Source of the DNA: Halorubrum sp. PV6
GTDB taxonomy: Archaea; Halobacteriota; Halobacteria; Halobacteriales; Haloferacaceae
Assembly (NCBI RefSeq): GCF_003990725.2
Contig: NZ_CP030064.1
Coordinates: forward strand, 2,046,001 to 2,110,000
Direction: 5' to 3'
Length of the DNA stretch: 64,000 nucleotides
Part shown: positions 1 through 64,000 of the stretch, one piece after another
Layout: each line of letters starts with the position of its first letter
Numbering within the stretch: position 1 is the stretch's first letter
Notes under the pieces: model-generated
What the model was told of the DNA's origin: nothing
Databases searched by the model: none
What the model saw: only the letters and a program-made list of their open reading frames with translations
Program-made: the position numbers and the translations under genes

Positions 1-3
1 AAT

Positions 4-627
4 ATGAATCTCGTGTTGAGAGGCATAGAGCAAATAAAATATCTACTAACATGGATGTTTGTACTATTTACAAAACGAACAACTCTGAAAGGACAAAAAG
101 AAATTACACTCCCCCACAAAACTATCAGAGTATATATATTCGACAAAGACAGTCCGGGATTAGCACAAGCAACTCCATTTGGTACAATCATATGGAACCT
201 ACATTGGACCGAGGGCCTCTCCGTTCAAGCCAAACAGCTCCTTTTAACCCACGAAGAGAGCCATAAAAACAGGAACGTTATTTGGAAGGGCATCATCTAT
301 GCGCTACTTATTCTTCTACTCATCGTCACGTATCAAAAAGCACAATTGATGCTTGAAATCGGCTTCGGAGGATTATCAGCAGCCATGCTGATCGATACTA
401 TAGGTTCTTTGACCATACCGTTTGTTACATTTTTGATTGCTATCCGAGTAGAAGAAATTATAGCAGACTATCAGTCCCTACAGAAACTTGGTGAAGAACA
501 TTTTATCGAAGGTTATCGAGAGTTGTTGGAACAAGGAGACAGTACAATTACTGGTCGGATCGTGCGCAAAATTCTATACAACCACCCGAAACAGACCGTA
601 AAATTACACGATATGCTTAATTCGTAG
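4..627 (+). CDS. M48-like membrane zinc metallopeptidase, AT-rich
   Basis: The 207-residue product has an HExxH zinc motif (HEESH, residues 83-87). It is followed by two hydrophobic stretches (about 94-110 and 119-147) and then EEIIAD at 150-155, the expected place of the third zinc ligand in M48/HtpX-type peptidases. A short hydrophobic segment also lies near residues 11-22. It is therefore probably a membrane-bound zinc protease of the M48 clan; its substrate is unknown. The gene is strikingly AT-rich and uses AT-ending codons, unlike nearly everything to its right, which suggests recent transfer. The ATG at position 4 is taken as the start, but the window begins three bases earlier, so an upstream extension cannot be excluded. 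Confidence 0.6.
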   Translation: MNLVLRGIEQIKYLLTWMFVLFTKRTTLKGQKEITLPHKTIRVYIFDKDSPGLAQATPFGTIIWNLHWTEGLSVQAKQLLLTHEESHKNRNVIWKGIIYALLILLLIVTYQKAQLMLEIGFGGLSAAMLIDTIGSLTIPFVTFLIAIRVEEIIADYQSLQKLGEEHFIEGYRELLEQGDSTITGRIVRKILYNHPKQTVKLHDMLNS

Positions 628-954
628 GCATATTCTATCGGGTGGTTCGGAATACAGATGGAGAATATAAGATAGTTCTTGTGACGACTACAACCTCTGT
701 ATCTCGCACGGGGTTCTGACACAATGTAGGTAGATCCGTATTGTGTGCCGGTATGTAGATCGCCTGTATTGAGCGAATCGGTCTATCCTGATTTCGCCAC
801 TGCGACGTGCCACAGTCGCGCCATCTGTCTATTACACTAGTTTTGTCAGTTTCAAAGGGCTTCAACAGAGTCACCGCGGTGAATCCCCCGCTCGAACGAT
901 CCCATCGGCAAAAGACTAATTACACACGTAAGCGTAAAATTACAGTAGATTACA
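628..954. other. Gene-free stretch of intermediate GC with small repeats
   Basis: No convincing gene is present. The stretch holds a perfect 7-base inverted repeat (ACACAAT at 719-725, ATTGTGT at 740-746). It also holds two similar direct copies of a GTAnGTAGATC...GTATTG pattern (726-743 and 751-771). Base composition lies between the AT-rich gene on the left and the GC-rich host sequence on the right. The right end carries the repeats described separately before the winged-helix gene. Confidence 0.5.
919..954 (+). promoter_or_regulatory. Helically phased ATTACA repeats before the antitoxin-like gene
   Basis: ATTACA occurs at 919-924, 939-944 and 949-954, offsets of 20 and 10 bases, so all three face the same side of the DNA. 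The last copy abuts the ATG at 955. Antitoxin-like regulators commonly bind such sites to repress their own operon; that role here is inference. Confidence 0.4.
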
Positions 955-1317
955 ATGCCTGTCGATTTCGAGAGCTATCATCCGAATGACCTTCCGAATG
1001 AGGGGACAAACGGCCGACAGATTCTAGAACACCTCGCACGACATCCCGAGCTCGGGTTCACGCCGAGCGAACTCGCCGACGAACTTGAAATTCCTCGAGG
1101 AAGTGTTGGGACGACGCTAAACCGCCTCGAAGAGCGGGGGCTCGTCCGACACAAAGGCGCATATTGGGCGATCAATATCGAGGCGTACGATGCGCAAACG
1201 GCTAGCGAGATCGGCCTCCGAGCCGTCGCTGACCAGTTCGAGGGCGATCACTACGACACGAATCCCGACTGGGATGCGACACTACCAGACATCGACGCCG
1301 AGACGAGCGGAAATTGA
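955..1317 (+). CDS. Winged-helix (MarR-like) regulator, probable antitoxin
   Basis: This 120-residue protein has a winged helix-turn-helix at about residues 25-75: a first helix carrying ILEHLARHP, the pair SELADELEIPRGSVGTTLNRL, and a wing ending GLVRHKGAYW. The C-terminal 40 residues are acidic and could be the toxin-contacting tail. Its stop codon shares one base with the ATG of the PemK/MazF-like gene (TGATG), so translation is probably coupled. Small MarR-type regulators paired with a PemK-like protein are a recurring haloarchaeal toxin-antitoxin arrangement. The antitoxin role is inferred from this pairing. The DNA is less GC-rich than the host backbone. Confidence 0.7.
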   Translation: MPVDFESYHPNDLPNEGTNGRQILEHLARHPELGFTPSELADELEIPRGSVGTTLNRLEERGLVRHKGAYWAINIEAYDAQTASEIGLRAVADQFEGDHYDTNPDWDATLPDIDAETSGN

Positions 1318-1652
1318 TGCTCCGGCGTGGAAGCGTCGTCGTCGCCGTCGATCCCTATGGACACACTCCTCGACGGCCCTACCTCATCCTGAGCGACGAG
1401 ACACACCCGTTTGCGGGTGAACAATACATCGCCGCCGGAATCACGACGAAAGAGTACTCACCGTCGATTTCGCTCGCGGGACGGTTTGTCGAAGGCGGCC
1501 TCTCGGAACGATCGTTCGTCTCTCCGTGGGCAGTCGTCTCCCTTCGCGAGGCCGACATCGAACGCGCAGTGGCGATCGTCGACCGGACGGTGACGAGTAG
1601 CGCGGCCAAACAGGTGGCCCGATTCGTCGGATGCGACCCGACCGACTCGTAG
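1317..1652 (+). CDS. PemK/MazF-like toxin (endoribonuclease fold)
   Basis: The product is 111 residues from the ATG at 1317; a TTG one codon earlier is possible but less likely. It opens with RRGSVVVAVDPYG followed by RPYLILSDETHPFAGEQYIAAGIT. This matches the first strands of the MazF/PemK beta-barrel, in which a conserved Arg-Pro-(Tyr/Val) stretch precedes the ligand loop. Family members cut mRNA and are held inactive by a cognate antitoxin. The overlapping winged-helix gene just upstream is the obvious partner. Catalytic residues cannot be assigned with certainty from sequence alone. Confidence 0.7.
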   Translation: MLRRGSVVVAVDPYGHTPRRPYLILSDETHPFAGEQYIAAGITTKEYSPSISLAGRFVEGGLSERSFVSPWAVVSLREADIERAVAIVDRTVTSSAAKQVARFVGCDPTDS

Positions 1653-1720
1653 CTCGCGGTTCCATCGCAGCAAGTGGTGCAAGCCGGGCATCGGTGACGG
1701 CCACGAAGTCGGCGACGCCA

Positions 1721-1728
1721 TTTATAAG
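1721..1728 (+). promoter_or_regulatory. TATA box for the isomerase-like gene
   Basis: TTTATAAG is centred about 28 bases before the ATG at 1752, which predicts a leaderless transcript. It also marks where host-type sequence organisation begins. Confidence 0.7.
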
Positions 1729-1751
1729 AGCCATCCGCACCCACCGCCGAC

Positions 1752-2501
1752 ATGGACCTCGGCCTCACCGTCGGCGACGACCTCGACCGGCTCGCGGCGT
1801 CGCCGGCGCGGTTCGACTTCTGTGAACTGGGGCTCGGCGAGCCGACGCTCGTTCCGGGCGCCATCGACCTCGAGCGCATCGACCGGGCGCTCGCCGGGCG
1901 CGACCTGGTCGTTCACCTGCCGTACAGCCAGCGGCTGGCGACGTACGTCCCCGAGATCAACGACGCCATCGTCGACTACCAGCGCCGCCTGTTGACCGCG
2001 GCCGGAGAACTGGGCGCGGAAAAGGCCGTCCTCCACGCCACCTCCGCCGACCGCGACGACGTGGCGTTCCGGGAGACGGCCGCCGACCAACTGGAGCGAA
2101 TCGCCGACGTCGGCCGCGAGGCGGGCGTCGAAGTCGTCGTCGAGAACGTCGGCCACCAGCACGCCGGGCTCCAGCTGTCGGTCCTCGGCGACATCGCCCG
2201 CGAGACGGACACCCCGATCTGTTTCGACGTGGGCCACGCGTACATGGAGGGCGACAACAAAGCGATAAAGCGGTTCCTGCGCTCGCACGGCGACCAGATC
2301 TCGCATCTCCACTGTCACGACGTGCGCCGCCGCGGCGACACCCACCTCCCGGTCGGCGCCGGCGAGGTGGACTACGACCTCCTCGCGTCCGAACTCGACG
2401 GCTTCGACGGGACCGTCGCCATCGAGGTGTTCACCGACGACGACGCGCTGCTCGTCGACTCGGCGGAGCGCGTCGCCGACTGCCTCGGCGTCGACTTTTA
2501 A
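1752..2501 (+). CDS. Sugar phosphate isomerase/epimerase-like TIM barrel protein
   Basis: The 249-residue product has the xylose-isomerase-like / AP-endonuclease-2 TIM-barrel pattern. Strand-end motifs are VVHLPYS near residue 55, VLHATS near 97, VVENVG near 120 (a metal-ligand Glu), CFDVGHAY near 157, SHLHCHD near 182 (His ligands) and AIEVFTDD near 223 (a second Glu). Members isomerise or epimerise sugar phosphates or related polyols with a divalent metal. The substrate here is unknown. The gene stands alone behind a clear TATA box, with no sugar operon next to it. Confidence 0.8.
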   Translation: MDLGLTVGDDLDRLAASPARFDFCELGLGEPTLVPGAIDLERIDRALAGRDLVVHLPYSQRLATYVPEINDAIVDYQRRLLTAAGELGAEKAVLHATSADRDDVAFRETAADQLERIADVGREAGVEVVVENVGHQHAGLQLSVLGDIARETDTPICFDVGHAYMEGDNKAIKRFLRSHGDQISHLHCHDVRRRGDTHLPVGAGEVDYDLLASELDGFDGTVAIEVFTDDDALLVDSAERVADCLGVDF

Positions 2502-2572
2502 AAACGCCCGGGGCGGCCCGGAACCGATTTATAAGCGCGTCCGGTGCGGCTCGGGGTCAACCGGCGCGTCGG

Positions 2573-3445
2573 CTACGCCGAGTTGTCGTCGTCGGTCGGC
2601 GGTTCGTCGTCGCTCTGGCTATCGCCTCCGGCGTCGCTCCGGCCGCCGCCCTCCCCGGAATCGGGCTGATCGCGGGTGGCGTCCGGGTCGTCGTCGGCCG
2701 ACGCTCGCTCGTCGTCGGCCTCCAGTCCGTCGGCCTCCAGTCCGTCGCCGGCCGCCGACCCGTCGTCGTCGAGTTGGCGCTTGATCGACTCCAGTTCGGA
2801 CTCGACGTCGACTTCCGGCGCCGGGTCGTCCGGATCCTCTGGTTCGGCCGTCGGTTCCTCGTCGTCGTCCGGGTCGGCCACGTCGATCGTGATCCCCCGG
2901 TCGCCAGACGCGTCGGCGTCGGGCGCGTCGTCGCGCTGCCAGTCGAACGGGTCTCGGCGACCGCTCCGGGCGGCGTCGGCCTCGCGCCGCCCCTCGTCGA
3001 TGCGCGCTTCGATCTCCGCCGTGAGATCGCGGGCCTCCGAGAGGATCGACCGCGACGCGGCCTCTTCCGGCAGGTCGGCCTCGGAGAGCGCCCGTCGGAG
3101 TTCCGAGAGCGACCGCGACAGCCCGGCGCTGGCCCCGTCTCGCACGTCGCCGAGGCGGTCGGCGGCCGATCCGGCCTCGTCGAGGCTCCGGCCGGGGTCC
3201 GCCAGTCGGAGCGCCCCCTGGACGAGTTCGAGCGACGCGATGGTCGTCTCCAGGAGCGCGATCACCGTCGGAATCGTGTACTGCTCGGTGAACCGGACGA
3301 GCTCCGAGAGCCGGGGCGGACGCGGCGGCCCGCGGCGGTCCTGCTCCGTCTCGCGAAGGTCGCGGCGGAGTTCGGTCAGCACGCTCTCGAGCTCGTCGAG
3401 CCGCTCTTCGAGGGCCTCGTCACGTCGGTCGTCGCGGGAACTCAT
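2573..3445 (-). CDS. Conserved haloarchaeal coiled-coil protein with acidic tail
   Basis: The start is the ATG at 3445, with a TTTTTATC TATA box (3468-3476) about 27 bases before it; longer frames upstream are artefacts of high GC. The 290-residue protein begins with a charged helical segment (residues 5-45), then RFTEQYTIPTVIALLETTI near residue 66. More amphipathic helices follow, and the last 110 residues are disordered and Asp/Glu-rich. A duplicated DGLEAD hexapeptide near the end reflects a small tandem repeat in the DNA. The layout recalls a haloarchaea-only family I remember as DUF7547. Its function is unknown. Confidence 0.75.
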   Translation of the reverse strand: MSSRDDRRDEALEERLDELESVLTELRRDLRETEQDRRGPPRPPRLSELVRFTEQYTIPTVIALLETTIASLELVQGALRLADPGRSLDEAGSAADRLGDVRDGASAGLSRSLSELRRALSEADLPEEAASRSILSEARDLTAEIEARIDEGRREADAARSGRRDPFDWQRDDAPDADASGDRGITIDVADPDDDEEPTAEPEDPDDPAPEVDVESELESIKRQLDDDGSAAGDGLEADGLEADDERASADDDPDATRDQPDSGEGGGRSDAGGDSQSDDEPPTDDDNSA

Positions 3446-3467
3446 ACGCGGACGTATGCGGTCAGCA

Positions 3468-3476
3468 GATAAAAAG
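3468..3476 (-). promoter_or_regulatory. TATA box for the coiled-coil protein gene
   Basis: On the minus strand this reads CTTTTTATC, centred 27 bases before the ATG at 3445. It decides that start over the much longer open frame. Confidence 0.6.
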
Positions 3477-3516
3477 CCCGGCCGGGGCGGCGTCGCCGGA
3501 CGCGGCGAGGCGACGG

Positions 3517-4734
3517 TCAGAACCCCTCGCGGAGGTGCGTCGTCCGCGTCGGGAAGAGGTCGCGGAGCGTCCCCGCGGCGTCGGCGTCGACGGCGAGGTC
3601 GCCGCCCCGTCGTAGCGCGTCGACCGAGCGATAGCCGACGTACAGCTGTGAGAGGGCGCCGACGCCGGCCGTGACGTCCGGGGCTGCGGGCGCGGTATCG
3701 AGCGGTGCGACGGCGACGGACCCGTCTTCGACGGCGACGCGGACGGTCCCGTCGTTCCAGTCGGCGAGGGGGTCGGTGACGGCCAGCGTGAAGCGGGCCT
3801 CGACGGCGGGGTCGGGCGAGAGCGCTTCGAGGGCGGCGGCGACGTCGACGAGCCGGACCATCGGACCGGTCCGGACCTCGCAGTCGACGGCTCGCGGGTC
3901 CGCCACGAGGTCGAGGAGGGGCGCGTCCGGCGGGGCGCGAATCCGGACCGCGGACGCCTGCGAGTCGTGATTCCGGAAGAATCGGAGCAGTTGGAACCAC
4001 GCCTCGTCGTCCGCGACGGCCACGTCGGTGACGCGCAACACCGGATCGTTCCCGTCGCCGTCGTCGTCGAAACTGTACGCACAGATCGCCCGGAGTTCGC
4101 CGTCGCGCTCCCAGCCGTAGACGAAGGGGTCGGTCTTCCACCCCTGGAGCGTTCGCTCGCGCCACCACGCCTCCGTCCAGTCCATCGTGAGGTCGTAGCG
4201 GTCCGCCATCGCGGAGAGGACGGGCGCGACGGCCGGATAGTCGTCCTCGTCGAGCCGGCGGAACGTGCCGGCGTCGGCTCCCGCGGTCGCGATCAGGTCG
4301 TCGACGAACCCGAGCTGTGCCGGCGGCGCGGTGAGACGGCGGTAGCGGGAGGCGGTCGCCCAGCCGTAGTTCGCGTAGAACGGGTGGCTGAACGGCCACA
4401 GCGTCGAGAGGGCGACGCCGCGGTCCCGGTACTCCGCCAGCGACTCCCGGAGCACGCGCCCGACGTTGCCCTGTCGCCGGTGTTCCGGCGGGGACGCGAC
4501 GGCCGAGAGCCCGGCGACCTCGCGGTCGGTCCCGCGGACCCGCAGCGAGAAGTAGTGGTGAGCACACACCGCGACCGGGTCGTCGCCGTCGTCGAACAGC
4601 CCTCGCCTGTCGGCGATGCCGTTCCGGTCGTCTGCCGCGTCGGGGTCGTACGGCCCCTCGGTGGGGGAGAAGGCGTATCGCATGAACGCGGCGAACTCGT
4701 CGCCGCGCTCGTCGGGGAACGGTCGGTACTCCAT
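3517..4734 (-). CDS. Eis-like GNAT family N-acetyltransferase
   Basis: The 405-residue product has an N-terminal GNAT domain (about 1-150) with the acetyl-CoA loop pattern PEHRRQGNVGRVLRESL. HPFYANYGW follows, typical of Eis (enhanced intracellular survival) proteins, which end their first GNAT domain with a similar Tyr-Gly-(Tyr/Trp). The middle is a second GNAT-like region, and the C-terminus (about 290-405) resembles the SCP2-like domain of Eis. Eis proteins acetylate amines, but the acceptor is unknown here. A TATA-like AATAAG lies about 26 bases before the ATG at 4734. Confidence 0.8.
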   Translation of the reverse strand: MEYRPFPDERGDEFAAFMRYAFSPTEGPYDPDAADDRNGIADRRGLFDDGDDPVAVCAHHYFSLRVRGTDREVAGLSAVASPPEHRRQGNVGRVLRESLAEYRDRGVALSTLWPFSHPFYANYGWATASRYRRLTAPPAQLGFVDDLIATAGADAGTFRRLDEDDYPAVAPVLSAMADRYDLTMDWTEAWWRERTLQGWKTDPFVYGWERDGELRAICAYSFDDDGDGNDPVLRVTDVAVADDEAWFQLLRFFRNHDSQASAVRIRAPPDAPLLDLVADPRAVDCEVRTGPMVRLVDVAAALEALSPDPAVEARFTLAVTDPLADWNDGTVRVAVEDGSVAVAPLDTAPAAPDVTAGVGALSQLYVGYRSVDALRRGGDLAVDADAAGTLRDLFPTRTTHLREGF

Positions 4735-4788
4735 ATCCCGTCGGCTCGCGGAAGGGAAATAAGTCTTCCCGGAGCGTGTGCCGGCGTC

Positions 4789-5889
4789 TCAGTCGAACTG
4801 CCCGCGCCGGTACTGCACCGGCCACTCGACGTCCGCGCCGAGTTCGTGGGCGGCCTCCAGCGGCCAGTACGGGCGCCGGAGCAGTTCGCGACCGAGCGCG
4901 ACGAGGTCGGCCCGCTCGTTCCGGACGAGGGCGTCGGCGTGGGTCGGCTCCGTGATCCCGCCGACTGCGGCGACGGGCACGTCGGTCCCCTCGCGGATCG
5001 CCTCGGCGTAGGGGACCTGATACCCCGGTCCGGCGCTCGGGATCTGCTGGTCCGGGTGGGTCCCGCCGCCGGAGACGTCGATCAGGTCGGCGCCGGCCTC
5101 GGCGAGCAGGGGGGCCAGCCGAACCGAGTCGTCCACGTCCCACGAGTCGCGGTCGGGGAGCCAGTCGGTCGCCGAGATCCGGACGAAGACGGGCTTCCCG
5201 TCGGGCCAGACCTCGCGGACGGCGGCGACGACCTCCCGGAGCAGCCGCGTCCGGTTCTCGAAGCTCCCGCCGTACTCGTCGTCGCGGTCGTTGGTGACCG
5301 GCGACAGGAACTGGTGGAGCAGATAGCCGTGCGCCGCGTGGACCTCGGCGACCTCGAACCCGATGTCGCGCGACCGCGCCGCGGCGTCAACGAACGCCTC
5401 GATAACTTCGTCGATGCCCTCACCGTCCAGCCGCCGGGTCGCGGCCGGGTCGACGGACGCGTCTTCGCCGACCGGGTACGGCCGGTCGGTCGAAGAGACC
5501 GTCTCCCAGCCGTCGGGGTCGTCCGCGGGGATGGGGTCGCCGCCCTCGTGCGGCGGGCGGTGAGAGGCCTTGCGCCCGGCGTGCGCCAGTTGGATTCCGG
5601 GGGTCGCCCCCTGCGACGCGACGAACTCGACGGTCGATTCGAGCGCCTCGGCGTGGTCGTCGGACCAGATGCCCAGACAGTTCGGCGTGATGCGCCCGCG
5701 CGGTTCGACGGCCGTCGCCTCGGTCATCACGACGCCGGCGCCGCCGGCGGCGCGGGTTCCGAGGTGGACCTGATGCCAGTCGGTCGCCATGCCGTCGGTG
5801 GCGGAGTACTGACACATCGGCGACAGCATGACCCGGTTGCGGAACTCGGTCTCGCGCAGCGTGAACGGGGTAAAAAGCGAGCGCGTCAT
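4789..5889 (-). CDS. NADH:flavin oxidoreductase, old yellow enzyme family (YqjM-like)
   Basis: The start is taken as the ATG at 5889, giving MTRSLFTPFTLRETEFRNRV and 366 residues; the open frame upstream lacks family sequence. Recognisable YqjM-class features are SPMCQYSA near residue 24 (active-site Cys), HAGRKA near 100, and EVHAAHGYLLHQFLSP near 166 with the His-x-x-His pair, followed by YGGSFENR. The C-terminal FMN phosphate site is VGGITEP...LGRELLRRPYWPL. The enzyme should bind FMN and reduce activated alkenes such as enones with NAD(P)H. The physiological substrate is not shown by the neighbours. Confidence 0.88.
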   Translation of the reverse strand: MTRSLFTPFTLRETEFRNRVMLSPMCQYSATDGMATDWHQVHLGTRAAGGAGVVMTEATAVEPRGRITPNCLGIWSDDHAEALESTVEFVASQGATPGIQLAHAGRKASHRPPHEGGDPIPADDPDGWETVSSTDRPYPVGEDASVDPAATRRLDGEGIDEVIEAFVDAAARSRDIGFEVAEVHAAHGYLLHQFLSPVTNDRDDEYGGSFENRTRLLREVVAAVREVWPDGKPVFVRISATDWLPDRDSWDVDDSVRLAPLLAEAGADLIDVSGGGTHPDQQIPSAGPGYQVPYAEAIREGTDVPVAAVGGITEPTHADALVRNERADLVALGRELLRRPYWPLEAAHELGADVEWPVQYRRGQFD

Positions 5890-5985
5890 TGACTCCGACG
5901 ACGCCCGCCACGGGCTAATGTGATCCGATTCCCCGTCCGCCTCGCCGGCGACGGACGGTCGACGCCCCGTTTTTAGGTTGACCGA

Positions 5986-5994
5986 AATATATAA
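5986..5994 (+). promoter_or_regulatory. TATA box for the 53-residue gene
   Basis: AAATATATA is centred 31 bases before the ATG at 6021. It supports real transcription of a gene otherwise short enough to be missed. Confidence 0.6.
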
Positions 5995-6020
5995 TCCACC
6001 GCACCCCTGATGGGTCGGTA

Positions 6021-6182
6021 ATGACCGCTGGGGACCGAGTCGAACGCGAGCGCGGAGAGGAGTCGGAGGCACGACCGACGGTGGCGGCGAATCGCACCTC
6101 GCCGGACCGCACCGTCTTCACCGAGGACGGGAACACGGACGCGTGGATCGCGACCGACCTCACCGTCGAGTCACGTCGGTAG
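6021..6182 (+). CDS. Small conserved haloarchaeal protein (DUF7331-like)
   Basis: The 53-residue reading frame has a strong TATA box about 30 bases upstream, so it is probably leaderless. The charged N-terminal half is followed by RTVFTEDGNTDAWIATDLTV. This short motif recurs at the end of small haloarchaeal proteins of a family I recall as DUF7331. No function is known. It sits alone between the oxidoreductase (divergent) and the next minus-strand gene. Confidence 0.6.
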   Translation: MTAGDRVERERGEESEARPTVAANRTSPDRTVFTEDGNTDAWIATDLTVESRR

Positions 6183-6228
6183 AGGTCCGCCTCCCGTTCG
6201 CGTCCGAACGCGAGTTAAAAGCGACCGC

Positions 6229-6672
6229 TCAGCCGAACCGGTCGCGGAGCCGACGCCACAGGCGCTCCGGGAGGCTCGGGTCGGGCATCGGCTCGGAGTC
6301 CGAGAGCGTCCATCCCGCTCGCGCTGCTGCTTCTTCTATCGGGACGTACTCGAAGCCGACGTGGGTCGCGACGCGCCGGTTCGCGGCCGACGCGCCGACG
6401 AACACCGCCCGCGGGGCGTCGGTCTCGTCGTGGATGTCGCCGAGGGTCCCCCACTTGTCCCAGTTGCGGAGCGCGTAGTCGCTCTCGACGCCGGTCGCGC
6501 GGACGAATCGGTCGACCGCCGCCGCGTCGTTGGCGACGATGCCGACGTGCCGGCTCCACGCCCGCGCCTCGGCGAACGCCGCGGGCGGGTCCGCGAGGCG
6601 CCGTGCGGCCCCGAGCGAGAACACGAGCGTCACCTCGCCGGCGCGCCGGTCGTCGTCGATGTCGATACCCAT
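6229..6672 (-). CDS. Conserved haloarchaeal protein (DUF7124-like)
   Basis: The start is the ATG at 6672 (MGIDIDDDRR), with TTTACC 29 bases upstream on the minus strand; the longer frame is spurious. The 147 residues begin GEVTLVFSLGAARRLADPPAAF. The middle runs RAVFVGASAANRRVATHVGFEYVPIEEAAARAGW. These stretches match the pattern of the haloarchaeal DUF7124 family as I know it: FVG, then a helix, then a Tyr-Val/Leu-Pro-(Val/Ile)-Glu-Glu-Ala-Ala segment. The function is unknown. The C-terminus is basic. Confidence 0.65.
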   Translation of the reverse strand: MGIDIDDDRRAGEVTLVFSLGAARRLADPPAAFAEARAWSRHVGIVANDAAAVDRFVRATGVESDYALRNWDKWGTLGDIHDETDAPRAVFVGASAANRRVATHVGFEYVPIEEAAARAGWTLSDSEPMPDPSLPERLWRRLRDRFG

Positions 6673-6778
6673 CTCCTGGCCCGCCGTTCGGGACGGAGCA
6701 GGTAAACGGTGTGGGAGACGGGTCGGAGCGGTCGGCGTGTGGTGAGACTTATCCGCCGAGGGGTCGTCGGTCGACCCC

Positions 6779-7606
6779 ATGGAGTTCGAGGCCACCTTCG
6801 GCACGGACGCGCCGCTGATCGGTATGGTACACCTCCCGCCGCTTCCGGGGGCGCCGAAGGCGCCCGACGACGGCGCGGCCGCGATGCGCGCGGCGCTCGA
6901 CCGCGCAGCCAGCGATGCCCGTGCCCTTGATCGCGGCGGGGTCGACGGGATCATGGTCGAGAACTTCGGGGACGCCCCGTTTTATCCGGACGACGTGCCG
7001 AAACACGTCGTCGCGAGCGTCACCCGCGCCGCGACCGCGATCGCCGAGGCGACCGACCTCCCGCTCGGGATCAACGTCCTCCGGAACGACGCGGACGCCG
7101 CCCTGTCGGTCGCCGCCGCCGTCGGCGCCGACTACGTTCGAGTGAACGTCCACACCGGCGCTCGCGTCACGGACCAGGGGGTCGTCCAGGGAGCGGCCCA
7201 CGAGACGATCCGACTCCGGGAACGCCTCGGCGTCGACGTGGGGGTGTTCGCCGACACGGACGTGAAACACTCGGCGCCGCTCGCGGCCGAGGGACACACC
7301 GCGGAGTCGTTCGCCGACACCGCGGAGCGCGGCCTCGCCGACGCCGTGATCGCCTCCGGGCGCGGCACGGGCGAGGCGATGGATCTGGCGGCCCTAGAGG
7401 CGGTCGCCGACGAGCGCGACGCGCACGGGCTCGACACGCCGGTCCTCGTCGGCAGCGGCGTCAGAGCCGACACGATCGGCGATGTCCTCGCAATCGCCGA
7501 CGGCGCGATCGTCGGCACAGCGCTTAAAAAGGACGGGGAGACGACCGCCCCGGTCGACACCGACCGCGTGGCGGCCCTCGTCGAGCGCGCCGACGAGGTT
7601 CGATAG
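6779..7606 (+). CDS. BtpA/SgcQ family protein (TIM barrel)
   Basis: The 275-residue product starts with LIGMVHLPPLPGAP (residues 13-26), the BtpA family hallmark. It continues with DGIMVENFGDAPF near 57, LGINVLRNDADAAL near 101 and YVRVNVHTGARVTDQGVVQG near 125. FADTDVKHSAPL near 160, VIASGRGTGEA near 194 and LVGSGVRADTI near 226 close the barrel. BtpA is linked to photosystem I assembly in cyanobacteria and SgcQ to sugar metabolism in enterobacteria. The archaeal role is unknown, but the fold and motifs suggest a phosphate-binding barrel enzyme. It converges with the PfkB-kinase operon. Confidence 0.88.
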   Translation: MEFEATFGTDAPLIGMVHLPPLPGAPKAPDDGAAAMRAALDRAASDARALDRGGVDGIMVENFGDAPFYPDDVPKHVVASVTRAATAIAEATDLPLGINVLRNDADAALSVAAAVGADYVRVNVHTGARVTDQGVVQGAAHETIRLRERLGVDVGVFADTDVKHSAPLAAEGHTAESFADTAERGLADAVIASGRGTGEAMDLAALEAVADERDAHGLDTPVLVGSGVRADTIGDVLAIADGAIVGTALKKDGETTAPVDTDRVAALVERADEVR

Positions 7607-7646
7607 GGCAGACGAGAAGGCTCCACGGCCGACGACGCCCCCCCGA

Positions 7647-8693
7647 TCAGCCCCGCCGCTCCGCGAGGAACGCCTCGACTGCTTCTCGGTCCGGGAGCCC
7701 CGGCTGTGCGAACCGGAACTCGCAGTTGATCGCGGCGGCGGCCGCCGCGAACCGGACGCCGTCGTCGACCGCGGCCGGGTCGTCTTTTAAATCACTCTCG
7801 CCCCGCGGCGCGATCCATTGATCGATCAGGCCCGCGACGAAGGCGTCGCCGGCGCCGGTCGAGTCCACCACGTCGACGGTGAACGCGTCGAGGGACGCGG
7901 TGTCGCCGGCCGCCACGACCGTCATCCCGTCGGCGCCGTGGGTGAGGACCGCGCGCGGCCACCCGTCCGCGGCGCCGTCGGACCCCTCGTCCGCCCTCGT
8001 TCGGTGTGCGGCGGCGATTCGGTCGAGCGCCGCGTCGGGACCGCCGAAGTAGGCCCCGGCCGCCACGTCGCCGACGACGAACAGGTCCGCGGCGTAGAGG
8101 AGTCGGTGGATCGTCGTGGGCTCGGTCCCGCGGCCGATGAGCTCTTCGACCGGCCCCGAGAGGTCGAAGACGAGCGCCGGCGGGTCGGGCGCGGACGCGA
8201 CGACATCGAGGACCGCACGCGACACCGCGTCGGGGGTGTACCCCGTCAGAAAGACGGTCTCGGTTGCGGCCAGCGCCTCGCGGATCGACTCGTCGAGAGT
8301 GAGGTGGCGAAAGCTCTCGCCCGTGGTGACGATGGCGCGCTCGCCGTCGGGGTCGCTGAGGATGAGCGAGCGCGTCGAGGGGTCGTCGCCGACGGCGACG
8401 TGCGAGCCGTCGACCCCGGTCTCGGCGAGGTGCTCGCGGGCCCGCCGCCCGTACTCGTCGTCGCCGACGCGGCTCACCAGGCCGACCTCGCGGCCGAGTC
8501 GGTCGAGCGCGACGGCGACGTTGGCGCCCACGCCGCCGAACGCGGTCGTCACCTCGTGAGCGAACGCGCCGCCGTCCGCCTCGGGGAGGTTGCTGACGGC
8601 GTACCACTCGTCTATCACCGCGGCGCCGACGGCGAGGATCGGCGGCGGGTCGGGGCGGCTCGACGGCCCCCCGCCCCGCGCGTTACGACTCAC
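7647..8693 (-). CDS. PfkB family carbohydrate/nucleoside kinase
   Basis: The 348-residue ribokinase-fold protein starts at a GTG. It has FGGVGANVAVALDRLG near residue 52 (substrate-binding Gly motif) and DSTGAGDAFVAGLIDQW near 285 (second PfkB signature, with the catalytic Asp and the anion hole). It overlaps the upstream deaminase gene by 11 bases, so the two are translated from one message. Coupling to a nucleobase/nucleoside deaminase points to nucleoside or ribose salvage, for example a nucleoside or ribose-1-phosphate kinase, but the substrate cannot be read from sequence. The first 18 residues look dispensable, so a later start is possible. Confidence 0.85.
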   Translation of the reverse strand: MSRNARGGGPSSRPDPPPILAVGAAVIDEWYAVSNLPEADGGAFAHEVTTAFGGVGANVAVALDRLGREVGLVSRVGDDEYGRRAREHLAETGVDGSHVAVGDDPSTRSLILSDPDGERAIVTTGESFRHLTLDESIREALAATETVFLTGYTPDAVSRAVLDVVASAPDPPALVFDLSGPVEELIGRGTEPTTIHRLLYAADLFVVGDVAAGAYFGGPDAALDRIAAAHRTRADEGSDGAADGWPRAVLTHGADGMTVVAAGDTASLDAFTVDVVDSTGAGDAFVAGLIDQWIAPRGESDLKDDPAAVDDGVRFAAAAAAINCEFRFAQPGLPDREAVEAFLAERRG

Positions 8694-9147
8694 CGTACAC
8701 CGACTCGTGGAGGGCCATCGCGGCGTCCTCGGCGACCGGCCCGGTCACCGTCGTGTCGCCGTCCGCCCGCCGGATCACCTCGGCGCAGGGGATGGGCACC
8801 ACGCCGCCGGTGAGCGCGTCGAGGGTCTCGCCCGCGACGCCGAAGACGACCCGGCCGATCCCGGCGTAGTGGATGCCGGTCGCACACATGGGGCACGGCT
8901 CGGTGCTGGCGTACATCGTGCTGCGGGCGCGCTCGTCGGGGTCGAGTTCGCGCCCGGCCCACCGCGCGAGCGCCAACTCCGGGTGGGCGGCCAGGTCGTC
9001 GTCGGTCACGGTCTCGTTCCGTCGCTCCGCGACGATTTCGCCGTCGCAGACGAGCAGCGCGCCGAACGGGGTGTTCCCGGCCTCGACGGCCGCTTCGGCG
9101 AGGTCGATAGCGCGCTCGACGTACTCGCGGTCGGTCGGATCGGTCAT
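8683..9147 (-). CDS. CDA-superfamily nucleoside/guanine deaminase
   Basis: The 154-residue protein has the cytidine-deaminase zinc site. His55-Pro-Glu57 occupies the place of the common His-Ala-Glu, and Pro84-Cys85-Pro-Met-Cys88 supplies the cysteines. NTPFGALLVCDGEIVAERRN near residue 25 is typical of the guanine deaminase/TadA-like branch. GIHYAGIGRVVFG follows the Cys pair. It should hydrolytically deaminate a purine or pyrimidine base or nucleoside. It is the first gene of an operon with the PfkB kinase and may be the last promoter-distal part of the zinc-ribbon operon upstream (gap 77 bases). Confidence 0.85.
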   Translation of the reverse strand: MTDPTDREYVERAIDLAEAAVEAGNTPFGALLVCDGEIVAERRNETVTDDDLAAHPELALARWAGRELDPDERARSTMYASTEPCPMCATGIHYAGIGRVVFGVAGETLDALTGGVVPIPCAEVIRRADGDTTVTGPVAEDAAMALHESVYGES

Positions 9148-9224
9148 ACCAGCGCCTTCGTCCGCGAGAACCTAACTGTTCGTCCGATTGTGGCGGGTCC
9201 TCTCGGCCAACAGACTGCCACCCG

Positions 9225-9488
9225 TCACTCGTCGTCGGTCTCGGGGCCCGCCGAGTCGGTCTCGTTCGGGTCCGGCTCCTGCCGGCGCACGTCGCGGAGA
9301 GCGTCGACGGCGTCATCGGTTGCAGTCGTGCGCGTCTCGGTCGCGGCGTCCGGATCGAGACGGGTCGCCTCGTCGCTCTCGGCGTCCGAGTCGGTCGCGG
9401 CCGACTCCCCCTCATCGATCGTGTCGTCATCGTCTGATTCTGCGGACGATCCGCCGAGCCACGCGCGCAGTCGTGAGAGCAGTCCCAT
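9225..9488 (-). CDS. Small acidic hypothetical protein
   Basis: The 87-residue protein begins MGLLSRLRAWLGG, a short amphipathic, possibly membrane-touching helix. The rest is a disordered Asp/Glu/Thr-rich stretch. It starts three bases after the stop of the SAP-like gene, so it is part of that operon. No family is recognised. Confidence 0.55.
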   Translation of the reverse strand: MGLLSRLRAWLGGSSAESDDDDTIDEGESAATDSDAESDEATRLDPDAATETRTTATDDAVDALRDVRRQEPDPNETDSAGPETDDE

Positions 9489-9491
9489 GGG

Positions 9492-10244
9492 TCAGTAGTT
9501 TTTAAACAGCAGCGCGCGCACGTCGTCTTTCGTGCGCGCCGTCTCGACGTCGCCGTCGGGCAGTTCGACCTCGTAGCGGGCGTCGCCGTCGGCCTCCCGC
9601 CACTTGTCCTCGTGGGTGTCCAGCAGGCTCATCATCGCGTTCAGTTGGCTGGCGCCGGTGTCGTCGGTGTCGTCGCCAGCGTCGGTGTCGGCGCCGTCGT
9701 CGGCGTCGCTGTCGTCGCTCGCGGCCGACCCGTCGTCCGCGTCGCCTGCCTCGTCTGCGTCGGCAGCGTCGGTCGCATCGTCCCCGGCCCCGCCGATGTC
9801 GACGTCGACCCGCGAGAAGGGGTCGGCTGCGACCGCCGCGGCCGCGTCGAGGATCGCGTCGATGAGCGCCGCCTTCGTCATCTCGCTGCGCCCGGTCACG
9901 TCGAACGCGGCGGCGACGGAGTAGAGGTCCATCTCGTCGGCCGCATCCGGGTCGCCGTGCTTCCGGTTGCGCGCCGCGAGTCGCTCGCGAGCGGCGTCGC
10001 GGTCGAAGGGGACGCCGGCGTCGCCCTCGGCATCGCCCGAGGGCGCTGGACCCGTCTCGCCGGAGAGCGCGTCGGCCGACGCCTCGCGATTCGGGTCGTC
10101 GACGGCGTCGGCCAAGTCGAGCAGGTACGCCAGCGTGTCGTCGGTGTCGACTGAGGCGTACGGCCCGGCGTGGGCGGCGGCCAGTTCCGCACGAAGCGAC
10201 TCGATCCGGTCGCGGTGGTCGTCGGTGATGTCGAGTGTCGGCAT
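9492..10244 (-). CDS. Conserved haloarchaeal protein with SAP/Rho-N-like helix
   Basis: The ATG at 10244 lies two bases after the stop of the zinc-ribbon gene; longer frames are spurious. The protein has 250 residues. A central segment, EMTKAALIDAILDAAAAV (about residues 126-143), resembles the helix-extended-helix of SAP or Rho-N domains, which bind nucleic acid. It is followed by an Asp/Ala repeat linker (about 155-195). The last 50 residues (LDTHEDKWREADGDARYEVELPD...) look folded. The function is unknown. Confidence 0.65.
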   Translation of the reverse strand: MPTLDITDDHRDRIESLRAELAAAHAGPYASVDTDDTLAYLLDLADAVDDPNREASADALSGETGPAPSGDAEGDAGVPFDRDAARERLAARNRKHGDPDAADEMDLYSVAAAFDVTGRSEMTKAALIDAILDAAAAVAADPFSRVDVDIGGAGDDATDAADADEAGDADDGSAASDDSDADDGADTDAGDDTDDTGASQLNAMMSLLDTHEDKWREADGDARYEVELPDGDVETARTKDDVRALLFKNY

Positions 10245-10246
10245 GG

Positions 10247-10426
10247 TCAGTCGTTGTCCTCCTGAAACCGCGCGAACGCGTCCGCCCAACTCTCGGCGAA
10301 CGTGGGCTCGCCCGAGTGGTCGGCCTCGACGCCGACGTAGCCGCAGTCGTCGCAGGCGACCGCCGTGGCGTCGCTGAGCGAGAACGTCGAGAGGGTGCCG
10401 CCGCAGCGCGGACAGTCGAGTGGCAC
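10247..10426 (-). CDS. Small zinc-ribbon protein
   Basis: The GTG at 10426 is chosen because a TATA-like GTAAAAAG (10457-10464) lies about 34 bases upstream and the family starts with CPRCGG. The 59-residue product carries Cys-Pro-Arg-Cys near the N-terminus and Cys-Asp-Asp-Cys (residues 25-28), a single zinc ribbon. It then has an acidic helix, FAESWADAFARFQEDND. It heads the operon with the SAP-like and acidic genes and is divergent from the CdpA-like membrane gene. A nucleic-acid or protein adaptor role is possible. Confidence 0.65.
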   Translation of the reverse strand: MPLDCPRCGGTLSTFSLSDATAVACDDCGYVGVEADHSGEPTFAESWADAFARFQEDND

Positions 10427-10507
10427 GGGTGTTCGTGTGGAGGCTCGGCGCCGGTCGTAAAAAGGACAGGGGGTAACAATCATTAGAGTCGGCACAGACC
10501 GTCATGT

Positions 10508-11437
10508 ATGAGCGAGTCGAACGACGAGAGCGCGCTTCTCGGATACTACCGGCAGTACGTCGGCGATCCGGACCGAGCCGTCGACGTGTACGCGGGGTTC
10601 GGCCTCTTCTTCGCCGGCATCGCCCTCGGGCTGATCGGCGTCGTCGTTTTCCTGTACAGCGCGACGCTCCCGCCCGAGGCGCTGTCGACGTACGCCGTAC
10701 AGGAGGTCGCCGCCGTCGCCGCCGCGGTCGGGCTGCCGGCCCTCCTCCTCGGCGTCGTCGTCCTGCTGCCGGTCGACCGGCGGATGCTGTACCTCGCCGG
10801 CGCCGGGAGCGCCATCACCCTCGTCGCCGTCGGGCTGTTCTCCCGGACGTACCCGTACAACTGGAACGTCTCCACCGCGACGGACTACAGCGCGCAGGTG
10901 GTCGCGGTGTACGCCGTCGGGCTCGTCGCCGTCATCGCCGCGACCGGCGGCGCGCTGGTCGCCCACCGCGTCGAGCAGGCGACCGGCGGGGCTGCAGGCG
11001 CGGGAGGCGGAGCGGCGGGCGGCGCGACCGGCGAGGCCGCGACCGGCTCCGGCGACGAGACCGAGACGGTCACCGACGCCGAGGTTCGCGCGGACATCGA
11101 GCGCGAACTGGAGGACGCGGAGTTGACGTGGGGCGGCGTCGAGCGCTCGGAGACGCGGCGGTTGCAGTTAGACACCAGCGCCATCGACGACGTCGACGTC
11201 GACCGCGAGAAACTCGCCGGCTCCGCGAAGGAGACCCGGACGACCACCGGAACCGTCGACGACGCGGTCTCCAACTTAAAAGGCCTCAAGGGCGGCGAGG
11301 CGAAGACGGCGAGCGGGGAGGGGACCGACGATCAGGCGGCCGCGCTCCGGGAGCTCCGCGAGCAGAAGCGCCAGGAGGAGGCGGCCGCCGAAGCGGAGAG
11401 TTCGGTCGTCGACCGCGTGAAGGGACTGTTCCGCTGA
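10508..11437 (+). CDS. Four-helix membrane protein resembling cell-division protein CdpA
   Basis: The 309-residue product has four hydrophobic segments (about 28-50, 64-90, 95-110 and 128-150). These are followed by a Gly/Ala-rich linker (155-180), a conserved charged region (about 190-270), and a short C-terminal amphipathic tail, SSVVDRVKGLFR. This is the layout I remember for the haloarchaeal DUF7139 family, which includes CdpA of Haloferax, a membrane anchor of the FtsZ/SepF division machinery. The assignment rests on architecture and recalled family features, not on alignment. A plain conserved membrane protein is the alternative. Confidence 0.5.
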   Translation: MSESNDESALLGYYRQYVGDPDRAVDVYAGFGLFFAGIALGLIGVVVFLYSATLPPEALSTYAVQEVAAVAAAVGLPALLLGVVVLLPVDRRMLYLAGAGSAITLVAVGLFSRTYPYNWNVSTATDYSAQVVAVYAVGLVAVIAATGGALVAHRVEQATGGAAGAGGGAAGGATGEAATGSGDETETVTDAEVRADIERELEDAELTWGGVERSETRRLQLDTSAIDDVDVDREKLAGSAKETRTTTGTVDDAVSNLKGLKGGEAKTASGEGTDDQAAALRELREQKRQEEAAAEAESSVVDRVKGLFR

Positions 11438-11523
11438 GCGCACCGGGTTATCAATAGCCCTCGGCTGCGAGCGGTTCTCTGACGGGCGATTTCCGCGCGG
11501 GTGCGCGATGAGCGGCGGTCGCG

Positions 11524-13191
11524 TCACGCCGCCGGCGCGAACTCGAACCGCGCCCCGCCGGTCTCGCTGGCCGTCAGCCGAACCGTCCACCCGTGCGCCT
11601 CGGCGGCCTGTTTCACGATGGCCAGTCCGAGGCCCGTGTTGCCGACCAGCGTCGAGTGGCCGCTCTCGAACACCAGTTCGCGGTCGGACTCCGGGACGCC
11701 CGGCCCGTCGTCCGCCACGTAGAACCCCGCCCCGTCGGCGACCTCGCCGACGGTGACGGTGACCGTCGCCCCCCCGTGTTCGATGGCGTTCCGAAAGAGG
11801 TTCTCGAACAGCTGTTTGAGCCGGAGCCGGTCCGCGCTCATCACCAGGTCCGTGTCCACCACCAGGGTCGCGCCGTCGGTCAACACCGTCGCCCAGCACT
11901 CGCCGACGAGCTCGGCGAGATGGATGTCTTCGGCGTCGGCCATCGGGGTCCCCGCTCGCGCCAGCGCGAGCAGGTCGTCGGTGAGCTCGCCGATGCGCCC
12001 GAGCGCGCGGTCGACGGCGTCGAAGTGCTCGTCTTCCCCCGTCGCCCGCGCCAACTCCAGGTGGCCCTGTGCGACGTTCAAGGGGTTCCGGAGGTCGTGG
12101 CTCAGCACCGAAGAGAACTCTTCGAGCCGTTCGTTTTGGGCCGCTAACGTCAGTTGGCGCTCGTGCTGTTCGGTGACGTCTCGCAGCACGAACAGCCGGC
12201 CGATCCGCTCGTCCGTGGGTTTCGGCCGGTCGGGGACGCTCTCCACCCGGATCGGCGAGACCGAGGCCTCGTACCGGCGTCGCGCCCCGTCTCTGGTGAG
12301 CGGCACGGCGACCGACTCGCCGTCCTCGCAGGCCAGCGCCTCGGTGGGGATCACGGCGGCCGCGTCGCTGCCGAGGACGTGCTCGTCGGCGTCGAGGATC
12401 GTCTGTGCCGTCTCGTTGATGTCGACGACGCGGTCCCGCTCGTCGACCGCGACCACGGCGTCGGCCATGCTCACGAACAGCGACCGCCGGGCGATGGGAA
12501 CGACGTCTAAGAACCCGGTGTAAAACAGCGCCCAGAACGCGACCACGCTGCTCGCGGCGACGCCGATGACGCCGATGTCCAGCCCCGGCACCACGATCAG
12601 GTCCAGCACCTCGACGAGCGCGGCGCCGAGCGGGAGGACGCCCGCGGCGACCATCGCGATCGACTGCTGCCGGTAGACGCCGCGGTGGGTCGCGAACTCG
12701 CCGGTGAGGAAGCCGATGCCGGCGACCAAAAAGGCGATCTTCCAGGCGGCGGTGACCCACAGCAACACGCCGGGCATCGGGTCGATAGCGCCCATGTGGG
12801 AGACGGTCGTGGGCTCCGCGATGACCAGCCGGTGGATCGGATCGGTCGCGAGGACGAGCCAGTCGAGCGCGAGGAGGCCGGCGACGGCCGCGAGGACGGT
12901 CGGTCGGGACCACCAGACCCGGCGCGTGTACTCGACGACGACGTAGAACCAACAGAGCGACACGAAGCCGGTCGCCGCGTAGGTCCCGCGCTGTGCCCAC
13001 ATCGTCAGCGCGGGATCGGCGATTAGCGAGGCCGCGGCCGCGGTGGCCGCCCACGCGCCGCCGCCGATGGCGAGCAGCACCAGCGGCGTGCCGCCGGGTC
13101 GAGACCGATACGGCATCGCCGCGACGGCGACCAACAGACAGGCGACGCCGACGGACAGCTCGATCAGCGAGGCGGCGAGGAGTGTGTTCAT
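11524..13191 (-). CDS. Membrane sensor histidine kinase (7TM-PAS-HisKA-HATPase)
   Basis: The start is set at MNTLLAASLIELSVGV (ATG at 13191), giving 555 residues; the frame upstream lacks membrane sequence. Seven hydrophobic helices fill about residues 1-215 (HisKA_7TM type). A PAS domain follows (about 225-330). The phosphoacceptor motif LSHDLRNPL lies near 355 and the ATPase boxes DDGPGVP and NTGLGLAIV near 500 and 525. It should autophosphorylate on the His in response to a signal at the membrane or PAS domain. No response regulator is adjacent. It is closely similar in layout to the kinase at 19279-20958. Confidence 0.85.
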   Translation of the reverse strand: MNTLLAASLIELSVGVACLLVAVAAMPYRSRPGGTPLVLLAIGGGAWAATAAAASLIADPALTMWAQRGTYAATGFVSLCWFYVVVEYTRRVWWSRPTVLAAVAGLLALDWLVLATDPIHRLVIAEPTTVSHMGAIDPMPGVLLWVTAAWKIAFLVAGIGFLTGEFATHRGVYRQQSIAMVAAGVLPLGAALVEVLDLIVVPGLDIGVIGVAASSVVAFWALFYTGFLDVVPIARRSLFVSMADAVVAVDERDRVVDINETAQTILDADEHVLGSDAAAVIPTEALACEDGESVAVPLTRDGARRRYEASVSPIRVESVPDRPKPTDERIGRLFVLRDVTEQHERQLTLAAQNERLEEFSSVLSHDLRNPLNVAQGHLELARATGEDEHFDAVDRALGRIGELTDDLLALARAGTPMADAEDIHLAELVGECWATVLTDGATLVVDTDLVMSADRLRLKQLFENLFRNAIEHGGATVTVTVGEVADGAGFYVADDGPGVPESDRELVFESGHSTLVGNTGLGLAIVKQAAEAHGWTVRLTASETGGARFEFAPAA

Positions 13192-13584
13192 CGCGGTCGG
13201 ATGGTGGCGAGCGGACACAACACCCGACACCGTCGTGGGAGCCGCGGCGTGACTGTTGTGCGGTGTGTTTGTGGTTGGTACGCCGGCCGCCCGTCACGGG
13301 CTTCGGGCGTCGCGCTCGCGTTCCGACGGCTCCGGTGCGCTCGAACGGACGTGACGGGGTACTTCAGTCGGACGTGTGCATCGATCCCACTTAACTACTG
13401 CGTAGCGATTCTATCCGGTGATACTCCGGTAGTAGCCGTTTCGAACGCCCAGACACAATTTTCCGAGTTAATAATAACAGGAATTAAAATCGTCGTCGAA
13501 GCCGATGCCGACGCCGACGGGAGAGCGATAGGGGCGGCCGTCCACTCTCACGCATTTATATGTCTCCCGCCGTCAGCTACTGGT
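13192..13584. other. Gene-free intergenic region with an AT-rich core
   Basis: The region separates the divergent histidine kinase and PHP genes and should hold both promoters. The segment about 13455-13490 is notably AT-rich, with TTAATAATAA. The PHP promoter is clear; I see no good TATA for the kinase. No small gene is convincing. Confidence 0.5.
13554..13561 (+). promoter_or_regulatory. TATA box deciding the PHP gene start
   Basis: ATTTATAT is centred 28 bases before the GTG at 13585. It supports that start for a leaderless message rather than the long upstream extension of the frame. Confidence 0.65.
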
Positions 13585-14436
13585 GTGTCCCGCGTCACCG
13601 TTAGTATCGACCCGCACGTCCACTCGGACGACAGCTACGACGGCCACGAGCCGGTCGAGCTCATCTTGGAACACGCCGCGGAGATCGGTCTCGACGCCGT
13701 CGTCATCACCGACCACGACGTCATCGGCGAGTCGAAGCGGGCGGCGGATATCGCGGCGGAGTACGGGCTGATCGGCATCCCCGGCGTGGAGGTGTCGACC
13801 GCGCACGGGCACCTGCTCGCCATCGGCGTCGAGCGCATGCCGCCGCGCCGGGAGCCGTACGACGAGACCGTCGCGTGGATCCGCGATCACGGCGGCGTCG
13901 CGATCGTTCCCCACCCCTTCCAGCGGTCGCGCCACGGCGTCCGCGAGCGGAACATCCCCCTGCCGAACGCCCACGAGGACGCGGACGATGCCGTCGCCGA
14001 GGTCGACGCCATCGAGGTGTTCAACGCGTGGCTGTTCACCGGCTACCGCAACCGTCGCTCGCGGCGGTTCGCGGCCAAACACGGCTATCCCGGAATCGCC
14101 GCGAGCGACGCCCACCACTTGGAGTACGTCGGACGCGCGTACACCGAGGTCGAAATCGAGGGCCGCGAGTCGGTCGACGCGGTCACGGCCGACGACGTCT
14201 TGGACGCGATCCGAAACGGCACGACGCGAGTCGACGGGCGGCGCGCGCCGATCCGGATGGCGGCGAAACACTACGTCGGCGCCGCCGGCCGCAAGTCCGG
14301 GTACTACGCGCGGACCGGCACGGTCAAAAGCGTGAGCGCCGCACGGCGCGGCGTGACGGAGGCGCTCTCGACGCTCAGCGTCGCCGTCTCCCAGGGCACG
14401 CACCGCGCCGCACGCGTCCTCTCGTGGGTGACGTGA
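13585..14436 (+). CDS. PHP domain metal-dependent phosphoesterase
   Basis: The 283-residue product starts at a GTG. It shows the PHP motif series: SIDPHVHSDDSYDG (I), VITDHDVIG (II), GVEVSTAHGHLLAIG (III), PHPFQRSRHG (IV) and a final ASDAHHLEYVGRAYTEV. These supply the His/Asp/Glu ligands of a trinuclear metal site. Stand-alone PHP proteins hydrolyse phosphoesters of nucleotides or small metabolites. The C-terminal 60 residues are basic (KHYVGAAGRKSGYYAR) and outside the core. The substrate is unknown. It is monocistronic. Confidence 0.85.
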   Translation: MSRVTVSIDPHVHSDDSYDGHEPVELILEHAAEIGLDAVVITDHDVIGESKRAADIAAEYGLIGIPGVEVSTAHGHLLAIGVERMPPRREPYDETVAWIRDHGGVAIVPHPFQRSRHGVRERNIPLPNAHEDADDAVAEVDAIEVFNAWLFTGYRNRRSRRFAAKHGYPGIAASDAHHLEYVGRAYTEVEIEGRESVDAVTADDVLDAIRNGTTRVDGRRAPIRMAAKHYVGAAGRKSGYYARTGTVKSVSAARRGVTEALSTLSVAVSQGTHRAARVLSWVT

Positions 14437-14462
14437 CCGGGGCACGGCGTCAGCGCCGGCCG

Positions 14463-14502
14463 AACTGAGCCCTCCCGGAGACAACTGAGCCCTCCCGGAG
14501 AC
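14463..14502 (+). repeat. Perfect 20-base tandem duplication
   Basis: The unit AACTGAGCCCTCCCGGAGAC occurs twice without mismatch (14463-14482 and 14483-14502). It lies between the PHP gene and moeA and ends just before the T-run promoter element of moeA. Confidence 0.9.
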
Positions 14503-14535
14503 GGGTTTTTGCCCGCGGGCGCGAAACGACCGACC

Positions 14536-15780
14536 ATGAGCCACGACAGACGCGAGGCCGGATTCAAACGGCGGACCCGCGTCGCGGACGCGCTGGCGAC
14601 GCTGCTCGACGCGGTCGACCCCCACGGCCGAACCGAGTCGGTCCCGCTCGCCGACGCCGACGGCCGAGTCCTCGCCGAGCCGATAGACGCCCCGGCGCCC
14701 GTGCCGAGCTACGACCGCGCGGCGATGGACGGGTACGCCGTCCGCGCCGAGGACACCTTCGGCGCGTCCGACCGCTCGCCGACGGTGTTGCGGGCGGTCG
14801 GCACCGAGGCCGACGCGATAGCGCCCGGCGAGGCGGCGCGAGTCCACACGGGGAGCGCGGTCCCGGACGGCGCCGACGCGGTCGTGATGATAGAGCAGGT
14901 CGAGACCGTCGGCGAGGAGGTCGAGGCGTTCGACGCGGTGGCGGCCGGCGAGAACGTCGGCGAGGCGGGCGAGGACGTCGCCGACGGACAGCGCCTTTTT
15001 AAGGCCGGCCACGCCCTGCGCCCCTCGGACCTCGGTCTGCTGAAGTCGGTCGGCCTCGACGCCGTCTCCGCCTACGAGCCGACGAGCGTCGCCGTTATCC
15101 CGACCGGCGAGGAGTTGGTCCAGGCCGACCCCGATCCGGGCGAGGTCATCGAGACGAACGGGCTGACCGTCTCTCGGCTGGTCGAGCGGTGGGGCGGCGC
15201 GGCGCGCTACCGCGACGTGGTCACCGACGACGAGGACGCGCTCGCGGCCGCCATCGAGGCCGACCTCGACGCCGACGTGGTCGTCACCACGGGCGGGTCG
15301 TCGGTGGGCGAACGCGACCTGCTCCCGGAGGTCGTCGACGCCGTCGGCGAGGTGCTGGTCCACGGGGTCGCGCTGAAGCCGGGCCACCCGGTCTGTCTCG
15401 GCGTCGCCGACGGCACTCCCATCGTCTCGCTGCCGGGGTATCCCGTGGCGTGTATCGTCAACGCCGCGCAGTTCCTCCGGCCGGTGCAGCGTCGCGTCGG
15501 CGGGACGAGTGCGCCCCCGTTCCCGACGCGGCGGGCGACGCTCGGCCGAAAGATCGCGAGCGAGCCCGGAACGCGGACGTTCGCGCGCGTCTCGCTCGAC
15601 GAGCCGGGGGCGGACGACGACGAGGGAGGGCTCCCGACCGCCGAGCCCACTCGCGCCAGCGGCTCCGGCATCCTCTCCAGCGTCGCGCTCGCCGACGGCT
15701 GGGTCGTCGTTCCGGAGCCGCAGGAGGGGCTCGACGCGGGTGCCGTCGTCGATGTACAGCTCTGGGAGGGGAGCCGATGA
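14536..15780 (+). CDS. moeA: Molybdopterin molybdotransferase MoeA
   Basis: The 414-residue protein inserts molybdate into adenylylated molybdopterin. Family motifs are PSYDRAAMDGYAVRAEDT near residue 58, HTGSAVPDGADAVVMIEQ near 105, IPTGEELV near 195, TTGGSSVGERDLL near 255 and SLPGYPVACIVN near 308. The domain order, MoeA N-terminal, MoCF-binding, C-terminal, is complete. The start MSHDRREAG is chosen because a T-rich promoter element lies about 29 bases upstream. It overlaps the next moeA paralogue by four bases (ATGA). Confidence 0.93.
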   Translation: MSHDRREAGFKRRTRVADALATLLDAVDPHGRTESVPLADADGRVLAEPIDAPAPVPSYDRAAMDGYAVRAEDTFGASDRSPTVLRAVGTEADAIAPGEAARVHTGSAVPDGADAVVMIEQVETVGEEVEAFDAVAAGENVGEAGEDVADGQRLFKAGHALRPSDLGLLKSVGLDAVSAYEPTSVAVIPTGEELVQADPDPGEVIETNGLTVSRLVERWGGAARYRDVVTDDEDALAAAIEADLDADVVVTTGGSSVGERDLLPEVVDAVGEVLVHGVALKPGHPVCLGVADGTPIVSLPGYPVACIVNAAQFLRPVQRRVGGTSAPPFPTRRATLGRKIASEPGTRTFARVSLDEPGADDDEGGLPTAEPTRASGSGILSSVALADGWVVVPEPQEGLDAGAVVDVQLWEGSR

Positions 15781-17756
15781 GCGACCGCAAGGAGTTCCGC
15801 GACCTCGCGACGCCGGCGGCGGCTCACGCGGCGATCGACGACCTCGATCTGGCGCCCCCACCCGAAACGGTCGCCCTCGAAGACGCCCGCGGTCGGGTGC
15901 TCGCGGAGCGGATCGACGCCGCCATCGACGTGCCGGGGTTCGACCGCGCCTCGATGGACGGGTACGCGGTCCGCGCCCGCGACACCTTCGGAGCGGACGA
16001 GGCCGCCCCCGCCGAACTCGATCTGATTGGCTCGGTCCACGCCGGGGTGACGCCCGCGGTGACCGTCGAGCCCGGAACGTGCGCCGAGATATCCACCGGC
16101 GCCGTGATGCCGGACGGCGCCGACGCGGTGGTGATGGTGGAGCGGACGGACGAGGTCGAGACGGCCGACGGTGAGACGGACCGAATCGCGATTCGGACCG
16201 CCGTCGCGCCGGGCGATCACGTGATGAGCGCAGGAACGGACATCGCGGCGGGCGCGCGAGCGCTCGGACCGGGAACGCGCCTGACACCGCGCGAAATCGG
16301 CCTGCTCTCGGCGCTCGGCGTCGACGAGGTGCCGGTCAGGGGGCGGCCGCGGGTCGGCATCGTCTCGACCGGCGACGAGTTGGTTCGCCCCGGCGAGGCG
16401 CTCGACCCCTCGCGCGGCGAGATATACGACGTGAACTCGACGACGATCGCGGCCGGCGTCGAGGAGGCGGGCGGCGAGCCGGTCCTCTACCCCCACGCCG
16501 GCGACGACTACGCGGAGATGGAGCGACTGCTCCGGCGGGCGGCGGACGAGTGCGACCTGGTGCTCTCGTCGGGGTCGACCTCGGCGAGCGCGGTCGACGT
16601 AATCTACCGCGTGATCGAGGAGCGCGGCGACCTGCTGCTCCACGGCGTCGCGGTCAAGCCCGGCAAGCCGATGCTCGTCGGGCGGCTCGACCGCGGCGGG
16701 AGCGACGCGGCGAGCGAGAGCGGCAGGGCGGGCGAGTCCGCGTACGTCGGGCTCCCCGGCTACCCCGTCTCGGCGCTCACCATCTTCCGGACCTTCGTCG
16801 CGCCGGCGATCCGCGAGGCGGCCGGGCAGCCGGCGCCCGCGACGGCGACCGTCGAGGGACGGATGGCGGTCGGCGAGCGCTACGGCGAGGGGCGCATGCG
16901 GCTGATGCCGGTCGGCCTGCTCGCGGTGGAAGACGGAGACCCCCCGCTCGTCTACCCGGTCGATAAGGGGTCAGGCGCGACGACGAGCCTCGTCGAGGCC
17001 GACGGCGTCGTCCCGGTCGACCCGGACACCGAGTACCTCGACCGCGGCGAGCGCGTCTCGGTCCAGCTGTTCTCGCCCGACGTCAGACCGCCTACCCTGC
17101 TTGCGGTCGGCGAGGACGACCCGGCGCTCAACCGCCTGCTCGACCGGCTGGACTCGCCCCGGTACCTCACGGTCGGCTCCCGCGAGGGGCTCCGCCGGCT
17201 CCGCGACGGCGTGCCGGACGCGGCGGTCGTCGCGGGCCCGACGGCGAGAGAGGTCGACGCCGTCGACCTCGGCGGCTGGACCCGCGAGTGGGGGCTGGTC
17301 GTCCCCGCGGGGAACCCGGCCGACGTGACGGGGCTGGCCGATCTGGTCGACGGCGACCGCCGCTTCGTCAACCGGCCCACCGACTCGGGGCTCCGGCGGG
17401 CGTTCGACGACGCGCTCGACGACCTCGCGGCCGAGCGGGACGCGTCGCGCGCCGACCTCACCGACCGGATCGACGGCTACGAGCGGACCGTCCGCGCGTT
17501 CGAGAGCCCGGTCAGGAAGGTGCTCGCCGCGGACGCCGACGCCGGCCTCGGCCTCCGCGAGACGGCCGAGCGCCTCGGCTGCGGGTTCGTGTCGCTCGGC
17601 GAGCAGTCGGTCGTCGTCCGCGCCGCGCCCGACCGCGTCGAGCGCGAGGCGGTCGGCGAACTGGCGGGCGCGCTGGAGGCGCTGGGAGCGGGCGGGGACG
17701 ACGACCCGCTCCGCGGGCTGGCGGGCTACTCGCGGAACAGCCGGAACGAGCCCTGA
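15777..17756 (+). CDS. moeA: MoeA fused to a C-terminal substrate-binding-protein-like domain
   Basis: The 659-residue protein begins with a second full MoeA (about 1-410): PGFDRASMDGYAVRARDTFG, STGAVMPDGADAVVMVER, STGDELV and GLPGYPVSAL. A PBP-like domain follows (about 440-640) with LLAVGEDDPALNRLLDRL, the hinge-like GLVVPAGNPADVTGLADL and FVNRPTDSGLRRAFDDAL. This fusion is known in archaea and some bacteria; the extra domain resembles ModA-type or PBP-like molybdate or ligand-binding modules. Together the paralogues may divide Mo and W insertion, a common proposal for paired archaeal MoeA proteins. Its 3' end overlaps the thioesterase gene by 31 bases on the other strand. Confidence 0.9.
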   Translation: MSDRKEFRDLATPAAAHAAIDDLDLAPPPETVALEDARGRVLAERIDAAIDVPGFDRASMDGYAVRARDTFGADEAAPAELDLIGSVHAGVTPAVTVEPGTCAEISTGAVMPDGADAVVMVERTDEVETADGETDRIAIRTAVAPGDHVMSAGTDIAAGARALGPGTRLTPREIGLLSALGVDEVPVRGRPRVGIVSTGDELVRPGEALDPSRGEIYDVNSTTIAAGVEEAGGEPVLYPHAGDDYAEMERLLRRAADECDLVLSSGSTSASAVDVIYRVIEERGDLLLHGVAVKPGKPMLVGRLDRGGSDAASESGRAGESAYVGLPGYPVSALTIFRTFVAPAIREAAGQPAPATATVEGRMAVGERYGEGRMRLMPVGLLAVEDGDPPLVYPVDKGSGATTSLVEADGVVPVDPDTEYLDRGERVSVQLFSPDVRPPTLLAVGEDDPALNRLLDRLDSPRYLTVGSREGLRRLRDGVPDAAVVAGPTAREVDAVDLGGWTREWGLVVPAGNPADVTGLADLVDGDRRFVNRPTDSGLRRAFDDALDDLAAERDASRADLTDRIDGYERTVRAFESPVRKVLAADADAGLGLRETAERLGCGFVSLGEQSVVVRAAPDRVEREAVGELAGALEALGAGGDDDPLRGLAGYSRNSRNEP

Positions 17757-18187
17757 CCGACCACGACCTCGGCGGTGTCGCCGTTCGTGGAGCTGGTGAC
17801 CGTCATGTCGCTGACGCCGATCGACCCGCCCGACCTGACGACGGTCGCCTCCGCGCGGAGGTTGCCGGTCGCGGGGCGGAGGTAGTTCGCGTCCAGGTTC
17901 ACGGTCGCCACGCCGCCCGAGACGGGGTCCTCGAAGGCGGTCCGCTGGACGAGACCGCCGGCCGTGTCGGCGAGCGTCGCCGCCACCCCGCCGTGGATCG
18001 TGCCGCCGTCGCTGTTCGTCAACTTGTCGTCGAACGGGATAGAGAGGACGACGCGCCCGCGCTCGACCACGTCGACCGACGTGTTCAGCCACGAGAGGTA
18101 GCCGTGTTCGTCTTCGATCCGCCGCTTGACGAGGTCGACCGCGTCCTGCGGGAGCGGCTCCATCGCCTCGACCTGACTCCGGTCCAT
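17726..18187 (-). CDS. PaaI-type hotdog thioesterase
   Basis: The 153-residue single hotdog domain has the catalytic-loop pattern GGTIHGGVAATLADTAGG near residue 62, and LDANYLRPATGNLRAEA near 102. PaaI-like enzymes hydrolyse acyl-CoA thioesters, often aromatic ones. The gene converges with the MoeA-PBP gene and shares 31 bases with it. The substrate is unknown. Confidence 0.85.
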   Translation of the reverse strand: MDRSQVEAMEPLPQDAVDLVKRRIEDEHGYLSWLNTSVDVVERGRVVLSIPFDDKLTNSDGGTIHGGVAATLADTAGGLVQRTAFEDPVSGGVATVNLDANYLRPATGNLRAEATVVRSGGSIGVSDMTVTSSTNGDTAEVVVGQGSFRLFRE

Positions 18188-18283
18188 ACCCCACTCTCGG
18201 CGTCGCCCCGTTTGTAGCCCTCGGAACTCCCGACAACCGCAGTGGGGTTGGCGCGCGGTCGGAGCGGCCGCTCGGTCTCTCTC

Positions 18284-19171
18284 TCACCCCACGCCGAGCC
18301 GGATCGGGTCGTCGCTCGGCGCGAGCGCGAGCGACACGCGGTCCCCGAGTTCGAACGCGGCGTCCGGGCAGACGACCTTCGCGGCTACCCCGTCGCCGGC
18401 GGCCGCGAAAAGCGAGAGCCCGACCACGCGCTCGCCGTTCGCGAGCAGGTCGACCGGCTCCCAGGCGAGGCCGCGCCCCGCGGCGACGCCGACGCGCGTC
18501 CCCCAGAGCGACACCTCGGCCCCGTTGGCGAGCGCGTCGAACGAGCCGCCGCCCGCGTAGTGGGCCAGCCCCCCGTCGAGCGGAATCCCTTCATCGCTCG
18601 CGAGCGCCGCGAACCCCTGACCGGGGGCCGGGTGGGCGGGCGCGTCGAGGACGACGTGGGTCGGGCCGCGCGCGCTCACCACGCCGGTCCCGTCCCACCG
18701 CACCGGCGCGACCGACGCCGCGACGTCGACCGGCAGCGACCCGCTCGCCCGGAGCGCGTTCGCGTCCGGCGGTCTGAACCCGAGGTGGACGTGGTCGTCG
18801 ACCCACCGACCGAAGAAGCCGGAGCGCGTCATCGGTCCGAGCGCGTCCCCGACGGCGACGTGATCGCCGGGCGAGACGGCCGGGACCACGTGCAGTATCC
18901 GGGCGCGCGTGCCGGGCGCGGCCCCCGCCCGCCGACACCAGTCGTCGTCGAGTTCGACGACGATCAGGTGGTCCTCGGCGGCGGCGTACGGGCGGTCCGG
19001 GCAGCCGACCGTCCGCGTGTCGCGGACGACGCCAGCGACCGGGGAGATGCCCGTCTCGCCGGCCGGATAGAGATCGATCGCGCAGCCGTCGTCGTGGGCG
19101 GGGTACGGGGAGTTGAACCGCGAGAATCGCCGGTAGCGGTCGAGGACTGCCGACGGGAGCGTGACGGCCAT
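18284..19171 (-). CDS. M23/LytM-fold domain protein
   Basis: The start is the ATG at 19171 (295 residues). Residues 26-50 (HDDGCAIDLYPAGE...ISPVAGVV) recall the first His...Asp motif of M23 peptidases, with a longer spacing (His26, Asp33). Residues 90-131 have the rest of the fold: a His in ILHVVPAVSPGDHVAVGDALG, then SGFFGRWVDDHVHLGF with His127-x-His129. The residue order matches the zinc ligands of LytM-type endopeptidases. Residues about 150-290 form another uncharacterised region. No signal peptide is visible, so it is probably cytoplasmic. Archaea lack murein, so a lysostaphin-type substrate is not expected; the real role is unknown. Confidence 0.6.
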   Translation of the reverse strand: MAVTLPSAVLDRYRRFSRFNSPYPAHDDGCAIDLYPAGETGISPVAGVVRDTRTVGCPDRPYAAAEDHLIVVELDDDWCRRAGAAPGTRARILHVVPAVSPGDHVAVGDALGPMTRSGFFGRWVDDHVHLGFRPPDANALRASGSLPVDVAASVAPVRWDGTGVVSARGPTHVVLDAPAHPAPGQGFAALASDEGIPLDGGLAHYAGGGSFDALANGAEVSLWGTRVGVAAGRGLAWEPVDLLANGERVVGLSLFAAAGDGVAAKVVCPDAAFELGDRVSLALAPSDDPIRLGVG

Positions 19172-19278
19172 CGCCTCGTTGTAAGGGGGCCGACGGTCAA
19201 GTGGGCGTCGGAGGCGGCGACCGGGGCGTCGCCGGCGCGTCACCGGGGCGCTGCTCGGCGACGGAGCCCCGCGCCGGG

Positions 19279-20958
19279 TCAGTCGTCCGCCGGCTCGATC
19301 CCCGAGATCACGAACTCGGCGCCCCCGGCCTCGGACTCTCCGACCGACAGCGACCACCCGTGCGCCTCGGCGATGTCGCCGACGATGGCGAGTCCGAGCC
19401 CGGTCCCGCCCCCGAGCGACACGCCGCGTTCGGTCACCTGCGAGCGCTTCTCCGGCGGGACGCCGGGACCGTCGTCGGCGACACGGAGGGTGACCCCGTC
19501 GTCGCCGCGGTCAATCTCGACCCGCACCGTCACGTCGTCGCCGGCGTGTTCGATCGCGTTCCGGAACAGGTTCGAGAGGAGCTGTTCGAGCCGGTCGCCG
19601 TCCGCGAGCGCCGTGACGTCCGACCCGCCGACCGACAGCGTCGCGTCCGCGGTCTCGAGGCGTGACCAGACCCGCCTGGTCGTGCCGTCGAGCGAAACGC
19701 GGTCGAGCGAGTCGACCGACTTGCCGGCGGTCGCCAGCGACAGCAGCCCCTCGATCAGGTCGTCCATCCGCTCGTGGGCGTTCGCGGCGCGGTCGAGCGC
19801 CTCCTCGGTGTCGCCGTCGCCGTAACGGGCGAGCTCCACCGCCGCCGTCGCCGCGGCGAGCGGGTTCCGGAGGTCGTGTGAGACGACGCCGGCGAAGTCT
19901 TCGAGCCGCTCGTTCTGCCGCTCCAGTTCGGCCTCGCGGCGCTCCAGTTCCGTCTGCCGGCGCTCGCGTTCGGTCACGTCGCGGAGCAGGAACACGTGTC
20001 CCCGGTCGGTGCCGCGGGGGTCCGTGATCGGGTCCTCCTGGATGTCGAACTGGCGGTCGTCGATCGATATCGGGTGTTCCACGCCGACCTCCAGCCGCGG
20101 GAACACGTCGGAGAGCGACGCGCCGAGCGCGTCGGGCGAGAGCAGCGCTTCCGCCGCCGGGTTCAGATCGCGGATCCGGCCGTCCGACCCGGCGACGATG
20201 ACGGGGTCCTGGATCACCTCGACCGCCGTGTCGCGCGCGACGACGGCGGCGTCGAGCGTTCCGAGCCAGAAGACGGTGCCGTATAAAAAGACCCCGTGGA
20301 CGACGAGCCCCGTCGGATACCACGCGAGGTGCGCGTAACTCCCCACGTCGACGAGCGTGACGACGCCGCCGAGGAGCGGGAACAGCGTGCCGAGCAGGAT
20401 GACGAACGTCTGGAGGCGGTAGCGGTTCCCGGTCCGGCGGTACAGGTCGATCACGACCAAGATGCCGGCGACGCAGAGCCCGTAGGCGTACAGCACGAAC
20501 GCCGCGTCCGCGACGCCGGGGCCGAAGGAGAGCAGCGTGAACGGCCCTTCGGTGACGGCGGAGAGCGACCGGCGCGAGAGCCCGTGCGTGGCGCTCGACC
20601 ACGCGGCCAACACCCAGACGAAGGGCAGCACCGCGAGCGCGACGGTGCGGTTCTCGGTGCGCCACTGGTCGTGTCCGGAAAACGCCAGCACGAACGCCAT
20701 CCAGACGCCGGGGACGGCGGCGACGAGCGGCGTCGAGAGGTTGAGCGCGACCACCATCGCCAGTTCGCTCGCGGCGGCGACGCGGACGGCATATAAAAGC
20801 GAGATGCCGCCGCCACAGAGCAGGTAGAGCGCGACCTCGGTGGTCCCCGGCTCGTCGCGGTCGAGCCACGCGACGCGGCCGAGCCAGAGCCCGATGGCGC
20901 CGGCGAGCAGGCAGGCTGCGAGGTACGCTTGCACCGGCAGCGCACCGAGTTCACTCAT
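19279..20958 (-). CDS. Membrane sensor histidine kinase (7TM-PAS-HisKA-HATPase)
   Basis: The start is the ATG at 20958 (559 residues). Seven membrane helices lie at about 8-235, then a PAS domain (about 245-330) and a coiled linker of ER repeats (about 333-350). The phosphoacceptor motif VVSHDLRNPLAAA is near 358 and the ATP-binding boxes DDGPGVPPEKR and GGTGLGLAIVGDIAEAHGW near 503-535. Its layout copies the kinase at 11524-13191, so the two are probably paralogues. No receiver or output protein is nearby. Confidence 0.85.
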   Translation of the reverse strand: MSELGALPVQAYLAACLLAGAIGLWLGRVAWLDRDEPGTTEVALYLLCGGGISLLYAVRVAAASELAMVVALNLSTPLVAAVPGVWMAFVLAFSGHDQWRTENRTVALAVLPFVWVLAAWSSATHGLSRRSLSAVTEGPFTLLSFGPGVADAAFVLYAYGLCVAGILVVIDLYRRTGNRYRLQTFVILLGTLFPLLGGVVTLVDVGSYAHLAWYPTGLVVHGVFLYGTVFWLGTLDAAVVARDTAVEVIQDPVIVAGSDGRIRDLNPAAEALLSPDALGASLSDVFPRLEVGVEHPISIDDRQFDIQEDPITDPRGTDRGHVFLLRDVTERERRQTELERREAELERQNERLEDFAGVVSHDLRNPLAAATAAVELARYGDGDTEEALDRAANAHERMDDLIEGLLSLATAGKSVDSLDRVSLDGTTRRVWSRLETADATLSVGGSDVTALADGDRLEQLLSNLFRNAIEHAGDDVTVRVEIDRGDDGVTLRVADDGPGVPPEKRSQVTERGVSLGGGTGLGLAIVGDIAEAHGWSLSVGESEAGGAEFVISGIEPADD

Positions 20959-21086
20959 CGGTATCGGAGACAGTCGGAGTGTTGGCAAAACCTTTGTGCC
21001 ACGGCTCCGCCGTCGGCTGACTCGCCGCCGACGCCCGTCAGACGCCCGTCGCAAGCGGCTTGGCCGGGCGGCCCCACGCTCCGGGT

Positions 21087-21800
21087 ATGCACGTGGTCAG
21101 AGGGCGCGACCCGCGGCCCGCGGTCGACCGCGAACACACGGCGGCGCTGCTCGCGAACGCGGGCGACGGCGAACCGGGGGTCCGGGTGTGGACGCCCGTT
21201 CGACAGGTCGCCTTCGGCCGGCGAGACGCCCGCGAGTCGGGGTTCAGGCGGGCGACGGCGGCCGCCGCGGAGCGCGGGTTCGCGACGATAGAGCGCGACG
21301 TCGGCGGGCGGGCCGTCGCCTACCCCGGCGACACGCTCGCGTTCGCGCACGCGCTCCCGCTCGGCGACGGCCGGGACCGCGGGTCGATATCGGAGCGCTA
21401 CGAACTCGCGACCGAGACCGTCCGCGACGCGTTGCGGGGGCTCGGCGCCGACGTGACGGTCGGCGAGCCGCCGGCGTCGTTCTGTCCCGGCGACCACTCG
21501 ATCCGGGTCGCTAGCGGCGGAAAGGTCGCGGGGATCGCCCAGCGCGTTCGCGGTGACGCCGCGCTCGTGGCGGGGTGTGTGATCGTCACGCGAGCCGACG
21601 CGAGCGACATCGCCGAGGTCACCGCCGCGATATACGACGCGCTCGACGTGTCGTTCGACCCGGAGACGGTCGGGAGCATCGCCGGCGCCGGCGGCCCCGA
21701 ATCCCCGCAGCGCGTGGCACGGGCGCTGGAGGCGGCGTTTCTCGACGGACCCTGGGGCGACGGCGATCCGCGGGTGACCCGGATCGACCCGGACGGTTGA
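21087..21800 (+). CDS. Lipoate-protein ligase A-like (BPL/LplA/LipB) protein
   Basis: The 237-residue protein has the BPL/LplA/LipB fold features RRATAAAAERGFATIERDVGG (residues 51-71) with AVAYPGDTLAFAHAL. It also has RVASGGKVAGIAQRVRGDAALVAGCVIV near 145, where the Lys of GGKVAGIAQ is the ligase/transferase lysine. It could attach lipoate or octanoate to a 2-oxoacid dehydrogenase E2 or glycine cleavage H protein; none of these is encoded in the window. The start MHVVRGRDPRP at 21087 is the first sensible ATG. Confidence 0.8.
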   Translation: MHVVRGRDPRPAVDREHTAALLANAGDGEPGVRVWTPVRQVAFGRRDARESGFRRATAAAAERGFATIERDVGGRAVAYPGDTLAFAHALPLGDGRDRGSISERYELATETVRDALRGLGADVTVGEPPASFCPGDHSIRVASGGKVAGIAQRVRGDAALVAGCVIVTRADASDIAEVTAAIYDALDVSFDPETVGSIAGAGGPESPQRVARALEAAFLDGPWGDGDPRVTRIDPDG

Positions 21801-21865
21801 GGGGCGCCTGTCGGCGTCGAGGCGGCCGCCCGGCGGATCGCGGCCGCGTTACGCTTTCGACGTGC

Positions 21866-21873
21866 TTTTTATT
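21866..21873 (+). promoter_or_regulatory. TATA box of the S6e gene
   Basis: TTTTTATT is centred about 25 bases before the ATG at 21895, giving a leaderless ribosomal-protein message. Confidence 0.65.
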
Positions 21874-21894
21874 CGCGGGGGTCTCGGTTCGCGC

Positions 21895-22290
21895 ATGGCC
21901 GAATTCAAAGTCGTCATCGCCGACCCCGAGACCGGCGAGACGTTCCAGCGAGAGGTCGACGGACAGGACGCAAACCGATTCCTCGGTCGCGAGATCGGCG
22001 ACGAGATCGGCGGCGACGCCGTCGGGCTCTCCGAGCACACGGTCGCCATCACCGGCGGCTCCGACGAGACCGGGCGCCCGATGCGCGAGGACGTCTCCGG
22101 CACGCGCCTGAAGGAACTCCTCTTGGAGGGTGGCGTCGGCTTCGAGCCGTCCCGCGAAGGCGAGCGCAAGCGCATCACCGTCCGCGGCCGCGAAATCGAC
22201 GACGACGTGGCGCAGATCAACGTCTCGGTCGTCGAGGGCGACGACGTCGCCGCCGCGCTCGGCGAAGGCGACGACGCCGACGAGGAGTAA
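21895..22290 (+). CDS. rps6e: 30S ribosomal protein S6e
   Basis: The 131-residue acidic protein has the S6e core: FKVVIADPETGETFQREVDG, FLGREIGDEIGGDAVGL, ITGGSDETGRPMREDVSGTR and KRITVRGREIDDDVAQIN. It is a component of the small ribosomal subunit, found in archaea and eukaryotes only. The ATG at 21895 follows a TATA box at leaderless distance; the longer frame is not used. A DUF7112-like gene follows 13 bases downstream. Confidence 0.97.
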   Translation: MAEFKVVIADPETGETFQREVDGQDANRFLGREIGDEIGGDAVGLSEHTVAITGGSDETGRPMREDVSGTRLKELLLEGGVGFEPSREGERKRITVRGREIDDDVAQINVSVVEGDDVAAALGEGDDADEE

Positions 22291-22303
22291 CTCCCCGTTT
22301 TCG

Positions 22304-22771
22304 ATGCCCCGCGTTCCCTCCGACGACGAGGGCGTCGCTTCGATTCGCGTCTCACTCGCCCGGAGCGGCGGCACTCGCCGGCCCTGCGTCCGGATCCCGA
22401 ACGACGACGCGCTCGACGGGCGCGTCGAGTCCGGCACCTGTGAGTCGCTGTCGCTCGCTGCGGGCGATATCGTCCGCGTCGCCTTCGACCGCGAGGAGCA
22501 CTACGCGCCGGTGCGGAGCGACGGCGAGGGGCGACTCCTCCGGGGCGCGTTCGACAACCGGCGGCTCGCGCGGGAGCCCGGCGAGGGCGCGAACCGCCTC
22601 GCCGAGTGGCTCGACGAGAACGGTCGAGAGCCGGGCGAGGTCGTCGTCCTCGACGTCGTCGTCCCCGGCGAGCTGTACGGCCTTCGTATCCCCGGCGAAC
22701 GGGCGATGTACGAGGCGACGCGCGGCCCTCGGTCGTCGCTCTCGGACATCGCTCGCGACCTCGACGGCTGA
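22304..22771 (+). CDS. Conserved haloarchaeal protein (DUF7112-like)
   Basis: The 155-residue protein starts 13 bases after S6e, so it is probably cotranscribed. Conserved-looking stretches are VRIPNDDALDGRVESGTCESLSL, DIVRVAFDREEHYAPVR and GRLLRGAFDNRRLAREPGEGANRL, and it ends with VVLDVVVPGELYGLRIPGE. I recall this as haloarchaeal family DUF7112. No catalytic motif is visible and the function is unknown. The link with a ribosomal gene suggests a house-keeping role. Confidence 0.7.
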   Translation: MPRVPSDDEGVASIRVSLARSGGTRRPCVRIPNDDALDGRVESGTCESLSLAAGDIVRVAFDREEHYAPVRSDGEGRLLRGAFDNRRLAREPGEGANRLAEWLDENGREPGEVVVLDVVVPGELYGLRIPGERAMYEATRGPRSSLSDIARDLDG

Positions 22772-22858
22772 GCCCCCTCGGAACGCGACGATCCGCCCGA
22801 CGCGGCCGCCGACGAGCGGGCCGAATCCCTTATTCTCGCGCGGACCCGATGATACGGT

Positions 22859-23944
22859 ATGCAAGAGGTCGACGCGGATCTGACGGCGCTCGACCGCGGG
22901 ATCATCAACGCCTTCCAGGGCGGGTTCCCCGTCGTCGAGCGCCCGTTCGAACCGGCCGCGGCCGCGCTCCGCGAGCGCGGGGTCGACGTGACCGGCCCGG
23001 AACTGTGCGATCGCGTGCGCGAACTCGACGAGGAAGGGATCCTCTCGCGGTTCGGCGCGCTCGTCAACGCCGAAGAGATCGGCGGTGCGGCGTCGCTCGT
23101 CGCGATGCACGCCCCGCCGGACCGGTACGAGGAGGTCGCGGAGACGGTAAACGAGTTCACCGCGGTCGCGCACAACTACGAGCGCGAGCACCCGCACCTC
23201 AACATGTGGTTCGTGGTGAGCGTCGCCGACCACCCGGACCCGGACAAAGACGGGACCGACCGCGTCGAGGAGGTCCTCGCGGACATCGAGGCGGCGACCG
23301 GACAGGAGACGTACAACCTCCCGAAGGTCCAGGAGTTCCACGTCGGCGCGAAGTTCCTCCTCGACGGCCCCGTCCCCGAGGGCGACGTCGACCTGTCGGA
23401 TCTCGGCCCCGAAGTGACGCCGAGCAGTCGGGAGACGCTCACGCCGGAGGAGCGCGACCTGGTCGTGGAGATTCAGGGCGGGCTTCCGATCACCGAGACG
23501 CCGTACGCCGACGTGGCGGCCGCGATCGGTGCCGACGCCGACTGGGTGATCGAGACGATAAAGCGGTTCAACGCGGAGGGGAAGGTGCGACGCGTCGGCG
23601 TCATCCCGAACCACTACGCCCTCGGCTACACGGAGAACGGGATGACCGTCTGGAACGTCCCGGAAGACGCCTTAGCCGAGGTCGGCCCGGCGGTCGCGAG
23701 CCTCGAGTTCGTCACCCACTGCTACGAGCGCCCCCGGCACGAGGGCGTCTGGGAGTACAACTTCTTCGCGATGACCCACGGGCGGACGGAGGCCGAAAGC
23801 GAGCGGCGGATCGCGGAGGTCAAAGCGCTGATGGACGAGTACTGGACCGTCGGCGAGGACGACTGGGACACGCTGTTCTCGACCCGGATCTTAAAGAAGA
23901 CCGGCATCCGCATCGCCGACCGCGCGGACAGCAACACGGCGTGA
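22859..23944 (+). CDS. ahbAB: Fused siroheme decarboxylase AhbA-AhbB (NirD-NirL type)
   Basis: The 361-residue protein is two Lrp/AsnC-like halves in one chain. The first half ends with VAHNYEREHPHLNMWFVVSV (about 101-120), the AhbA-type motif. The second has FVTHCYERPRHEGVWEYNFFAMTHG (about 284-308), the AhbB signature. The complex removes two acetate carboxyls from siroheme to give 12,18-didecarboxysiroheme in the archaeal haem route. The next genes supply siroheme precursors (precorrin-2 dehydrogenase) and aminolevulinate (HemA). Haloferax carries a comparable fused gene (nirDL). A CTTATT promoter element lies 27 bases before the ATG. Confidence 0.92.
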   Translation: MQEVDADLTALDRGIINAFQGGFPVVERPFEPAAAALRERGVDVTGPELCDRVRELDEEGILSRFGALVNAEEIGGAASLVAMHAPPDRYEEVAETVNEFTAVAHNYEREHPHLNMWFVVSVADHPDPDKDGTDRVEEVLADIEAATGQETYNLPKVQEFHVGAKFLLDGPVPEGDVDLSDLGPEVTPSSRETLTPEERDLVVEIQGGLPITETPYADVAAAIGADADWVIETIKRFNAEGKVRRVGVIPNHYALGYTENGMTVWNVPEDALAEVGPAVASLEFVTHCYERPRHEGVWEYNFFAMTHGRTEAESERRIAEVKALMDEYWTVGEDDWDTLFSTRILKKTGIRIADRADSNTA

Positions 23945-23975
23945 CCCGGCGAACGACGGCCAGAGAGAGACACCC

Positions 23976-24656
23976 GTGATCCCACTGTATCACGACTTCA
24001 CCGGCGAGGCGGTGCTCGTGTTCGGCGGCGGCGGGGTCGGGTCGCGGAAGGCGGCCCGGTTCGCCGCGGAGGCGCGGGTCGTCGTCGTGAGCCCCGCGTT
24101 CGACGAGCGGCTGCGCGACCTCGCGGCGGGGGGTGACGGCCCCGGCGTCGAACTCGTGCGCGCCGCGCCGGACGCCGACGCGGTGCGCGAGTGGGTGGCC
24201 CGCGTCGGTCCCGCGCTCGTCGTCGCCGCCACCGACGACGCGGCGATCAACACGGCGGCCGAGGCGGCCGCGCTGGACGCGGGCCTGCTCGTCAACCGGA
24301 CCGACGTGTCGGCGGCCGACCACTCGGGCGGGCGGGGCGCACGGAGCGTGGTCGTCCCGGCGACCGTGACGGACGACCCGGTCCGCGTCGCGCTCTCGAC
24401 CGGGGGCGCGAGTCCGGCGCTCGCGAAGGCGCTGCGCGAGCGCATCGAGGCCGACATCGAGGGCGCGGGGGCGATGGCGGAGCTGTCGGGGCGGCTCCGC
24501 GAGGAGCTGAAAGACCAAGGTGTACCCCCGGAAAAACGGCGGGCGGCGATCCGTCGCGTCGTCCGATCCGCGGGGGTTTGGAAGGGTTTACAAAAGGGGG
24601 ATACTTACGGTGAAAAAGAGGCGTATTCCGTGATCGAGGAGGTACTCAACAGATGA
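23976..24656 (+). CDS. Precorrin-2 dehydrogenase/sirohydrochlorin ferrochelatase-like protein
   Basis: The 226-residue protein starts at GTG 23976. The N-terminal Rossmann motif VLVFGGGGVGSRKAARF is followed by VVAATDDAAIN, LLVNRTDVSAADHSG and VRVALSTGGASPALAKALRERIE. These match the Met8/CysG N-terminal unit that oxidises precorrin-2 to sirohydrochlorin with NAD and, in some members, inserts iron. It lies between the siroheme decarboxylase and hemA and overlaps hemA by four bases, which fixes its place in siroheme-dependent haem synthesis. Whether it also chelates iron cannot be judged. Confidence 0.9.
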   Translation: MIPLYHDFTGEAVLVFGGGGVGSRKAARFAAEARVVVVSPAFDERLRDLAAGGDGPGVELVRAAPDADAVREWVARVGPALVVAATDDAAINTAAEAAALDAGLLVNRTDVSAADHSGGRGARSVVVPATVTDDPVRVALSTGGASPALAKALRERIEADIEGAGAMAELSGRLREELKDQGVPPEKRRAAIRRVVRSAGVWKGLQKGDTYGEKEAYSVIEEVLNR

Positions 24657-25984
24657 TGGAGACGGGCGCTATCACCGGCGTGAGCGTCGCCCACTCCCGC
24701 GCGACGGTCGACGAGATCGAGGCCGCGGGCGGCGACGGCGTCCGGGCCACCGTCTCCGACCTGCTCGCGAGAGACGGGGTCCAGGAGGCGTTCGCGCTCC
24801 AGACCTGCAACCGCTCCGAGGCGTACGTCGTCACCGACAAGACGGCCGAGGGGTCGGTCGCGCTGGAGTCGTTCGCGCCCGAGGTCCCGAGCGGATCGGT
24901 CCGCCGGCTCGACCACGAGGAGAGTTTGCGACACCTCATGCGGGTCGCGTCCGGGCTCGAATCGCTCGTCCTCGGCGAAGACCAGATCATCGGACAGCTC
25001 AGGGAGGCCTACGAGGAGTCGAAGTCCGCGGGCGGCATCGGCCCCGTTTTAAAAGACGCCGTGACGAAGGCGCTCCACGTCGGCGAGCGGGCGCGCAACG
25101 AGACGTCGATCAACGAGGGCGTCGTCTCGCTGGGGTCGGCCGCTGTGCGGCTGGCCGCGACCGAGATCGACCTGACCGACGGCTCCGCCGTCGTGATCGG
25201 CGCCGGCGAGATGGGGACGCTCGCGGCCCGGACGCTCGACGACACCCCGGTCTCGGAGATCATCGTCGCCAACAGGACCGTGCCGAACGCGGCGTTCGTC
25301 GCCGGCGAGGTCGACACGCCCGCCGAGGCGGTGTCGCTCGCCGACCTCGCGACGGTGGTCCCCGGCGCTGACCTCGTGATCGCGGCGACCGGCAGCTCGG
25401 AGCCGGTGATCGGCGCCGAACACGTGACCGGCGCCGACCGGCTCGTCTGTATCGACATCGCGCAGCCGCGAGACGTGGACCCGGCGCTCGGCGAGCGCGA
25501 GGGGATCTCGCTGTACGACATCGACGCGTTAGAGGACGTGACGCGGCGGACCCGCGAGAGCCGCGAGGCGGAGGCGCGGGAGGTCGAAGCCATCATCGAC
25601 GAGGAGCTCGACCGCATCCTGCAGGCGTACAAGCGCAAGCGCGCCGACGACGCCATCTCGGCGATGTACGCCGGCGCCGACCGCGTGAAGGCCCGCGAGG
25701 TCGACCGCGCGGTCTCGAAGCTCGAAGCGCAGGGCGACCTCACCGACGAGCAGCGCGAGACCGTCGAGGACCTCGCGGACGCGTTGGTCGGCCAGCTGCT
25801 CGCCGCGCCGACCCGGTCGCTGCGGGACGCGGCCGGCGAGGACGACTGGGAGACGATCCGGACCGCGCTCCAGCTGTTCGACCCCGAGTTCGACACGCTC
25901 CCGGAGGGGCCGGCGTCGAAGGAGGCCGCCCCGAGCGACATCGACGGTGCCCCGGAGTCGATCGCCGAGAAACTCGACGACTGA
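24653..25984 (+). CDS. hemA: Glutamyl-tRNA reductase
   Basis: The 443-residue protein reduces Glu-tRNA(Glu) to glutamate semialdehyde, the first step to aminolevulinate. Motifs are LQTCNRSEAYVV with the catalytic Cys near residue 51, SGLESLVLGEDQIIGQLREA near 100 and ARNETSINEGVVSLGSAAV near 145. The NADPH fold is VIGAGEMGTLAARTL, followed by EIIVANRT and ITGSSEP-like IAATGSSEPVI. A dimerisation helix region fills 300-400. It is translationally coupled to the preceding gene through ATGATG. Haloarchaeal acidic sequence is conspicuous at the C-terminus. Confidence 0.96.
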   Translation: MMETGAITGVSVAHSRATVDEIEAAGGDGVRATVSDLLARDGVQEAFALQTCNRSEAYVVTDKTAEGSVALESFAPEVPSGSVRRLDHEESLRHLMRVASGLESLVLGEDQIIGQLREAYEESKSAGGIGPVLKDAVTKALHVGERARNETSINEGVVSLGSAAVRLAATEIDLTDGSAVVIGAGEMGTLAARTLDDTPVSEIIVANRTVPNAAFVAGEVDTPAEAVSLADLATVVPGADLVIAATGSSEPVIGAEHVTGADRLVCIDIAQPRDVDPALGEREGISLYDIDALEDVTRRTRESREAEAREVEAIIDEELDRILQAYKRKRADDAISAMYAGADRVKAREVDRAVSKLEAQGDLTDEQRETVEDLADALVGQLLAAPTRSLRDAAGEDDWETIRTALQLFDPEFDTLPEGPASKEAAPSDIDGAPESIAEKLDD

Positions 25985-26075
25985 GCCGGGAGCCGCGGCC
26001 GTTCTTTATCAATCGACCCGAAAAGCGGAAGCCGAGGGCGGCGTCAGCCGAAGCCGATGGCGACAGCGACCGCCG

Positions 26076-27560
26076 TCAGTCGCCGGCGACCGCGAACCGC
26101 GAGGCGTCGCTGTCCGCGGTCTGTGCGGTGAGAAGCGAGACGCCGACGGTGAGTATCGCCGACAGCGCCATCAGCCCGAGCGCCACGTCCCATCCGCCGG
26201 CGACCGTGCGCGGCAGCGTCGGCACGGCGGCGACGACGGCGGACAGCACCACCGCGAGGTACGCGACCTGCGGGACGAGCACGCCGACGACCATCCCGGT
26301 GCGCGTCGTCCGCTCCCAGTAGAGCGCACAGATCACGGGGAGCGCGAGCAGCGCGAACCCGGAGAACGCGGTGTCGCCGACCTCGATCAGCGTGCCGGGC
26401 CGGAAGAGGCTCGCGACGAACGCGAGGAGGGCGAAGACGGCGACGCCGATGCGGGCGACCCACGCCTCACGGCGGTCGGACGCCGTGGCGTTGATGACGG
26501 GACGGTAGAGGTCGCGGGTGAAGTACGACGACCCGGAGAGCAGCATCGAGTCCGACGAGGACATCATCGCGGCCATCGCCCCGGCGACCACGAGCGCCGC
26601 GAACCACGCTGGCGTGTACTCGTTTAAGACGACCGGGAGCACGTTGGCGCCCTCAGGCACCGATATCGGCATCCCGGCCGCCCACGCGCCGAGCATGAAC
26701 GCGGGGAGGAAGAGGAGGAGGACCAACACGGGCCACAGGACGAACGAGCGTTTCAGCGTCTCGCCGGACCGCGCGACGAAGAACCGCTGGTTGATCTGCG
26801 GGAACATCGTCACGCCGAACGCGATGGTAATCGCTGTCGAGATGATGAAGCCGGGCGAGTAGAGACCGCCGCCGAACGACCCGAACGAGGGCTTCGCGTC
26901 GAGCATCGCGCCGGTGGCCGCGCCGACGCCGCCGACCGCCGAGACCACCCACACGGCGGCGATCCAGACGACGGAGAGCATGAACAGCCCCTGCACGGTG
27001 TCGGTCCACGCCACGCCGCGCATCCCGGCGAGGACGACGTAGAGGATCATGAATCCGGTGACCAGCGCCGCGCCGCCCCAGTAGGGCACGGCGCCGTCGG
27101 TGAGCCCCACGAGCGCCTCGCCGGCGCCCATCTGCTGGAGCATGACGTACGGGAACAGCCAGAGGAGGCTCACCCCGGCGACGAGCGCGCGCAGGCCGAC
27201 GGAGCCGAACCGGTCCCCGAGCATCTCGCCGAGCGTGACGTAGCCGTTTCGATCGCCTATCAACCACTGTTTGTAGCCGATGACGTACCACAGCACCGCG
27301 AACAACACGCCGTCTAACGTCCCCATCACGATCAGCCACTCCGGGCCGGCGGCGAACGCGAGGTTCGGCCCGCCGAAGAAGGTGAACGCGGAGAGCAGCG
27401 TCGCGAACGTCGTAAAGAGGAGGACGGCCGTCCCGATAGAGCGGTTCGCGAGGTAGTAGTCCTCGGCGGTCGACTCGGAGACGCGGTAGGCGACGAGACC
27501 GATGGCGAGCGCAAAGACGAGATAGCCCACGACGATGCCGAGCGAGAGGCCGAGCGTCAC
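26076..27560 (-). CDS. Sodium:solute symporter family transporter
   Basis: The 494-residue membrane protein starts at a GTG and has about 13 predicted helices. SSS-family features are STAEDYYLANRSIGTAVLLFTTFATLLSAFTFFGGP near residues 29-64, RNGYVTLGEMLGDRFGS near 104, GMRGVAWTDTVQG near 180 and MAAMMSSSDSMLLSGSSYFTRDLY near 327. The last holds the paired Ser of the second Na+ site. It probably imports an organic acid or related solute with Na+. A DUF3311 partner overlaps its start by four bases, as is usual for monocarboxylate-type SSS carriers. The substrate is inferred only at that level. Confidence 0.88.
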   Translation of the reverse strand: MTLGLSLGIVVGYLVFALAIGLVAYRVSESTAEDYYLANRSIGTAVLLFTTFATLLSAFTFFGGPNLAFAAGPEWLIVMGTLDGVLFAVLWYVIGYKQWLIGDRNGYVTLGEMLGDRFGSVGLRALVAGVSLLWLFPYVMLQQMGAGEALVGLTDGAVPYWGGAALVTGFMILYVVLAGMRGVAWTDTVQGLFMLSVVWIAAVWVVSAVGGVGAATGAMLDAKPSFGSFGGGLYSPGFIISTAITIAFGVTMFPQINQRFFVARSGETLKRSFVLWPVLVLLLFLPAFMLGAWAAGMPISVPEGANVLPVVLNEYTPAWFAALVVAGAMAAMMSSSDSMLLSGSSYFTRDLYRPVINATASDRREAWVARIGVAVFALLAFVASLFRPGTLIEVGDTAFSGFALLALPVICALYWERTTRTGMVVGVLVPQVAYLAVVLSAVVAAVPTLPRTVAGGWDVALGLMALSAILTVGVSLLTAQTADSDASRFAVAGD

Positions 27561-27808
27561 CGTCGGTCACCCCCGATCGCCGCGCCGCCGTCCGCCTCCG
27601 AGTGACCCATGCCCCGCTCCCACGCGCCGCTCCCGACGAACCGCGAGAACAGGACGGTACACAGCCCGAGCCACGCCACGTGCCACCAGATCCACACCGG
27701 TAAGCCGGCGACGACTCGGTCGACACCCCACAGCGGCCACGGCACGGCGAGCGCGACGAGGACCGCGAATATCGGTATCCATACGAGATCGCTTCGAACT
27801 CGTCTCAT
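27557..27808 (-). CDS. DUF3311 small membrane subunit of the symporter
   Basis: The 83-residue protein starts at the ATG at 27808, behind a TATA box at leaderless distance. It has two membrane segments: WIPIFAVLVALAVPWPLW, and WIWWHVAWLGLCTVLFSRF. DUF3311 proteins accompany SSS transporters (for example MctP-type carriers) and are thought to help assembly or activity. The stop codon overlaps the symporter start. Confidence 0.85.
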   Translation of the reverse strand: MRRVRSDLVWIPIFAVLVALAVPWPLWGVDRVVAGLPVWIWWHVAWLGLCTVLFSRFVGSGAWERGMGHSEADGGAAIGGDRR

Positions 27809-27831
27809 CTGGGACAACGTTACAACTCAGT

Positions 27832-27841
27832 GGTTAAATAG
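27832..27841 (-). promoter_or_regulatory. TATA box of the DUF3311-symporter operon
   Basis: The minus strand reads CTATTTAACC, centred 28 bases before the ATG at 27808, in an otherwise AT-rich intergenic stretch shared with dnaG. Confidence 0.7.
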
Positions 27842-27983
27842 TATTTGACTGATTCGAACGACACTGTCGAAGAGAATTTTTCTTCAATAACCGGCAACGC
27901 AGTCAGGTGCGATAACTATTTTCGGCGACGGACACAACAATACACGGGCGGTCTGTACCGTCCACTCATCACCATTCACCATC

Positions 27984-29621
27984 ATGAAAGACACTGAAAA
28001 ATATCTCATCCACGCCACCATCGCGGCCGACGGCGTCGTCGAACGGAGCGACGTCGTCGGCGCGGTGTTCGGGCAGACGGAGGGACTCCTCGGCGACGAA
28101 CTCGACTTACGGGACCTCCAAGAGTCCTCGCGGGTCGGCCGGATCGACGTCGCCGTCGAGTCCGAGAACGGCCAGTCGTTCGGCGAGGTCACGGTCGCGT
28201 CGAGCCTCGATAAGGTCGAGACCGCGATTCTCGCCGCCGCCTTAGAGACCATCGACCGAATCGGCCCCTGTCACGCCTCGGTCGAGGTCACGAGCATCGA
28301 GGACGTTCGGGCGGCGAAACGCCGCGAGGTCGTCGAGCGCGCGAAGGAGCTCATCGCCGGCGGCTTCGAGGAGACGAGCCTCGCGAGCAACGACATCCTC
28401 GAAGAGGTCCGAGAGGCTGCCCGCGTCGAGGGAATCGTCGACTACGAGGGACTCCCCGCCGGCCCCCGCGTCGGCGACTCGGACGCCGTCATCGTCGTCG
28501 AGGGGCGCGCCGACGTGCTCACACTTCTCGACTGCGGGATCAAGAACGCGGTCGCCGTCGAGGGGACGAACGTCCCCGACGCGGTGGCGGACCTGACCGC
28601 GGACCGGACCGTCACCGCCTTCCTCGACGGCGACCGGGGCGGCGAGTTGATCCTCCGCGAGCTCGCGCAGGTGGGGAACGTCGACTACGTCGCGTTCGCG
28701 CCGCCCGGCGAGTCGGTCGAGGACCTCGGCCGCAACGCCGTCTTCGAGGCGCTCCGCGGGAAGGTGCCGTACAGCAGCCTCGCCGACGAGCCGAACCTCC
28801 GGAAGGCGGCCGCGGACGACGACGGAAGCGCCCCCCAGGGCGACGCTGGAAGCGGCCCCAAGGGCGGCGCCGGAGACGCCCCCGAGAGCGGCGCTGGAGA
28901 CGCGACCGCGAGCGACGGCGCCGACCGCTCCGGGGACGGAGCGAAGTCGGCGAGCGACGACGGCGACCGCACGGCCGGGGGCGAGGCGGCGGGCGCGGCG
29001 GCGAGCGACGACGGTGTCGTCGCCGACGGCGCCCAAGCCCGCGGTGCGGTAGAGGGGGGACTCGTGGAGGCGGTCGAGGCCGCACCGTCGGCCGCGACGG
29101 ACGCGACGGCGGAGTCGGCGGAGTCAGCGGAGTCGGCGGCCCAAGCGGTCGATTCCGAGGCCGAGGCCGAAGCCGACGAGAGCGCCGAGCGCCGAGCGGC
29201 CGAGGCGGTCTCCGAGCCCGACGACGAGAGTGCTGACGAAGCCGACGAGAACGCGGGTGGATCTGGCGAGATCACGAGCGAAGCCGACGAAGCAGACGAC
29301 GCCGTCCTCGACGACGAGCCGCGCTCGATCGAAGAACACGTCCAGGAGGTCGTCGACGCCGGCAGCGACCGCGCCCGGCTCCTCGGCGACGACCGCAGCG
29401 TCCTCGCGGAGGTCGACGCGGGCGACGCCTTCGGCGCGGTTGAAGACGCCGAGACGGCCCCGCACACCGTCGTCATCGACGGCGTTATCGACCAACGGCT
29501 GCTCGACGTGGCCGCCCAGCGCGGCGTCAGCGGGCTGTTCGGCCGCGAGGTCGGCGAGTTCGTGAAACAGCCGGTCGGGACGCGGGTGCTCACCGTCGGC
29601 GATCTCCGCGCGGGAAGCTGA
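27984..29621 (+). CDS. dnaG: Archaeal DnaG-like primase
   Basis: The 545-residue protein begins with the archaeal DnaG N-terminus (MKDTEKYLIHATIAADGVVE). A Toprim domain spans about residues 168-245, with VIVVEGRADVLTLLDCGI (catalytic Glu), VAVEGTN and TAFLDGDRGGELILREL (Asp-x-Asp). The C-terminal domain (about 440-540) carries VIDGVIDQRLLDVAAQRGVSGLFGREVGEF. Archaeal DnaG has primase activity and associates with the exosome. Between the domains lies a long low-complexity acidic/Ala-rich linker (about 277-430) with repeated Ala-Glu-Ser units, longer than in most archaea and typical of haloarchaea. The gene is monocistronic. Confidence 0.95.
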   Translation: MKDTEKYLIHATIAADGVVERSDVVGAVFGQTEGLLGDELDLRDLQESSRVGRIDVAVESENGQSFGEVTVASSLDKVETAILAAALETIDRIGPCHASVEVTSIEDVRAAKRREVVERAKELIAGGFEETSLASNDILEEVREAARVEGIVDYEGLPAGPRVGDSDAVIVVEGRADVLTLLDCGIKNAVAVEGTNVPDAVADLTADRTVTAFLDGDRGGELILRELAQVGNVDYVAFAPPGESVEDLGRNAVFEALRGKVPYSSLADEPNLRKAAADDDGSAPQGDAGSGPKGGAGDAPESGAGDATASDGADRSGDGAKSASDDGDRTAGGEAAGAAASDDGVVADGAQARGAVEGGLVEAVEAAPSAATDATAESAESAESAAQAVDSEAEAEADESAERRAAEAVSEPDDESADEADENAGGSGEITSEADEADDAVLDDEPRSIEEHVQEVVDAGSDRARLLGDDRSVLAEVDAGDAFGAVEDAETAPHTVVIDGVIDQRLLDVAAQRGVSGLFGREVGEFVKQPVGTRVLTVGDLRAGS

Positions 29622-29708
29622 CCGCGGCGACCCGCGAGGCTATTGATAAACGCTCCCGAGCGTGAGCGGCGACCCGGTATAAAAGGAGACGGCGAGAGGG
29701 TACCTTAT

Positions 29709-30680
29709 TTAAACCAGTCCGATAGCGCCGAGCGCCGCGAACAGCACGTCACCGTAGGTCAGCGAGACGACCAGTCCGACCGCCATCGGGACGACGAACG
29801 GCATCCCCGGCGACACCAGCACGCGGTCCTGCCGCGCGACGACCGCCAAGCCGCCGCGGAGCGTCTCGGCGTCGGTCCCGTACGCGCCGTGGTCGATCTC
29901 GTCGAAAAAGCGCGCCGCGGCCCAGGGGTCGCTCCCGCCCGCGTCGCCGGTCGCGGTGCCGCCGTCCGTCCGCGGGCTGAGGTGGGTCCCGCCGTCGGTC
30001 GGGTCGTGCGTCTCGCCGACGCTCGCGGGGTCGCGGAAGCGGTCCGGGTTCGCGCGGAACTCCGCGAGCGTCAGGCCGCGCCAGCGGAGGTACATCCGGA
30101 GCGCGTCCAAATCGAGGCCGGTCCGCGTCCGGCCGTCGTCGTCCTCGAACAGCCGCCCGTGGCGGGAGGGCAGCGAGTCGGTCGCCACCGGCCGCGCGAA
30201 GAACATCGTCGGCGAGAGCTCTCCGCGGAGGAGGTTGCTCCCGGCGAGCCCGAGCGGGTACGCGAGCGCGAGCAACACCGTGTTCGTGAGGATCGTCAGC
30301 GAGAACACGCCGAGCAGGGTGTCGACGACCGGGAGCGTCACCCCGGCTATCTCGTAGGCGGGGAAGGTCGGGAAGAGGACGGCGAGCGCGATCAGCGCCT
30401 TCGCGTCCGCCCCGCCGAACGCGCCGAGGTACCAGAACGCGTACCCGAGGGGGGCGACGAAGAGGAGGCTGATCGCGACCCGCACCGCGAACCGCGTCCC
30501 TTCGAGGCCGGCGAGGGGCCACACCGCCGCGGTCTCCCAGATCAAGAGCAGGGCCCCGAACGCGTACAGCGGCGGCCAGACCCGGTTCGGGAGGCGTCGA
30601 GTCCGAACGTCCCGCAGGGCCGCCCACGCGAAGACGGGGACGACGAACAGGCGGAGGGCGTCCGGCAGCGTCGCGAACAT
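29709..30680 (-). CDS. pibD: Type IV prepilin/archaellin peptidase PibD (A24 family)
   Basis: The start is the ATG at 30680 (323 residues). It is a polytopic aspartic peptidase with Asp24 in ALRDVRTRRLPN and Asp92 in the GGADAK motif, the two catalytic aspartates of A24 prepilin peptidases. Helices fill residues 8-100 and 105-175. A cytoplasmic-looking loop (about 180-285) precedes two last helices. It cleaves the class III signal peptide of archaellins and pilins before membrane export. A pilin-like gene is present at 57262-58185. Confidence 0.88.
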   Translation of the reverse strand: MFATLPDALRLFVVPVFAWAALRDVRTRRLPNRVWPPLYAFGALLLIWETAAVWPLAGLEGTRFAVRVAISLLFVAPLGYAFWYLGAFGGADAKALIALAVLFPTFPAYEIAGVTLPVVDTLLGVFSLTILTNTVLLALAYPLGLAGSNLLRGELSPTMFFARPVATDSLPSRHGRLFEDDDGRTRTGLDLDALRMYLRWRGLTLAEFRANPDRFRDPASVGETHDPTDGGTHLSPRTDGGTATGDAGGSDPWAAARFFDEIDHGAYGTDAETLRGGLAVVARQDRVLVSPGMPFVVPMAVGLVVSLTYGDVLFAALGAIGLV

Positions 30681-30763
30681 GTCACCACGGGCGGCGCGGG
30701 CGCCATTAGGCGTTCGGGTTTGCGTATCACGTGCGATATCGCGGGGGCGCGTCGGCGGGACCG

Positions 30764-32053
30764 TCAGTCGTCGGTCGCCCCGTCGGGTCGCTCCGCCCGC
30801 CTGTCGAAGACGGAGAGCACCGGCTCCGGGTCCGCGAGCCCCGGAATCCGGTACTCGTCGTCGCGGAGTTCGATCACGACGGTCGCCGTGCCGAGCCGCC
30901 GGTCGAGCCGCCCCCGCGTCACGCGCAGGGCCGTCTCGTCCCACGGTTCGACGCGCCACAGCGTCGCGCCGGACAGGCGGTCGCGGGCGACGAGCGCGTC
31001 GTCGCCGGCGCGGTAGGCGACGAGCCCGTATCGCAGTTCGTGGTCGAGCGCGGCCACCCCCAGCGGGACGACGACCGCGACCGCGAGGAGGGCGGCCACG
31101 GTCGCCCACTCGCCGCCGATCGCGAACAGCGCGGCCACGAGCGCGGGGACCGCGGCGAGGTACCACAGGCCGGGGTGGCCGAGCGGCGTGGTCAGCGCCC
31201 CCGCGAGTCGGCTCCGGCGGGACTGACGGACGGTCCGAACCGTCCCCGTCAGCGAGCCGTCGACCGGCTCCGCCGCGGGCGGGTCGTAGGCGAACCCCAG
31301 ATCGAGCGACGACGACTCGTCGAACGCGGCCAGTCGGTCGCCGTACAGCCCAGAGAGGTCGAAGGCGAACTTCACGGCGACGACGCCGAGCAGGAGCGGG
31401 AGGCCGATCGCGTCCGGATCGAGCGCGCTGATCGGCGTGTCGTCTTCCAGCGTCCCGGCGGCGACGACGGTGACGGTGAACAGCGCGCTGAAGAAGATCG
31501 CCGCGCCGCGGACGAACACGCCCTGGATCGCGGTCTGGGCGCTGTGGTCGCGGTACTCGCCGCGTCCGAAGTACTCGACGAGCGTCGTCGCGCCCTCCGC
31601 GACGAAGACGGCGAGGACCGCGAGCGTCACGGTGTCGAGCGCGTCGGGCGCCAGCCCGCCGTCAGCGACGACGCCGACCGTGAGGACCCCGACGACCGCC
31701 CAAACGGCCGCGAGGACCGGCGCCGCGACGGGGAGGACGAGCAGCGAGGAGAGCCGGATCTCGACGCCGGTCCACGGGATTGACAGGCCGGCGCGTCGCT
31801 GCGCGAGCGGGCCGACGACGAGTCCGTCTCGGTCGAGTTCGGACGGCCGCCCGGCGAACAGCGCGCGGACGAGCGCCCAGCCGGCCGTGATACCGAGTTC
31901 GAACCAGTAGAGCGCCATCAGGGCGGCGGCGTTCCAGTCGAGCGCGACGACGCCGACGAGCGGGAGCACGTTCGCGGCCGCGACCGAGAGGGCGCGGGGA
32001 CGGCGACCGCGAGCGAGCGCTCGGAGCCGCGGCGGGAGGCTGACGGAGGGCAT
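30764..32053 (-). CDS. DUF6498 family membrane protein
   Basis: The 429-residue protein has about nine hydrophobic segments in residues 20-345. The N-terminal pattern WNAAALMALYWFELGITAGWALVRALF (38-64) is characteristic of DUF6498. The last 85 residues are soluble and contain SGATLWRVEPWDETALRVTRGRLDRRLGTATVVIEL, a small beta-rich domain resembling PH-like membrane-associated domains. The function is unknown. It lies 45 bases behind the 70-residue membrane gene on the same strand and may be a further member of that operon. Confidence 0.75.
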   Translation of the reverse strand: MPSVSLPPRLRALARGRRPRALSVAAANVLPLVGVVALDWNAAALMALYWFELGITAGWALVRALFAGRPSELDRDGLVVGPLAQRRAGLSIPWTGVEIRLSSLLVLPVAAPVLAAVWAVVGVLTVGVVADGGLAPDALDTVTLAVLAVFVAEGATTLVEYFGRGEYRDHSAQTAIQGVFVRGAAIFFSALFTVTVVAAGTLEDDTPISALDPDAIGLPLLLGVVAVKFAFDLSGLYGDRLAAFDESSSLDLGFAYDPPAAEPVDGSLTGTVRTVRQSRRSRLAGALTTPLGHPGLWYLAAVPALVAALFAIGGEWATVAALLAVAVVVPLGVAALDHELRYGLVAYRAGDDALVARDRLSGATLWRVEPWDETALRVTRGRLDRRLGTATVVIELRDDEYRIPGLADPEPVLSVFDRRAERPDGATDD

Positions 32054-32098
32054 TCGTTCGTGCGGTTTGGGACGATATTGATAAGTGATCGGTGCGGG

Positions 32099-32311
32099 TT
32101 ACGGCGCGGGACCGGCGTCGCGGTAGCGATACAGGTACACGAGCACCGGGACGATGGCGAAGACGAGGGTCGCGAGCGCCCAGAGGAGCGCGTAGCGGTT
32201 CCCGCGTGCGCTCGCGTCCCGGTAGATCCACACCGCGGCCGCGACGAGGACGCCGTATATCACGAGCGTGAGCGGGAGCGACCACGGGAGCGCGACGCCG
32301 AGGGCGCTCAT
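32099..32311 (-). CDS. Small two-helix membrane protein
   Basis: The 70-residue protein starts at the ATG at 32311, overlapping the stop of the acetyltransferase gene by four bases. It has two membrane helices (about 10-28 and 41-62) with a short WIYRDASARGNR loop. That layout is common in small haloarchaeal membrane proteins. It is the third gene of the gatD operon. No family function is known. Confidence 0.7.
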   Translation of the reverse strand: MSALGVALPWSLPLTLVIYGVLVAAAVWIYRDASARGNRYALLWALATLVFAIVPVLVYLYRYRDAGPAP

Positions 32312-33369
32312 GGTCGCTCGCCCGTGAGGTCGGCGCGCATCACGAAGTCCGGTTCGGCGGCGACGGCGACCCGGCTCGCGCCCGTGTCGCTCACGTGTTC
32401 GACCGTCTCGGGGATCAGGACTCGCGCGCCGTCCGCGTCGACCGCGGCGGCGTCCGCGGCGATCGCGTCGTACAGCGCGCCCGCCGCGTCGGCGTCGCGC
32501 CACGCGGCGACCCCGTACACCGCGGTTCGGACCGTCTCGCCGTCCGCCTCCTGCTCGCTAACCCGAACCCGGACCGCGAACCCGGCGAACCCGTCCGCGT
32601 CGGCGACAGCGAGCAGTCGGTTCTCGGCGGCGGCCGTCACTAGTCGCTCGCGGGTGAGCGCCGAGCAGGCCCACGGCTCCTCGGGGTCCAACGCGAGCCC
32701 GTTTAAGTGCGATCGGGCGTCGCTGGTCGTCCAGAACGCCCAAGCGGCGTTCGGGTCGGGGTCGACGACGACGTCGACGGCGGCCGTTTCGGCGTCGAGA
32801 GCCGACGAGTCCGGAACCGGCTCCGCGAAGCGGAACTCGGTCGCGGGGTCGAAGCCGGCGGCGCGCGACTGCCCGAGCCCCATGACGTTCCACGAGAACA
32901 CCATGTTGCGGCACACGGTCGCGCCGCGGTCGCGGGCCCAGCCCAGCGCGGCCTTAGAGAGCGCGGTCCCGACGCCGAAGCCGCGAGCCGCGGGGTCGAC
33001 GCGGATCCCCTGCCCCCACGCCTCCCACTCGGAGAGCAGGACGCCCTGGATACAGCCGACGACCGCCTCCGACTCACCCTCCGGCGCGACGCCCGTCCCG
33101 TCGCCGACGACGAGGGTGTCCTCCGGTTCGCGGGCGTCGTCGCTCGCAATCGCGTCGCTTCCGTCGAGCGCCGCGGGCGGGAGCGTCGCGACGAGCGTAG
33201 CGCTGTCGGAGTCGTCGGACGCCGCCCACTCCGCGAACACCCGCGGGATGTAGTCCTCGTGGCGCTCGCCCCACGTGTCCCGCGTGAACGCCGCGACCGC
33301 GTCGGCGTCCGCGGGGTTGGCCTCGCGGATGACGGGGGTGACTGACGACTCCGCGCCGGACGCCGTCAT
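32308..33369 (-). CDS. GNAT family N-acetyltransferase
   Basis: The 353-residue protein starts VIREANPADADAVAAFTRDTWGER, a standard GNAT first strand and helix. The acetyl-CoA motif is IRVDPAARGFGVGTALSKAALGWARDRG near residue 120. NMVFSWNVMGLGQSRAAGFDPATEF follows, and the C-terminal half may be a second, degenerate GNAT unit. A long Asp/Glu-rich loop (about 60-95) is inserted before the cofactor motif. It overlaps gatD by four bases upstream and the small membrane gene by four bases downstream. The acceptor is unknown. Confidence 0.83.
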   Translation of the reverse strand: MTASGAESSVTPVIREANPADADAVAAFTRDTWGERHEDYIPRVFAEWAASDDSDSATLVATLPPAALDGSDAIASDDAREPEDTLVVGDGTGVAPEGESEAVVGCIQGVLLSEWEAWGQGIRVDPAARGFGVGTALSKAALGWARDRGATVCRNMVFSWNVMGLGQSRAAGFDPATEFRFAEPVPDSSALDAETAAVDVVVDPDPNAAWAFWTTSDARSHLNGLALDPEEPWACSALTRERLVTAAAENRLLAVADADGFAGFAVRVRVSEQEADGETVRTAVYGVAAWRDADAAGALYDAIAADAAAVDADGARVLIPETVEHVSDTGASRVAVAAEPDFVMRADLTGERP

Positions 33370-34652
33370 CGCCAGGGCTGTGACTCCTCGGTGAGTTCGC
33401 CGGCGAGGTCGCGCGTCATCGCGTCGGCGGGGTCAGACAGGTTCGCGAGCGCCCACATCAGTTTCACCTTCGCGGTGCCGGGGAGGGTGTCGCCCGCCTC
33501 GACGACGCCGGCGTCGAGGAGGTCGCGGCCGGTGTCGTACACCCGGTCGCAGACGCGGCCGGCGAGGCACTGGCTCGTCATCGCGACGACGGTTCCGTCG
33601 TCGACCAGTTCCTCGATCCGCGGGATGAGGTCGGTGTGGACGTGTCCGAGCCCGGTCCCCACGACCACGACGCCGTCTTTCCCGTCGAGGTAGTCCCACG
33701 CCGCCGGGTCCATGCCGGGCGTGAACGTCACCAGCTCCACGTCGGCGTCGAGGTCGGTCGCGGTCGCGATATCGGTCTCGCCCCGTGGTTGCGGCTCGCG
33801 GGCCCACTCGATGGCGGCGTCGGCCGCGTCGCCGTCGGCCCCCGCCTCGGCCGCCGCCGCGTAGTCGATGCGACCGAGGGGGGCGGCGCCGACCGTCTCG
33901 AAGGCGTCCCGGCGGGAGGTGTGGTTCTTCCGGACGCGGGTGCCGCGGTGGAGCGCGCAGGCGTCGTCCGAGGCGTCGGCGTGCATGCAGACGAGCGTCT
34001 CGGCGTGGTCGGCCTTCGCGGCCTCGACGGCGCACACCGCGTTCATCACGTTGTCGGAGGAGGGGCGGTCCGCGGAGCGCTGGCTCCCGGTGAACACGAC
34101 CGGGACCGGCGCGTCGAGCATGAAGGAGAGCGCGGAGGCGGAGTACTGCATCGTGTCGGTGCCGTGCATGACGACGACGCCGTCGGCGCCGGCCTCGATC
34201 TCCTCGCTGACGGCGGTCGCGAGCTCCTGCCAGATCGGCGGGTCCATGTTCTCGGAGAGGATGTTGGCGACGACGCGCCCGCGGTAGTTCGCGCGCCCGG
34301 CCAGGTCGGGGACGGCCCGCAACACGTCCTCGGCGTCGAACTGGGCGGTGACCGCGCCGGTCCGGTAGTCGACGGTGGAGGCGATGGTCCCGCCGGTGGA
34401 GATGAGCGAAATCGTCGGGAGGTCGTCGTCGAAGGTGATCTCGGAGGCCTCGCCGCCGCCCGCGTCGGCCCCCTCGTCGACGTCTCTGACGCCCGATTCG
34501 AGCACTTCCACGTCGGCCGCCTCGCGGTCGATGCCGACGTTGTACCCCCCGTCGATCTTGACGACGAGGTGGTCGCGAGTCGTCGAGGGGAGCAGTACGC
34601 CCTCGTTCGTGACGTCCCCGCGGTCGACGCGGACGCGATCTCCCGGTTGCAT
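33366..34652 (-). CDS. gatD: Glutamyl-tRNA(Gln) amidotransferase subunit D
   Basis: The start is [12 protein letters not shown] (ATG at 34652), giving 428 residues. An N-terminal GatD-specific barrel (1-75) is followed by a type I asparaginase fold. This has [19 protein letters not shown] near 82 (catalytic Thr), [19 protein letters not shown] near 165 and [15 protein letters not shown] near 190. GatDE releases ammonia from glutamine to convert Glu-tRNA(Gln) to Gln-tRNA(Gln) in archaea. GatE is not in this window. It heads a three-gene overlapping operon. Confidence 0.95.
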
Positions 34653-34747
34653 ACCACCCGGTTCCCCTGCGGCGGACTTGAATCCAACCGTTCGGCGGCG
34701 TCGGGAGACGGTCCGTCGGCGACCCGCCGCTCCGCAGGTCGGTACGC

Positions 34748-34755
34748 CTTTTATC
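34748..34755 (+). promoter_or_regulatory. TATA box of deoC
   Basis: CTTTTATC is centred 26 bases before the ATG at 34777, consistent with a leaderless message. Confidence 0.65.
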
Positions 34756-34776
34756 GGTCGCGCGAACGAAACGCGC

Positions 34777-35424
34777 ATGAACCGCGACGAGTTCGCCGCC
34801 AGCATCGACCACACCGTCCTCGGCCCGGAGACGACCTGGGCCGACGTGAAGACCGTTCTCGACGAGGCCGCGGACAACGGGTTGAACGCCTGTATCCCGC
34901 CGTGCTACGTCGCGGAGGCGGCCGACTACCGGAACGCGCCGGAGACCATCGCGGCCGTGGTCGGATTCCCGCACGGCCAGCACGCGCCGAAGGCGAAGCG
35001 CGACGAGGCCGTCCGCGCGTGGGACCACGGCGCCGACGAGATCGACATCGTGATCAACGTCGGTCGGCTGAAGGCCGGCGAAGACGACGTGGTCGCGGCC
35101 GAACTCTCCGACGTGGTCGCCGCGGTACCGATCCCGGTGAAGGTGATCATCGAGACCGCACTGTTAACCGACGAGGAGAAACGCCGGGCCTGCGAGGCGG
35201 CGGTCGCCGCCGACGCCGACATGGTGAAGACCTCGACGGGCTTCGCCGACGGCGGCGCCGTCGTCGCCGACGTGGAACTGATGAGCGAGTACCTCCCGGT
35301 GAAAGCGTCTGGCGGCGTCGGCTCCTACGAGGAGGCGGCGGCGATGCTCGACGCCGGCGCGACGCGGATCGGCGCCTCCTCGGGCGTCGCCATCGTCGAG
35401 GGGCACCCCGAGAGCGGAGCCTGA
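34777..35424 (+). CDS. deoC: Deoxyribose-phosphate aldolase
   Basis: The 215-residue TIM-barrel class I aldolase shows [16 protein letters not shown] at the start and [15 protein letters not shown] near residue 86. [16 protein letters not shown] near 118 and [10 protein letters not shown] near 148 carry the two catalytic lysines; the latter is the Schiff-base Lys. [12 protein letters not shown] and [12 protein letters not shown] close the phosphate site. It splits 2-deoxyribose 5-phosphate into acetaldehyde and glyceraldehyde 3-phosphate. It is monocistronic. An 11-base imperfect tandem repeat starts inside its last codons. Confidence 0.95.
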
Positions 35425-35442
35425 GCGGGGCCTGAGCGGAGC
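35412..35442 (+). repeat. 11-base imperfect tandem repeat over the deoC stop codon
   Basis: GAGCGGAGCCT occurs at 35412-35422, with one mismatch at 35423-35433 and a nine-base third copy at 35434-35442. The deoC TGA lies across the first junction. Confidence 0.75.
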
Positions 35443-35531
35443 GACGCGAGCGCGTTTTTAAACGGCATCGCGCGTCCGTACCGTCGAGGCGCGCTGTCGC
35501 GTTCTCTTAGCGTGAGAACGCCGCCGGGTCC

Positions 35532-35539
35532 ATTTATAC
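35532..35539 (+). promoter_or_regulatory. TATA box of the 76-residue membrane gene
   Basis: ATTTATAC is centred 26 bases before the ATG at 35561. Confidence 0.7.
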
Positions 35540-35560
35540 GTGGCAGCCGTACTGAGGAGT

Positions 35561-35791
35561 ATGAGCCATTCGACCGGACACGAATCGCGTGGTCTAGACC
35601 TCGACGCGGCGTTCAAAGTATTCGGTGCGGTGGGCATCTTCATCTCCGTGGCGCTCGTCGTCGGCGTCCTCGCGTTGACCGACCCGTTCGGCGAGTACGT
35701 CAAGGCTTCGCCGGCGGTGTACGGGAGCCTGCTCTACGGCGGGCTGCTCGCGGCCGTCGGGTACGCCGTCTACGCGCTGCGCCGTCGCTGA
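35561..35791 (+). CDS. Small two-helix membrane protein
   Basis: The 76-residue protein has two membrane helices (about 20-43 and 52-72), separated by TDPFGEYVKASPAVYGSL, and ends in four basic residues. The ATG follows a TATA box at leaderless distance. It resembles a small conserved haloarchaeal membrane family that I think is DUF7315, but I am not certain. It converges with the redox-regulator gene. Confidence 0.65.
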   Translation: MSHSTGHESRGLDLDAAFKVFGAVGIFISVALVVGVLALTDPFGEYVKASPAVYGSLLYGGLLAAVGYAVYALRRR

Positions 35792-35858
35792 CGACGAACG
35801 CGCGATACAAGGAAAACGGTCGAGTCGGCGAACAGCCGCTTCCGCAACCGAGCCGGAG

Positions 35859-36263
35859 TTAACTCGACGCGGTGACGGACTCGGTCTCCGAGCCGTCGTA
35901 CTTCTCTTCGAACTCCTGGATGAGTTGGCCCATCTTCGCGTACCAGTCGTTGAGCATTCGCTGCATCTCGTTCGTGATCTGCTCGGGGTCGGTCGGCGAG
36001 TACACGTGGTAGTAGCCGCCCTGATCGTAGTTGATCTGTTCTTTGCTGATAAAGCCCGTCTGCAAGAGGCGCTGGATCGCTCGGTAGGCGGTGGACCGCT
36101 CGCGGTCGACCTCCTCCGCCACCGCGTCGATCGTCATGGGGTCGTCGCTCTCGACGAGGGCTCTGAAACACTCTCGGTCGAGCGGCTTGAGCCCGTGGAA
36201 ACACTCTAAGAGCCCCTCGCATTGCATGTCGCTTTGGAGCTGTTCTGACAGGGAGTCCGGCAT
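35859..36263 (-). CDS. TrmB-family winged-helix regulator, OxsR-like
   Basis: The start is MPDSLSEQLQ (ATG at 36263), giving 134 residues. A winged helix (about 25-85) reads LDRECFRALVESDDPMTIDAVAEEVDRERSTAYRAIQRLLQTGFI. The C-terminal helix NEMQRMLNDWYAKMGQLIQEFEEKY is suited to dimerisation. Three cysteines (15, 21, 32) lie at the N-terminus. This matches what I remember of haloarchaeal OxsR, a TrmB-family thiol-based regulator of the oxidative-stress response whose function depends on an N-terminal Cys. Orthology is inferred. Palindromes on both sides of its TATA box suggest autoregulation. Confidence 0.75.
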   Translation of the reverse strand: MPDSLSEQLQSDMQCEGLLECFHGLKPLDRECFRALVESDDPMTIDAVAEEVDRERSTAYRAIQRLLQTGFISKEQINYDQGGYYHVYSPTDPEQITNEMQRMLNDWYAKMGQLIQEFEEKYDGSETESVTASS

Positions 36264-36277
36264 GGTATTACGAGGTT

Positions 36278-36320
36278 GTACGGCGCGTACTTGTAAAAGG
36301 CTTGTGTATAGATAACACAA
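36278..36320 (-). promoter_or_regulatory. Promoter with two palindromes before the OxsR-like gene
   Basis: A TATA-like TTTTACAAG (36289-36297 on the minus strand) lies about 30 bases before the ATG at 36263. GTACG-GCG-CGTAC (36278-36290) is a perfect palindrome at the expected transcription start. TTGTGT (36302-36307) pairs with ACACAA (36315-36320) just upstream of the TATA box. The two dyads are placed where a repressor and an upstream activator would sit. Confidence 0.55.
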
Positions 36321-36402
36321 TCTTGCGACATCCTGCTAACGGCCCGTCCGTCGTCACCGACTCGTCGACTCGTCGACTCACGCGGGCAGCGCCGCTGCGC
36401 CG

Positions 36403-37287
36403 TCAGGCCGTGCGCGGCGGCGGCACGAGGAGGACGTTCCCGGTCGCGCGAGTGACTATCTCCTCGGAGACGCTCCCGAGCAGGAGCCGCCGGAGCCGGC
36501 TGCGCCCGCGAGAGCCGAGAAGCAGGGTGCTCGGGTCGTGTTCCGCCTCCGCCGCGAGGATCTCCGTGGCGGGGTCGCCCCGTCGGACCTCGGTCCGCGC
36601 CTCCAACCCCCAGTCGTCGAGGCGCTCGGCCAGGTCGCCCAGCCGCCCGGCGGGGTCGTCGTCGCTCGTTTCGTCTTTCGGCGACCGGACGTGGACGAGC
36701 GTCACCTCGGCGGTCGCGTACCGGAGGTATTCGAGCGCCTGAAACGCGCGCTCGGCGTTCTCCGAGAAGTCCGTCGCGAGCAGCGTCCGTTTAAATAGGT
36801 GCCGGCGGATCGTCTCCGGGTCGTCGACGCCGCGCTCGATGCGGTCGACGAGCAGCGGGACGACGGTCGTGCGGGCCAAGTTGCGCGCCGTCGACCCGAT
36901 GACGCGGTTTTCGAGGGGGCTCTTCCCGCGGGAGCCGACCAGGATCAGGTCGGCCGCGACCGACTCGGCGATGCCGTTGATCCGGCGGTGCGGCGTCCCG
37001 CGGACGACGTGCGTCTCGACCTCGAACCCCTCGGCTTCGATGGTCGACCGGTACCGCTTGAGCGCCCGCTTCCGCCGCTTCTGGAAGTTCATGCCCGGCA
37101 TCCCGGAGTGGATGTTCGAGGGGACGACCGTCACGAGGTGGACGCGGTCGACGCCGATCCGGTTCAGACAGGAGAGCCCGGTGTCGGATTCGATCATCGT
37201 CTCGCTCGCCTCGGACAGGTCGGTCGCGATCACCGCGGACCGCCCTCCGGTCGCGGACCGGCCGGGCGCCGCCGAGCCGGGAATCAT
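36403..37287 (-). CDS. Two-domain universal stress protein (UspA family)
   Basis: The start is taken at MIPGSAAPGRS (ATG at 37287), giving 294 residues; an ATG near 37350 is possible. Two Usp domains are present. The first (about 18-155) has VIATDLSEASETMIE and LILVGSRGKSPLENRVIGSTARNLARTTVVPLLV. The second (about 163-292) has TLLATDFSENAERAFQALEYL and TLLLGSRGRSRLRRLLLGSVSEEIVTRATGNVLLV. Both contain the Gly-x2-Gly-x9-Gly-(Ser/Thr) nucleotide-binding pattern. It lies just behind the OxsR-like gene on the same strand (gap about 115 bases downstream of this gene). Confidence 0.85.
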   Translation of the reverse strand: MIPGSAAPGRSATGGRSAVIATDLSEASETMIESDTGLSCLNRIGVDRVHLVTVVPSNIHSGMPGMNFQKRRKRALKRYRSTIEAEGFEVETHVVRGTPHRRINGIAESVAADLILVGSRGKSPLENRVIGSTARNLARTTVVPLLVDRIERGVDDPETIRRHLFKRTLLATDFSENAERAFQALEYLRYATAEVTLVHVRSPKDETSDDDPAGRLGDLAERLDDWGLEARTEVRRGDPATEILAAEAEHDPSTLLLGSRGRSRLRRLLLGSVSEEIVTRATGNVLLVPPPRTA

Positions 37288-37413
37288 GGGCTCCCCGCGC
37301 CGGCGGCGAGTCGTCGGACGCACGCATTTTTCGCGTCGGTATTTCTCATACCACACAATATTACCGCACCGGCGATAAATCCCCCGGTCAGATCTCCCGC
37401 TCCCGGCGCCGAG

Positions 37414-37421
37414 GGTATAAC
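37414..37421 (+). promoter_or_regulatory. TATA box of the 59-residue gene
   Basis: GGTATAAC is centred 29 bases before the ATG at 37446. Confidence 0.6.
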
Positions 37422-37445
37422 CCGACGGCGGTCGAACCGGGCTGT

Positions 37446-37625
37446 ATGACCGACGACTCCGTCGACGACGCCACCGACGACGCCCTCGAACGCTTCCTCG
37501 AAGAGGCCGAGTCCACGCTGGACGACTACGAACAGGGGTACGCCGACGCCGACGCGACCCTCACCGTCCTCCGAACGCACATCGACGAACTGGCCGCCGT
37601 CGTAGACGAGGGAGACGGGGACTGA
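37446..37625 (+). CDS. Small acidic helical protein (XseB-like pattern)
   Basis: The 59-residue protein is almost all one acidic amphipathic helix: LERFLEEAESTLDDYEQGYADADATL, then a second helix TVLRTHIDELAAVVDE. The pattern of spaced Leu/Glu and Tyr-Glu-Gln-Gly-Tyr is reminiscent of the exonuclease VII small subunit, which begins in a similar way. A haloarchaeal relative of XseB is one possibility, but no large subunit is nearby and the similarity is weak. A TATA box at leaderless distance supports expression. Confidence 0.6.
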   Translation: MTDDSVDDATDDALERFLEEAESTLDDYEQGYADADATLTVLRTHIDELAAVVDEGDGD

Positions 37626-37687
37626 GACGAGACGGGCGGTCGCCGACGAAGCGTCGGCTCGCTTCGCGACCGCGTGCCGCTCATCTC

Positions 37688-37783
37688 GTCACGGTCCCGC
37701 GCCGATCAGTTGTCACGGCCCCGCGCCGATCAGTTGTCACGGCCCCGCGCCGATCAGTTGTCACGGCCCCGCGCCGATCAGTT
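37688..37783 (-). repeat. Four tandem 24-base copies of the ABC ATPase gene end
   Basis: Four adjoining copies of a 24-base unit lie at 37688-37711, 37712-37735, 37736-37759 and 37760-37783; only the outermost copy has a mismatch. On the minus strand the unit encodes the last residues Leu-Ile-Gly-Ala-Gly-Pro and the stop codon of the ATPase, so coding end and TGA are repeated three more times in frame downstream. Confidence 0.95.
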
Positions 37784-38570
37784 CCCGGATGCGGGCGACG
37801 TGGTCGCCGAACGCCGGGTCGCCGCGCTCGCGCGGGCGCGGCACGTCGACGTCGACGACCGAGTCGACGCGGCCCGGTTCGGCCGCCATCACGACGATTC
37901 GGTCGGCGAGCGTCACCGCTTCGGCCACGTCGTGGGTGACGAACAGCACGGTCTTGCCGGTCGACCCCCACACGTCGAGCAGCTCCCGCTGGAGCATCTC
38001 GCGGGTCTGGGCGTCGACCGCGCCGAACGGCTCGTCCATGACGAGCAGCTCCGGGTCGACCGCGAGCGACCGCGCGATGGCGACGCGCTGTTTCATCCCG
38101 CCCGAGAGCGACTTCGGGTACGAGTCGCGGAACTCGGAGAGGCCGACGAGGTCGAGCATCTCATCGACCCGCCGCTCGCGCTCGGCCTCGCTCCGGTCGG
38201 TCCGTTCGAGCCCGAAGGCGACGTTCTCCGCGACGGTGAGCCACGGGAAGAGGTGGTACTCTTGGAACACCACGCCCATGTCGGTCGTGGGGTCGGTGAC
38301 GGGCGTGCCGGCGACCCGGACCGCCCCGTCGGTGGCCTGGGTCAGCCCGGCGATGATCCGGAACAGCGTCGTCTTGCCGCAGCCGGACGGGCCGACGAGA
38401 CAGACGAACTCGCCGTCCGCCACCGAAAACGACACGTCGTCTAACGCGCGAACCGGTGTCCCGCCGTCGTCGTACGTCTTCCCGACGCCGTCGAGGACGA
38501 CGCCGGGGTCGCCGCCGTCTCCCGTGGGCGACCCGCCCGTCGCTCCGGAGCCGCCGTTCACGCCTGCCAT
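37761..38570 (-). CDS. ABC transporter ATP-binding protein (nitrate/sulfonate/taurine type)
   Basis: The 269-residue protein starts at the ATG at 38570. It has Walker A GPSGCGKTTLFRII, Q-loop FQEYHLFPWLTVAENVAFGLE, signature LSGGMKQRVAIARSLA, Walker B LLVMDEPFGAVDAQTR and H-loop VTHDVAEAVTLADRI. The PWLTVxENV sequence after the Q-loop marks the SsuB/TauB/NrtD group. It energises import of the ligand captured by the lipoprotein two genes upstream. Its start overlaps the permease by 13 bases. Its 3' end lies in the 24-base repeat array. Confidence 0.93.
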   Translation of the reverse strand: MAGVNGGSGATGGSPTGDGGDPGVVLDGVGKTYDDGGTPVRALDDVSFSVADGEFVCLVGPSGCGKTTLFRIIAGLTQATDGAVRVAGTPVTDPTTDMGVVFQEYHLFPWLTVAENVAFGLERTDRSEAERERRVDEMLDLVGLSEFRDSYPKSLSGGMKQRVAIARSLAVDPELLVMDEPFGAVDAQTREMLQRELLDVWGSTGKTVLFVTHDVAEAVTLADRIVVMAAEPGRVDSVVDVDVPRPRERGDPAFGDHVARIRELIGAGP

Positions 38571-39361
38571 GCTAACACCCGACGTTGGACCGCGCGGAAC
38601 GCCACGTCGACGACGAGATACAGCAGGCTCAACACGAAGATGTACGCGAGCGCGCGGTCGACCCGGAGGTTGTTGCTCGCGCGGAGGATCTCGCGACCGA
38701 CGCCCGGCACGGAGAATATCTCGGCGGCGATCACGAGCATCCAGCAGCGGCCGAGCCCGGTGCGGATGCCCGTCATGATCCCCGGCAGCGACGCCGGCAG
38801 GACGACCGACCGGACCATATCGAGGTCGCTGCGCACGCCGAGGGTCCGCCCCACGTCGATCAGGTCGTCGGAGACCGCCTCGACGGCGCCGTAACTCGCG
38901 TAGAAGTTGATCCAGAACCCGCCGACGGCGATGATGAACGCCGCGCCGGCGTGGTTGAGGCCGAACCACGCGATGGCGAAGCCGATGAGCGCGAGCGGCG
39001 GGACGGGGCGTAACACCCGGACTAGGGGCGCGGTCACGTCGTCGAGCAGGCCGCTCCACGCGAACGCGACGCCGGCGCCGACGCCGAGGCCCGTGCCGAC
39101 GAGCGTGCCGGGGATCCAGTGTCGAACGCTCGAGACCAGCGCCGCCGGCATCGCTCCCGAGGCGAGTTGGCCCCGGAACTCCGCCGCGACCGCGACCGGC
39201 GAGGGCAGGACGATAGCCGGCTGCGTGAGCGAGACGAGGTGCCAGACCACGACGAACCCGGCCAGCCCCGCGGCGCCGCGGAGCAGTCGCCGCGGGTCTC
39301 CGAGGGCGATATCGACGCCCAGCGCGCTCCCGTCGACCTCCCGTCTGGTGTCGGTAGCCAT
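38558..39361 (-). CDS. ABC transporter permease (SsuC/TauC type)
   Basis: The 267-residue protein has six membrane helices. The EAA loop is DVGRTLGVRSDLDMVRSVVLPASLPGIMTGIRTGLGRCW (about 160-198), the contact site for the ATPase. The N-terminus MATDTRREVDGSALG is cytoplasmic. It shares a base with the stop of the binding-protein gene and overlaps the ATPase gene downstream, giving one tight operon in the order binding protein, permease, ATPase. Confidence 0.92.
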   Translation of the reverse strand: MATDTRREVDGSALGVDIALGDPRRLLRGAAGLAGFVVVWHLVSLTQPAIVLPSPVAVAAEFRGQLASGAMPAALVSSVRHWIPGTLVGTGLGVGAGVAFAWSGLLDDVTAPLVRVLRPVPPLALIGFAIAWFGLNHAGAAFIIAVGGFWINFYASYGAVEAVSDDLIDVGRTLGVRSDLDMVRSVVLPASLPGIMTGIRTGLGRCWMLVIAAEIFSVPGVGREILRASNNLRVDRALAYIFVLSLLYLVVDVAFRAVQRRVLAWQA

Positions 39362-40386
39362 TACAGCGAGTCGTAGACGCTCCGGTCGAATATCTGGTCG
39401 TTGGTGAGCTGTTCGTCGATCTGGCCGTTCGACGCCGCGAACTCCGAGAAGACGGGCGTCGCCTCGCTGATGGACGCCGGGTCGGTGACGAAGTTCGAGA
39501 GCGGCGAGTCGAGCGCCTTCCGCGCGCGGTCAGCGGGCATTCCGATCCCCGACTCGACGTGTTGGGCCGTCGCGTCGGGGTTTGCGCCGATAAACTCGGT
39601 CGCGCGGACGTGCTGTTCGAGGAACTGCGCCGCGAGCGGGGAGTCACGCACCTCGTCGCTCATCAGCGTGACCGCCGCCGGCTGACCGGGAAGTATCTCG
39701 GCGGCCGTCCGGAGCATCGTGACCGAGGAGCCCTCCGCCTGCGCGATCGTCGGGACCGGCTCCATGATCGAGGTGCCGTCGATGTCGCCGCCGTTTATCG
39801 CCTGCCAGACCGCGTTCGCGCCGTTTATCTCGCGGATCTCCACGCTGTCGTTCGCCTCGGGGTCGACACCGGTCTCCCTGAGCCAGTAGCGGAGCAGCAC
39901 GTCGGGGACGCTCCCCTGCGGGAAGGTCCCAAAGCGGAAGGGACGCCCGTTCTCTTCGGCCCACACGTCGAACGCGTCGCCGCCGTGTTGCTCGAAGGTG
40001 TCGTGGAACGACTGTTCGGCCATGATCCCCATCGGCTCGCGGATGTTTGCCGCCGTCACCTGCGCCGGGATGTCGTTGTCGATGACGATCATCGCCGGGA
40101 CGATACCGAACATCGCGACGTCGATGTTGCCGCCGCTGAACGCCTGCACGATCGCCGGGCCGTCGGTGAACTCCCGGCCGTCGATTTCGGCGTCGATCGA
40201 CGAGAAGTACCCTTCGCCCTCCATCACGTACCACTGGAGGTCGGGGTAGATCGGCATGTGTGCGACCGTCAGTTCGTCGAGTCCGTCCCCGCCACCGCCG
40301 AGACAGCCGGCGAGTCCGAGCGTCGCGGCGCCGCCGGCACCGGCGAGGAACGACCGGCGCGTCGGCGGCGAGTTCGCGTCGTACAT
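39361..40386 (-). CDS. ABC transporter substrate-binding lipoprotein (Tat-exported)
   Basis: The start is MYDANSPPTRRSFLAG (ATG at 40386; a GTG two codons earlier is possible), giving 341 residues. The twin-arginine motif TRRSFLAG and lipobox LAGC predict Tat export and lipid anchoring, normal for haloarchaea. The mature protein begins LTVAHMPIYPDLQWYVMEGEGYF. It has GPAIVQAFSGGNIDVAMFGIVPAMI, the NMT1/SsuA-like pattern. Ligands of this family include nitrate, sulfonates, taurine and thiamin precursors. thiL two genes away makes a thiamin precursor conceivable but does not show it. The promoter may be the CTTATAAAC near 40472-40480. Confidence 0.88.
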   Translation of the reverse strand: MYDANSPPTRRSFLAGAGGAATLGLAGCLGGGGDGLDELTVAHMPIYPDLQWYVMEGEGYFSSIDAEIDGREFTDGPAIVQAFSGGNIDVAMFGIVPAMIVIDNDIPAQVTAANIREPMGIMAEQSFHDTFEQHGGDAFDVWAEENGRPFRFGTFPQGSVPDVLLRYWLRETGVDPEANDSVEIREINGANAVWQAINGGDIDGTSIMEPVPTIAQAEGSSVTMLRTAAEILPGQPAAVTLMSDEVRDSPLAAQFLEQHVRATEFIGANPDATAQHVESGIGMPADRARKALDSPLSNFVTDPASISEATPVFSEFAASNGQIDEQLTNDQIFDRSVYDSL

Positions 40387-40604
40387 ATCCACACAACGGC
40401 GTCCGGGACCAACACCCTCGCGTCACCAGCAACGACGGCACGATTCGGTGACGACCGATCGGCAGAGTACGCGGTTTATAAGGCCCCACAGGGCCGTTTT
40501 ACCGTGTTTCGCGGTTTATCCGGGGTCACAGGATCGCGCAATACTTGCGAGACTCGGCCGCGAGTCGTCCGGGAGTCGCCGAAGGAGGCCGTCAACCGCC
40601 GTCG

Positions 40605-40610
40605 TTTATG
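40605..40610 (+). promoter_or_regulatory. TATA box of menB
   Basis: TTTATG is centred about 26 bases before the ATG at 40633. Confidence 0.55.
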
Positions 40611-40632
40611 GGATCGCCCGCCAACGGAGGGC

Positions 40633-41544
40633 ATGGTCTCGGATCTCTTCGACCCCGACGCGTGGGAGCAGGTGACAGACGAGTTCGACGACATCACCTA
40701 TCACCGCGGCGTCGACGTGCCGGTCGTCCGGATCGCGTTCGACCGCCCCGAGGTCCGGAACGCGTTCCGCCCCGGCACCGTCGACGAGCTGTACGCCGCG
40801 CTCGACCACGCGCGAAAGCAGGCCGACGTGGGCTGCGTGCTGCTCACCGGCAACGGCCCCTCCGAGAAGGACGGCGGCTGGGCGTTCTGTTCCGGCGGCG
40901 ACCAGTCGGTGCGGGGCGGCTCCGGCTACGAGTACCGCGACGACGACGAGGCCGGCGAGGAAGACGACCCCCTCGTCAAGGAGGCGCGGGCGGGCCGCCT
41001 CCACATCCTCGAAGTTCAGCGGTTGATCCGGTTTATGCCGAAACCCGTGGTCGCGGTCGTGCCGGGGTGGGCGGTCGGCGGCGGCCACTCGCTGCACGTC
41101 GTCTGTGACCTCACGCTCGCCAGCGACGAGCACGCGAAGTTCCTCCAGACCGACCCCGACGTGGCGTCGTTCGACGGCGGGTTCGGGTCGGCGTACCTCG
41201 CGAAACAGATCGGCCAGAAGAAGGCCCGCGAGGTGTTCTTCCGCGGGAAGACCTACTCGGCCGAGGAGGCCGCGGACATGGGGATGGTCAACGAGGCGGT
41301 CCCGCACGAGGAGCTAGAAGACGAGGCGATAGCGTGGGCCGACGAGATGACGAAGAAGTCGCCGACCGCGATGCGCATGCTGAAGTACGCCTTCAACATG
41401 ACCGACGACGGGATGGTCGGCCAGCAGGTGTTCGCGGGCGAGGCCACCCGCTTAGCGTACATGACCGACGAGGCGGCGGAGGGCCGCGACGCGTTCGTCG
41501 AGAAGCGCGAGCCGCAGTTCCGCGAGTACCCCTGGCACTACTGA
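40633..41544 (+). CDS. menB: 1,4-Dihydroxy-2-naphthoyl-CoA synthase
   Basis: The 303-residue crotonase-fold protein has ITYHRGVDVPVVRIAFDRPEVRNAFRPGTVDEL and the long loop WAFCSGGDQSVRGGSGY, the MenB hallmark. PGWAVGGGHSLHVVCDLTLASDEHAKFLQTDPDVASFDGGFGSAYLAK and a C-terminal REYPWHY follow. It cyclises o-succinylbenzoyl-CoA in menaquinone synthesis. An acidic insertion (YRDDDEAGEEDDPL, about 97-110) lies in the flexible active-site loop. The 3' end overlaps thiL by seven bases tail-to-tail. Other men genes are not in the window. Confidence 0.95.
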   Translation: MVSDLFDPDAWEQVTDEFDDITYHRGVDVPVVRIAFDRPEVRNAFRPGTVDELYAALDHARKQADVGCVLLTGNGPSEKDGGWAFCSGGDQSVRGGSGYEYRDDDEAGEEDDPLVKEARAGRLHILEVQRLIRFMPKPVVAVVPGWAVGGGHSLHVVCDLTLASDEHAKFLQTDPDVASFDGGFGSAYLAKQIGQKKAREVFFRGKTYSAEEAADMGMVNEAVPHEELEDEAIAWADEMTKKSPTAMRMLKYAFNMTDDGMVGQQVFAGEATRLAYMTDEAAEGRDAFVEKREPQFREYPWHY

Positions 41545-42458
41545 GGTCGGCCGGAACCGCTCTCTGACCCGTGCGTGTACCCGCGGTCCGGGAGCGGGTC
41601 GCCGTCGGCGGTGACCCCGTCCGCTTCGTCGACGACCCGTCCCACGCGAGTCAGCCCGCCCGGACACGCCTCGCGAGCCGTGGGAACCGCCTCCTCGGGG
41701 AGCGTACAGACGAGTTCGAAGTCCTCGCCGAAGTGCGCGGCCAGCTCGAAGCGCTCGCCCGACTCGTCGGCGACAGCCTCGACGGCGGGGTGAACGGGAA
41801 CGCGGTCGGCGTCCAGTTCGAAGCCGACCGCGCTCGCCTCGGCGAGTTGGTGGAGCGAGCGCGCGAGCCCGTCCGAGGAGTCCATCATCGCGGTCGCGCG
41901 GTCGGCGAGCGCCAGCCCGTCGGCGACGCGGGGCGTGAACCGGAACAGGTCGTTCGCGCGCTCGACCGCCTCGTCGTCATCCCTTTTAAATAATCGGAGC
42001 GCGGCGGCGGAGCGTCCCCACTCGCCGGTGACACAGAGCGCGTCGCCGGGTCGCGCGCCGGATCGAGTGACGGCGCCGGCCCCGGTGAGGGTGCCGATGG
42101 CGGTCGAGGCCGTGGTGAACTCGTCGTGGCTGTCGAGGTCGCCGCCGACGTACTCGGCGTCGACCGCCTCGCAGACGTCGACCGCGCCGGCGACGAAGCG
42201 GTCGAGCCCCCCGTCGTCGAAGTCGCTGTCGGCGTACACCGCGACCGCCGCGGTCGCCGTCGCCCCCATCGCCGCCACGTCCGAGAGCGACGCGCCGACC
42301 GCGCGCCACCCGGCGGTGTAGCGCGTCGTCCCCGGCGGGAAGTCGGTCCGCTCGTGGAGCATGTCGGTCGTGATCACGGTGTCGTCCACGACGGCGGCGT
42401 CGTCGCCGGCGTGCGGCAGGTCGGCCGCGAGCGCCCGAAGCGCGTCTCGCTCGTTCAC
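41538..42458 (-). CDS. thiL: Thiamine-monophosphate kinase
   Basis: The 306-residue protein starts at a GTG with a TATA box 30 bases upstream. It shows AGDDAAVVDDTVITTDMLHERTDF near residue 17, AVGASLSDVAAMGATATAAV near 53 and YVGGDLDSHDEF near 102. RSGARPGDALCVTGEWGRSAAAL, MMDSSDGLARSLHQLAEAS and FGEDFELVCTLPEE complete the set. These are the PurM-fold nucleotide and metal motifs of ThiL, which makes thiamin diphosphate. No other thiamin gene is adjacent. Confidence 0.94.
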   Translation of the reverse strand: MNERDALRALAADLPHAGDDAAVVDDTVITTDMLHERTDFPPGTTRYTAGWRAVGASLSDVAAMGATATAAVAVYADSDFDDGGLDRFVAGAVDVCEAVDAEYVGGDLDSHDEFTTASTAIGTLTGAGAVTRSGARPGDALCVTGEWGRSAAALRLFKRDDDEAVERANDLFRFTPRVADGLALADRATAMMDSSDGLARSLHQLAEASAVGFELDADRVPVHPAVEAVADESGERFELAAHFGEDFELVCTLPEEAVPTAREACPGGLTRVGRVVDEADGVTADGDPLPDRGYTHGSESGSGRPQ

Positions 42459-42483
42459 GATACCGGCGGTTCACGCCGGGGCG

Positions 42484-42491
42484 GATTATAA
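42484..42491 (-). promoter_or_regulatory. TATA box of thiL
   Basis: The minus strand reads GTTATAAT, centred 30 bases before the GTG at 42458. Confidence 0.65.
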
Positions 42492-42561
42492 CTGTCCGAT
42501 TCGGCCGTCTCGCGGGGTCGTCGATCGGATTCCCCGATACCGTGCGGATAGGTACCAACCA

Positions 42562-42625
42562 CCATTTAAAGGCCCTAAACACATTAACGAATATTATCAT
42601 TATCAATCATTATGTTTATTACCAT
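42562..42625 (+). promoter_or_regulatory. AT-rich control region of the aceA locus
   Basis: The segment is sharply AT-rich against its surroundings. It holds a TTTAAA element (42565-42570), a run of related ATTATCATTATCAATCATTAT half-sites (42592-42612), and TTTATT (42615-42620). The last is placed 30 bases before the ATG at 42648. A regulator controlling acetate/fatty-acid growth genes could bind here; that is inference. Confidence 0.45.
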
Positions 42626-42647
42626 CCTCCCGCTCGTACCAATCGCA

Positions 42648-42749
42648 ATGACAGTATCCGTACGCGGACACGCAGCGCCCCGACCCGCCGACAGCACGAT
42701 AACCAGACGACCGCCGCAACCCCCTACACGACCCGATGACGACACCTGA
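42648..42749 (+). CDS. Possible 33-residue leader ORF before aceA
   Basis: The frame starts MTVSVRGHAAPRPADS at a leaderless distance (30 bases) from TTTATT, and is Pro/Arg-rich. It overlaps the next small frame by 14 bases. It is supported only by promoter spacing and its place in a chain of overlapping frames, so it may be non-coding. Confidence 0.3.
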   Translation: MTVSVRGHAAPRPADSTITRRPPQPPTRPDDDT

Positions 42750-43059
42750 CGACACCACACCCACGGCCGACAAGACGAACCGACAGACCGACCGAACGAC
42801 GAGCCGTCCGACCGCGACGGGCCGAGACCCGACCGCCGATCCTTCTACGCGATCGATCCCTGGGCGCCTGCCCACCACCGAGGAGGCGGGTGCCCCCATC
42901 GTCCCGAGGACGCACACGACGACGCGCACCACGGAGCCGATGGCCACCGACAGCCGCCGGCGACCGAGCCCGCCGCCGACCGAAGCCGAGCGCGACGCCC
43001 CGCTGGTCCCCGACCTGCGACCGACGCGTCGCCGGGCGACGGACGGGGGGTCGCGATGA
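42736..43059 (+). CDS. Possible 107-residue Thr/Arg/Pro-rich protein before aceA
   Basis: The product is low in hydrophobic residues and rich in Thr, Arg, Pro and Asp, so it should be disordered. It ends [13 protein letters not shown]. No family is recognised. Its stop overlaps the start of the 58-residue frame by four bases (ATGA). Such overlaps in series up to aceA favour a real polycistronic message. Against it, the composition is unusual and the opposite strand is also open. If it is not a gene, 42459-43231 is a long gap. Confidence 0.4.
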   Translation: MTTPDDTTPTADKTNRQTDRTTSRPTATGRDPTADPSTRSIPGRLPTTEEAGAPIVPRTHTTTRTTEPMATDSRRRPSPPPTEAERDAPLVPDLRPTRRRATDGGSR

Positions 43060-43232
43060 GCGCCGTCCCGATGGCTGGGACCGGCCGCGGCCCGCGACCG
43101 GACCCGACGACGTTCACGCGGCGCGCGATAGAGCAGTTCGACGGCCGCGGTGACCGAGCCGACGAGACGACCGACCGACCCGAATCGACCGCAGCGCGGT
43201 TCGACGACGACGCGACGACGGAGAGCCACTAA
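43056..43232 (+). CDS. 58-residue ORF translationally coupled to aceA
   Basis: The frame starts at the ATGA overlap with the preceding ORF, and its TAA shares a base with the ATG of isocitrate lyase (TAATG). The product contains [23 protein letters not shown], a plausible short helix in an otherwise polar chain. No family is recognised. The double overlap is the main evidence. Confidence 0.45.
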
Positions 43233-44272
43233 TGCATCCCAACGAACTCGACGACGACGTCTATCGGAAAGATATCGACAACCCGGCCGGCCGAAAGCTC
43301 CGCGAGCTGTTCGAAGAGCAGGACTACACGTTCGCGCCCGGCATCTACCACGCGCTCGACGCCCGCCTCGCGGAGATGGCCGGCGTCGACGCGGCGTACA
43401 TGAGCGGCTACTCGACCGTCCTCGGCCAGTTCGGCTTCCCCGACCTGGAGATGGTCACCATGACCGAGATGGTCGAGAACGCGAAGCGCATGGTCGAGGC
43501 GACGAACCTCCCGGTCGTCGCCGACTGCGACACCGGCTACGGCGGCGTCCACAACGTCCGGCGCGCGGTCCGCGAGTACGAGAAGGCCGGCGTCGCCGCG
43601 GTCCACATCGAAGACCAGACCTCACCGAAGCGGTGCGGCCACATCGCGGGCAAGCAGATCGTCTCCCGCGAGCAGGCGCGGTCGCGCTTCGAGGCGGCCG
43701 TCGACGCCAAGCAGAGCGAGGACACGGTCATCATCGCCCGGACCGACGCGTACGGCTCCGCCAACGGCGACTGGGAGGAGCATCTCGAACGCGGCCGGAT
43801 CTACGCCGACGCCGGCGTCGACCTCGTCTGGCCCGAGATGCCCGACCCGTCCCGCGAGGACGCGGTCGAGTACGCCGAGACGATCCACGAGACCCACCCC
43901 GATCTGGATCTCGCCTTCAACTACTCCTCGTCGTTCGAGTGGGGCGCCCAAGAGGACCCGCTCACGTTCGAGGAGCTCGGCGACCTGGGCTACCAGTACA
44001 TCTTCATCACGCTGTACGGGCTCCACTCGGGCGCCCACGCGGTGTACGAGGATCTCTCGAACATCGCCGAGAACGACGAGCAGGCGCAGTTCGACCTCGA
44101 AGACCGGTACATCGGCCACGAGACCGAGAGCCACCACGAGCTCTCCTTCGTCCCGCGGTACCAGGACATCGAGGCCGAGTTCGACCCCGAGGCCCGAAAG
44201 CGGCAGGAGGAGTCGGCCGGCTTCACCGACGAGGAGAGCGACCCGATCACCGCCGAGAACGACGACGACTGA
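43232..44272 (+). CDS. aceA: Isocitrate lyase
   Basis: The 346-residue TIM-barrel protein has the isocitrate lyase signature with the catalytic Cys ([15 protein letters not shown], near residue 130). Others are [21 protein letters not shown] near 51, [15 protein letters not shown] near 91 and [22 protein letters not shown] near 170. It splits isocitrate into glyoxylate and succinate so that C2 units feed biosynthesis. It is shorter than the bacterial enzymes of about 430 residues, as in haloarchaea. No malate synthase is in the window. Translation appears coupled to the 58-residue frame upstream. Confidence 0.93.
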
Positions 44273-44287
44273 GCGCGTCGCGCCCCG

Positions 44288-45544
44288 CTATCGGTCCGGA
44301 ATCGCCCCCAGATTTTTCAGCTCCGCGAGGTCGCCGTCGCCGTACCCGTACTCGCCGAGCACCGCCTCCGTGTGCTCGCCGAGCGACGGCGGATAGCGAC
44401 GGTTCGTCGTCGGCGTGCGCGAGAAGTGCATCGGCGACCCCGGCACCCGCATCGGGCCGGCGGTCGGATGCTCGAACTCGGCGACCATGTCGCGCGCGGC
44501 CAGCTGCGGGTCGTCGAACACCTCGGCCATGTCGCGAACGCGGCTCGCGGGCACCCCGTGATCGCTGAGCCGATCGATCGCCGCCGCCGTCGTGAGCTCC
44601 GCGAACGCGGCGTCGAGTTCGGGGTCGAGCGCGTCCCGGTTGCGCACGCGCTTCTCGTTGGTCTCGAATCGCTCGTCGGCCAGCAGGTCCGGACGATCGA
44701 GCGCCTCACAGAGCTTGGGCCAGAACGCGTCGGCGGCGCAGGCGACGACGACGTAGCCGTCTGTCGTCTCGAACGCCTGATACGGAGCGATGTTCGGGTG
44801 TTTGCTCCCCATCCGGCCCGGCGGCTCGCCGCTCGCGAAGTAGTTGGCGGCCATGTAACTGGTCCACGCCGCCTGTCCGTCGAGCAGGCTCACGTCGATC
44901 TTCTGGCCGGTGCCGTCGCCGAGTTCGCGCTCCAAGAGCGCCGCGAGGATCGCTTGGGTCGCGTACATCCCGGCGCCGATGTCGGCGAGCGCGACCCCGA
45001 TCCGAACCGGCGGACCGCCCTCGACGCCCGTCATCGACATGAACCCGCCGCGGGCCTGCATCACGATGTCGTAGGCCGGCTCGTCGCGGTCGGGCCCCCA
45101 CTCGCCGTAGCCGGAGATACCGCAGTAGATCAGTTCGGGGTTCGCGGCGGCGAGATCCGGGTAGTCGAGGCCCCAGTCGGCCATCTTGCCGACCCGGAAG
45201 TTCTCGACGAGCACGTCGGCCTCCCCGGCGAGGTCGCGGAACACCGCGCGCCCCGCGTCGCTCGCGAGGTTCAACTCGACGGAGCGCTTGTTTCGGTTGA
45301 CGCTGGCGTAGTAGGCGCTCTGGGCGTCGTCGGGGTCGGACTCCTCTCCCTCACCGAACGCCGGCGGGCGCCACGTCCGCGTCTGGTCGCCCTCCCCCGG
45401 CCGCTCGATTTTGATGACCTCGGCGCCGAGGTCGCCGAGTTGCATGGTACAGAACGGCCCCACCAGCACGCGGGAGGCGTCGAGGACCGTGAGCCCGTCG
45501 AGCGGCCCCGCGTCGCCGTCCGGATCGCGCGCCTCACCGACCAC
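44288..45544 (-). CDS. CaiB/BaiF family (class III) CoA transferase
   Basis: The 418-residue protein starts at a GTG. It has LDGLTVLDASRVLVGPFCTMQLGDLGAEVIKIERP at the N-terminus and SVNRNKRSVELNLASDAG near residue 82. PAYDIVMQARGGFMSMTG near 155 contains the Asp that forms the acyl anhydride in this family, and IGVALADIGAGMYATQAILAALLERE lies near 182. It moves CoA between carboxylic acids. It converges with isocitrate lyase across 15 bases. In other haloarchaea a family member handles mesaconyl-CoA in the methylaspartate cycle; that role is not shown here and would be odd beside aceA. Confidence 0.88.
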   Translation of the reverse strand: MVGEARDPDGDAGPLDGLTVLDASRVLVGPFCTMQLGDLGAEVIKIERPGEGDQTRTWRPPAFGEGEESDPDDAQSAYYASVNRNKRSVELNLASDAGRAVFRDLAGEADVLVENFRVGKMADWGLDYPDLAAANPELIYCGISGYGEWGPDRDEPAYDIVMQARGGFMSMTGVEGGPPVRIGVALADIGAGMYATQAILAALLERELGDGTGQKIDVSLLDGQAAWTSYMAANYFASGEPPGRMGSKHPNIAPYQAFETTDGYVVVACAADAFWPKLCEALDRPDLLADERFETNEKRVRNRDALDPELDAAFAELTTAAAIDRLSDHGVPASRVRDMAEVFDDPQLAARDMVAEFEHPTAGPMRVPGSPMHFSRTPTTNRRYPPSLGEHTEAVLGEYGYGDGDLAELKNLGAIPDR

Positions 45545-45646
45545 GCCGGATCACCTCGCCTGTCCGTCGCCGTGTCGCGTCCATGTCCCCGGAGTCGGCC
45601 GGGCGGGTAATGAGCCTCCCGGCGGCGACGCCCGCCGCGTCGCCAA

Positions 45647-45657
45647 CCGTTAAACGG
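45647..45657 (+). promoter_or_regulatory. Palindromic TATA element of the SDR gene
   Basis: CCGTTAAACGG is a perfect 11-base palindrome whose GTTAAAC core lies about 27 bases before the ATG at 45679. Confidence 0.5.
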
Positions 45658-45678
45658 CGGCGAGGCGATCGGTTCCGT

Positions 45679-46473
45679 ATGGATCTGGACATCTCGGGGA
45701 ACGTCGCGCTGACGACGGCATCGAGCAGCGGTCTCGGCTTCGCGTCCGCACAGGCGCTCGTTCGCGAGGGGGTAAACGTCGTCATCAACGGCCGCGACGG
45801 CGACCGCCTCGCGGCGGCGAAAGAGTCGCTGCAACGCGAGGCGGCCGACGGCGCCCGCGTCGTCGCCGTGCAGGGCGACATCACGGATACCGACGACCTC
45901 GACCGGCTCGTCGAGACGACGGTCGACGAGTTCGGCCGGCTCGACCACCTCGTCACCTCGGCCGGCGGCCCGCCCTCGGGGGCGTTCCTCGACACCGACG
46001 ACGAGGACTGGGAGGCGGCGTACGAACTGCTCGTGATGAGCGTCGTCCGCCTCGCCCGGAAGTGCGCCGAGCCGCTGGCCGACGGGGACGGCGGGACCAT
46101 CGTCACGATCACCTCGCGGTCGGTGAAGGAGGCGATAGACGGGCTGGTGCTGTCGAACGCGGTGCGGATGAGCGTCGTCGGCTTAGAGAAGACGCTCTCG
46201 AAAGAGCTCGGCCCGGAGGTGCGCGCGAACGCCGTCCTCCCCGGCTCGCACGAGACGAGCCGGATCCGAGAACTCGTCGATCAGGCGATCGAGCGCGGCG
46301 AGTACGACTCCTACGAGGAGGGGCTCGCCGACTGGGTCGACAACCCGCTCGACCGCATCGGCGACCCGATCGAACTCGGGAACACCGTCGCCTTCCTCTC
46401 GTCGCCGCGCTCCGGGTACGTGAACGGGCAGGCCATCGTCGTCGACGGTGGCGGCGGCGACGCGACCCTGTAG
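45679..46473 (+). CDS. SDR family oxidoreductase lacking the Tyr-Lys pair
   Basis: The 264-residue Rossmann protein has a modified cofactor loop, TTASSSGLGFASAQALV, near residue 12, and LDHLVTSAGGPPSGAF near 91. Where classical SDRs have Tyr-x-x-Ser-Lys it reads GLVLSNAVRMSVVGLEKTL, so both the catalytic Tyr and Lys are replaced; the Ser of TITSRS is kept. The C-terminus GYVNGQAIVVDGGGG is normal. This divergent FabG-like subgroup is known in many prokaryotes. Its activity is uncertain. It is divergent from the CoA transferase gene. Confidence 0.85.
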   Translation: MDLDISGNVALTTASSSGLGFASAQALVREGVNVVINGRDGDRLAAAKESLQREAADGARVVAVQGDITDTDDLDRLVETTVDEFGRLDHLVTSAGGPPSGAFLDTDDEDWEAAYELLVMSVVRLARKCAEPLADGDGGTIVTITSRSVKEAIDGLVLSNAVRMSVVGLEKTLSKELGPEVRANAVLPGSHETSRIRELVDQAIERGEYDSYEEGLADWVDNPLDRIGDPIELGNTVAFLSSPRSGYVNGQAIVVDGGGGDATL

Positions 46474-46551
46474 TTGGGGGAGCGCTGTCTGCGGCCCCCG
46501 CGTGACCGCGACCGCAACCGTCAACCGGGGGGATGGCCTCGCTGCGTGTAG

Positions 46552-47475
46552 ATGGAGGTCCTCGTGCGACTCGCCGGACTGCTCGCGCTGCTCCTCGTCG
46601 GGACGGGGCTCCGGTACGCCGGCGTCCTCGACGCGGCCCGCACGGAGCTCCTCAACCGGGCCGCCTACTACGGCGCGCTCCCGGCGCTGGTGTTCGTCGC
46701 GACCTACGACCAAGCCATCGGCGAGGTCGTCTCGTGGGAGCTGCTCGTCGCCGTCCTCGCCGCGTACCTCGGCACGGCGGTCGTTGCCGGCGTCGTCCAC
46801 CGCCGCCGCTCGCCGAGCGCGCGCCGGAGCGTCGCGGTCGTCCAGTCGTACCACTCGAACGTGGGGTACCTCGGGCTCCCCGTCGTCGCCGCGACGTTCG
46901 GCCCCCGCGTGACCGCGATCGCGAGCGTCGTCTTGGGGATCGGGTCGCTGGTCCAGGTGCCGCTGACCGTGATCCTGCTGGTGTCGATGAACGGGGAGAA
47001 CACCGAGGGCGCGCTGGGGCGACACCTCCGGTCGCTCGCGGGCAACCCCGTCCTGCTGGCGCTCGTCGCCGGGATGACCATCGGCTGGTTCGAGGTTGGC
47101 GTTCCGAGCCCGGCCGCGACGGCGCTGGGCTGGGCCGGGTCGCTGGCGCTCCCGCTGGCGCTGCTCTGCGTCGGCGCCACGCTGCAGGTCGACCGGGCGG
47201 CGATCGACCGCGGGGCGACCGCGTCGGTGGTCGCGCTCAAGGTGGCGTGTATGCCCGCCATCGCGTGGGCGGCGCTCGCGCTGCTCGGCGTCAACGCGGC
47301 GACGCTCACCGCCGGCGTCGTGATGCTCGGCACGCCGACCGCGGTGTCGACGTACGTGTTCGCGACCGAGCTCGGCGGCGACGCCGGGTTCGCCTCGCTG
47401 AACGTGTTCGTCACGACGGTCGCGTCGGTCGGATCGCTGACCCTCTTGATCGAACTGATCGGGACGACCGTGTGA
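46552..47475 (+). CDS. AEC (auxin efflux carrier) family transporter
   Basis: The 307-residue protein has about ten membrane helices in two five-helix repeats. VVQSYHSNVGYLGLPVVAATFG near residue 96 matches the conserved Asn-x-Gly-(Phe/Tyr)-(Met/Leu)-Gly motif of the first repeat. VVMLGTPTAVSTYVFATELGGD near 260 is the matching motif of the second repeat. Relatives transport malonate, malate or other carboxylates. Its end lies within a 27-base tandem repeat. Confidence 0.87.
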   Translation: MEVLVRLAGLLALLLVGTGLRYAGVLDAARTELLNRAAYYGALPALVFVATYDQAIGEVVSWELLVAVLAAYLGTAVVAGVVHRRRSPSARRSVAVVQSYHSNVGYLGLPVVAATFGPRVTAIASVVLGIGSLVQVPLTVILLVSMNGENTEGALGRHLRSLAGNPVLLALVAGMTIGWFEVGVPSPAATALGWAGSLALPLALLCVGATLQVDRAAIDRGATASVVALKVACMPAIAWAALALLGVNAATLTAGVVMLGTPTAVSTYVFATELGGDAGFASLNVFVTTVASVGSLTLLIELIGTTV

Positions 47476-47480
47476 GCCGG

Positions 47481-47549
47481 ACAGATCGGGACGGCGGGGT
47501 ACGGCGAACAGATAGGGACGGCGAGGTACGGCGAACAGATCGGGACGGC
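47481..47549 (+). repeat. 27-base tandem repeat just after the AEC gene
   Basis: The unit starts ACAGATCGGGACGGC and occurs at 47481-47507, again with two mismatches at 47508-47534, and as a 15-base partial copy at 47535-47549. The last codons of the AEC gene (about 47455-47470) resemble the unit start, so the array may have grown from the gene end. Confidence 0.85.
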
Positions 47550-47598
47550 TCCCGCCGCGACCCGAACCGATATGCCGTGGGGCGTCATCTCACGGCGC

Positions 47599-47946
47599 AT
47601 GGACCACGTCGCCTTCGAGGACGCCGAGACGTACGAGCCGGAAGCCGGGTGGGCGCGCGCCGCGCTGGCGGGCAGCGACCGATTCACCTTCGAGTGGTTC
47701 GAGAAGCCGGCGGGCCACTCCTCGCCGATGCACGACCACGAGAACGAGCAGGTGTGCCTCTGTCTGGAGGGTGAGCTCGTCGTGCACACCGAGGCCGACA
47801 GTGCCGTCTTGGGACCGTACGACTCGGTCCACCTCGACAGGTGGGAGTCACACCGCGTCGAGAACCGGACCGACGAGCGCGCGGTTGGCCTCGACGTGTT
47901 CGCGCCCGGCCGCGGATTCGACTTCTGGACGGATCGCGAGGAGTGA
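47599..47946 (+). CDS. Single-domain cupin protein
   Basis: The start is MDHVAFEDAE (ATG at 47599; one at 47572 is possible), giving 115 residues. Cupin motif 1 is GHSSPMHDHENEQVCLCLEGELVV, with the metal-binding His-x-His and Glu. Motif 2 is DSVHLDRWESHRVENRT with the third His. It is probably a small metal-binding cupin of unknown substrate. Its stop shares a base with the ATG of the FAH-family gene, so the two are coupled. Confidence 0.83.
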   Translation: MDHVAFEDAETYEPEAGWARAALAGSDRFTFEWFEKPAGHSSPMHDHENEQVCLCLEGELVVHTEADSAVLGPYDSVHLDRWESHRVENRTDERAVGLDVFAPGRGFDFWTDREE

Positions 47947-48821
47947 TGACGAGCGACACGCCACGGGCGGGGGGAAGCGACGCGGCGCCGATTCGCCTCG
48001 CGCGGACGGTCGAGGGACGCCCGCTCGTCGGCGACGAGGACGGGTTCGTGCCCCTCGCGTCGGCCGGCATGGACGGAATCGACGAGGCGCTCGGCGCGGC
48101 GGTCGGGTGCGGGGCGTCGTCGCTCCCGTCGGTCGAGTCGCTCCCCGCCGCGCGGACGCCGGCGCGGCGACTGTCGTTCGGGGTGCCGTTCGACCCCGGT
48201 AAGCTGTGGGGGATCGGCCTCAACTACGCCGACCACGCGGCCGACCTCGACGCGGTCCGGCCCGCGGAGCCGGCGAGTTTCATGCGCCCGGCGACCGCGC
48301 TGACCGCGCCCGGCGGGCCGATTCGGCTGCCGCCGACCGAGGAGGCCGCCCGGATCACGGCGGAGGCGGAACTCGGCCTCGTGATCGGTCGGACCTGCAC
48401 CGACGTCGACGAGGGCGCGTTCGGCGAGGTCGTCGCCGGCGTCGTCCCGGTCATCGACGTGACGGCCGAGGACGTCCTCCAGCGGAACCCGCGGTTCCTC
48501 ACGCGGGCGAAGAGCTACGACACGTTCCTCGTCGTCGGGCCGTGGATCGTGGCGCCGGTGAGCGTCGACCGGCTCGCGGGGACGACGGTCCGAACCGTGA
48601 TCAACGGCGAGACGGTCGCGGAGAACACCGTCGACCGGATGCTGTTCCCGCCGGAGGAGCTCGTCAGCGTCCACTCGCGCGTGTTCACCGCAGAGCGCGG
48701 CGACCTCATCTCGACCGGGACTCCCGGCGCGGGCGGTATCGAGCCCGGAGATACGGTCCGGGCGGAGGTCGAGGGCGTTGGCGTGTTAACGGCGGACGTG
48801 GTCGGCGAGGAGAGGGAGTAG
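47946..48821 (+). CDS. Fumarylacetoacetate hydrolase (FAH) family protein
   Basis: The 291-residue protein has KLWGIGLNYADHAADL near residue 80 (catalytic His region) and ITAEAELGLVIGR near 139 with the metal-binding Glu-x-Glu. VTAEDVLQRNPRFLTRAKSYDTFLVVGPWIV near 178 and LISTGTPGAGGIEPGD near 258 follow. Family members hydrolyse C-C bonds of 3-oxo acids or decarboxylate oxaloacetate-like compounds. It is coupled to the cupin gene, a common pair in aromatic or sugar-acid breakdown. The exact substrate is unknown. Confidence 0.88.
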   Translation: MTSDTPRAGGSDAAPIRLARTVEGRPLVGDEDGFVPLASAGMDGIDEALGAAVGCGASSLPSVESLPAARTPARRLSFGVPFDPGKLWGIGLNYADHAADLDAVRPAEPASFMRPATALTAPGGPIRLPPTEEAARITAEAELGLVIGRTCTDVDEGAFGEVVAGVVPVIDVTAEDVLQRNPRFLTRAKSYDTFLVVGPWIVAPVSVDRLAGTTVRTVINGETVAENTVDRMLFPPEELVSVHSRVFTAERGDLISTGTPGAGGIEPGDTVRAEVEGVGVLTADVVGEERE

Positions 48822-48924
48822 CGGGACGGAGGAGATCGGACGGGGGTAAAGGACGAACCGCGGGAGAGAGAACGTCGGCCGTGGGAGAGAGAGAACGGCG
48901 GCCGCGCGTGAGAGGAGAGCCGAC

Positions 48925-49089
48925 CTACGCCGGCAGCGTGTCGATACCGTCGATCTCGACGTAGCCGTACCCGCACTCGGGGCAGCGCCACTTCGTCTTC
49001 TCGCCGAGGTGTAGCGTCATCGCACCGGTCCGGTAAAACGACTGGGTCTCTCCACACGAGGGACAGTCTACCTCCTTTTCGAGCGCCAT
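48925..49089 (-). CDS. Small zinc-ribbon protein (DUF7838-like)
   Basis: The 54-residue protein starts at the ATG at 49089, with a TTCAAAACC element about 27 bases upstream. Two pairs, CPSCGETQSFYRTG and WRCPECGYGYVEIDG, make one zinc ribbon with TFIIS-like spacing. It resembles a small haloarchaeal family that I recall as DUF7838. Nucleic-acid binding is likely; the exact role is unknown. Confidence 0.75.
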   Translation of the reverse strand: MALEKEVDCPSCGETQSFYRTGAMTLHLGEKTKWRCPECGYGYVEIDGIDTLPA

Positions 49090-49506
49090 ACTCGCGGATC
49101 CGTTCGGCGCGGTTTTGAAGATACTGATCCGCCGGTTGCACTCGGCTGGTCGCGGGTAAATCGCGCCTGGGAGATCGTCGGTGAACACCGCCTCGCCGGC
49201 TGTCCCTCTGCGTCCCGCCCGCACAGCACCACTGGAAGACGTTCCTGCTCGCGCACTCCGTTCGCTGTGCGGGCTGTGGCTTCCATGCTCCCGCTCGTTC
49301 CACTCACGGGACCGCAACCGCGCCGCACGCCTCCCCAGCCTCGTCGGTCGTCCTCCGCGCCGCTCCGGACGACCGACTCCCTCGCGCGTGCTGACTCGCG
49401 GCCGCCGAGAGCGGCCGCTCGCAGGCACGCGCCAGCGCGGGTCTCTTTATAAATTGTTGTCGCCGTCCTCTCGCTCGTTATAAATAGCTCTCGCCGCGTC
49501 TCGTCC
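49090..49506. other. Long gene-free GC-rich stretch with stem-loops
   Basis: No convincing coding frame is present although several frames are open through high GC. It contains a perfect 11-base stem (GCCCGCACAGC at 49217-49227, GCTGTGCGGGC at 49264-49274), a GCGGCCGC-bounded hairpin near 49398-49418, and two TATA-like elements (49446-49453 and 49478-49485). In my memory, segments like 49300-49400 recur as non-coding stretches in other haloarchaeal genomes. A dispersed repeat or a structured RNA are the two readings. Confidence 0.45.
49446..49485. promoter_or_regulatory. Two closely spaced TATA-like elements
   Basis: TTTATAAA (49446-49453, self-complementary) and TTATAAAT (49478-49485) lie 32 bases apart downstream of arcS. 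They could start transcription leftward through the stem-loop region, or rightward antisense to arcS. Confidence 0.4.
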
Positions 49507-51309
49507 CTACGTCTCGTCGACGTGCCGAACCTCGCTGGCGACGCCCCGCGTCGACGAGACCATTTCGGGACCGGACATCTCGGCGCGCCCGACCGCGAAC
49601 GCCTTCGGCCCCTCGATGACGACCTCGTCGCCCACGCGGATGTCGTCGTCCGCGTCGACGACGCCGGGCGCCAAGACGGAGCCGTGGGGGACGAACGGGT
49701 CGATTTCGACGCGCTTCGTCGGCGCGTCGCTCTCGACCCACCGGCGCGCCCCGTCGATGGTGAAAGAGAGCGTGCCGTACTGCGGGACCATCGTCGCGAG
49801 CTGTTCGCCCGGCTCGCCCTCGCGCCCGGCGTCGGGGTCGTCGCCCCACACCTGCAGTTTGGGGTACCGGCCGGTGGTCCGGATGTCGGCCTCGCCGGGT
49901 CCGCCGAACAGGTCGTCGCCGGCGCCGTCCCCGAGCAGGTAGTCGGCGAGCGCTCGGACCGTGTTGTGTTCGCGCTCCCGCTTGCTGTAGGCCGGCTCGC
50001 CCTGCAGGGCGGCGTTTAACTCCCCGAGCGACTCGTCGCTCGTCGGGTGGCCGACGCAGGTGTACTCGAAGGGTACGTCGATCGCGGGGTTGGCTTCGAC
50101 CCGCTCGCAGATCTCGCGGTAGCCGTCCTCGGGGACGTGCGCGATCACTCGCGAGTAGTCGTTGCGCTCCAGATATCGGCGGAGAACCTCGCTGACGAAG
50201 CCGATCTCGTCTTCGCTCCAGTCGCCGGTGACGACGGCGTCGTAGTGTTGTGCGGGGTAGGTCGTCTCCAGCTCCTGCGGGACCACGCCGATCGGCGAGG
50301 TCATCGAGACCGTGTGCCCGCGCCACTGGATCGCGTCGTGGAACTGCCCGTGGCTCTGCGAGTCGCTGTACGGTTTGGTGGCCGAACACGGGACCAACAC
50401 GAGCGGCTGGTCGGTGAACCGGTTGCGGTACCGGCTCGTCACCCGGTCGGCGAATCGGCGAATTTCGACGCGGTCGAGCGTCTCGCTCGTCGCCGCCGTC
50501 ACCTCGGCGTCGCGCATGAGCGGCGTCCGCGCTTCGAGGTACCCCCACTGGTCGTCGAACTCGCGGAACGCGGCCGTGAGCCACTGCTCGTGGCGGGTCT
50601 GTCCCTCGATGTAGTCGCGCAGGCGCCCGGCGCGGATTCGCTCGCGGACCCGCCGCAACTCGGCGCGGAGCGCGTTGACGTTGTGGTCGGCACAGTCCTC
50701 CCGCGTGAACTCGTCGCGGGGTTTCGCGCAGGCGGGACAGGCGCAGGGGAGCTCTTCGAGGTCCTCCAAGAAGTGTTCGGCGTCGGCGGTGCAGTACATC
50801 CCCTGGGTGCCCTTCGTGCGCGCCAGCGTCGCGTCGACGAGGTCGACGCCGGCGTACGCGAGCAGCGCGACGTTCCGGGGGGTGGCGACGCCCGAGAGGA
50901 CGAGCGCGGTGTCGGCCGGGAGCGCGTCCTTCGCGGTCACGATTGCCTCCTTGAACGCCTCGCCGTGGCCGACGAAGCCGGACGCGTCCGCGAGAACGTA
51001 GGCGTCGGCGCCCACGTCGCGGGGGGTCCCGCTGTCGACGACGGCCGCGGACGGGAACTCGACGGCGGGGTGGTCGACGGCGAACGACTCGCGGACCTCG
51101 TCGCGGGTGCCCGCGGGGAACGCGCGGTGCGGGAGGACGGTGAGCGCCTCTTCGTCGCCGTCGGGGACCGTGCGCTCGGCCGCCCAGAGGCTGCCCGCGT
51201 CCGCGAGGAACGGGTCCGCGAGCGCCGGCGTCGTCACGGGGTCGGAGAGGCGAAGCTCCCCGAGCCGGGCGGCGCCGTCGCGCTCGTGGACTTCGAAGTA
51301 CTCGGTCAT
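49507..51309 (-). CDS. arcS: Archaeosine synthase subunit alpha ArcS
   Basis: The 600-residue TgtA2-type protein begins with a TGT-like half (1-250) whose zinc site reads ELPCACPACAKPRDEF. The ArcS-specific core has VLVPCSATKPYSDSQSHGQFHDAI (about 312-335), with the Lys that attacks preQ0 in tRNA. A C-terminal PUA domain (about 525-595) carries IRVGDEVVIEGPKAFAVGRAEMSGPEM. It converts preQ0 at tRNA position 15 to archaeosine or its lysine adduct. The partner TGT gene lies 560 bases upstream on the same strand, with a divergent small gene between. Confidence 0.94.
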   Translation of the reverse strand: MTEYFEVHERDGAARLGELRLSDPVTTPALADPFLADAGSLWAAERTVPDGDEEALTVLPHRAFPAGTRDEVRESFAVDHPAVEFPSAAVVDSGTPRDVGADAYVLADASGFVGHGEAFKEAIVTAKDALPADTALVLSGVATPRNVALLAYAGVDLVDATLARTKGTQGMYCTADAEHFLEDLEELPCACPACAKPRDEFTREDCADHNVNALRAELRRVRERIRAGRLRDYIEGQTRHEQWLTAAFREFDDQWGYLEARTPLMRDAEVTAATSETLDRVEIRRFADRVTSRYRNRFTDQPLVLVPCSATKPYSDSQSHGQFHDAIQWRGHTVSMTSPIGVVPQELETTYPAQHYDAVVTGDWSEDEIGFVSEVLRRYLERNDYSRVIAHVPEDGYREICERVEANPAIDVPFEYTCVGHPTSDESLGELNAALQGEPAYSKREREHNTVRALADYLLGDGAGDDLFGGPGEADIRTTGRYPKLQVWGDDPDAGREGEPGEQLATMVPQYGTLSFTIDGARRWVESDAPTKRVEIDPFVPHGSVLAPGVVDADDDIRVGDEVVIEGPKAFAVGRAEMSGPEMVSSTRGVASEVRHVDET

Positions 51310-51398
51310 ACTCCCTCTCGCGGGGGGACGGTCAATTCTCTTGTGTTCCGCGGTCGCCCCGGCCGAACCGTTAGGTTCCCGGCGCTCGTATCAGTCGT

Positions 51399-51845
51399 AT
51401 GGAGATAACCGGCCCGTGGGACCGCGACCGAATCGACGAGTTCCTCGGCGAGGCGCGGGTCCCGGTTCGGCTCGGCTGTCGCACCCCGCGTGACGCCCCG
51501 TGGATCGTCTCGCTGTGGTTCTCGTGGGACGGGGCCGTCAACTGCGCGACGAGCGCGAGCGCCGACCTCGCCGACTTCCTCGCGGCGGACGACCACGTGT
51601 CCTTCGAGGTGTCGACGAACGACCCGCCTTATAAAGGAGTGCGGGGACGCGGACACGCGGCGGTGTCGCCGGACGCGGACAAGGAGCTGCTGCGAGCGCT
51701 GTTGAATCGGTACCTCGGCGGGACCGACAACCCGACCGCCGACCGGCTCCTCCGACCGGAGCGCGAAGAGGTGAAGATCCGGATCGAACCGGAGCGGCTC
51801 CACTCGTGGGACTACAGCGGGCGGATGGGATCGGCCGACGACTGA
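51399..51845 (+). CDS. Pyridoxamine 5'-phosphate oxidase-like (split-barrel) protein
   Basis: The 148-residue protein has RVPVRLGCRTPRDAPWIVSLWFSWDGAVNCATSASADLADFLAADDHVSFEVSTNDPPYKGVRGRG, the FMN-binding split-barrel pattern of PNPOx-like proteins. The C-terminal half EEVKIRIEPERLHSWDYSGRM is also typical. A flavin or F420-type cofactor is likely; the reaction is unknown. It is the only plus-strand gene between arcS and tgtA. Confidence 0.8.
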   Translation: MEITGPWDRDRIDEFLGEARVPVRLGCRTPRDAPWIVSLWFSWDGAVNCATSASADLADFLAADDHVSFEVSTNDPPYKGVRGRGHAAVSPDADKELLRALLNRYLGGTDNPTADRLLRPEREEVKIRIEPERLHSWDYSGRMGSADD

Positions 51846-51866
51846 CCGCGGCCGCGAGCCGACCGT

Positions 51867-53372
51867 TTAGCGCCCGATGAACCGCAGGTTTTCGACGTCC
51901 ACGCTGTCGGGCACGGCCTCGACGGCGCGCGCCACCCAGTCGTCGTGGCCGAGCGTGATGTCGGCGTCCGGGTTGGCGTCGACGAGGCTCGCGACCCCCT
52001 CGGCGGCCGCGACCTGCGCCGCGCCGTCGATCCGGTCCGGGACCTCCGCGGTGAGCGGGTACGTCTCCGAGAGCGCCCGCGGGAAGGGACCGAAGGGGGG
52101 CTTTATCCGCCACACGGCGTCGTACTCGTGGTTCGACGGCGCGTCCGACTCGGTGAGGAGGAGCCGGTCGGGGACCGCGAGCCGCGAGAGCCGGTCGTGG
52201 TGCCGGCTGACCTCGGGCCGGCGGGCCGACTCGTGCGAGGTGTAGAAGAACGCGTCTTTCGACACCGGGTCGGTCCGCTCCAGTTCGTCGGCGTGGTCGA
52301 GGAGGGTCCGGAACCCGTCGAGCATCGCGGGGTGGCCGCGGGCGCGTCGGTCGACGAGTTGGAGGAGGTTGCCGGACCGGATCGCGGCCTTCACGCGACG
52401 CAGCTCCTCGAAGGTGACGTGGAGGTTGTGTTCGGCGAGGAGCTGCTCGGCGGAGCGGTCCTCGTCGTCGGGGCCGGCCCCGTCGTCCATCGCTCGGAGG
52501 TCCGCGGGCGTGTACTCGGCGCAGACGGGACACGAGCAGGGGAAGTACTCCATCGATTCGAGGTGTTCGGTGCCGGAGACCGTGAGGTAGCGCCCGTCGC
52601 GCGCCATCAGCGCGTAGGCGGCCGAGTCGAACAGGTCACAGCCGGCCGCGACGGCCAGCGCGAGCATCATCGGGTGGCCGGCACCGAACAGGTGGACCGG
52701 CGCGTCGGGGGCGAGCCCGCGCTTGGCCGCCCGCACCGCCTCGACGACCTCGGCGTAGCGGTAGGAGTTTAAGAGGGGAACCATCGCCCCGACGGGGAAC
52801 ACGTCGAGGTCGCTCGCGCTCGCGTGTCGGCCGGCCTCCTCGCGGAGGTCGGGGAACGTCGACCCCTGCACGGGGGCGTTGACGAGCATCTCGCCCGTCT
52901 CCGCCGCCTCGGCGTCGGCGATGGCCTGCCGGGTCGTCGCCAGCTCCCGCTCGGCGCGCTCGCGGTCGACGTCGGGGGGCGTCGGCACGTCGACCGGGGT
53001 GGCCACGTCGCTGCCGATCCGCCGCTGGAACTCGATTATCTCTTCGGTCGTGACATCGATCTCGCCGTACTCGGCCAGTTGGAAGGAGCCGGAGTCGGTC
53101 ATGATCGCGCCGTCGAACCCCAAGAAGTCGTGGAGCCCCTGATCGAGGACCCGGTCGCGGATCCGGTCGGTACTACGGATGATGTAGGAGTTCGTGATCA
53201 GCATCTCCGCGCCGAACTCCGCGGCGAGCCGCGACGGCTCGACGGTGAGGACGTTGGGGTTGACGACCGGCAGCAGCGCCGGCGTCTCGACGGTTACCCC
53301 GGCGCGGGGGACCTCCAGCCGACCGATCCGCCCGGCGGCGTCGTGGTCCCGGATCTCGAAGTGATCGCGCAT
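51867..53372 (-). CDS. tgtA: tRNA-guanine(15) transglycosylase
   Basis: The 501-residue archaeal TGT has [19 protein letters not shown] near residue 89 (the Asp of DSGSFQ acts in catalysis), [19 protein letters not shown] near 162 and [38 protein letters not shown] near 225. The zinc site [13 protein letters not shown] lies near 277. It exchanges guanine 15 of tRNA for preQ0, the substrate of ArcS. It is shorter than thermophile TGT and ends without a clear PUA domain; here the PUA is carried by ArcS. A CTTACC promoter element is 28 bases upstream. Confidence 0.95.
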
Positions 53373-53447
53373 ACCCGGAGTGGGCGGACGCGGGCGGTAA
53401 GGGTTGCGTTCGGGGGCGACGGGAGGGGACTCCGACCCCGCCTCGCC

Positions 53448-54224
53448 TCAGAGCCCCGTCGGATGGCTCAGGTAGGTCGTCTCCAGCCCCCACTCTTCCG
53501 TCAGCGCCTGCAGCGACCGAACGCCGAACGTCTCGGTCGCGTAGTGGCCCGCGAGGAAGACGGTCAGGCCGGCCTCCCGCGCCTCGTGGTAGGCCTTCCC
53601 CTTCCCCTCGCCCGTGATGAGCGCGTCGGCGCCCGCCTCGACCGCCTCGTCGAGCCAATCGGTCCCGGACCCGGTGACGACGGCGACGCGCTGGATCTCG
53701 TCGGGGCCGAAGTCGAGCACCTGCGTCGGCGACGGGTCGTCGTCCGACTGTCCCTCGAAGCCGTCGAGCGTCTCGCGGATCGCGGCCGCCGACCGCGGCG
53801 CCGCCGTCTCCCCGATCGTTCCGATCGTGACGGGGCCGAGTTCGCCGAACGGCTCCCGGTCGGCGAGCCCGAGTTCCGCCGCGACGCCGGCGGCGTTACC
53901 CAGGTCGGCGTGACCGTCGAGCGGGAGGTGTGAGACGTACAGCGCGATATCGTGGTCGGCGAGCGCCGAAATCCGGTCGTACGCTCGGCCGGTCACGCGG
54001 TCGATCCCGCCCCACGAGATGCCGTGGTGGACGACGAGGACGTCGGCGCCCGCGTCGGCCGCGGCCTCGATCGTCGCGGTCGCGGCGTCGACCGCGAAGG
54101 CGACGTGGTCAACTGTGCCGCGGTCCGATCCAACCTGCAACCCGTTCGCGCTGGCGTCGACGTCGGCGTACGCCGCCGTGTCGAGTCGGTCGTCGAGCCG
54201 TCGGACGTACTCGGAACGCTCCAT
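53448..54224 (-). CDS. Nif3-like dinuclear metal centre protein
   Basis: The 258-residue protein starts at the ATG at 54224, with CTTTATTC about 26 bases upstream. It has NGLQVGSDRGTVDHVAFAVDAATATIEAAADAGADVLVVHHGISWGG near residue 27 and ALYVSHLPLDGHADLGNAAGVAAELGL near 93. GADALITGEGKGKAYHEAREAGLTVFLAGHYATETFG lies near 197. These hold the His/Glu/Asp ligands of the two-metal site. Members are linked to GTP cyclohydrolase I-like folds; function is not settled. Confidence 0.9.
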   Translation of the reverse strand: MERSEYVRRLDDRLDTAAYADVDASANGLQVGSDRGTVDHVAFAVDAATATIEAAADAGADVLVVHHGISWGGIDRVTGRAYDRISALADHDIALYVSHLPLDGHADLGNAAGVAAELGLADREPFGELGPVTIGTIGETAAPRSAAAIRETLDGFEGQSDDDPSPTQVLDFGPDEIQRVAVVTGSGTDWLDEAVEAGADALITGEGKGKAYHEAREAGLTVFLAGHYATETFGVRSLQALTEEWGLETTYLSHPTGL

Positions 54225-54274
54225 ACCGACCCGTGCGCCGGGCGGGGAATAAAGCGCGCGGCTCCGGGCGCCGG

Positions 54275-55249
54275 CTACCGCCGCGCCGCGAGGAACGCCT
54301 CGACCGCCTCGCGGTCCGGCAGCGCCGTCATGCCGCCGCGCTCCCCCACGGAGAGCGCGGCCGTCGCGTTGGCGAACGCGAGCGCGCCGTCGAGGGCCGG
54401 GGAGTCGGCGTCGGTCACCCCCGACAGGAGCGCCACCAGCCCCGCGGTGAACGCGTCGCCGGCGCCGGTCGCGTCGACCGCGTCGACGCGGAACCCGTCG
54501 TGTCGGGCGGTCGTCTCCCCCCACGGCGCCGCCGGGGAACTCGCCGCGACCGCGCCCGCGGCGCCGAGCGTGACGACCGCCGTGTGCGGGCCGTGGGTTA
54601 ACAGATCGCTCGCCAGTTCCGGCCCCTCGTCCGCGGAGATGCCGGTCGCGGCCACGTCCTCGTCGCTCGCGAAGGCCACGTCGGCGTCGCCGAGGATGTC
54701 GCGGATCGCGTCGACCACGGCGTCGCGGTCCCCCGCCGGGACCAGGTCCGGTCGGTAGTTCACGTCGAACGAGACCGTACAGCCCCGCTCGGCGGCCGCG
54801 GCCGCCAGCTCGCGCATCGCGCGCCGGCCCGTCGGGCGGGTGAGGGCGACGCCGCCGAGGTGGACCCACGAGGCGGTCGCCAGCGCGTCGGTCGGGACCG
54901 CGTCGGGCTCGAAGCCGAACGTCACGTCTCGCGAGCCGTAAAACCGGAAGCGTCGGTCGTCGACGCCCGGCGGCGAGACCACGCCGAGCGCGGTGTTGCC
55001 GTCGACCCGCCTCGCGAGCGCGTCGTCGACGCCCTCCCGGTCGAGCGTCTCCCGGAGGAAGTCGCCGAAGGGGTCGTCGCCGAGGCGGGTCCAGAACGCC
55101 GGGGTCGCGCCGAGCCGCGAGAGCCCGACCGCGACGTTTGCCGGGGCGCCGCCCGGTCGGTGCGTGAAGCCGTCCACGTCGTGGAGCGTCTCACCGGGGT
55201 TCGGGAGCAGGTCGACGAGCGTCTCGCCGGCGACGAGGATGTCAGTCAT
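54275..55249 (-). CDS. PfkB family sugar kinase (fructokinase/KDG-kinase-like)
   Basis: The 324-residue protein begins ILVAGETLVDLLPNPGETLHDVDGFTHRPGGAPANVAVGLSRLG, with the first PfkB motif. It carries DAVDATGAGDAFTAGLVALL near residue 250 (catalytic Asp). RFYGSRDVTFGFEPDAVP suggests the fructokinase subgroup. It phosphorylates a sugar with ATP; the exact sugar is open. The coding end shares the sequence pattern RRGGMTALPDREAVEAFLAARR with the end of the other PfkB protein at 7647-8693. Confidence 0.88.
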   Translation of the reverse strand: MTDILVAGETLVDLLPNPGETLHDVDGFTHRPGGAPANVAVGLSRLGATPAFWTRLGDDPFGDFLRETLDREGVDDALARRVDGNTALGVVSPPGVDDRRFRFYGSRDVTFGFEPDAVPTDALATASWVHLGGVALTRPTGRRAMRELAAAAAERGCTVSFDVNYRPDLVPAGDRDAVVDAIRDILGDADVAFASDEDVAATGISADEGPELASDLLTHGPHTAVVTLGAAGAVAASSPAAPWGETTARHDGFRVDAVDATGAGDAFTAGLVALLSGVTDADSPALDGALAFANATAALSVGERGGMTALPDREAVEAFLAARR

Positions 55250-55306
55250 ACCTCGAAGGAGCGGCGTCGGTCGCTATGAAAGTACGGTTCGTCGGCGCGG
55301 GTGGAT

Positions 55307-55342
55307 GGGTGGGTTGACGCGGGCGGGTGGGTTGACGCGGGC
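55307..55342 (+). repeat. Perfect 18-base tandem duplication
   Basis: GGGTGGGTTGACGCGGGC occurs at 55307-55324 and again, exactly, at 55325-55342. It lies between the end of the DHH gene and the promoter of the PfkB gene. Confidence 0.9.
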
Positions 55343-55377
55343 AGGTCGCAGCGCCACCGGAGCCGGAACGATCCCGC

Positions 55378-56625
55378 CTACTCCGCGTCGGTCGCGTCGC
55401 CGTCCGCGACCTCGTCCGCGACCGCCTCGAACGCCGCGAGGATGACGCGCTTGCAGGCCTGTCCCTCGGTCGTCCAGTGCTGTGCGTAGTCGAGCATGTC
55501 GTCGTAGATGTCGGGCTTGCAGCCGGCCGCCTGCGGGTGGCCGCCGCCGTTCACCTTCCCGGCGACCTCGTGAGCGTGCTGGAACTCCTCGGAGCCGCGG
55601 ATCGACGCCGAGCCGGCGGGTTTGACGATCACGGCGGCGTCGGCGCCCCGCTCGCGGAGCGACTCGGCGACTTCGTTCTGGGAACAGCGACCGTAGGTTA
55701 CGGCGACGCTCCACTCGTCGACCTCGTGGGTGACGGCTCGGTCGACGGCGGCGTCGATCCGGGCCTGCTTCTCGACGCGCCGATCGGCGACGAACGACTG
55801 GACGGTCTCGGGGAGGTCGGCGCCGTACGCGCCCACGATCGTCGCGTACTCCTCGCTGCCGGCCCAGTACGAGTAGTCGGCCAGATCGTCGGAGCGGGGG
55901 TCCGCCTTGATCCAGAGGTCGTGATCGCGGGTCACGGTCGCGAGTTCGCTCCAGCGGTCGTCGAACTCGTGATCGAGCGAGCGGAGCGCCACGTCGGCGG
56001 TACACTCCTCGTCGGACTCGCCGACCACGAGATCGACGCCGAGGTCGCGGACGGCCGCCGCCGTCTCGTCGTCCCACTGGTGGTGGTCGAACCACCGGAT
56101 CGAGGCGGTCGTCTCCGCGAGCGCCTCCAGCGGCTCCGCGATCCACTCGTAGTCGTCGGGACAGAGGTCACAGACGAACAGATCGATATCGTCGTCGGCG
56201 TACGCGAGCACGCGTTCAAGCGACGTGTCGATGGAGTACGGCCCGGCGGCGACCAGCCCGACCGCGGACTCGGCGTGCGCGTCCTCGGTGTCGTCGGCGT
56301 CCCGCGATTCGTCGCCGTCGCCGGCCTCGTCGGCGGCGTCTCCCTCACCCGCTCCCGCCCCATCGTCGAGCCGGGCGGCGATGGCGGCCTCGAAGGAGTC
56401 GGGGTCGAGCGCGGCGTCGTACGCCTCGCGGACCATCGCCGCACAGGCGAGGCCGTCGGCGTCGCCGTCGGCGATCACGACGGCTTCGCTCCCCTCGATG
56501 GCTTCGCGTGCGCGTCGCTCGGCGCGCTCCTCGTCGAGCGAGTCCGGATAGAAGAAGCCCTTGCCGGGCAGCCGCGTGTACCGCGAACGGGGAACGTTCC
56601 CCTCGTCGATGAGTTCGTCGTCCAT
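55378..56625 (-). CDS. RecJ-like DHH/DHHA1 phosphoesterase
   Basis: The 415-residue protein has the DHH motif series AVVIADGDADGLACAAMVREA near residue 48, DDIDLFVCDLCPDDYEW near 146, ASIRWFDHHQWDDET near 176 (DHH) and ATVTRDHDLW near 230. A C-terminal DHHA1 domain contains GSASIRGSEEFQHAHEVAGKVNGGGHPQAAGCKPD. It is probably a single-strand nuclease or nanoRNase of the archaeal RecJ/GAN type. An acidic linker (about 88-120) is inserted after the first motif. It is the gene nearest the Usp gene; no partner is visible. Confidence 0.88.
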   Translation of the reverse strand: MDDELIDEGNVPRSRYTRLPGKGFFYPDSLDEERAERRAREAIEGSEAVVIADGDADGLACAAMVREAYDAALDPDSFEAAIAARLDDGAGAGEGDAADEAGDGDESRDADDTEDAHAESAVGLVAAGPYSIDTSLERVLAYADDDIDLFVCDLCPDDYEWIAEPLEALAETTASIRWFDHHQWDDETAAAVRDLGVDLVVGESDEECTADVALRSLDHEFDDRWSELATVTRDHDLWIKADPRSDDLADYSYWAGSEEYATIVGAYGADLPETVQSFVADRRVEKQARIDAAVDRAVTHEVDEWSVAVTYGRCSQNEVAESLRERGADAAVIVKPAGSASIRGSEEFQHAHEVAGKVNGGGHPQAAGCKPDIYDDMLDYAQHWTTEGQACKRVILAAFEAVADEVADGDATDAE

Positions 56626-56690
56626 ACCGGCGAACCGGTCGGGAGCGGGAAAACTCCGCCGTTCTCCGGCGGTCGCGGGCGTGTCCGCGC

Positions 56691-57155
56691 TCAGATCGTC
56701 GTCCGCCGCGGGTCCTCGTCGGTGAGTTGGCGGACGGTGAGGACGGGGATCGGACAGGTCCGGACGACGCGCTCGGCGACCGAGCCGATGAGGAATCGGT
56801 TCTCCCCGTGTCTGCCGCGGGTGCCCATCGCGACCACGTCGGCGTCGACACCGCGCGCGTAGTCGGAGATTTCGGCGGCCGGCCGGCCCTCGCGAACCTC
56901 GGTCGAGATGGAGATGTCGGCGTCGTGGGCTGTCGCGGCGTCGGTCACTTGGTCGATCGCCGCCGCGCCGCGGTCGTCGAGCGCCTCGCGGAGGTCGTCG
57001 CGGACCTCGTCGGGCGTGGACTCGACCTCGCCGCTGTCAACGACGTAGACGGCGTGAACCTCCGCGTCGAACCGCACGGCGACGTCGATCGCGACCTCGA
57101 CGGCCCGGCGGACGCTGTCGGAGCCGTCGGTCGCGACCACGATCGTGTCGAACAT
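56691..57155 (-). CDS. Universal stress protein (single UspA domain)
   Basis: The 154-residue protein begins MFDTIVVATDGSDSVRRAVEVAIDVA. It has the nucleotide-binding pattern VVAMGTRGRHGENRFLIGSVAERVVRTCPIPVLTVR. A TTTTTAAC TATA box lies about 28 bases before the ATG at 57155. It probably binds ATP as a dimer. The gene is single and diverges from the pilin-like gene. Confidence 0.9.
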   Translation of the reverse strand: MFDTIVVATDGSDSVRRAVEVAIDVAVRFDAEVHAVYVVDSGEVESTPDEVRDDLREALDDRGAAAIDQVTDAATAHDADISISTEVREGRPAAEISDYARGVDADVVAMGTRGRHGENRFLIGSVAERVVRTCPIPVLTVRQLTDEDPRRTTI

Positions 57156-57230
57156 AGACACCCGTTCGCCGAGGCGATAGTTAAAAACAGGCGGTCGATG
57201 CCGCTGTCTCGCGACGGTGGATGCGGTATG

Positions 57231-57238
57231 GTTTATAC
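57231..57238 (+). promoter_or_regulatory. TATA box of the pilin-like gene
   Basis: GTTTATAC is centred about 28 bases before the ATG at 57262. A second AT-rich GGTTTAAATAA lies immediately before the start codon. Confidence 0.65.
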
Positions 57239-57261
57239 CTACCACCGTCGTGGTTTAAATA

Positions 57262-58185
57262 ATGGATTCGAGGGCACAGTCGACCGTCGTCGCCACGGTG
57301 CTCCTCGTGGCGATCGTGTTCATTGTCGGTGGGACCATCTTCGTTGCCGGGTCCAACACGGTCGGCGACACGCCGCGTACCGCGCCGAGTACGGCGCTCA
57401 ATCTCGACATGAACAGCTCGTCGCTCGTGTTCACCCATCTGTCGGGCGAGTCGCTCAACGCGAGCGACACCGTCGTCGTTTTAAATGGCAACGACGGGAA
57501 CACGGAGCGGATTCGGCTGTCCGACGCGGTTGACAGCGACGCCGACGGCCGCCTGACCGTCGGTGAGAGCGTCACGCTGCTGTACACCGCGTCTGCCAGT
57601 TCGTACACGGTGTACCTGGTGGACGAGGCGAGCAAGCAGCCGATCGGAAACTGGCGGCGCACCGTCTCGGTTCTCGGTGTCGACCTGGGGACGAACGGTG
57701 GGGGGCTCAAAGCGTCGGGAGACGTCAACCCAGGCAGTGATAATGGGACTGCCACGGTATCGCAGAACGGACGGACAGTCAAAATAAAGGGGAACCAATG
57801 GGCCCAAACTGACAAATCCTACACAATAACGCCGGACACGACGCTGTCTGTGACGTTCGAAAGCGACGTGGTCTGTGAGATTCATGCGGTCGGGTTTGCC
57901 GAAGGACAAGACGAAAGCCGGATGATCCGCCTTGCGGGCACCCAAAATTGGGGAACGAACGTGACGGACCTCGGTGAGCCGTACTATCAGGAAGGCTCCG
58001 GACGGGTCCGCTATCAGATTCCGATCGGGGAGTACTACGATGACGAGGGGCAGTTGACCGGCGGCGAACTCACCGCAGAGTTGGTGTTGACGAACGACTG
58101 CGATGACCAGAGCGGTCTCGTGGATGGGACGAACGATCCAGAAGACGTAGAGTCGACGTACAGCGGAATCGACGTGTCGACGTAG
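57262..58185 (+). CDS. Type IV pilin-like protein with a C-terminal beta-sandwich domain
   Basis: The 307-residue protein begins MDSRAQSTVVATVLLVAIVFIVGG, a pilin-type N-terminus cut by PibD-like peptidases. An Ig-like pilin domain follows (about 35-140). From about 155 to 290 the sequence changes character. RTVKIKGNQWAQTDKSYTITPDTTLSVTFESDVVCEIHAVGF leads to IRLAGTQNW and RYQIPIGEYY, ending TAELVLTNDCDD. This order (Trp, nTvL, EIH-GF, L-GTQNWG, Y-IPIG, V-DCD) is one I know from domains of bacterial secreted hydrolases. The 3' part of the gene is lower in GC than its 5' part. It is probably a surface adhesive pilin. Confidence 0.7.
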   Translation: MDSRAQSTVVATVLLVAIVFIVGGTIFVAGSNTVGDTPRTAPSTALNLDMNSSSLVFTHLSGESLNASDTVVVLNGNDGNTERIRLSDAVDSDADGRLTVGESVTLLYTASASSYTVYLVDEASKQPIGNWRRTVSVLGVDLGTNGGGLKASGDVNPGSDNGTATVSQNGRTVKIKGNQWAQTDKSYTITPDTTLSVTFESDVVCEIHAVGFAEGQDESRMIRLAGTQNWGTNVTDLGEPYYQEGSGRVRYQIPIGEYYDDEGQLTGGELTAELVLTNDCDDQSGLVDGTNDPEDVESTYSGIDVST

Positions 58186-58251
58186 CAGACTCTTCTCTCG
58201 AAGCGGTACGCGACCGCAGACTCACCTTTTAAATCCCGGCCGCGTCCCGCC

Positions 58252-59811
58252 TTACGCTAAGAAGACGTGTCGCGGTCGGTCGGCGAGCACTTCGCGGCCC
58301 CACTGGACGGTCTCGCGGAACTCGTCGGAGCCGAAGAATCCCATGGCGTCCTCCTTCGCCTGCCACTGGCTGGCGATGAACATGTCGTTTTCGTCTTCGA
58401 CGTTCATCATCAGGTCGGTCTCGACGTGACCATCCATCTCGGCGAGGACGTCGCCCACGTCGTCGAAGGTGTCGGTGAAGTCGCCCTGGTGTTCGGGCTT
58501 GACGGTGTAGAACATCCCCATCGTCCCGAAGCCGGACTCCTCGCCCGCGCGGGCGACGATGCCCGGCAGTTCCGAGAGGAAGCCCGCCGCGGTCTCGGCC
58601 GCGGAGGCCGTCTCCCAGATGGAGACGACGGCGGCGCGGTCCGTCACGCGCCCCTCGTACACCGCCGTCTTCACGTGCGTGCCGTAGTGGTCGAAGTTGC
58701 CGCGGAGCCCCTCGACCTCGTCGAACAGCTCGTCCTCGTCGGCCTCGCTGTAGAGGACGGTCGCGTACACGTCCTCGCCGTGCGGCTTGCCGGCGTAGAT
58801 GTCCAGATCCGCGAGTTCACCGCGGATGTCGTCGTCGTCGTCGCCCTCGCCGCCCGCTTCGTCGTCACCGTGCGGGTGGTCCCCCTCGCCGCCCGCCTCG
58901 CTTTCCGCGTGCGGGTGGTCGCCGTGGGCCGAGCCGCCGGCGCCGCCGTGGGCGTGTTCCCCGCCGTGACCGTCGCCGTGGTGCCCGCCTTCCTCGTGTG
59001 CGTGGCCGTGAGCGCCGTCGGCGTCGCCGTCCGGCGTCGGGACCGTCTCGCCCGCGAGGTAGGCGCCCAGATCGGCGGGCGGGAACCGCCGCCCGATGTA
59101 GAACTCGCCGAACTCGCCGTAGCGCGAGGAGGCGGGGTCGAAGCGCATCTCGTAGACGATGTCCTTGATGTCCGTCGGGTCCGAGCCGAACAGCGTGACG
59201 CCCCACTCGTGGCTGTCGAAGCCGACGGAGGAGGCGATAACCTGCTTGATCTTCCCGGCGTACTCCTTGCCGACCTCGCCGTGCCCGGCCATCAGGTCGG
59301 CGCGGTCCTCGAAGGAGAGGTCGTACCAGTTGTACTCCTCGCCGCGCCGCTTGCTCATCGGGTAGAAGCAGACGTACTCGTCGTCGGGAATCTCCGGGCG
59401 CATCTTCCCTTCGATGTAGCGTTTGAGCCCCTCGTCGACCGACTCCGGCTCGGTGAAGTACTCGTCCGAGACGTAGCCGGAGACCTCGGTGACGGAGACG
59501 TAGGAGGTCGTTCGCTCCGTGAACTTCGCGAGCGCGGTGTCCTCGAACCGGCGCTCGATCGACGACACGTCGTCGAGCGTCGGGCGGAAGTGGACGAAGA
59601 GGAGGTCGGCTTTGTGGCCCACCACCGAGAACAGCCCGGAGTCGCCCTCCTCGGCGTCGGCGACCAGTTCGCGGTGTTGTAGGAAGGCCTCGCCCTCCTC
59701 GATCGCCCGTTCTCGCTCGCTCTCGGGGGCGTCGCGCCACGCGTCCCAGTCGATAGACCGGAAGTCGTGCAGCGCGAACCACCCTTCCTCGGTCTGTGGT
59801 GCCTCGACCAT
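58252..59811 (-). CDS. pitA: PitA: chlorite dismutase-like haem protein fused to an ABM-type domain
   Basis: The 519-residue protein has an N-terminal chlorite dismutase/HemQ-like half (1-250): GWFALHDFRSIDWDAWRDAP, VCFYPMSKRRGEEYNWYDLSFEDRADLMAGHGEVGKEYAGKIKQVIASSVGFDSHEWGVTLF. A His/Gly/Asp-rich linker (about 258-330) follows. The C-terminus (about 340-519) has two antibiotic-biosynthesis-monooxygenase-like barrels. This is the architecture of PitA described in Haloferax. The His-rich linker could bind metal. Whether the enzyme acts on haem precursors or chlorite is unknown. Confidence 0.9.
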   Translation of the reverse strand: MVEAPQTEEGWFALHDFRSIDWDAWRDAPESERERAIEEGEAFLQHRELVADAEEGDSGLFSVVGHKADLLFVHFRPTLDDVSSIERRFEDTALAKFTERTTSYVSVTEVSGYVSDEYFTEPESVDEGLKRYIEGKMRPEIPDDEYVCFYPMSKRRGEEYNWYDLSFEDRADLMAGHGEVGKEYAGKIKQVIASSVGFDSHEWGVTLFGSDPTDIKDIVYEMRFDPASSRYGEFGEFYIGRRFPPADLGAYLAGETVPTPDGDADGAHGHAHEEGGHHGDGHGGEHAHGGAGGSAHGDHPHAESEAGGEGDHPHGDDEAGGEGDDDDDIRGELADLDIYAGKPHGEDVYATVLYSEADEDELFDEVEGLRGNFDHYGTHVKTAVYEGRVTDRAAVVSIWETASAAETAAGFLSELPGIVARAGEESGFGTMGMFYTVKPEHQGDFTDTFDDVGDVLAEMDGHVETDLMMNVEDENDMFIASQWQAKEDAMGFFGSDEFRETVQWGREVLADRPRHVFLA

Positions 59812-59946
59812 ACGTCGACTTGGGTCTCCGGGACTTAGGGGTTTGCGAGTCGACCCGGAAACTGGGAGTCATCGACACCGGGCGCGGTCCGACCGGAACC
59901 GACAGCCGTCGCGGCCGGGTCCGGTCAATTCGGCCCGGAAGCGACG

Positions 59947-60756
59947 TTAGCGGTCGATCAGCCGACCGAGGACCCCGCCCGGCAGCCCGGCGCGAACCAG
60001 CCGGTCGTAGAGCCGGTCCGGGATCACGGCCGCGAAGCGCGGGAGCCAGCGCGCCCGCCGGCTCACTCGGGTAACGGCCCGCGGGCGATCGGTCGTCACC
60101 GCGTCAGCGACCGCCTCGACCACGGTCTCGCGGTCGGTCGCGGCCGGCGCGTACCCCTCGAAGTCGCGGTAGGCGTCGGCGTAGGGCCCGTCGGCGTCCG
60201 CCCGCCGCTCCGTGATCCCCGCGGCCGCGCGCTCGTTGAACCCGGTCGGGACCGGGCCGGGCTCGACGAACGCGACGGTCACGCCGTGCGGTTCGACCTC
60301 GCGGCGGAGCGCGTCGACGTACCCGCGCAGGCCGGCCTTCGCGGCGCTGTAGGCGCCGTGATAGGGGAGCGCGGTCGAGCCGACCATCGACCCGACGACG
60401 ACCGCTCGCCCGGACCGCTCGCGGAGCGCGGGGAGCGCGGCCCGGACGACGGTGTGGACCGCGGTCAGGTTCGTGTCGAGTTGCCGGCGGAAGGCGTCCG
60501 GCGTGGTGTCCTCGACCGCGGCGATCTCGTACCCGCCGACGCAGGAGACGACGCGGTCGAGGTCGCGGTCGGAGAGCAGCTCCGCGACCGCGGCGCCGTC
60601 CCGCAAGTCGAGCGCGTGCGTCTCCACGGAGTCGGGGAGGGCGGCCAGCCCGTCGGCGTCGCGGTCGAGGCCGATCACCTCGTGACCGGCGGCCGCGAGG
60701 GTTCCGACCACGCCGCCGCCGATGCCGCCGGCCGCTCCGGTCACGAGGACGCGCAT
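59947..60756 (-). CDS. Classical SDR family oxidoreductase
   Basis: The 269-residue protein starts at the ATG at 60756. It has the cofactor motif VTGAAGGIGGGVVGTLAAAGHEVIGLDRD, favouring NAD because of the Asp. NVAG-like SCVGGYEIAAVEDT follows. The catalytic set Ser (VVGSMVGS), Tyr and Lys (YHGAYSAAKAGLRGYVDALRRE) is intact, and VEPGPVPTGFNERA ends the fold. The C-terminal basic region (RRARWLPRFAAVIPDRLYDRLVR) looks membrane-associated. The substrate is unknown. Confidence 0.87.
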   Translation of the reverse strand: MRVLVTGAAGGIGGGVVGTLAAAGHEVIGLDRDADGLAALPDSVETHALDLRDGAAVAELLSDRDLDRVVSCVGGYEIAAVEDTTPDAFRRQLDTNLTAVHTVVRAALPALRERSGRAVVVGSMVGSTALPYHGAYSAAKAGLRGYVDALRREVEPHGVTVAFVEPGPVPTGFNERAAAGITERRADADGPYADAYRDFEGYAPAATDRETVVEAVADAVTTDRPRAVTRVSRRARWLPRFAAVIPDRLYDRLVRAGLPGGVLGRLIDR

Positions 60757-60834
60757 GCGAGCGAGTAGCGACCCCACGGCCCTGACCTTGGCGGTTCGAG
60801 CCGAACCGGGCCACGGCGCGGGCGCGCCCCGAAG

Positions 60835-60842
60835 GCATATAT
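60835..60842 (+). promoter_or_regulatory. TATA box of the 68-residue zinc-finger gene
   Basis: GCATATAT is centred 28 bases before the ATG at 60866. Confidence 0.6.
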
Positions 60843-60865
60843 CCGCGACCCGTAATTGCTCGACT

Positions 60866-61072
60866 ATGTCCACCGACGAACCGTCCGTCCCGATACGCTG
60901 TAGCGAGTGCGGGACGGAGACCAGCGTTGCCCTGTCCGACGTGGCGGACGCACTGGAAAAACACAACGACGGAAAACACGACGGCGAGGAGATCGCGGAG
61001 GTCGACCCGGCGCTGAAAGACCAGCTCGCGGACCTCGTCGCGGAGGACCTTGGTCTCTTCGAGAAGGCCTGA
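60866..61072 (+). CDS. Small conserved haloarchaeal zinc-finger protein
   Basis: The 68-residue protein has IRCSECGTETSVALSDVADALEKHNDGKHDG. The Cys-x2-Cys pair and two downstream histidines make a C2H2-like zinc site. An acidic C-terminal helix, KDQLADLVAEDLGLFEKA, follows. It is leaderless by promoter spacing. Function unknown; it converges with another small Cys/His protein gene. Confidence 0.7.
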   Translation: MSTDEPSVPIRCSECGTETSVALSDVADALEKHNDGKHDGEEIAEVDPALKDQLADLVAEDLGLFEKA

Positions 61073-61106
61073 GTTCCGCAGCCGCGGCCGGCGAGAAGCG
61101 GACCGA

Positions 61107-61337
61107 TCAGTCGTCTTGGGCGAGCGCGCCCTTCGGGTGCCCTTTGTGCTGGAGGTTTCGGTTGTCCCGCTTCCGCGTCGCCGTCGCCGGAATCACGTCG
61201 TCGACCGCGTCGCGCGGGCGCCCGGTGTAGCCGTGGTCCGGGTACTCGGCGCAGTGCGCCATGGCGTCGTGGGAGCCCTCCCACGGCCCTGCGTCACAGC
61301 CGTCCGCGGTGCAGACGAACACTATCTCATCAGACAT
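61107..61337 (-). CDS. Small conserved haloarchaeal Cys/His protein
   Basis: The 76-residue protein begins MSDEIVFVCTADGCDAGPWEGSHDAMAHCAEYPDHGYTGRP. Three Cys and two His are spaced like a zinc finger. The C-terminus is basic (TATRKRDNRNLQHKGHPKG). The promoter has a TATA box lying inside an inverted repeat. The function is unknown; binding to nucleic acid is possible. Confidence 0.7.
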   Translation of the reverse strand: MSDEIVFVCTADGCDAGPWEGSHDAMAHCAEYPDHGYTGRPRDAVDDVIPATATRKRDNRNLQHKGHPKGALAQDD

Positions 61338-61356
61338 GTTATCCGAGCGTACTGAC

Positions 61357-61395
61357 CAGGAGTATAAAAATATCTCAGTTAGATTATTACTCCTG
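61357..61395 (-). promoter_or_regulatory. TATA box within an 8-base inverted repeat
   Basis: CAGGAGTA (61357-61364) and TACTCCTG (61388-61395) are exact complements 23 bases apart, enclosing AT-rich sequence. On the minus strand TTTTTATACTCC lies about 28 bases before the ATG at 61337. Binding of a dimeric regulator across the dyad would block the TATA box. Confidence 0.5.
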
Positions 61396-61429
61396 ATAAC
61401 AGGCTGGCGACGGGAGTCGTCCGGCGGGG

Positions 61430-62203
61430 TCAGTCGCTGAGAACCGGCGCGCCGGCGAGTTCGACGCTCGTGCCGTCGTCGCGACAGGCTTCGAGAGCGT
61501 GTTTGGCCGCGAAGCCGGCCTCGTGAGCCGAGGCGCCGCGACCGACGCCGACCTGTAGCTCGATGTCGGCGTCGTCGGCGACGTGCGCGACAGCGTCGGC
61601 GAAGGCAGTTTCGGGCAGATCCGGACAGACGGCGACGACGTTGTCACCGCCGACGAAAAACGAGAGGGCGCCGTGGCGCTCGCGGAGGTACCGCGCCAGC
61701 GACCCGTACGCGCGTTCGACGGCGAGGAACGTGTCGAACTCGTTGCCGCGGTCGGTGTACTTCCCGGTCACGTCGACCACGTCGAAGTGCGCGATCTGGA
61801 GGTCCGACGGCGTGGTCTCGGTAAGATAGTCGCCGGCGAGCACCTCGCTTCGGGTCTCGTCTTGTGCGCTTCCCTCGGTCTGGATCAGGCGGTTCGCAGA
61901 CTCCAAGGCGTCTATCGGTCGTTCGGCGACGCCGGTGCCGAGGCTGACGGTCACCGGGTAGCGGTTCCCGACCGACTCTTGGAGCGCCGCGTGAGCCGCG
62001 CCGTCGAGGCCGTTCGTCACGGCGATCATGTTGTCGTAGCGGGTGGAGAAGACGTAGGCGTCCCGCGGACCGACGAACTGGGCCACGTCGGCGAAGAGTC
62101 GCGACTGGAGCGTCTGGAGGTCCATCTCCCGTCTGGGCTCCGGCGTCACCGTCCACGGCCCGTAGTTGTCGATCTGGACCAGCGTCACCTGAGTCGTCGT
62201 CAC
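61430..62203 (-). CDS. gch3: GTP cyclohydrolase III (archaeal, GTP cyclohydrolase IIa)
   Basis: The start is the GTG at 62203 (MTTTQVTLVQIDNYGPWTVTP), which matches the N-terminus typical of haloarchaeal orthologues; 257 residues. Palm-like halves carry FSTRYDNMIAVTNGLD near residue 55 and ALSFFVGGDNVVAVCPDLP near 185. The GGDN motif is characteristic of this metal-dependent enzyme related to GGDEF domains. It opens GTP to the formamidopyrimidine precursor for riboflavin and F420 deazaflavin. Confidence 0.93.
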   Translation of the reverse strand: MTTTQVTLVQIDNYGPWTVTPEPRREMDLQTLQSRLFADVAQFVGPRDAYVFSTRYDNMIAVTNGLDGAAHAALQESVGNRYPVTVSLGTGVAERPIDALESANRLIQTEGSAQDETRSEVLAGDYLTETTPSDLQIAHFDVVDVTGKYTDRGNEFDTFLAVERAYGSLARYLRERHGALSFFVGGDNVVAVCPDLPETAFADAVAHVADDADIELQVGVGRGASAHEAGFAAKHALEACRDDGTSVELAGAPVLSD

Positions 62204-62357
62204 AGTGAAGACAGGTTGGGAACGGCCCCGCTTTACGCTTCCGTTATCCCGAAGGTGAAACGGGTATCGGATATGAAACGCGACTCGGCGAACCGGGGGG
62301 CCGAGGCGGGACGCGGGGCGGCGCAACGCCTACGAGCGTGGCGCCCCGAGCGACGGT

Positions 62358-63137
62358 ATGGAGTTCAGCGGCGCCGTCTTGGACGTGGACGGCACGGTCG
62401 TGCGAGGCGACGAGCCGATACCGGGCGCGCCGGCGGGGTACCGGCGGCTCCGCGAGGCCGGGGTCGAGACGCTGTTCGTCTCGAACAACCCAACGAAGGC
62501 GCCGCCGGCGTACGTCGACCGGCTGGGCGCCGCCGGCTACGACGCCGACGCGGACCAGGTGTTCACCGCCGGCGCCGTCACGACGCGCTACCTGCGCGCG
62601 CACCACGCGGACGACGACCTGCTGTGTATCGGCGAGGCCGGACTGCTCGACCAGTTCGCGGCGGCCGGGCTCGCGACGACCGACGACGTCGACGAGGCGG
62701 ACGCGCTCGTCGCGTCCATCGACCGCGAGTTCGGCTACGAGGACCTCTGTACGGCCCTGTGGGCGCTCGAAAGGGGAATTCCGTTCATCGGCACCGACCC
62801 CGACGTCGTCATCCCCGCGCCCGACCGCGACGTGCCGGGGTCCGGGGCCGTCATCAACGCCATCGCCGGAGTCGCGGAGCGCGAACCGGACGCGGTCCTC
62901 GGGAAGCCCTCGGACACCGCCATCGAGATGGTTCGCGAGCGCCTGCCGTATCCCCCGGAGGAGTGTCTCGTCGTGGGCGACCGCCTCGACACCGACATCG
63001 CGCTCGGCGAGCGCGCCGGGATGACCACGGCGCTCGTCCTCTCCGGCGTCACCGACGAGGCCGCCGTCGCGGCGGCGGACGTCTCTCCGGACCACGTGCT
63101 CGAAGACCTCGGCGACGTCGACCGGCTGCTCGGGTGA
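62358..63137 (+). CDS. HAD-IIA (NagD-like) sugar phosphatase
   Basis: The 259-residue protein has motif I AVLDVDGTVVRGDEPIPGAP, motif II TLFVSNNPTKAPPAYVDRL, motif III Lys in AVLGKPSDTAIEMV and motif IV VVGDRLDTDIALGERAGM. The cap is of the C2a type between motifs II and III, as in NagD, AraL and phosphoglycolate phosphatases. It should dephosphorylate a small sugar phosphate or nucleotide. It diverges from the GTP cyclohydrolase III gene. Confidence 0.9.
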   Translation: MEFSGAVLDVDGTVVRGDEPIPGAPAGYRRLREAGVETLFVSNNPTKAPPAYVDRLGAAGYDADADQVFTAGAVTTRYLRAHHADDDLLCIGEAGLLDQFAAAGLATTDDVDEADALVASIDREFGYEDLCTALWALERGIPFIGTDPDVVIPAPDRDVPGSGAVINAIAGVAEREPDAVLGKPSDTAIEMVRERLPYPPEECLVVGDRLDTDIALGERAGMTTALVLSGVTDEAAVAAADVSPDHVLEDLGDVDRLLG

Positions 63138-63205
63138 GGCGGGGACGACCGCCCATCGCCGCTCGCCGACGTTCCCGAACGACCACTTTCACGCCGTGGA
63201 AAACC

Positions 63206-63214
63206 CTTATAAAC
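63206..63214 (+). promoter_or_regulatory. TATA box of the 37-residue microprotein gene
   Basis: CTTATAAAC is centred about 26 bases before the ATG at 63236, one of the clearest promoters in the window. Confidence 0.65.
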
Positions 63215-63235
63215 TACCACGATAACCGATGACGT

Positions 63236-63349
63236 ATGAGAGGGGGTACCTCACACGGGGAGCAGGGAAGCGACGAGGAGGAGGACCCGGAGGAAGCCGT
63301 CCGCGTCATCGAGGGCCACGCGGTGCAGTTCAACGAGTACCGGTACTGA
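63236..63349 (+). CDS. 37-residue acidic microprotein
   Basis: The frame starts at ATG 63236 behind a strong TATA box at leaderless distance. The product has a run of Asp/Glu, then EEAVRVIEGHAVQFNEYRY, a compact C-terminal segment that looks selected rather than random. No family is recognised with confidence. It stands alone between the phosphatase and the membrane gene at the window end. Confidence 0.5.
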   Translation: MRGGTSHGEQGSDEEEDPEEAVRVIEGHAVQFNEYRY

Positions 63350-63482
63350 GGGGTCCGGGCGCTCACTCGCGGTCGCCGAGCCGTCGCGAGCGCGCCGACC
63401 GCCGGTGATCGACCGACTGCGAGCGGGTGCGCCCCCGAGCGCTGTCGGGACCGTTAAGTGCGCGTCGCGGGTAGCCGAGGGT

Positions 63483-64000
63483 GTGATACGGAGGCTTCGA
63501 CGGGCGAGTGTCTTCGCCGCGGTGTCGGCGGTCGCCGTTCTCGCGCCGGCTCTCGGCGACGCCGCAGCCGTGCCGTTCCTCGCCGTCGCCGGCCTCGCCT
63601 TCTTCGGCGTCCGCGACGGCGAGTGGTTCGAGACGCTCGCGCTGCCGGGAGACCGCGAGGAGGAACGCCTCTACGGATTCGTCGCGTTCGCGGTCGCCGC
63701 CGGCGGCCTCGCGCTGTTCGCGTCCCTCCCCCGCGCGCCGCTCCCGCACGAGGCGTTTGCCGCCGCGGCCCTCGCGGTCGGCGTCGGACGGCTCGGCCGC
63801 ACCGTCGCCGCCGGGCGCACCGACGACGAGTTCACGCTCGTGGCGAGTTACGTCGGCGCCGGGACGGCCGGGGCCGCCGCCGGACAGGTCGGCGTGCGGC
63901 TCCAGACGGAGGGGTCGGGACTCGTCGGCGGGCTTCCGGAGGTCGCCTTCCTCGCCGCCGTGGCCGCGCTCGCGGCGGCGCTCGTCAGGTCGCTCGTCTT
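63483..64000 (+). CDS. DUF92-like membrane protein, truncated by the window end
   Basis: The frame begins at a GTG at 63483 with GTTAAG about 30 bases upstream, and remains open to the last base, giving 172 residues so far. It starts IRRLRRASVFAAVSAVAVLAPALG. It has several Ala-rich membrane helices interrupted by DGEWFETLALPGDREEERLYGF. Haloarchaeal DUF92 (TMEM19/VTE6-like) proteins have a similar long N-terminal helical region with a comparable Arg-Glu-Glu-Arg-Leu-Tyr-Gly segment. The diagnostic C-terminal half lies outside the window, so the family call is tentative. Confidence 0.6.
   Translation, partial: MIRRLRRASVFAAVSAVAVLAPALGDAAAVPFLAVAGLAFFGVRDGEWFETLALPGDREEERLYGFVAFAVAAGGLALFASLPRAPLPHEAFAAAALAVGVGRLGRTVAAGRTDDEFTLVASYVGAGTAGAAAGQVGVRLQTEGSGLVGGLPEVAFLAAVAALAAALVRSLV

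Follow-up and report, generated by a model that had tools for sequence, protein, structure and literature searches.

In Halorubrum sp. PV6 the genes arcS and a short zinc-ribbon gene are separated by a gap of 417 bases (49090-49506) within the window, by which we mean the whole stretch of 64,000 nucleotides that was analysed. The features of this gap are listed in Table 1. No credible gene had been seen here by the initial annotation, and a codon-usage gene caller likewise called none in the gap; the caller also misses the short zinc-ribbon gene and is thus blind to very small genes. Spurious open reading frames cross the gap at the site of an element (49173-49454) which, read on the minus strand, is a truncated member of a family of structured repeats dispersed in the genome. 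Helices P1, P2 and P3 are kept in this copy. The P4 hairpin is missing, its pairs being gapped or broken in the covariance model (CM) alignment; just its 5′ edge is left, together with the tail motif GGTGTTCACC.

Table 1. Features of the arcS/zinc-ribbon gap and its two flanking genes (positions in the window).
Feature	Position	Strand	Basis
arcS, upstream gene (context)	49507-51309	minus	
Outer, second TATA-like box TTATAAATA	49478-49486		sequence
TATA-like box TTTATAAAT, on the 5′ side, adjoins the element	49446-49454		sequence
P1 stem enclosing P2; arms 49425-49432 and 49384-49391	49384-49432	minus	inverted repeat; family P1 pairs
P2 hairpin; GCGGCCGC arms 49398-49405/49411-49418, tandem G-A mismatches on the flanks	49396-49420	minus	
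P3 hairpin; perfect 11-bp stem 49343-49353/49367-49377	49343-49377	minus	equivalent hairpins across the family
Conserved block GAGGCTGGGGAGG after P3	49330-49342	minus	
Linker and optional extra hairpin module; holds 11-bp stem 49217-49227/49264-49274	49210-49329	minus	
P4 5′-side remnant GGGACGCAGAGGGACAGCC	49196-49221	minus	comparison with full copies L002-L012
3′ tail motif GGTGTTCACCGACGATC	49173-49189	minus	same motif after P4 in full copies
Zinc-ribbon gene, 54 aa, downstream on the folded strand (context)	48925-49089	minus	

Both hairpins that had been described from the sequence alone are present. However, the perfect 11-base stem with a 36-base loop sits inside the optional module of the linker, the family's own helices being P1, P2, P3 and P4; the second hairpin is P2. 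Overlooked were the other perfect stem, which is that of P3, the longer arms of P1 and the fact that minus is the structured strand. The paired TATA-like elements also exist, as a 23-nt direct repeat of 83% identity with a spacing of 31 bases, their starts being 31 bases apart and not 32 as had been claimed. Some other copies of the family also carry a second TATA-like box. Extra linker modules similar to the one in the window occur in L052 and L053, whose copies occupy the orthologous site, and also in L272 and L415. The folding of 49190-49445 by itself was only modestly better than that of dinucleotide shuffles, on either strand (z = -2.9 for the plus strand and -2.5 for the minus strand), so the case rests on the relatives of this copy. 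A scan of the window copy for promoters and terminators of bacterial type, a scope that leaves aside archaeal promoters, returned nothing.

A BLAST search with 49110-49506 as the query found 18 places on the main contig of the own genome, as the suggestion of a dispersed repeat family had anticipated, and a covariance model search likewise gave 18 matches. Extension of these BLAST places yielded a longer consensus, against which the window copy proves to be damaged. The covariance model R1 matched it at 49438-49222 on the minus strand (83.8 bits, E = 3.7e-20), compared to 160-221 bits for the ten full copies of the same genome, and this was the only match below E 0.06 in the window. Full copies are about 250 nt long (233-262 nt). 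In the 28 that were read in detail, again on the minus strand, P1 encloses P2, and P3 follows, then a G-rich linker and the long P4 hairpin. The optional linker module is absent from these copies. The scaffold consists of P1, GAGGGA, GAGGCTGGGGAGG and GGGACTCAAAGGGGCAGCC...GGCTGGGGCTTTGG, into which P2, P3 and the inner part of P4 are set as interchangeable hairpin modules. The core of GAGGCTGGGGAGG is invariant or nearly so in the 28 full copies and has a mean identity of 0.98 between orthologues. Behind P4, full copies often carry tail units, each about 57 bp long. This unit, GGCTGGGGCTTTGG...TATTTATAA, stands in tandem up to about five times in L002, L003, L008, L011, L012, L026, L038 and L145; its middle is near-identical within a locus and different between loci, which points to local amplification.

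The consensus fold is strongly backed by covariation. Alignment A1 comprises 28 full copies in 284 columns, drawn from 33 copies after leaving out the duplicates L017 and L018 as well as L021, L033 and L035. Standard pairs fill 95.3% of the cells of its fold and double changes occur at 29 of 53 pairs; the covariation score was reached by none of 500 shuffles, and partner-slid controls gave at most 6 pairs. The P3 pairs were put into this fold by hand and show 63.9% paired cells, which is probably an understatement as P3 is poorly aligned. A class-wide alignment of P4 (A4), made without a model from 24 of 29 P4 domains that had been chosen by sequence pattern in nine genera outside Halorubrum, shows double changes at 24 of 33 pairs; an earlier pattern had given only 8 domains.

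Moreover, the pairs reveal which strand folds. G-U cells outnumber A-C cells in both alignments (47 to 11 in A1, 29 to 11 in A4), and the GA/GA tandem mismatches beside P2 are present in all 28 full copies, in invariant columns. Together these indicate that one defined strand folds, which in the window is the minus strand. With RNA as well as DNA parameters, the structured strand also outfolds the opposite one in all 60 copies sampled. Among the P2 loops, 60 of 218 are GNA-type triloops and 3 of 218 are GNRA tetraloops. GNA-type loops are, from work on mini-hairpins, a hint of single-stranded DNA, and the loop tally is suggestive of such a form here.

The element was widespread among the haloarchaea sampled. 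A full-copy query from the own genome matched all 52 genomes of the genus, and R1, at E<=0.001, hit 156 of the 194 haloarchaeal genomes in the sample, from 57 of 65 genera, which confirms the dispersed family suggested in the initial annotation well outside the host genome. Sampling of the whole phylum gave a match in 12 of 15 haloarchaea and in none of 85 genomes that belong to other classes. Among the matches listed for an exact 20-base signature (at least 120), all named records were from Halorubrum save one, the uncultured archaeon A07HR67. Only 3 of 72,556 plasmid records contained a match and none was found in the phage records searched. The complete genome G022 (3.02 Mb) holds at least 150 copies, all 150 scored candidates lying at E<=1e-25, so that at about 250 nt each the element takes up at least some 1.2% of this Halorubrum chromosome. 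Another genome, G172, has 98 matches. Among 89 listed copies of the at least 150 in G022, the median spacing was 21 kb and no replication-strand bias was seen, with 45 strand runs compared to 45 expected. No pair exceeded 0.90 identity among 60 G022 copies, 56 of which could be parsed into modules, which argues against a recent burst. In several other genera P4 is often found alone, frequently as inverted pairs about 100-300 bp apart; such pairs were observed at L248, L249, L258, L259, L263, L266 and L268.

Copies are confined to the spaces between genes. Of 129 CM matches in Halorubrum, 106 were used for counts of genomic setting, 23 that were cut, weak or overlapping being dropped (L090 and L180-L198 lay outside the CM search), and none of the 106 overlaps a called gene. 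For the 89 copies with both neighbours called, convergent gaps were favoured, with 46 gaps convergent, 29 tandem and 14 divergent; all 545 gaps in the same loci comprise 114 convergent, 317 tandem and 114 divergent ones, a baseline that is not independent since the loci were chosen for holding an element. In tandem gaps 13 copies lie sense and 16 antisense to the neighbouring genes. This absence of a strand preference does not favour a simple role at mRNA 3′ ends and, being neutral as to orientation, argues against a dedicated attenuator. It also bears on the earlier proposal of a structured RNA expressed in the direction of the zinc-ribbon gene. That proposal gains partial support, since the covariation is strong and the gene does lie ahead of the folded strand, but no special relation to it is indicated, because the orientation of the family to its neighbour genes is not fixed. 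A total of 172 neighbour proteins from 77 loci were clustered and no cluster spanned more than three loci; those inspected by eye resemble ordinary cellular genes. A search for Y1 transposases (PF01797), which does not separate the RAYT subtype from ordinary TnpA, was positive in seven of eight genomes and found none in the copy-rich G172.

TATA-like boxes are a recurrent companion of the element. In 144 of 225 copies one is found in the 40 nt before the P1 motif, its start clustering 20-25 nt ahead of the motif, and the next four 40-nt windows outward contain one in 21, 3, 1 and 2 of the 225. A stricter parse gives 133 of 207 copies with a box before P1. Such boxes recur also in the tail behind P4. 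At the usual archaeal distance from TATA box to start, transcription from the P1-side box would begin within the 5′ arm of P1 or directly behind it, so the box is not readily taken as the promoter of the complete fold.

Individual copies were followed at three orthologous sites. Genes orthologous to arcS were found in 52 of 52 genus genomes at E<=0.001, in G040 by a weak match only; 30 of the 52 loci were taken, 14 of them with the zinc-ribbon gene, and 7 of these 14 contain the element. At the mdd and hisG sites, for which 39 of 52 genomes were searched, giving 30 loci each, it is present in 14 and 20 loci respectively. Orientation is constant at each site, and two hisG-site copies sit 26-53 nt away from the common position. 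No single copy examined seems indispensable, given that the mdd-site loci L277 and L288, where by eye the neighbour gene is retained, and other species are without it. In L277 the mdd site may either be truly empty or have suffered a deletion. In L051, L055, L056, L059 and L064 the gap between arcS and the zinc-ribbon gene is about 940-1020 bp long and contains no element and an apparent extra open reading frame. At the arcS site of L052 and L065, the P1/P2 part has undergone rearrangement or gained additional hairpins, the hairpin part being highly changeable.

Sequence likeness between copies at one site is no greater than between unrelated copies. Computed from 38 of 54 matches at the three sites, the mean likeness was 0.728 versus 0.722, a difference matched or exceeded in 539 of 2000 shuffles, so that a phylogeny of copies by sequence is uninformative at the scale of the genus. 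Copies within a genome were similarly no closer (0.729, n = 13, versus 0.722), and thus no homogenisation is seen at this scale.

A closer look at two closely related species, G010 and G022, suggests why. All 16 site pairs with aligned flanks are occupied in both genomes, and of two apparent absences one (L403/L414) is a gap filled by other genes and the other (L397/L421) has no aligned flank; neither here nor at the mdd site was a clean empty site or a target duplication found. Twelve of the 16 orthologous pairs fitted the parsing pattern; in these, identity was 0.76 in P2, 0.78 in P3 and 0.73 in P4, compared to 0.90 in the 5′ flanks and 0.98-1.00 in the anchor blocks. A stricter parse of 10 of the 16 gave 0.79, 0.83 and 0.75, respectively, versus 0.92 for the flanks. 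The hairpin that replaces another between orthologues is usually itself well paired. P3 is the module that was seen to recur at other sites. The 49-nt P3 of L343 in G010 is identical to the P3 of the non-orthologous L391 in G022, and L393, the true orthologue of L343, has a P3 that five or more other copies also carry. In some orthologous pairs, namely L322/L320 and L346/L419, hardly any swap or none is visible. The positions thus look old and the hairpin contents mobile. Ectopic gene conversion would be the simplest route of exchange, despite the shortness of the anchor blocks (about 10-25 nt), and the overall fold seems to be kept while hairpin parts pass between copies.

We compared the element to known systems. 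Rfam gave no match to the window at the gathering threshold, the best permissive matches falling far below it, and a literature search that included five consensus strings and covered sources other than subscription papers and preprints found no earlier description. The element is not described in the portions available of PMC12306157, PMC2864571, PMC1544339 and PMC7002113; the last of these, a halite metatranscriptome, does report 22 intergenic RNAs that are conserved in haloarchaea and have no known function, and copies of the element might be among them. With REP, BIME and REPIN sequences it shares a high copy number, an extragenic position, palindromes, a frequent location at gene ends and alternating orientation. 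However, the part of PMC3733652 that is available puts REPs at 20-40 bp. The element does not show the imperfect palindrome of that length, with a conserved terminal tag, that characterises the REP/RAYT system, since several helices are spread over the 233-262 nt of a full copy; unlike a REP, the element has four helices in about 250 nt, a conserved scaffold and modules that are often wholly different between orthologous copies, and no Y1 enzyme was found in one copy-rich genome (G172). The BOX elements of streptococci, built as boxA-boxB(n)-boxC, offer an analogy: like them, the element is modular, with a tandem part, intergenic, foldable as RNA and present in about a hundred copies. It differs in being restricted to haloarchaea in our samples and in its strong compensatory variation and exchangeable hairpins. 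HEARO, the IscB omega-RNA, is a structured RNA of a few hundred nucleotides with many stand-alone genomic copies, which the element would resemble in all three respects; it differs in that no recurrent family was seen among the neighbour proteins of 77 loci and no credible Rfam match was found. Lastly, haloarchaeal MITEs and the PATEs of IS200/IS605-type elements, as treated in the available part of PMC3119063, are similarly short, non-coding, repeated and partly palindromic. Here no transposase ends or target duplications were found, the structure is longer and the copies seem old and site-stable; neither the target duplication expected of a MITE, at the sites examined, nor any near-identical pair among the 60 G022 copies was found.

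The interpretation we prefer, and hold with about even confidence, is that of a REP/BOX-like structured repeat which acts at gene ends in single-stranded form and is kept by the exchange of modules from copy to copy. Its starting points are well grounded, namely the family, the structure and its strand polarity, the intergenic placement, the recurrence at orthologous sites and the module differences between orthologues. A stable hairpin at gene ends or in intergenic gaps would work as REP/BIME or BOX elements do. The active form would be single-stranded, either as RNA read through from the neighbours or started at the TATA-like boxes that flank a full copy on both sides, or as exposed DNA; a pure cruciform would fit poorly with the strand polarity. 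Recombination between copies, for which gene conversion is the mechanism we infer, would swap hairpin modules at the common anchor blocks, and selection would keep every copy foldable.

The main rivals are a mobile element and a family of discrete RNA genes. A currently mobile, non-autonomous element of MITE- or REPIN-like kind, moved by an enzyme that acts on single-strand hairpins, is a possible though doubtful alternative. Under it the small number of close comparisons would explain the apparent stability, and the swaps would be re-insertions or conversions by incoming copies. Copy number does seem strongly variable, from 18 matches in the own genome to at least 150 in G022, and the arcS, mdd and hisG sites are occupied in some genomes and vacant in others; the hairpins and strand polarity suit a single-strand DNA substrate, and its sites might bear their signature in the tandem tail units and the TATA-like boxes. 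Against this stand the lack of pairs above 0.90 identity in G022, the double occupancy of all 16 flank-aligned site pairs, the failure to find a clean empty site or target duplication in the cases examined, the neighbour proteins of 77 loci without a recurrent family and the search of G172, with its 98 matches, that found no Y1 transposase. An unlikely but wider-reaching idea is a genome-wide system of hairpin cassettes, in which sites keep an address and scaffold and a dedicated process moves the cassettes, perhaps by single-strand or RNA-templated exchange at the 10-25-nt anchors. If so, haloarchaea would keep a shared and constantly reshuffled repertoire of structured elements.

We consider it quite unlikely that the copies are a multi-copy gene family for a discrete trans-acting small RNA, started from the TATA box beside P1. 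The covariation, the G-U bias on one strand, the positioned box in 144 of 225 copies and the intergenic RNAs of PMC7002113, which in the part available might include copies, are all as expected of such a gene, but the transcript would start within or directly behind the 5′ arm of the highly conserved P1, 150 divergent copies per genome would be unusual for a trans-acting RNA and the bacterial-type terminator scan of the window copy gave nothing. Still less probable are sites for chromosome organisation, or for gyrase or architectural proteins, with cruciform DNA as the active form. Such binding roles have been proposed for bacterial BIMEs, and they would fit the spread along the chromosome without strand runs (among the 89 listed G022 copies of at least 150), the rarity on plasmids, the absence from the phage records searched and the neutral orientation; yet a cruciform would give neither a bias of G-U over A-C nor tandem G-A mismatches on one strand. 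Chance GC-rich palindromes, or likeness from composition alone, might be suspected in a GC-rich region where the single-sequence fold is just 2.5-2.9 standard deviations above shuffles, but are refuted by covariation that beats shuffles and slides, and are further opposed by the conserved primary blocks, the 85 genomes of other classes without a match and the single match below E 0.06 in 64 kb.

The repeat to which the gap beside arcS led is structured, gave no credible hit in Rfam and was not met with in the papers searched. It could serve as a natural laboratory for the study of folds that persist while their sequence is exchanged, and its copies are concrete candidates for some of the unexplained intergenic RNAs of haloarchaeal transcriptomes. 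Recognition of the element would also help genome annotation, because spurious open reading frames cross it.

Two further observations concern the hairpins themselves. In L149 (4802-5035), L175 (4991-5225) and L410 (2062-2355), the model finds P4 on the other strand as well, as an inversion of this hairpin relative to P1-P3 would produce. Moreover, smaller palindromic repeats are nested in hairpin tips, for example around GGGACCGAAGGTCCCTC, in the mdd-site loci L275, L279, L276 and L290 and in L410, as if a second short repeat family were inserting into the hairpin loops of the element.

Follow-up and report, generated by a model that had tools for sequence, protein, structure and literature searches.

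The window, by which we mean the whole stretch of 64,000 nucleotides of Halorubrum sp. PV6 DNA that was analysed, contains a gene of a real and little-described kind: an archaeal modular type IV pilin whose C-terminal module is unclassified. This gene (57262..58185, + strand, an open reading frame of 307 amino acids) has counterparts in other haloarchaea: the family to which it belongs is already dispersed among them, and the window copy is a divergent and relocated member.

A type IV pilin with a second domain

The reading frame, its coordinates and its pilin N-terminus are all present as the sequence-only reading had described them. The TATA-like hexamer TTTATA (57232..57237, +) precedes the ATG by about 25-30 bases, and its position would fit the TATA box of a leaderless haloarchaeal transcript. 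Pilin_N (PF07790), the sole domain found in a Pfam scan of the protein, matches residues 5-78 with 40.1 bits (cut-off 25.2, E 7e-10), and the archaellin/pilin N-terminal model of NCBIfam, TIGR02537 (arch_flag_Nterm), matches with 27.2 bits for a cut-off of 20. From these two models we predict a class III signal peptide, MDSRA (57262..57276, +), which would be cleaved before Gln6, between RA and QSTVVATVLLVAIVF; the placement of the cut after Ala5 follows the known PibD substrates. Then come a hydrophobic N-terminal helix, or H-domain (residues 6-30; 57277..57351, +), recognized from the sequence and from the Pilin_N match, and a beta-sandwich pilin body (residues 31-136; 57352..57669, +). In a structure model of the full-length protein (mean pLDDT 71.7) the beta body occupies residues 45-136, of which residues 126-136 form the final strand, and Foldseek matches it to the type IV pilus of Haloferax volcanii, 8fj5 (E 1e-3, 25% identity over 108 columns). 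A low-confidence linker (residues 137-160; 57670..57741, +; pLDDT below 50 at 139-147 and at 153-159) leads to a candidate binding module, residues 161-307 (57742..58182, +). Hence the protein is a haloarchaeal type IV pilin with a second domain, at about residues 160-307.

No pilB or pilC operon partner adjoins the pilin gene. The same genome encodes T2SSE-family ATPases and about ten Pilin_N genes, and a PibD-type prepilin peptidase (29709..30680, -; Peptidase_A24, E 3.5e-9), 27 kb from the pilin gene, is the likely processing enzyme. One can also notice in this genome a second modular pilin, of 515 aa, in which Pilin_N is followed by CarboxypepD_reg and CARDB domains (G000:C1:2354024-2354239 (-), L106:190-1737); in the tree of pilin bodies described below, its body is placed near those of the modular pilins.

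Homology of the module to a domain of bacterial secreted proteins

All the motifs quoted in the sequence-only reading were found in the second domain: W180, TITPDTTL (188-195), EIHAVGF (206-212, within the motif CEIHAVGF at 205-212; 57874..57897, +; family consensus GEIHGIGF/L), LAGTQNWG (224-231; 57931..57954, +), YQIPIGEYY (251-259, within the motif GRVRYQIPIGEYY at 247-259; 58000..58038, +) and LTNDCDD (276-282; 58087..58107, +). That reading likened the set to beta-sandwich domains of polysaccharide hydrolases and secreted proteins in bacteria, and this resemblance proves to be a real homology, judged by sequence profiles: with a profile made of 41 bacterial copies only, the window module reaches 82 bits (E 9e-25, target set of 501), while the same profile reported none of 500 shuffles.

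The bacterial carriers include M12 and S8 proteases as well as apiosidase, CHAP and CBM35/CBM6 proteins. One protein can hold as many as three or four copies of the module in tandem, and the domains found beside these copies are S8, M12, apiosidase/DUF5060, CHAP, PA14, CBM35/CBM6, PKD or cadherin. Among plasmids, tblastn matches were obtained to a Gloeothece cadherin-like protein, a Glaciecola YD-repeat protein and a Rhizobium CBM35 protein; among GTDB genomes, to a Lewinella M12 protease, a Rhodospirillaceae metallophosphatase with a laminin-G domain and a cyanobacterial fragment. When the bacterial sampling was widened, the module was found in 3/198 genomes of the Lewinella class, 4/349 of the Rhodospirillaceae phylum and 10/194 of the cyanobacterial phylum. 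No Pfam or NCBIfam model covers the module, a search of PDB sequences with the window protein and with the family profile returned no relative, and the phage records searched gave no match to it. Two module-bearing M12 protease genes (L063:4453-6705, L065:4831-6681) are located on contigs that IMG/VR assigns to viruses, and these could be misassigned bacterial DNA.

Distribution in haloarchaea and chromosomal locus

The module is present in 20 of the 391 Halobacteria genomes, belonging to 10 of 86 genera, and in all 20 it follows a pilin N-terminus. Pilin_N was recognized in each of the ten module proteins checked, in one of them just below the cut-off. The sequence-only reading had proposed a possible new adhesin type; that the window pilin is itself the new fusion, or a type of adhesin confined to it, is not supported by these counts. 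The first relative to come out of the genome search (G092) carries two module copies with a PKD domain between them, and a Salinarchaeum laminariae locus (L057) has the same protein and contig coordinates. A weak match (45.6 bits) was obtained in another order of the phylum, to a DUF7289 pilin-like protein (G450; L068:103-2343 (-)), which is perhaps an older archaeal relative.

Fourteen of the 20 module genomes, drawn from three families, have the gene next to ahcY or an amidohydrolase gene, or flanked by the two. The exceptions are the window gene, the pilin with the PKD domain, and a set of four genomes, all from one genus, whose pilins have two modules; in three of these four the locus was checked over 1.5 kb on each side. 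The ahcY regions of other genomes, that of the window genome included, contain no pilin (14 regions with genes called). Haloarchaea as a group thus have an established family of pilins with this module, mostly linked to ahcY. Between the amidohydrolase and ahcY, many haloarchaea also encode, with or without the pilin, a secreted acidic low-complexity protein with a conserved NNPGNAPDHAGPP-like segment (L147:4663-5490, L148:6374-7009 (-), L152:4931-5659, L154:4621-5313 (-), L155:4359-5669, L156:6668-8524, L194:4117-5547); the one member scanned, that of L147, has no Pfam match.

Probable insertion site of the window copy

The window gene stands between uspA, a universal stress protein gene (56691..57152, -; Pfam Usp E 5e-35), and a fusion gene recognized by Pfam which joins a chlorite dismutase/HemQ-like domain to an ABM domain (58252..59811, -). 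These two neighbours are kept in 18 congeners, none of which has a pilin between them, and the gap that separates them is only 30-99 bp in eight of the 18. The simplest reading, which these comparisons support, is an insertion of the entire gene at the uspA-hemQ junction in the window lineage; loss of the gene from all the other congeners is less likely. In several congeners (L112, L113, L119, L125, L127, L131) the same junction is occupied by 430-660 bp of DNA that is apparently noncoding; parts of it resemble each other across species, possibly as a dispersed repeat. In the HemQ-like protein a His-rich linker leads to the ABM domain, and this arrangement is kept in all the well-assembled relatives sampled.

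Possibly separate histories of body and module

That the 3' half of the gene is poorer in GC, as the sequence-only reading had remarked, is confirmed at third codon positions: residues 1-135 have a GC3 of 0.87, and residues 136-307 one of 0.70. The best change-point is codon 136 (16 of 2000 permutations are as extreme), which coincides with the place where the modelled pilin body ends and puts the break at 57669..57670 (+), between codons 136 and 137. As a mark of recent transfer, a low GC is weak: two ordinary pilins of the same genome have a GC3 of 0.47 and 0.38. In two other members (L041, L043) the two parts differ in GC3 by 0.14-0.19, in the direction opposite to that of the window gene. 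Only the break at the border, and not the low GC itself, is informative.

In the tree of modules, the window copy groups with those of G221 and G387 (L037/L044), with support 99/93 and a branch of 1.21, whereas in the body tree the window body joins those of G374 and G351 (L045/L046), with support 95/95. When the body is constrained to G221/G387, 7.6 log units are lost (AU p 0.039), and when the module is constrained to G374/G351, 14.6 are lost (AU p 0.034), for groups which were named after the trees had been seen and a window row which is a long branch. Since the nearest relatives of body and module differ and the GC3 breaks at codon 136, the results suggest, as the best single account of the window gene, that its module was swapped from another member of the family. 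It is quite possible, although we lean against it, that the conflict is an artefact of the trees and that body and module were inherited together within one pilin-module lineage: the branches are long, the alignments have about 150 columns, and the AU p values reach only 0.034-0.039, for post hoc groups. Against this, the supports are strong on both sides, and the GC3 break, which is independent of the trees, falls exactly at the domain border. As for the bacterial origin by transfer that had been proposed for the module, the homology on which the proposal was based holds and such an origin is plausible; the module tree is unrooted, and 23 of its 25 haloarchaeal copies form one group (92/90).

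Predicted fold and probable ligand of the module

The AlphaFold model of the module, computed from a 10-row alignment, is a beta-sandwich (mean pLDDT 72.6, pTM 0.75). Its Foldseek matches in the PDB at E about 1e-3 are BT3469, CBM86 and CBM30, with CBM16, CBM4 and a porphyran-binding CBM just below. Carbohydrate-binding modules make up most of the best PDB matches; their TMt values, 0.37-0.49, are low, and matches to beta-sandwiches are frequent (1173 at E<=10). The resemblance to CBM-like folds put forward in the sequence-only reading is therefore retained as the best available fold reading of the module, supported by the predicted model and by modest scores, and it does not amount to membership of a CBM family. 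No CBM model of Pfam passes the cut-off for the window protein, and none matches 17 module copies even at E 10. A kinship with CBM_4_9 appeared below threshold in a single haloarchaeal member (L045, E 0.004), was not reproduced in the 17 copies, and was rejected.

The ligand of the module need not be a glycan, since the bacterial carriers include proteases and a metallophosphatase. On the same ground, and because this class of fold serves many ligands, one might take the module for a domain of protein contact or pilus assembly, capping the pilus or touching a partner. We consider this unlikely, as the module occurs in unrelated bacterial secreted proteins, often in tandem, which argues against a role specific to pili, and as carbohydrate-binding modules dominate the best fold matches. 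The window pilin probably helps cells to stick to sugars or to other polymers.

Divergence of the window copy

The window module keeps 21 of the 30 positions conserved in the family, fewer than all other haloarchaeal copies except one. Among the nine lost are a Trp, replaced by Arg248 before the segment that corresponds to RYEIPVG, a Gly, replaced by Cys205, and FRN, which has become YSG near the C-terminus. As several conserved residues are lost, the ligand of this copy may have changed or its binding weakened. The sequence-only reading had called the two cysteines of the domain unusual and had placed them at 195 and 270; they are in fact C205 and C280. To a large extent they reflect a trait of one haloarchaeal subclade. 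C205 is private to the window copy; C280, the cysteine of NDCD, is common to most members of an 11-row haloarchaeal group, with a usual partner 3-15 residues further on. This partner is missing in the window copy, where C205 and C280 could form a new pair.

The lost positions and the long branch, together with the fact that this is the sole genome sampled in its genus that has the module, might also indicate an acquired copy which is decaying or neutral and whose module no longer binds the ligand of the family. This seems rather improbable to us, given the intact frame of 307 aa, the TATA-like signal, the confidence with which the fold is predicted and the putative new cysteine pair. That the module is merely the ordinary Ig fold of the pilins of close relatives, with no bacterial link, is practically untenable: the pilin body is itself such a fold, but none of the other congeners sampled has the module and the match to the bacterial profile stands far above the shuffles.

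Discussion

The mechanism that we favour, and that we regard as reasonably probable, is that of a PibD-processed pilin which, on a PilB/PilC-dependent pilus, displays a CBM-like module binding an extracellular polymer, the gene having been inserted and its module probably swapped. In this mechanism PibD would cut off the leader of five residues, and the hydrophobic helix and the Ig-like body would then join the pilus. The C-terminal module would be exposed there, probably as part of a minor subunit, and would bind a polymer outside the cell, the likeliest being a polysaccharide or the glycan of a glycoprotein, thereby promoting attachment. The window copy would have come as a whole gene to the uspA-hemQ junction, as the congeners support, and the trees suggest that its module was exchanged for one from another member.

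A wider proposal would be that haloarchaea possess a dedicated family of modular pilins which are glycan-specific adhesins, with one family of carbohydrate-binding modules that bacterial enzymes share, a fixed locus and occasional swaps between pilin bodies altering the specificity, the window gene being a case of this; we put it forward tentatively, as possible and rather doubtful. Haloarchaeal adhesion pilins are known to differ in their surface preferences, and chitin has been proposed as a test surface (review PMC4371748). The set of genes in 10 genera described here could be used to test surface recognition in haloarchaea.

In our literature search, we found no report of a haloarchaeal pilin-module architecture, nor the motif string GTQNWG. 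A survey of modular pilins (PMC8179133) searched bacterial-type pilins (IPR012902), and archaea are unmentioned in its main text. The PilA pilins of H. volcanii (8fj5) resemble the window pilin in their class III signal peptide, their H-domain and their small beta body; however, pilins of this type end after the body, whereas the window pilin adds a module of 145-170 residues. With the jelly-roll CBM families 4, 16, 30, 86 and 6 the module shares its predicted fold class and an accessory position beside hydrolases, but not sequence membership. A homologous domain, which has no family name, is found in the bacterial M12 protease, subtilase, apiosidase, CHAP, CBM35 and CBM6 proteins (L056, L065, L077, L090, L086, L085, L062); the bacterial copies belong to secreted proteins, often enzymes, while the haloarchaeal ones have so far been seen on pilins only.

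The cellulose-adhesive pilins of Ruminococcus (PMC3672088) are one precedent. The closest working models are PilB and PilC of S. sanguinis, pilins with C-terminally grafted modules, a vWA domain and a ConA-like lectin respectively, which bind protein and glycan ligands (PMC8179133, PMC9934059). The window pilin likewise has a putative functional module grafted at its C-terminus; it differs from them by its archaeal Pilin_N body, by a module family without a Pfam model and by a ligand which we infer. It can thus be seen as an archaeal counterpart to the bacterial modular pilins, built with an unclassified module that is common to bacterial secreted enzymes and to archaeal pili.
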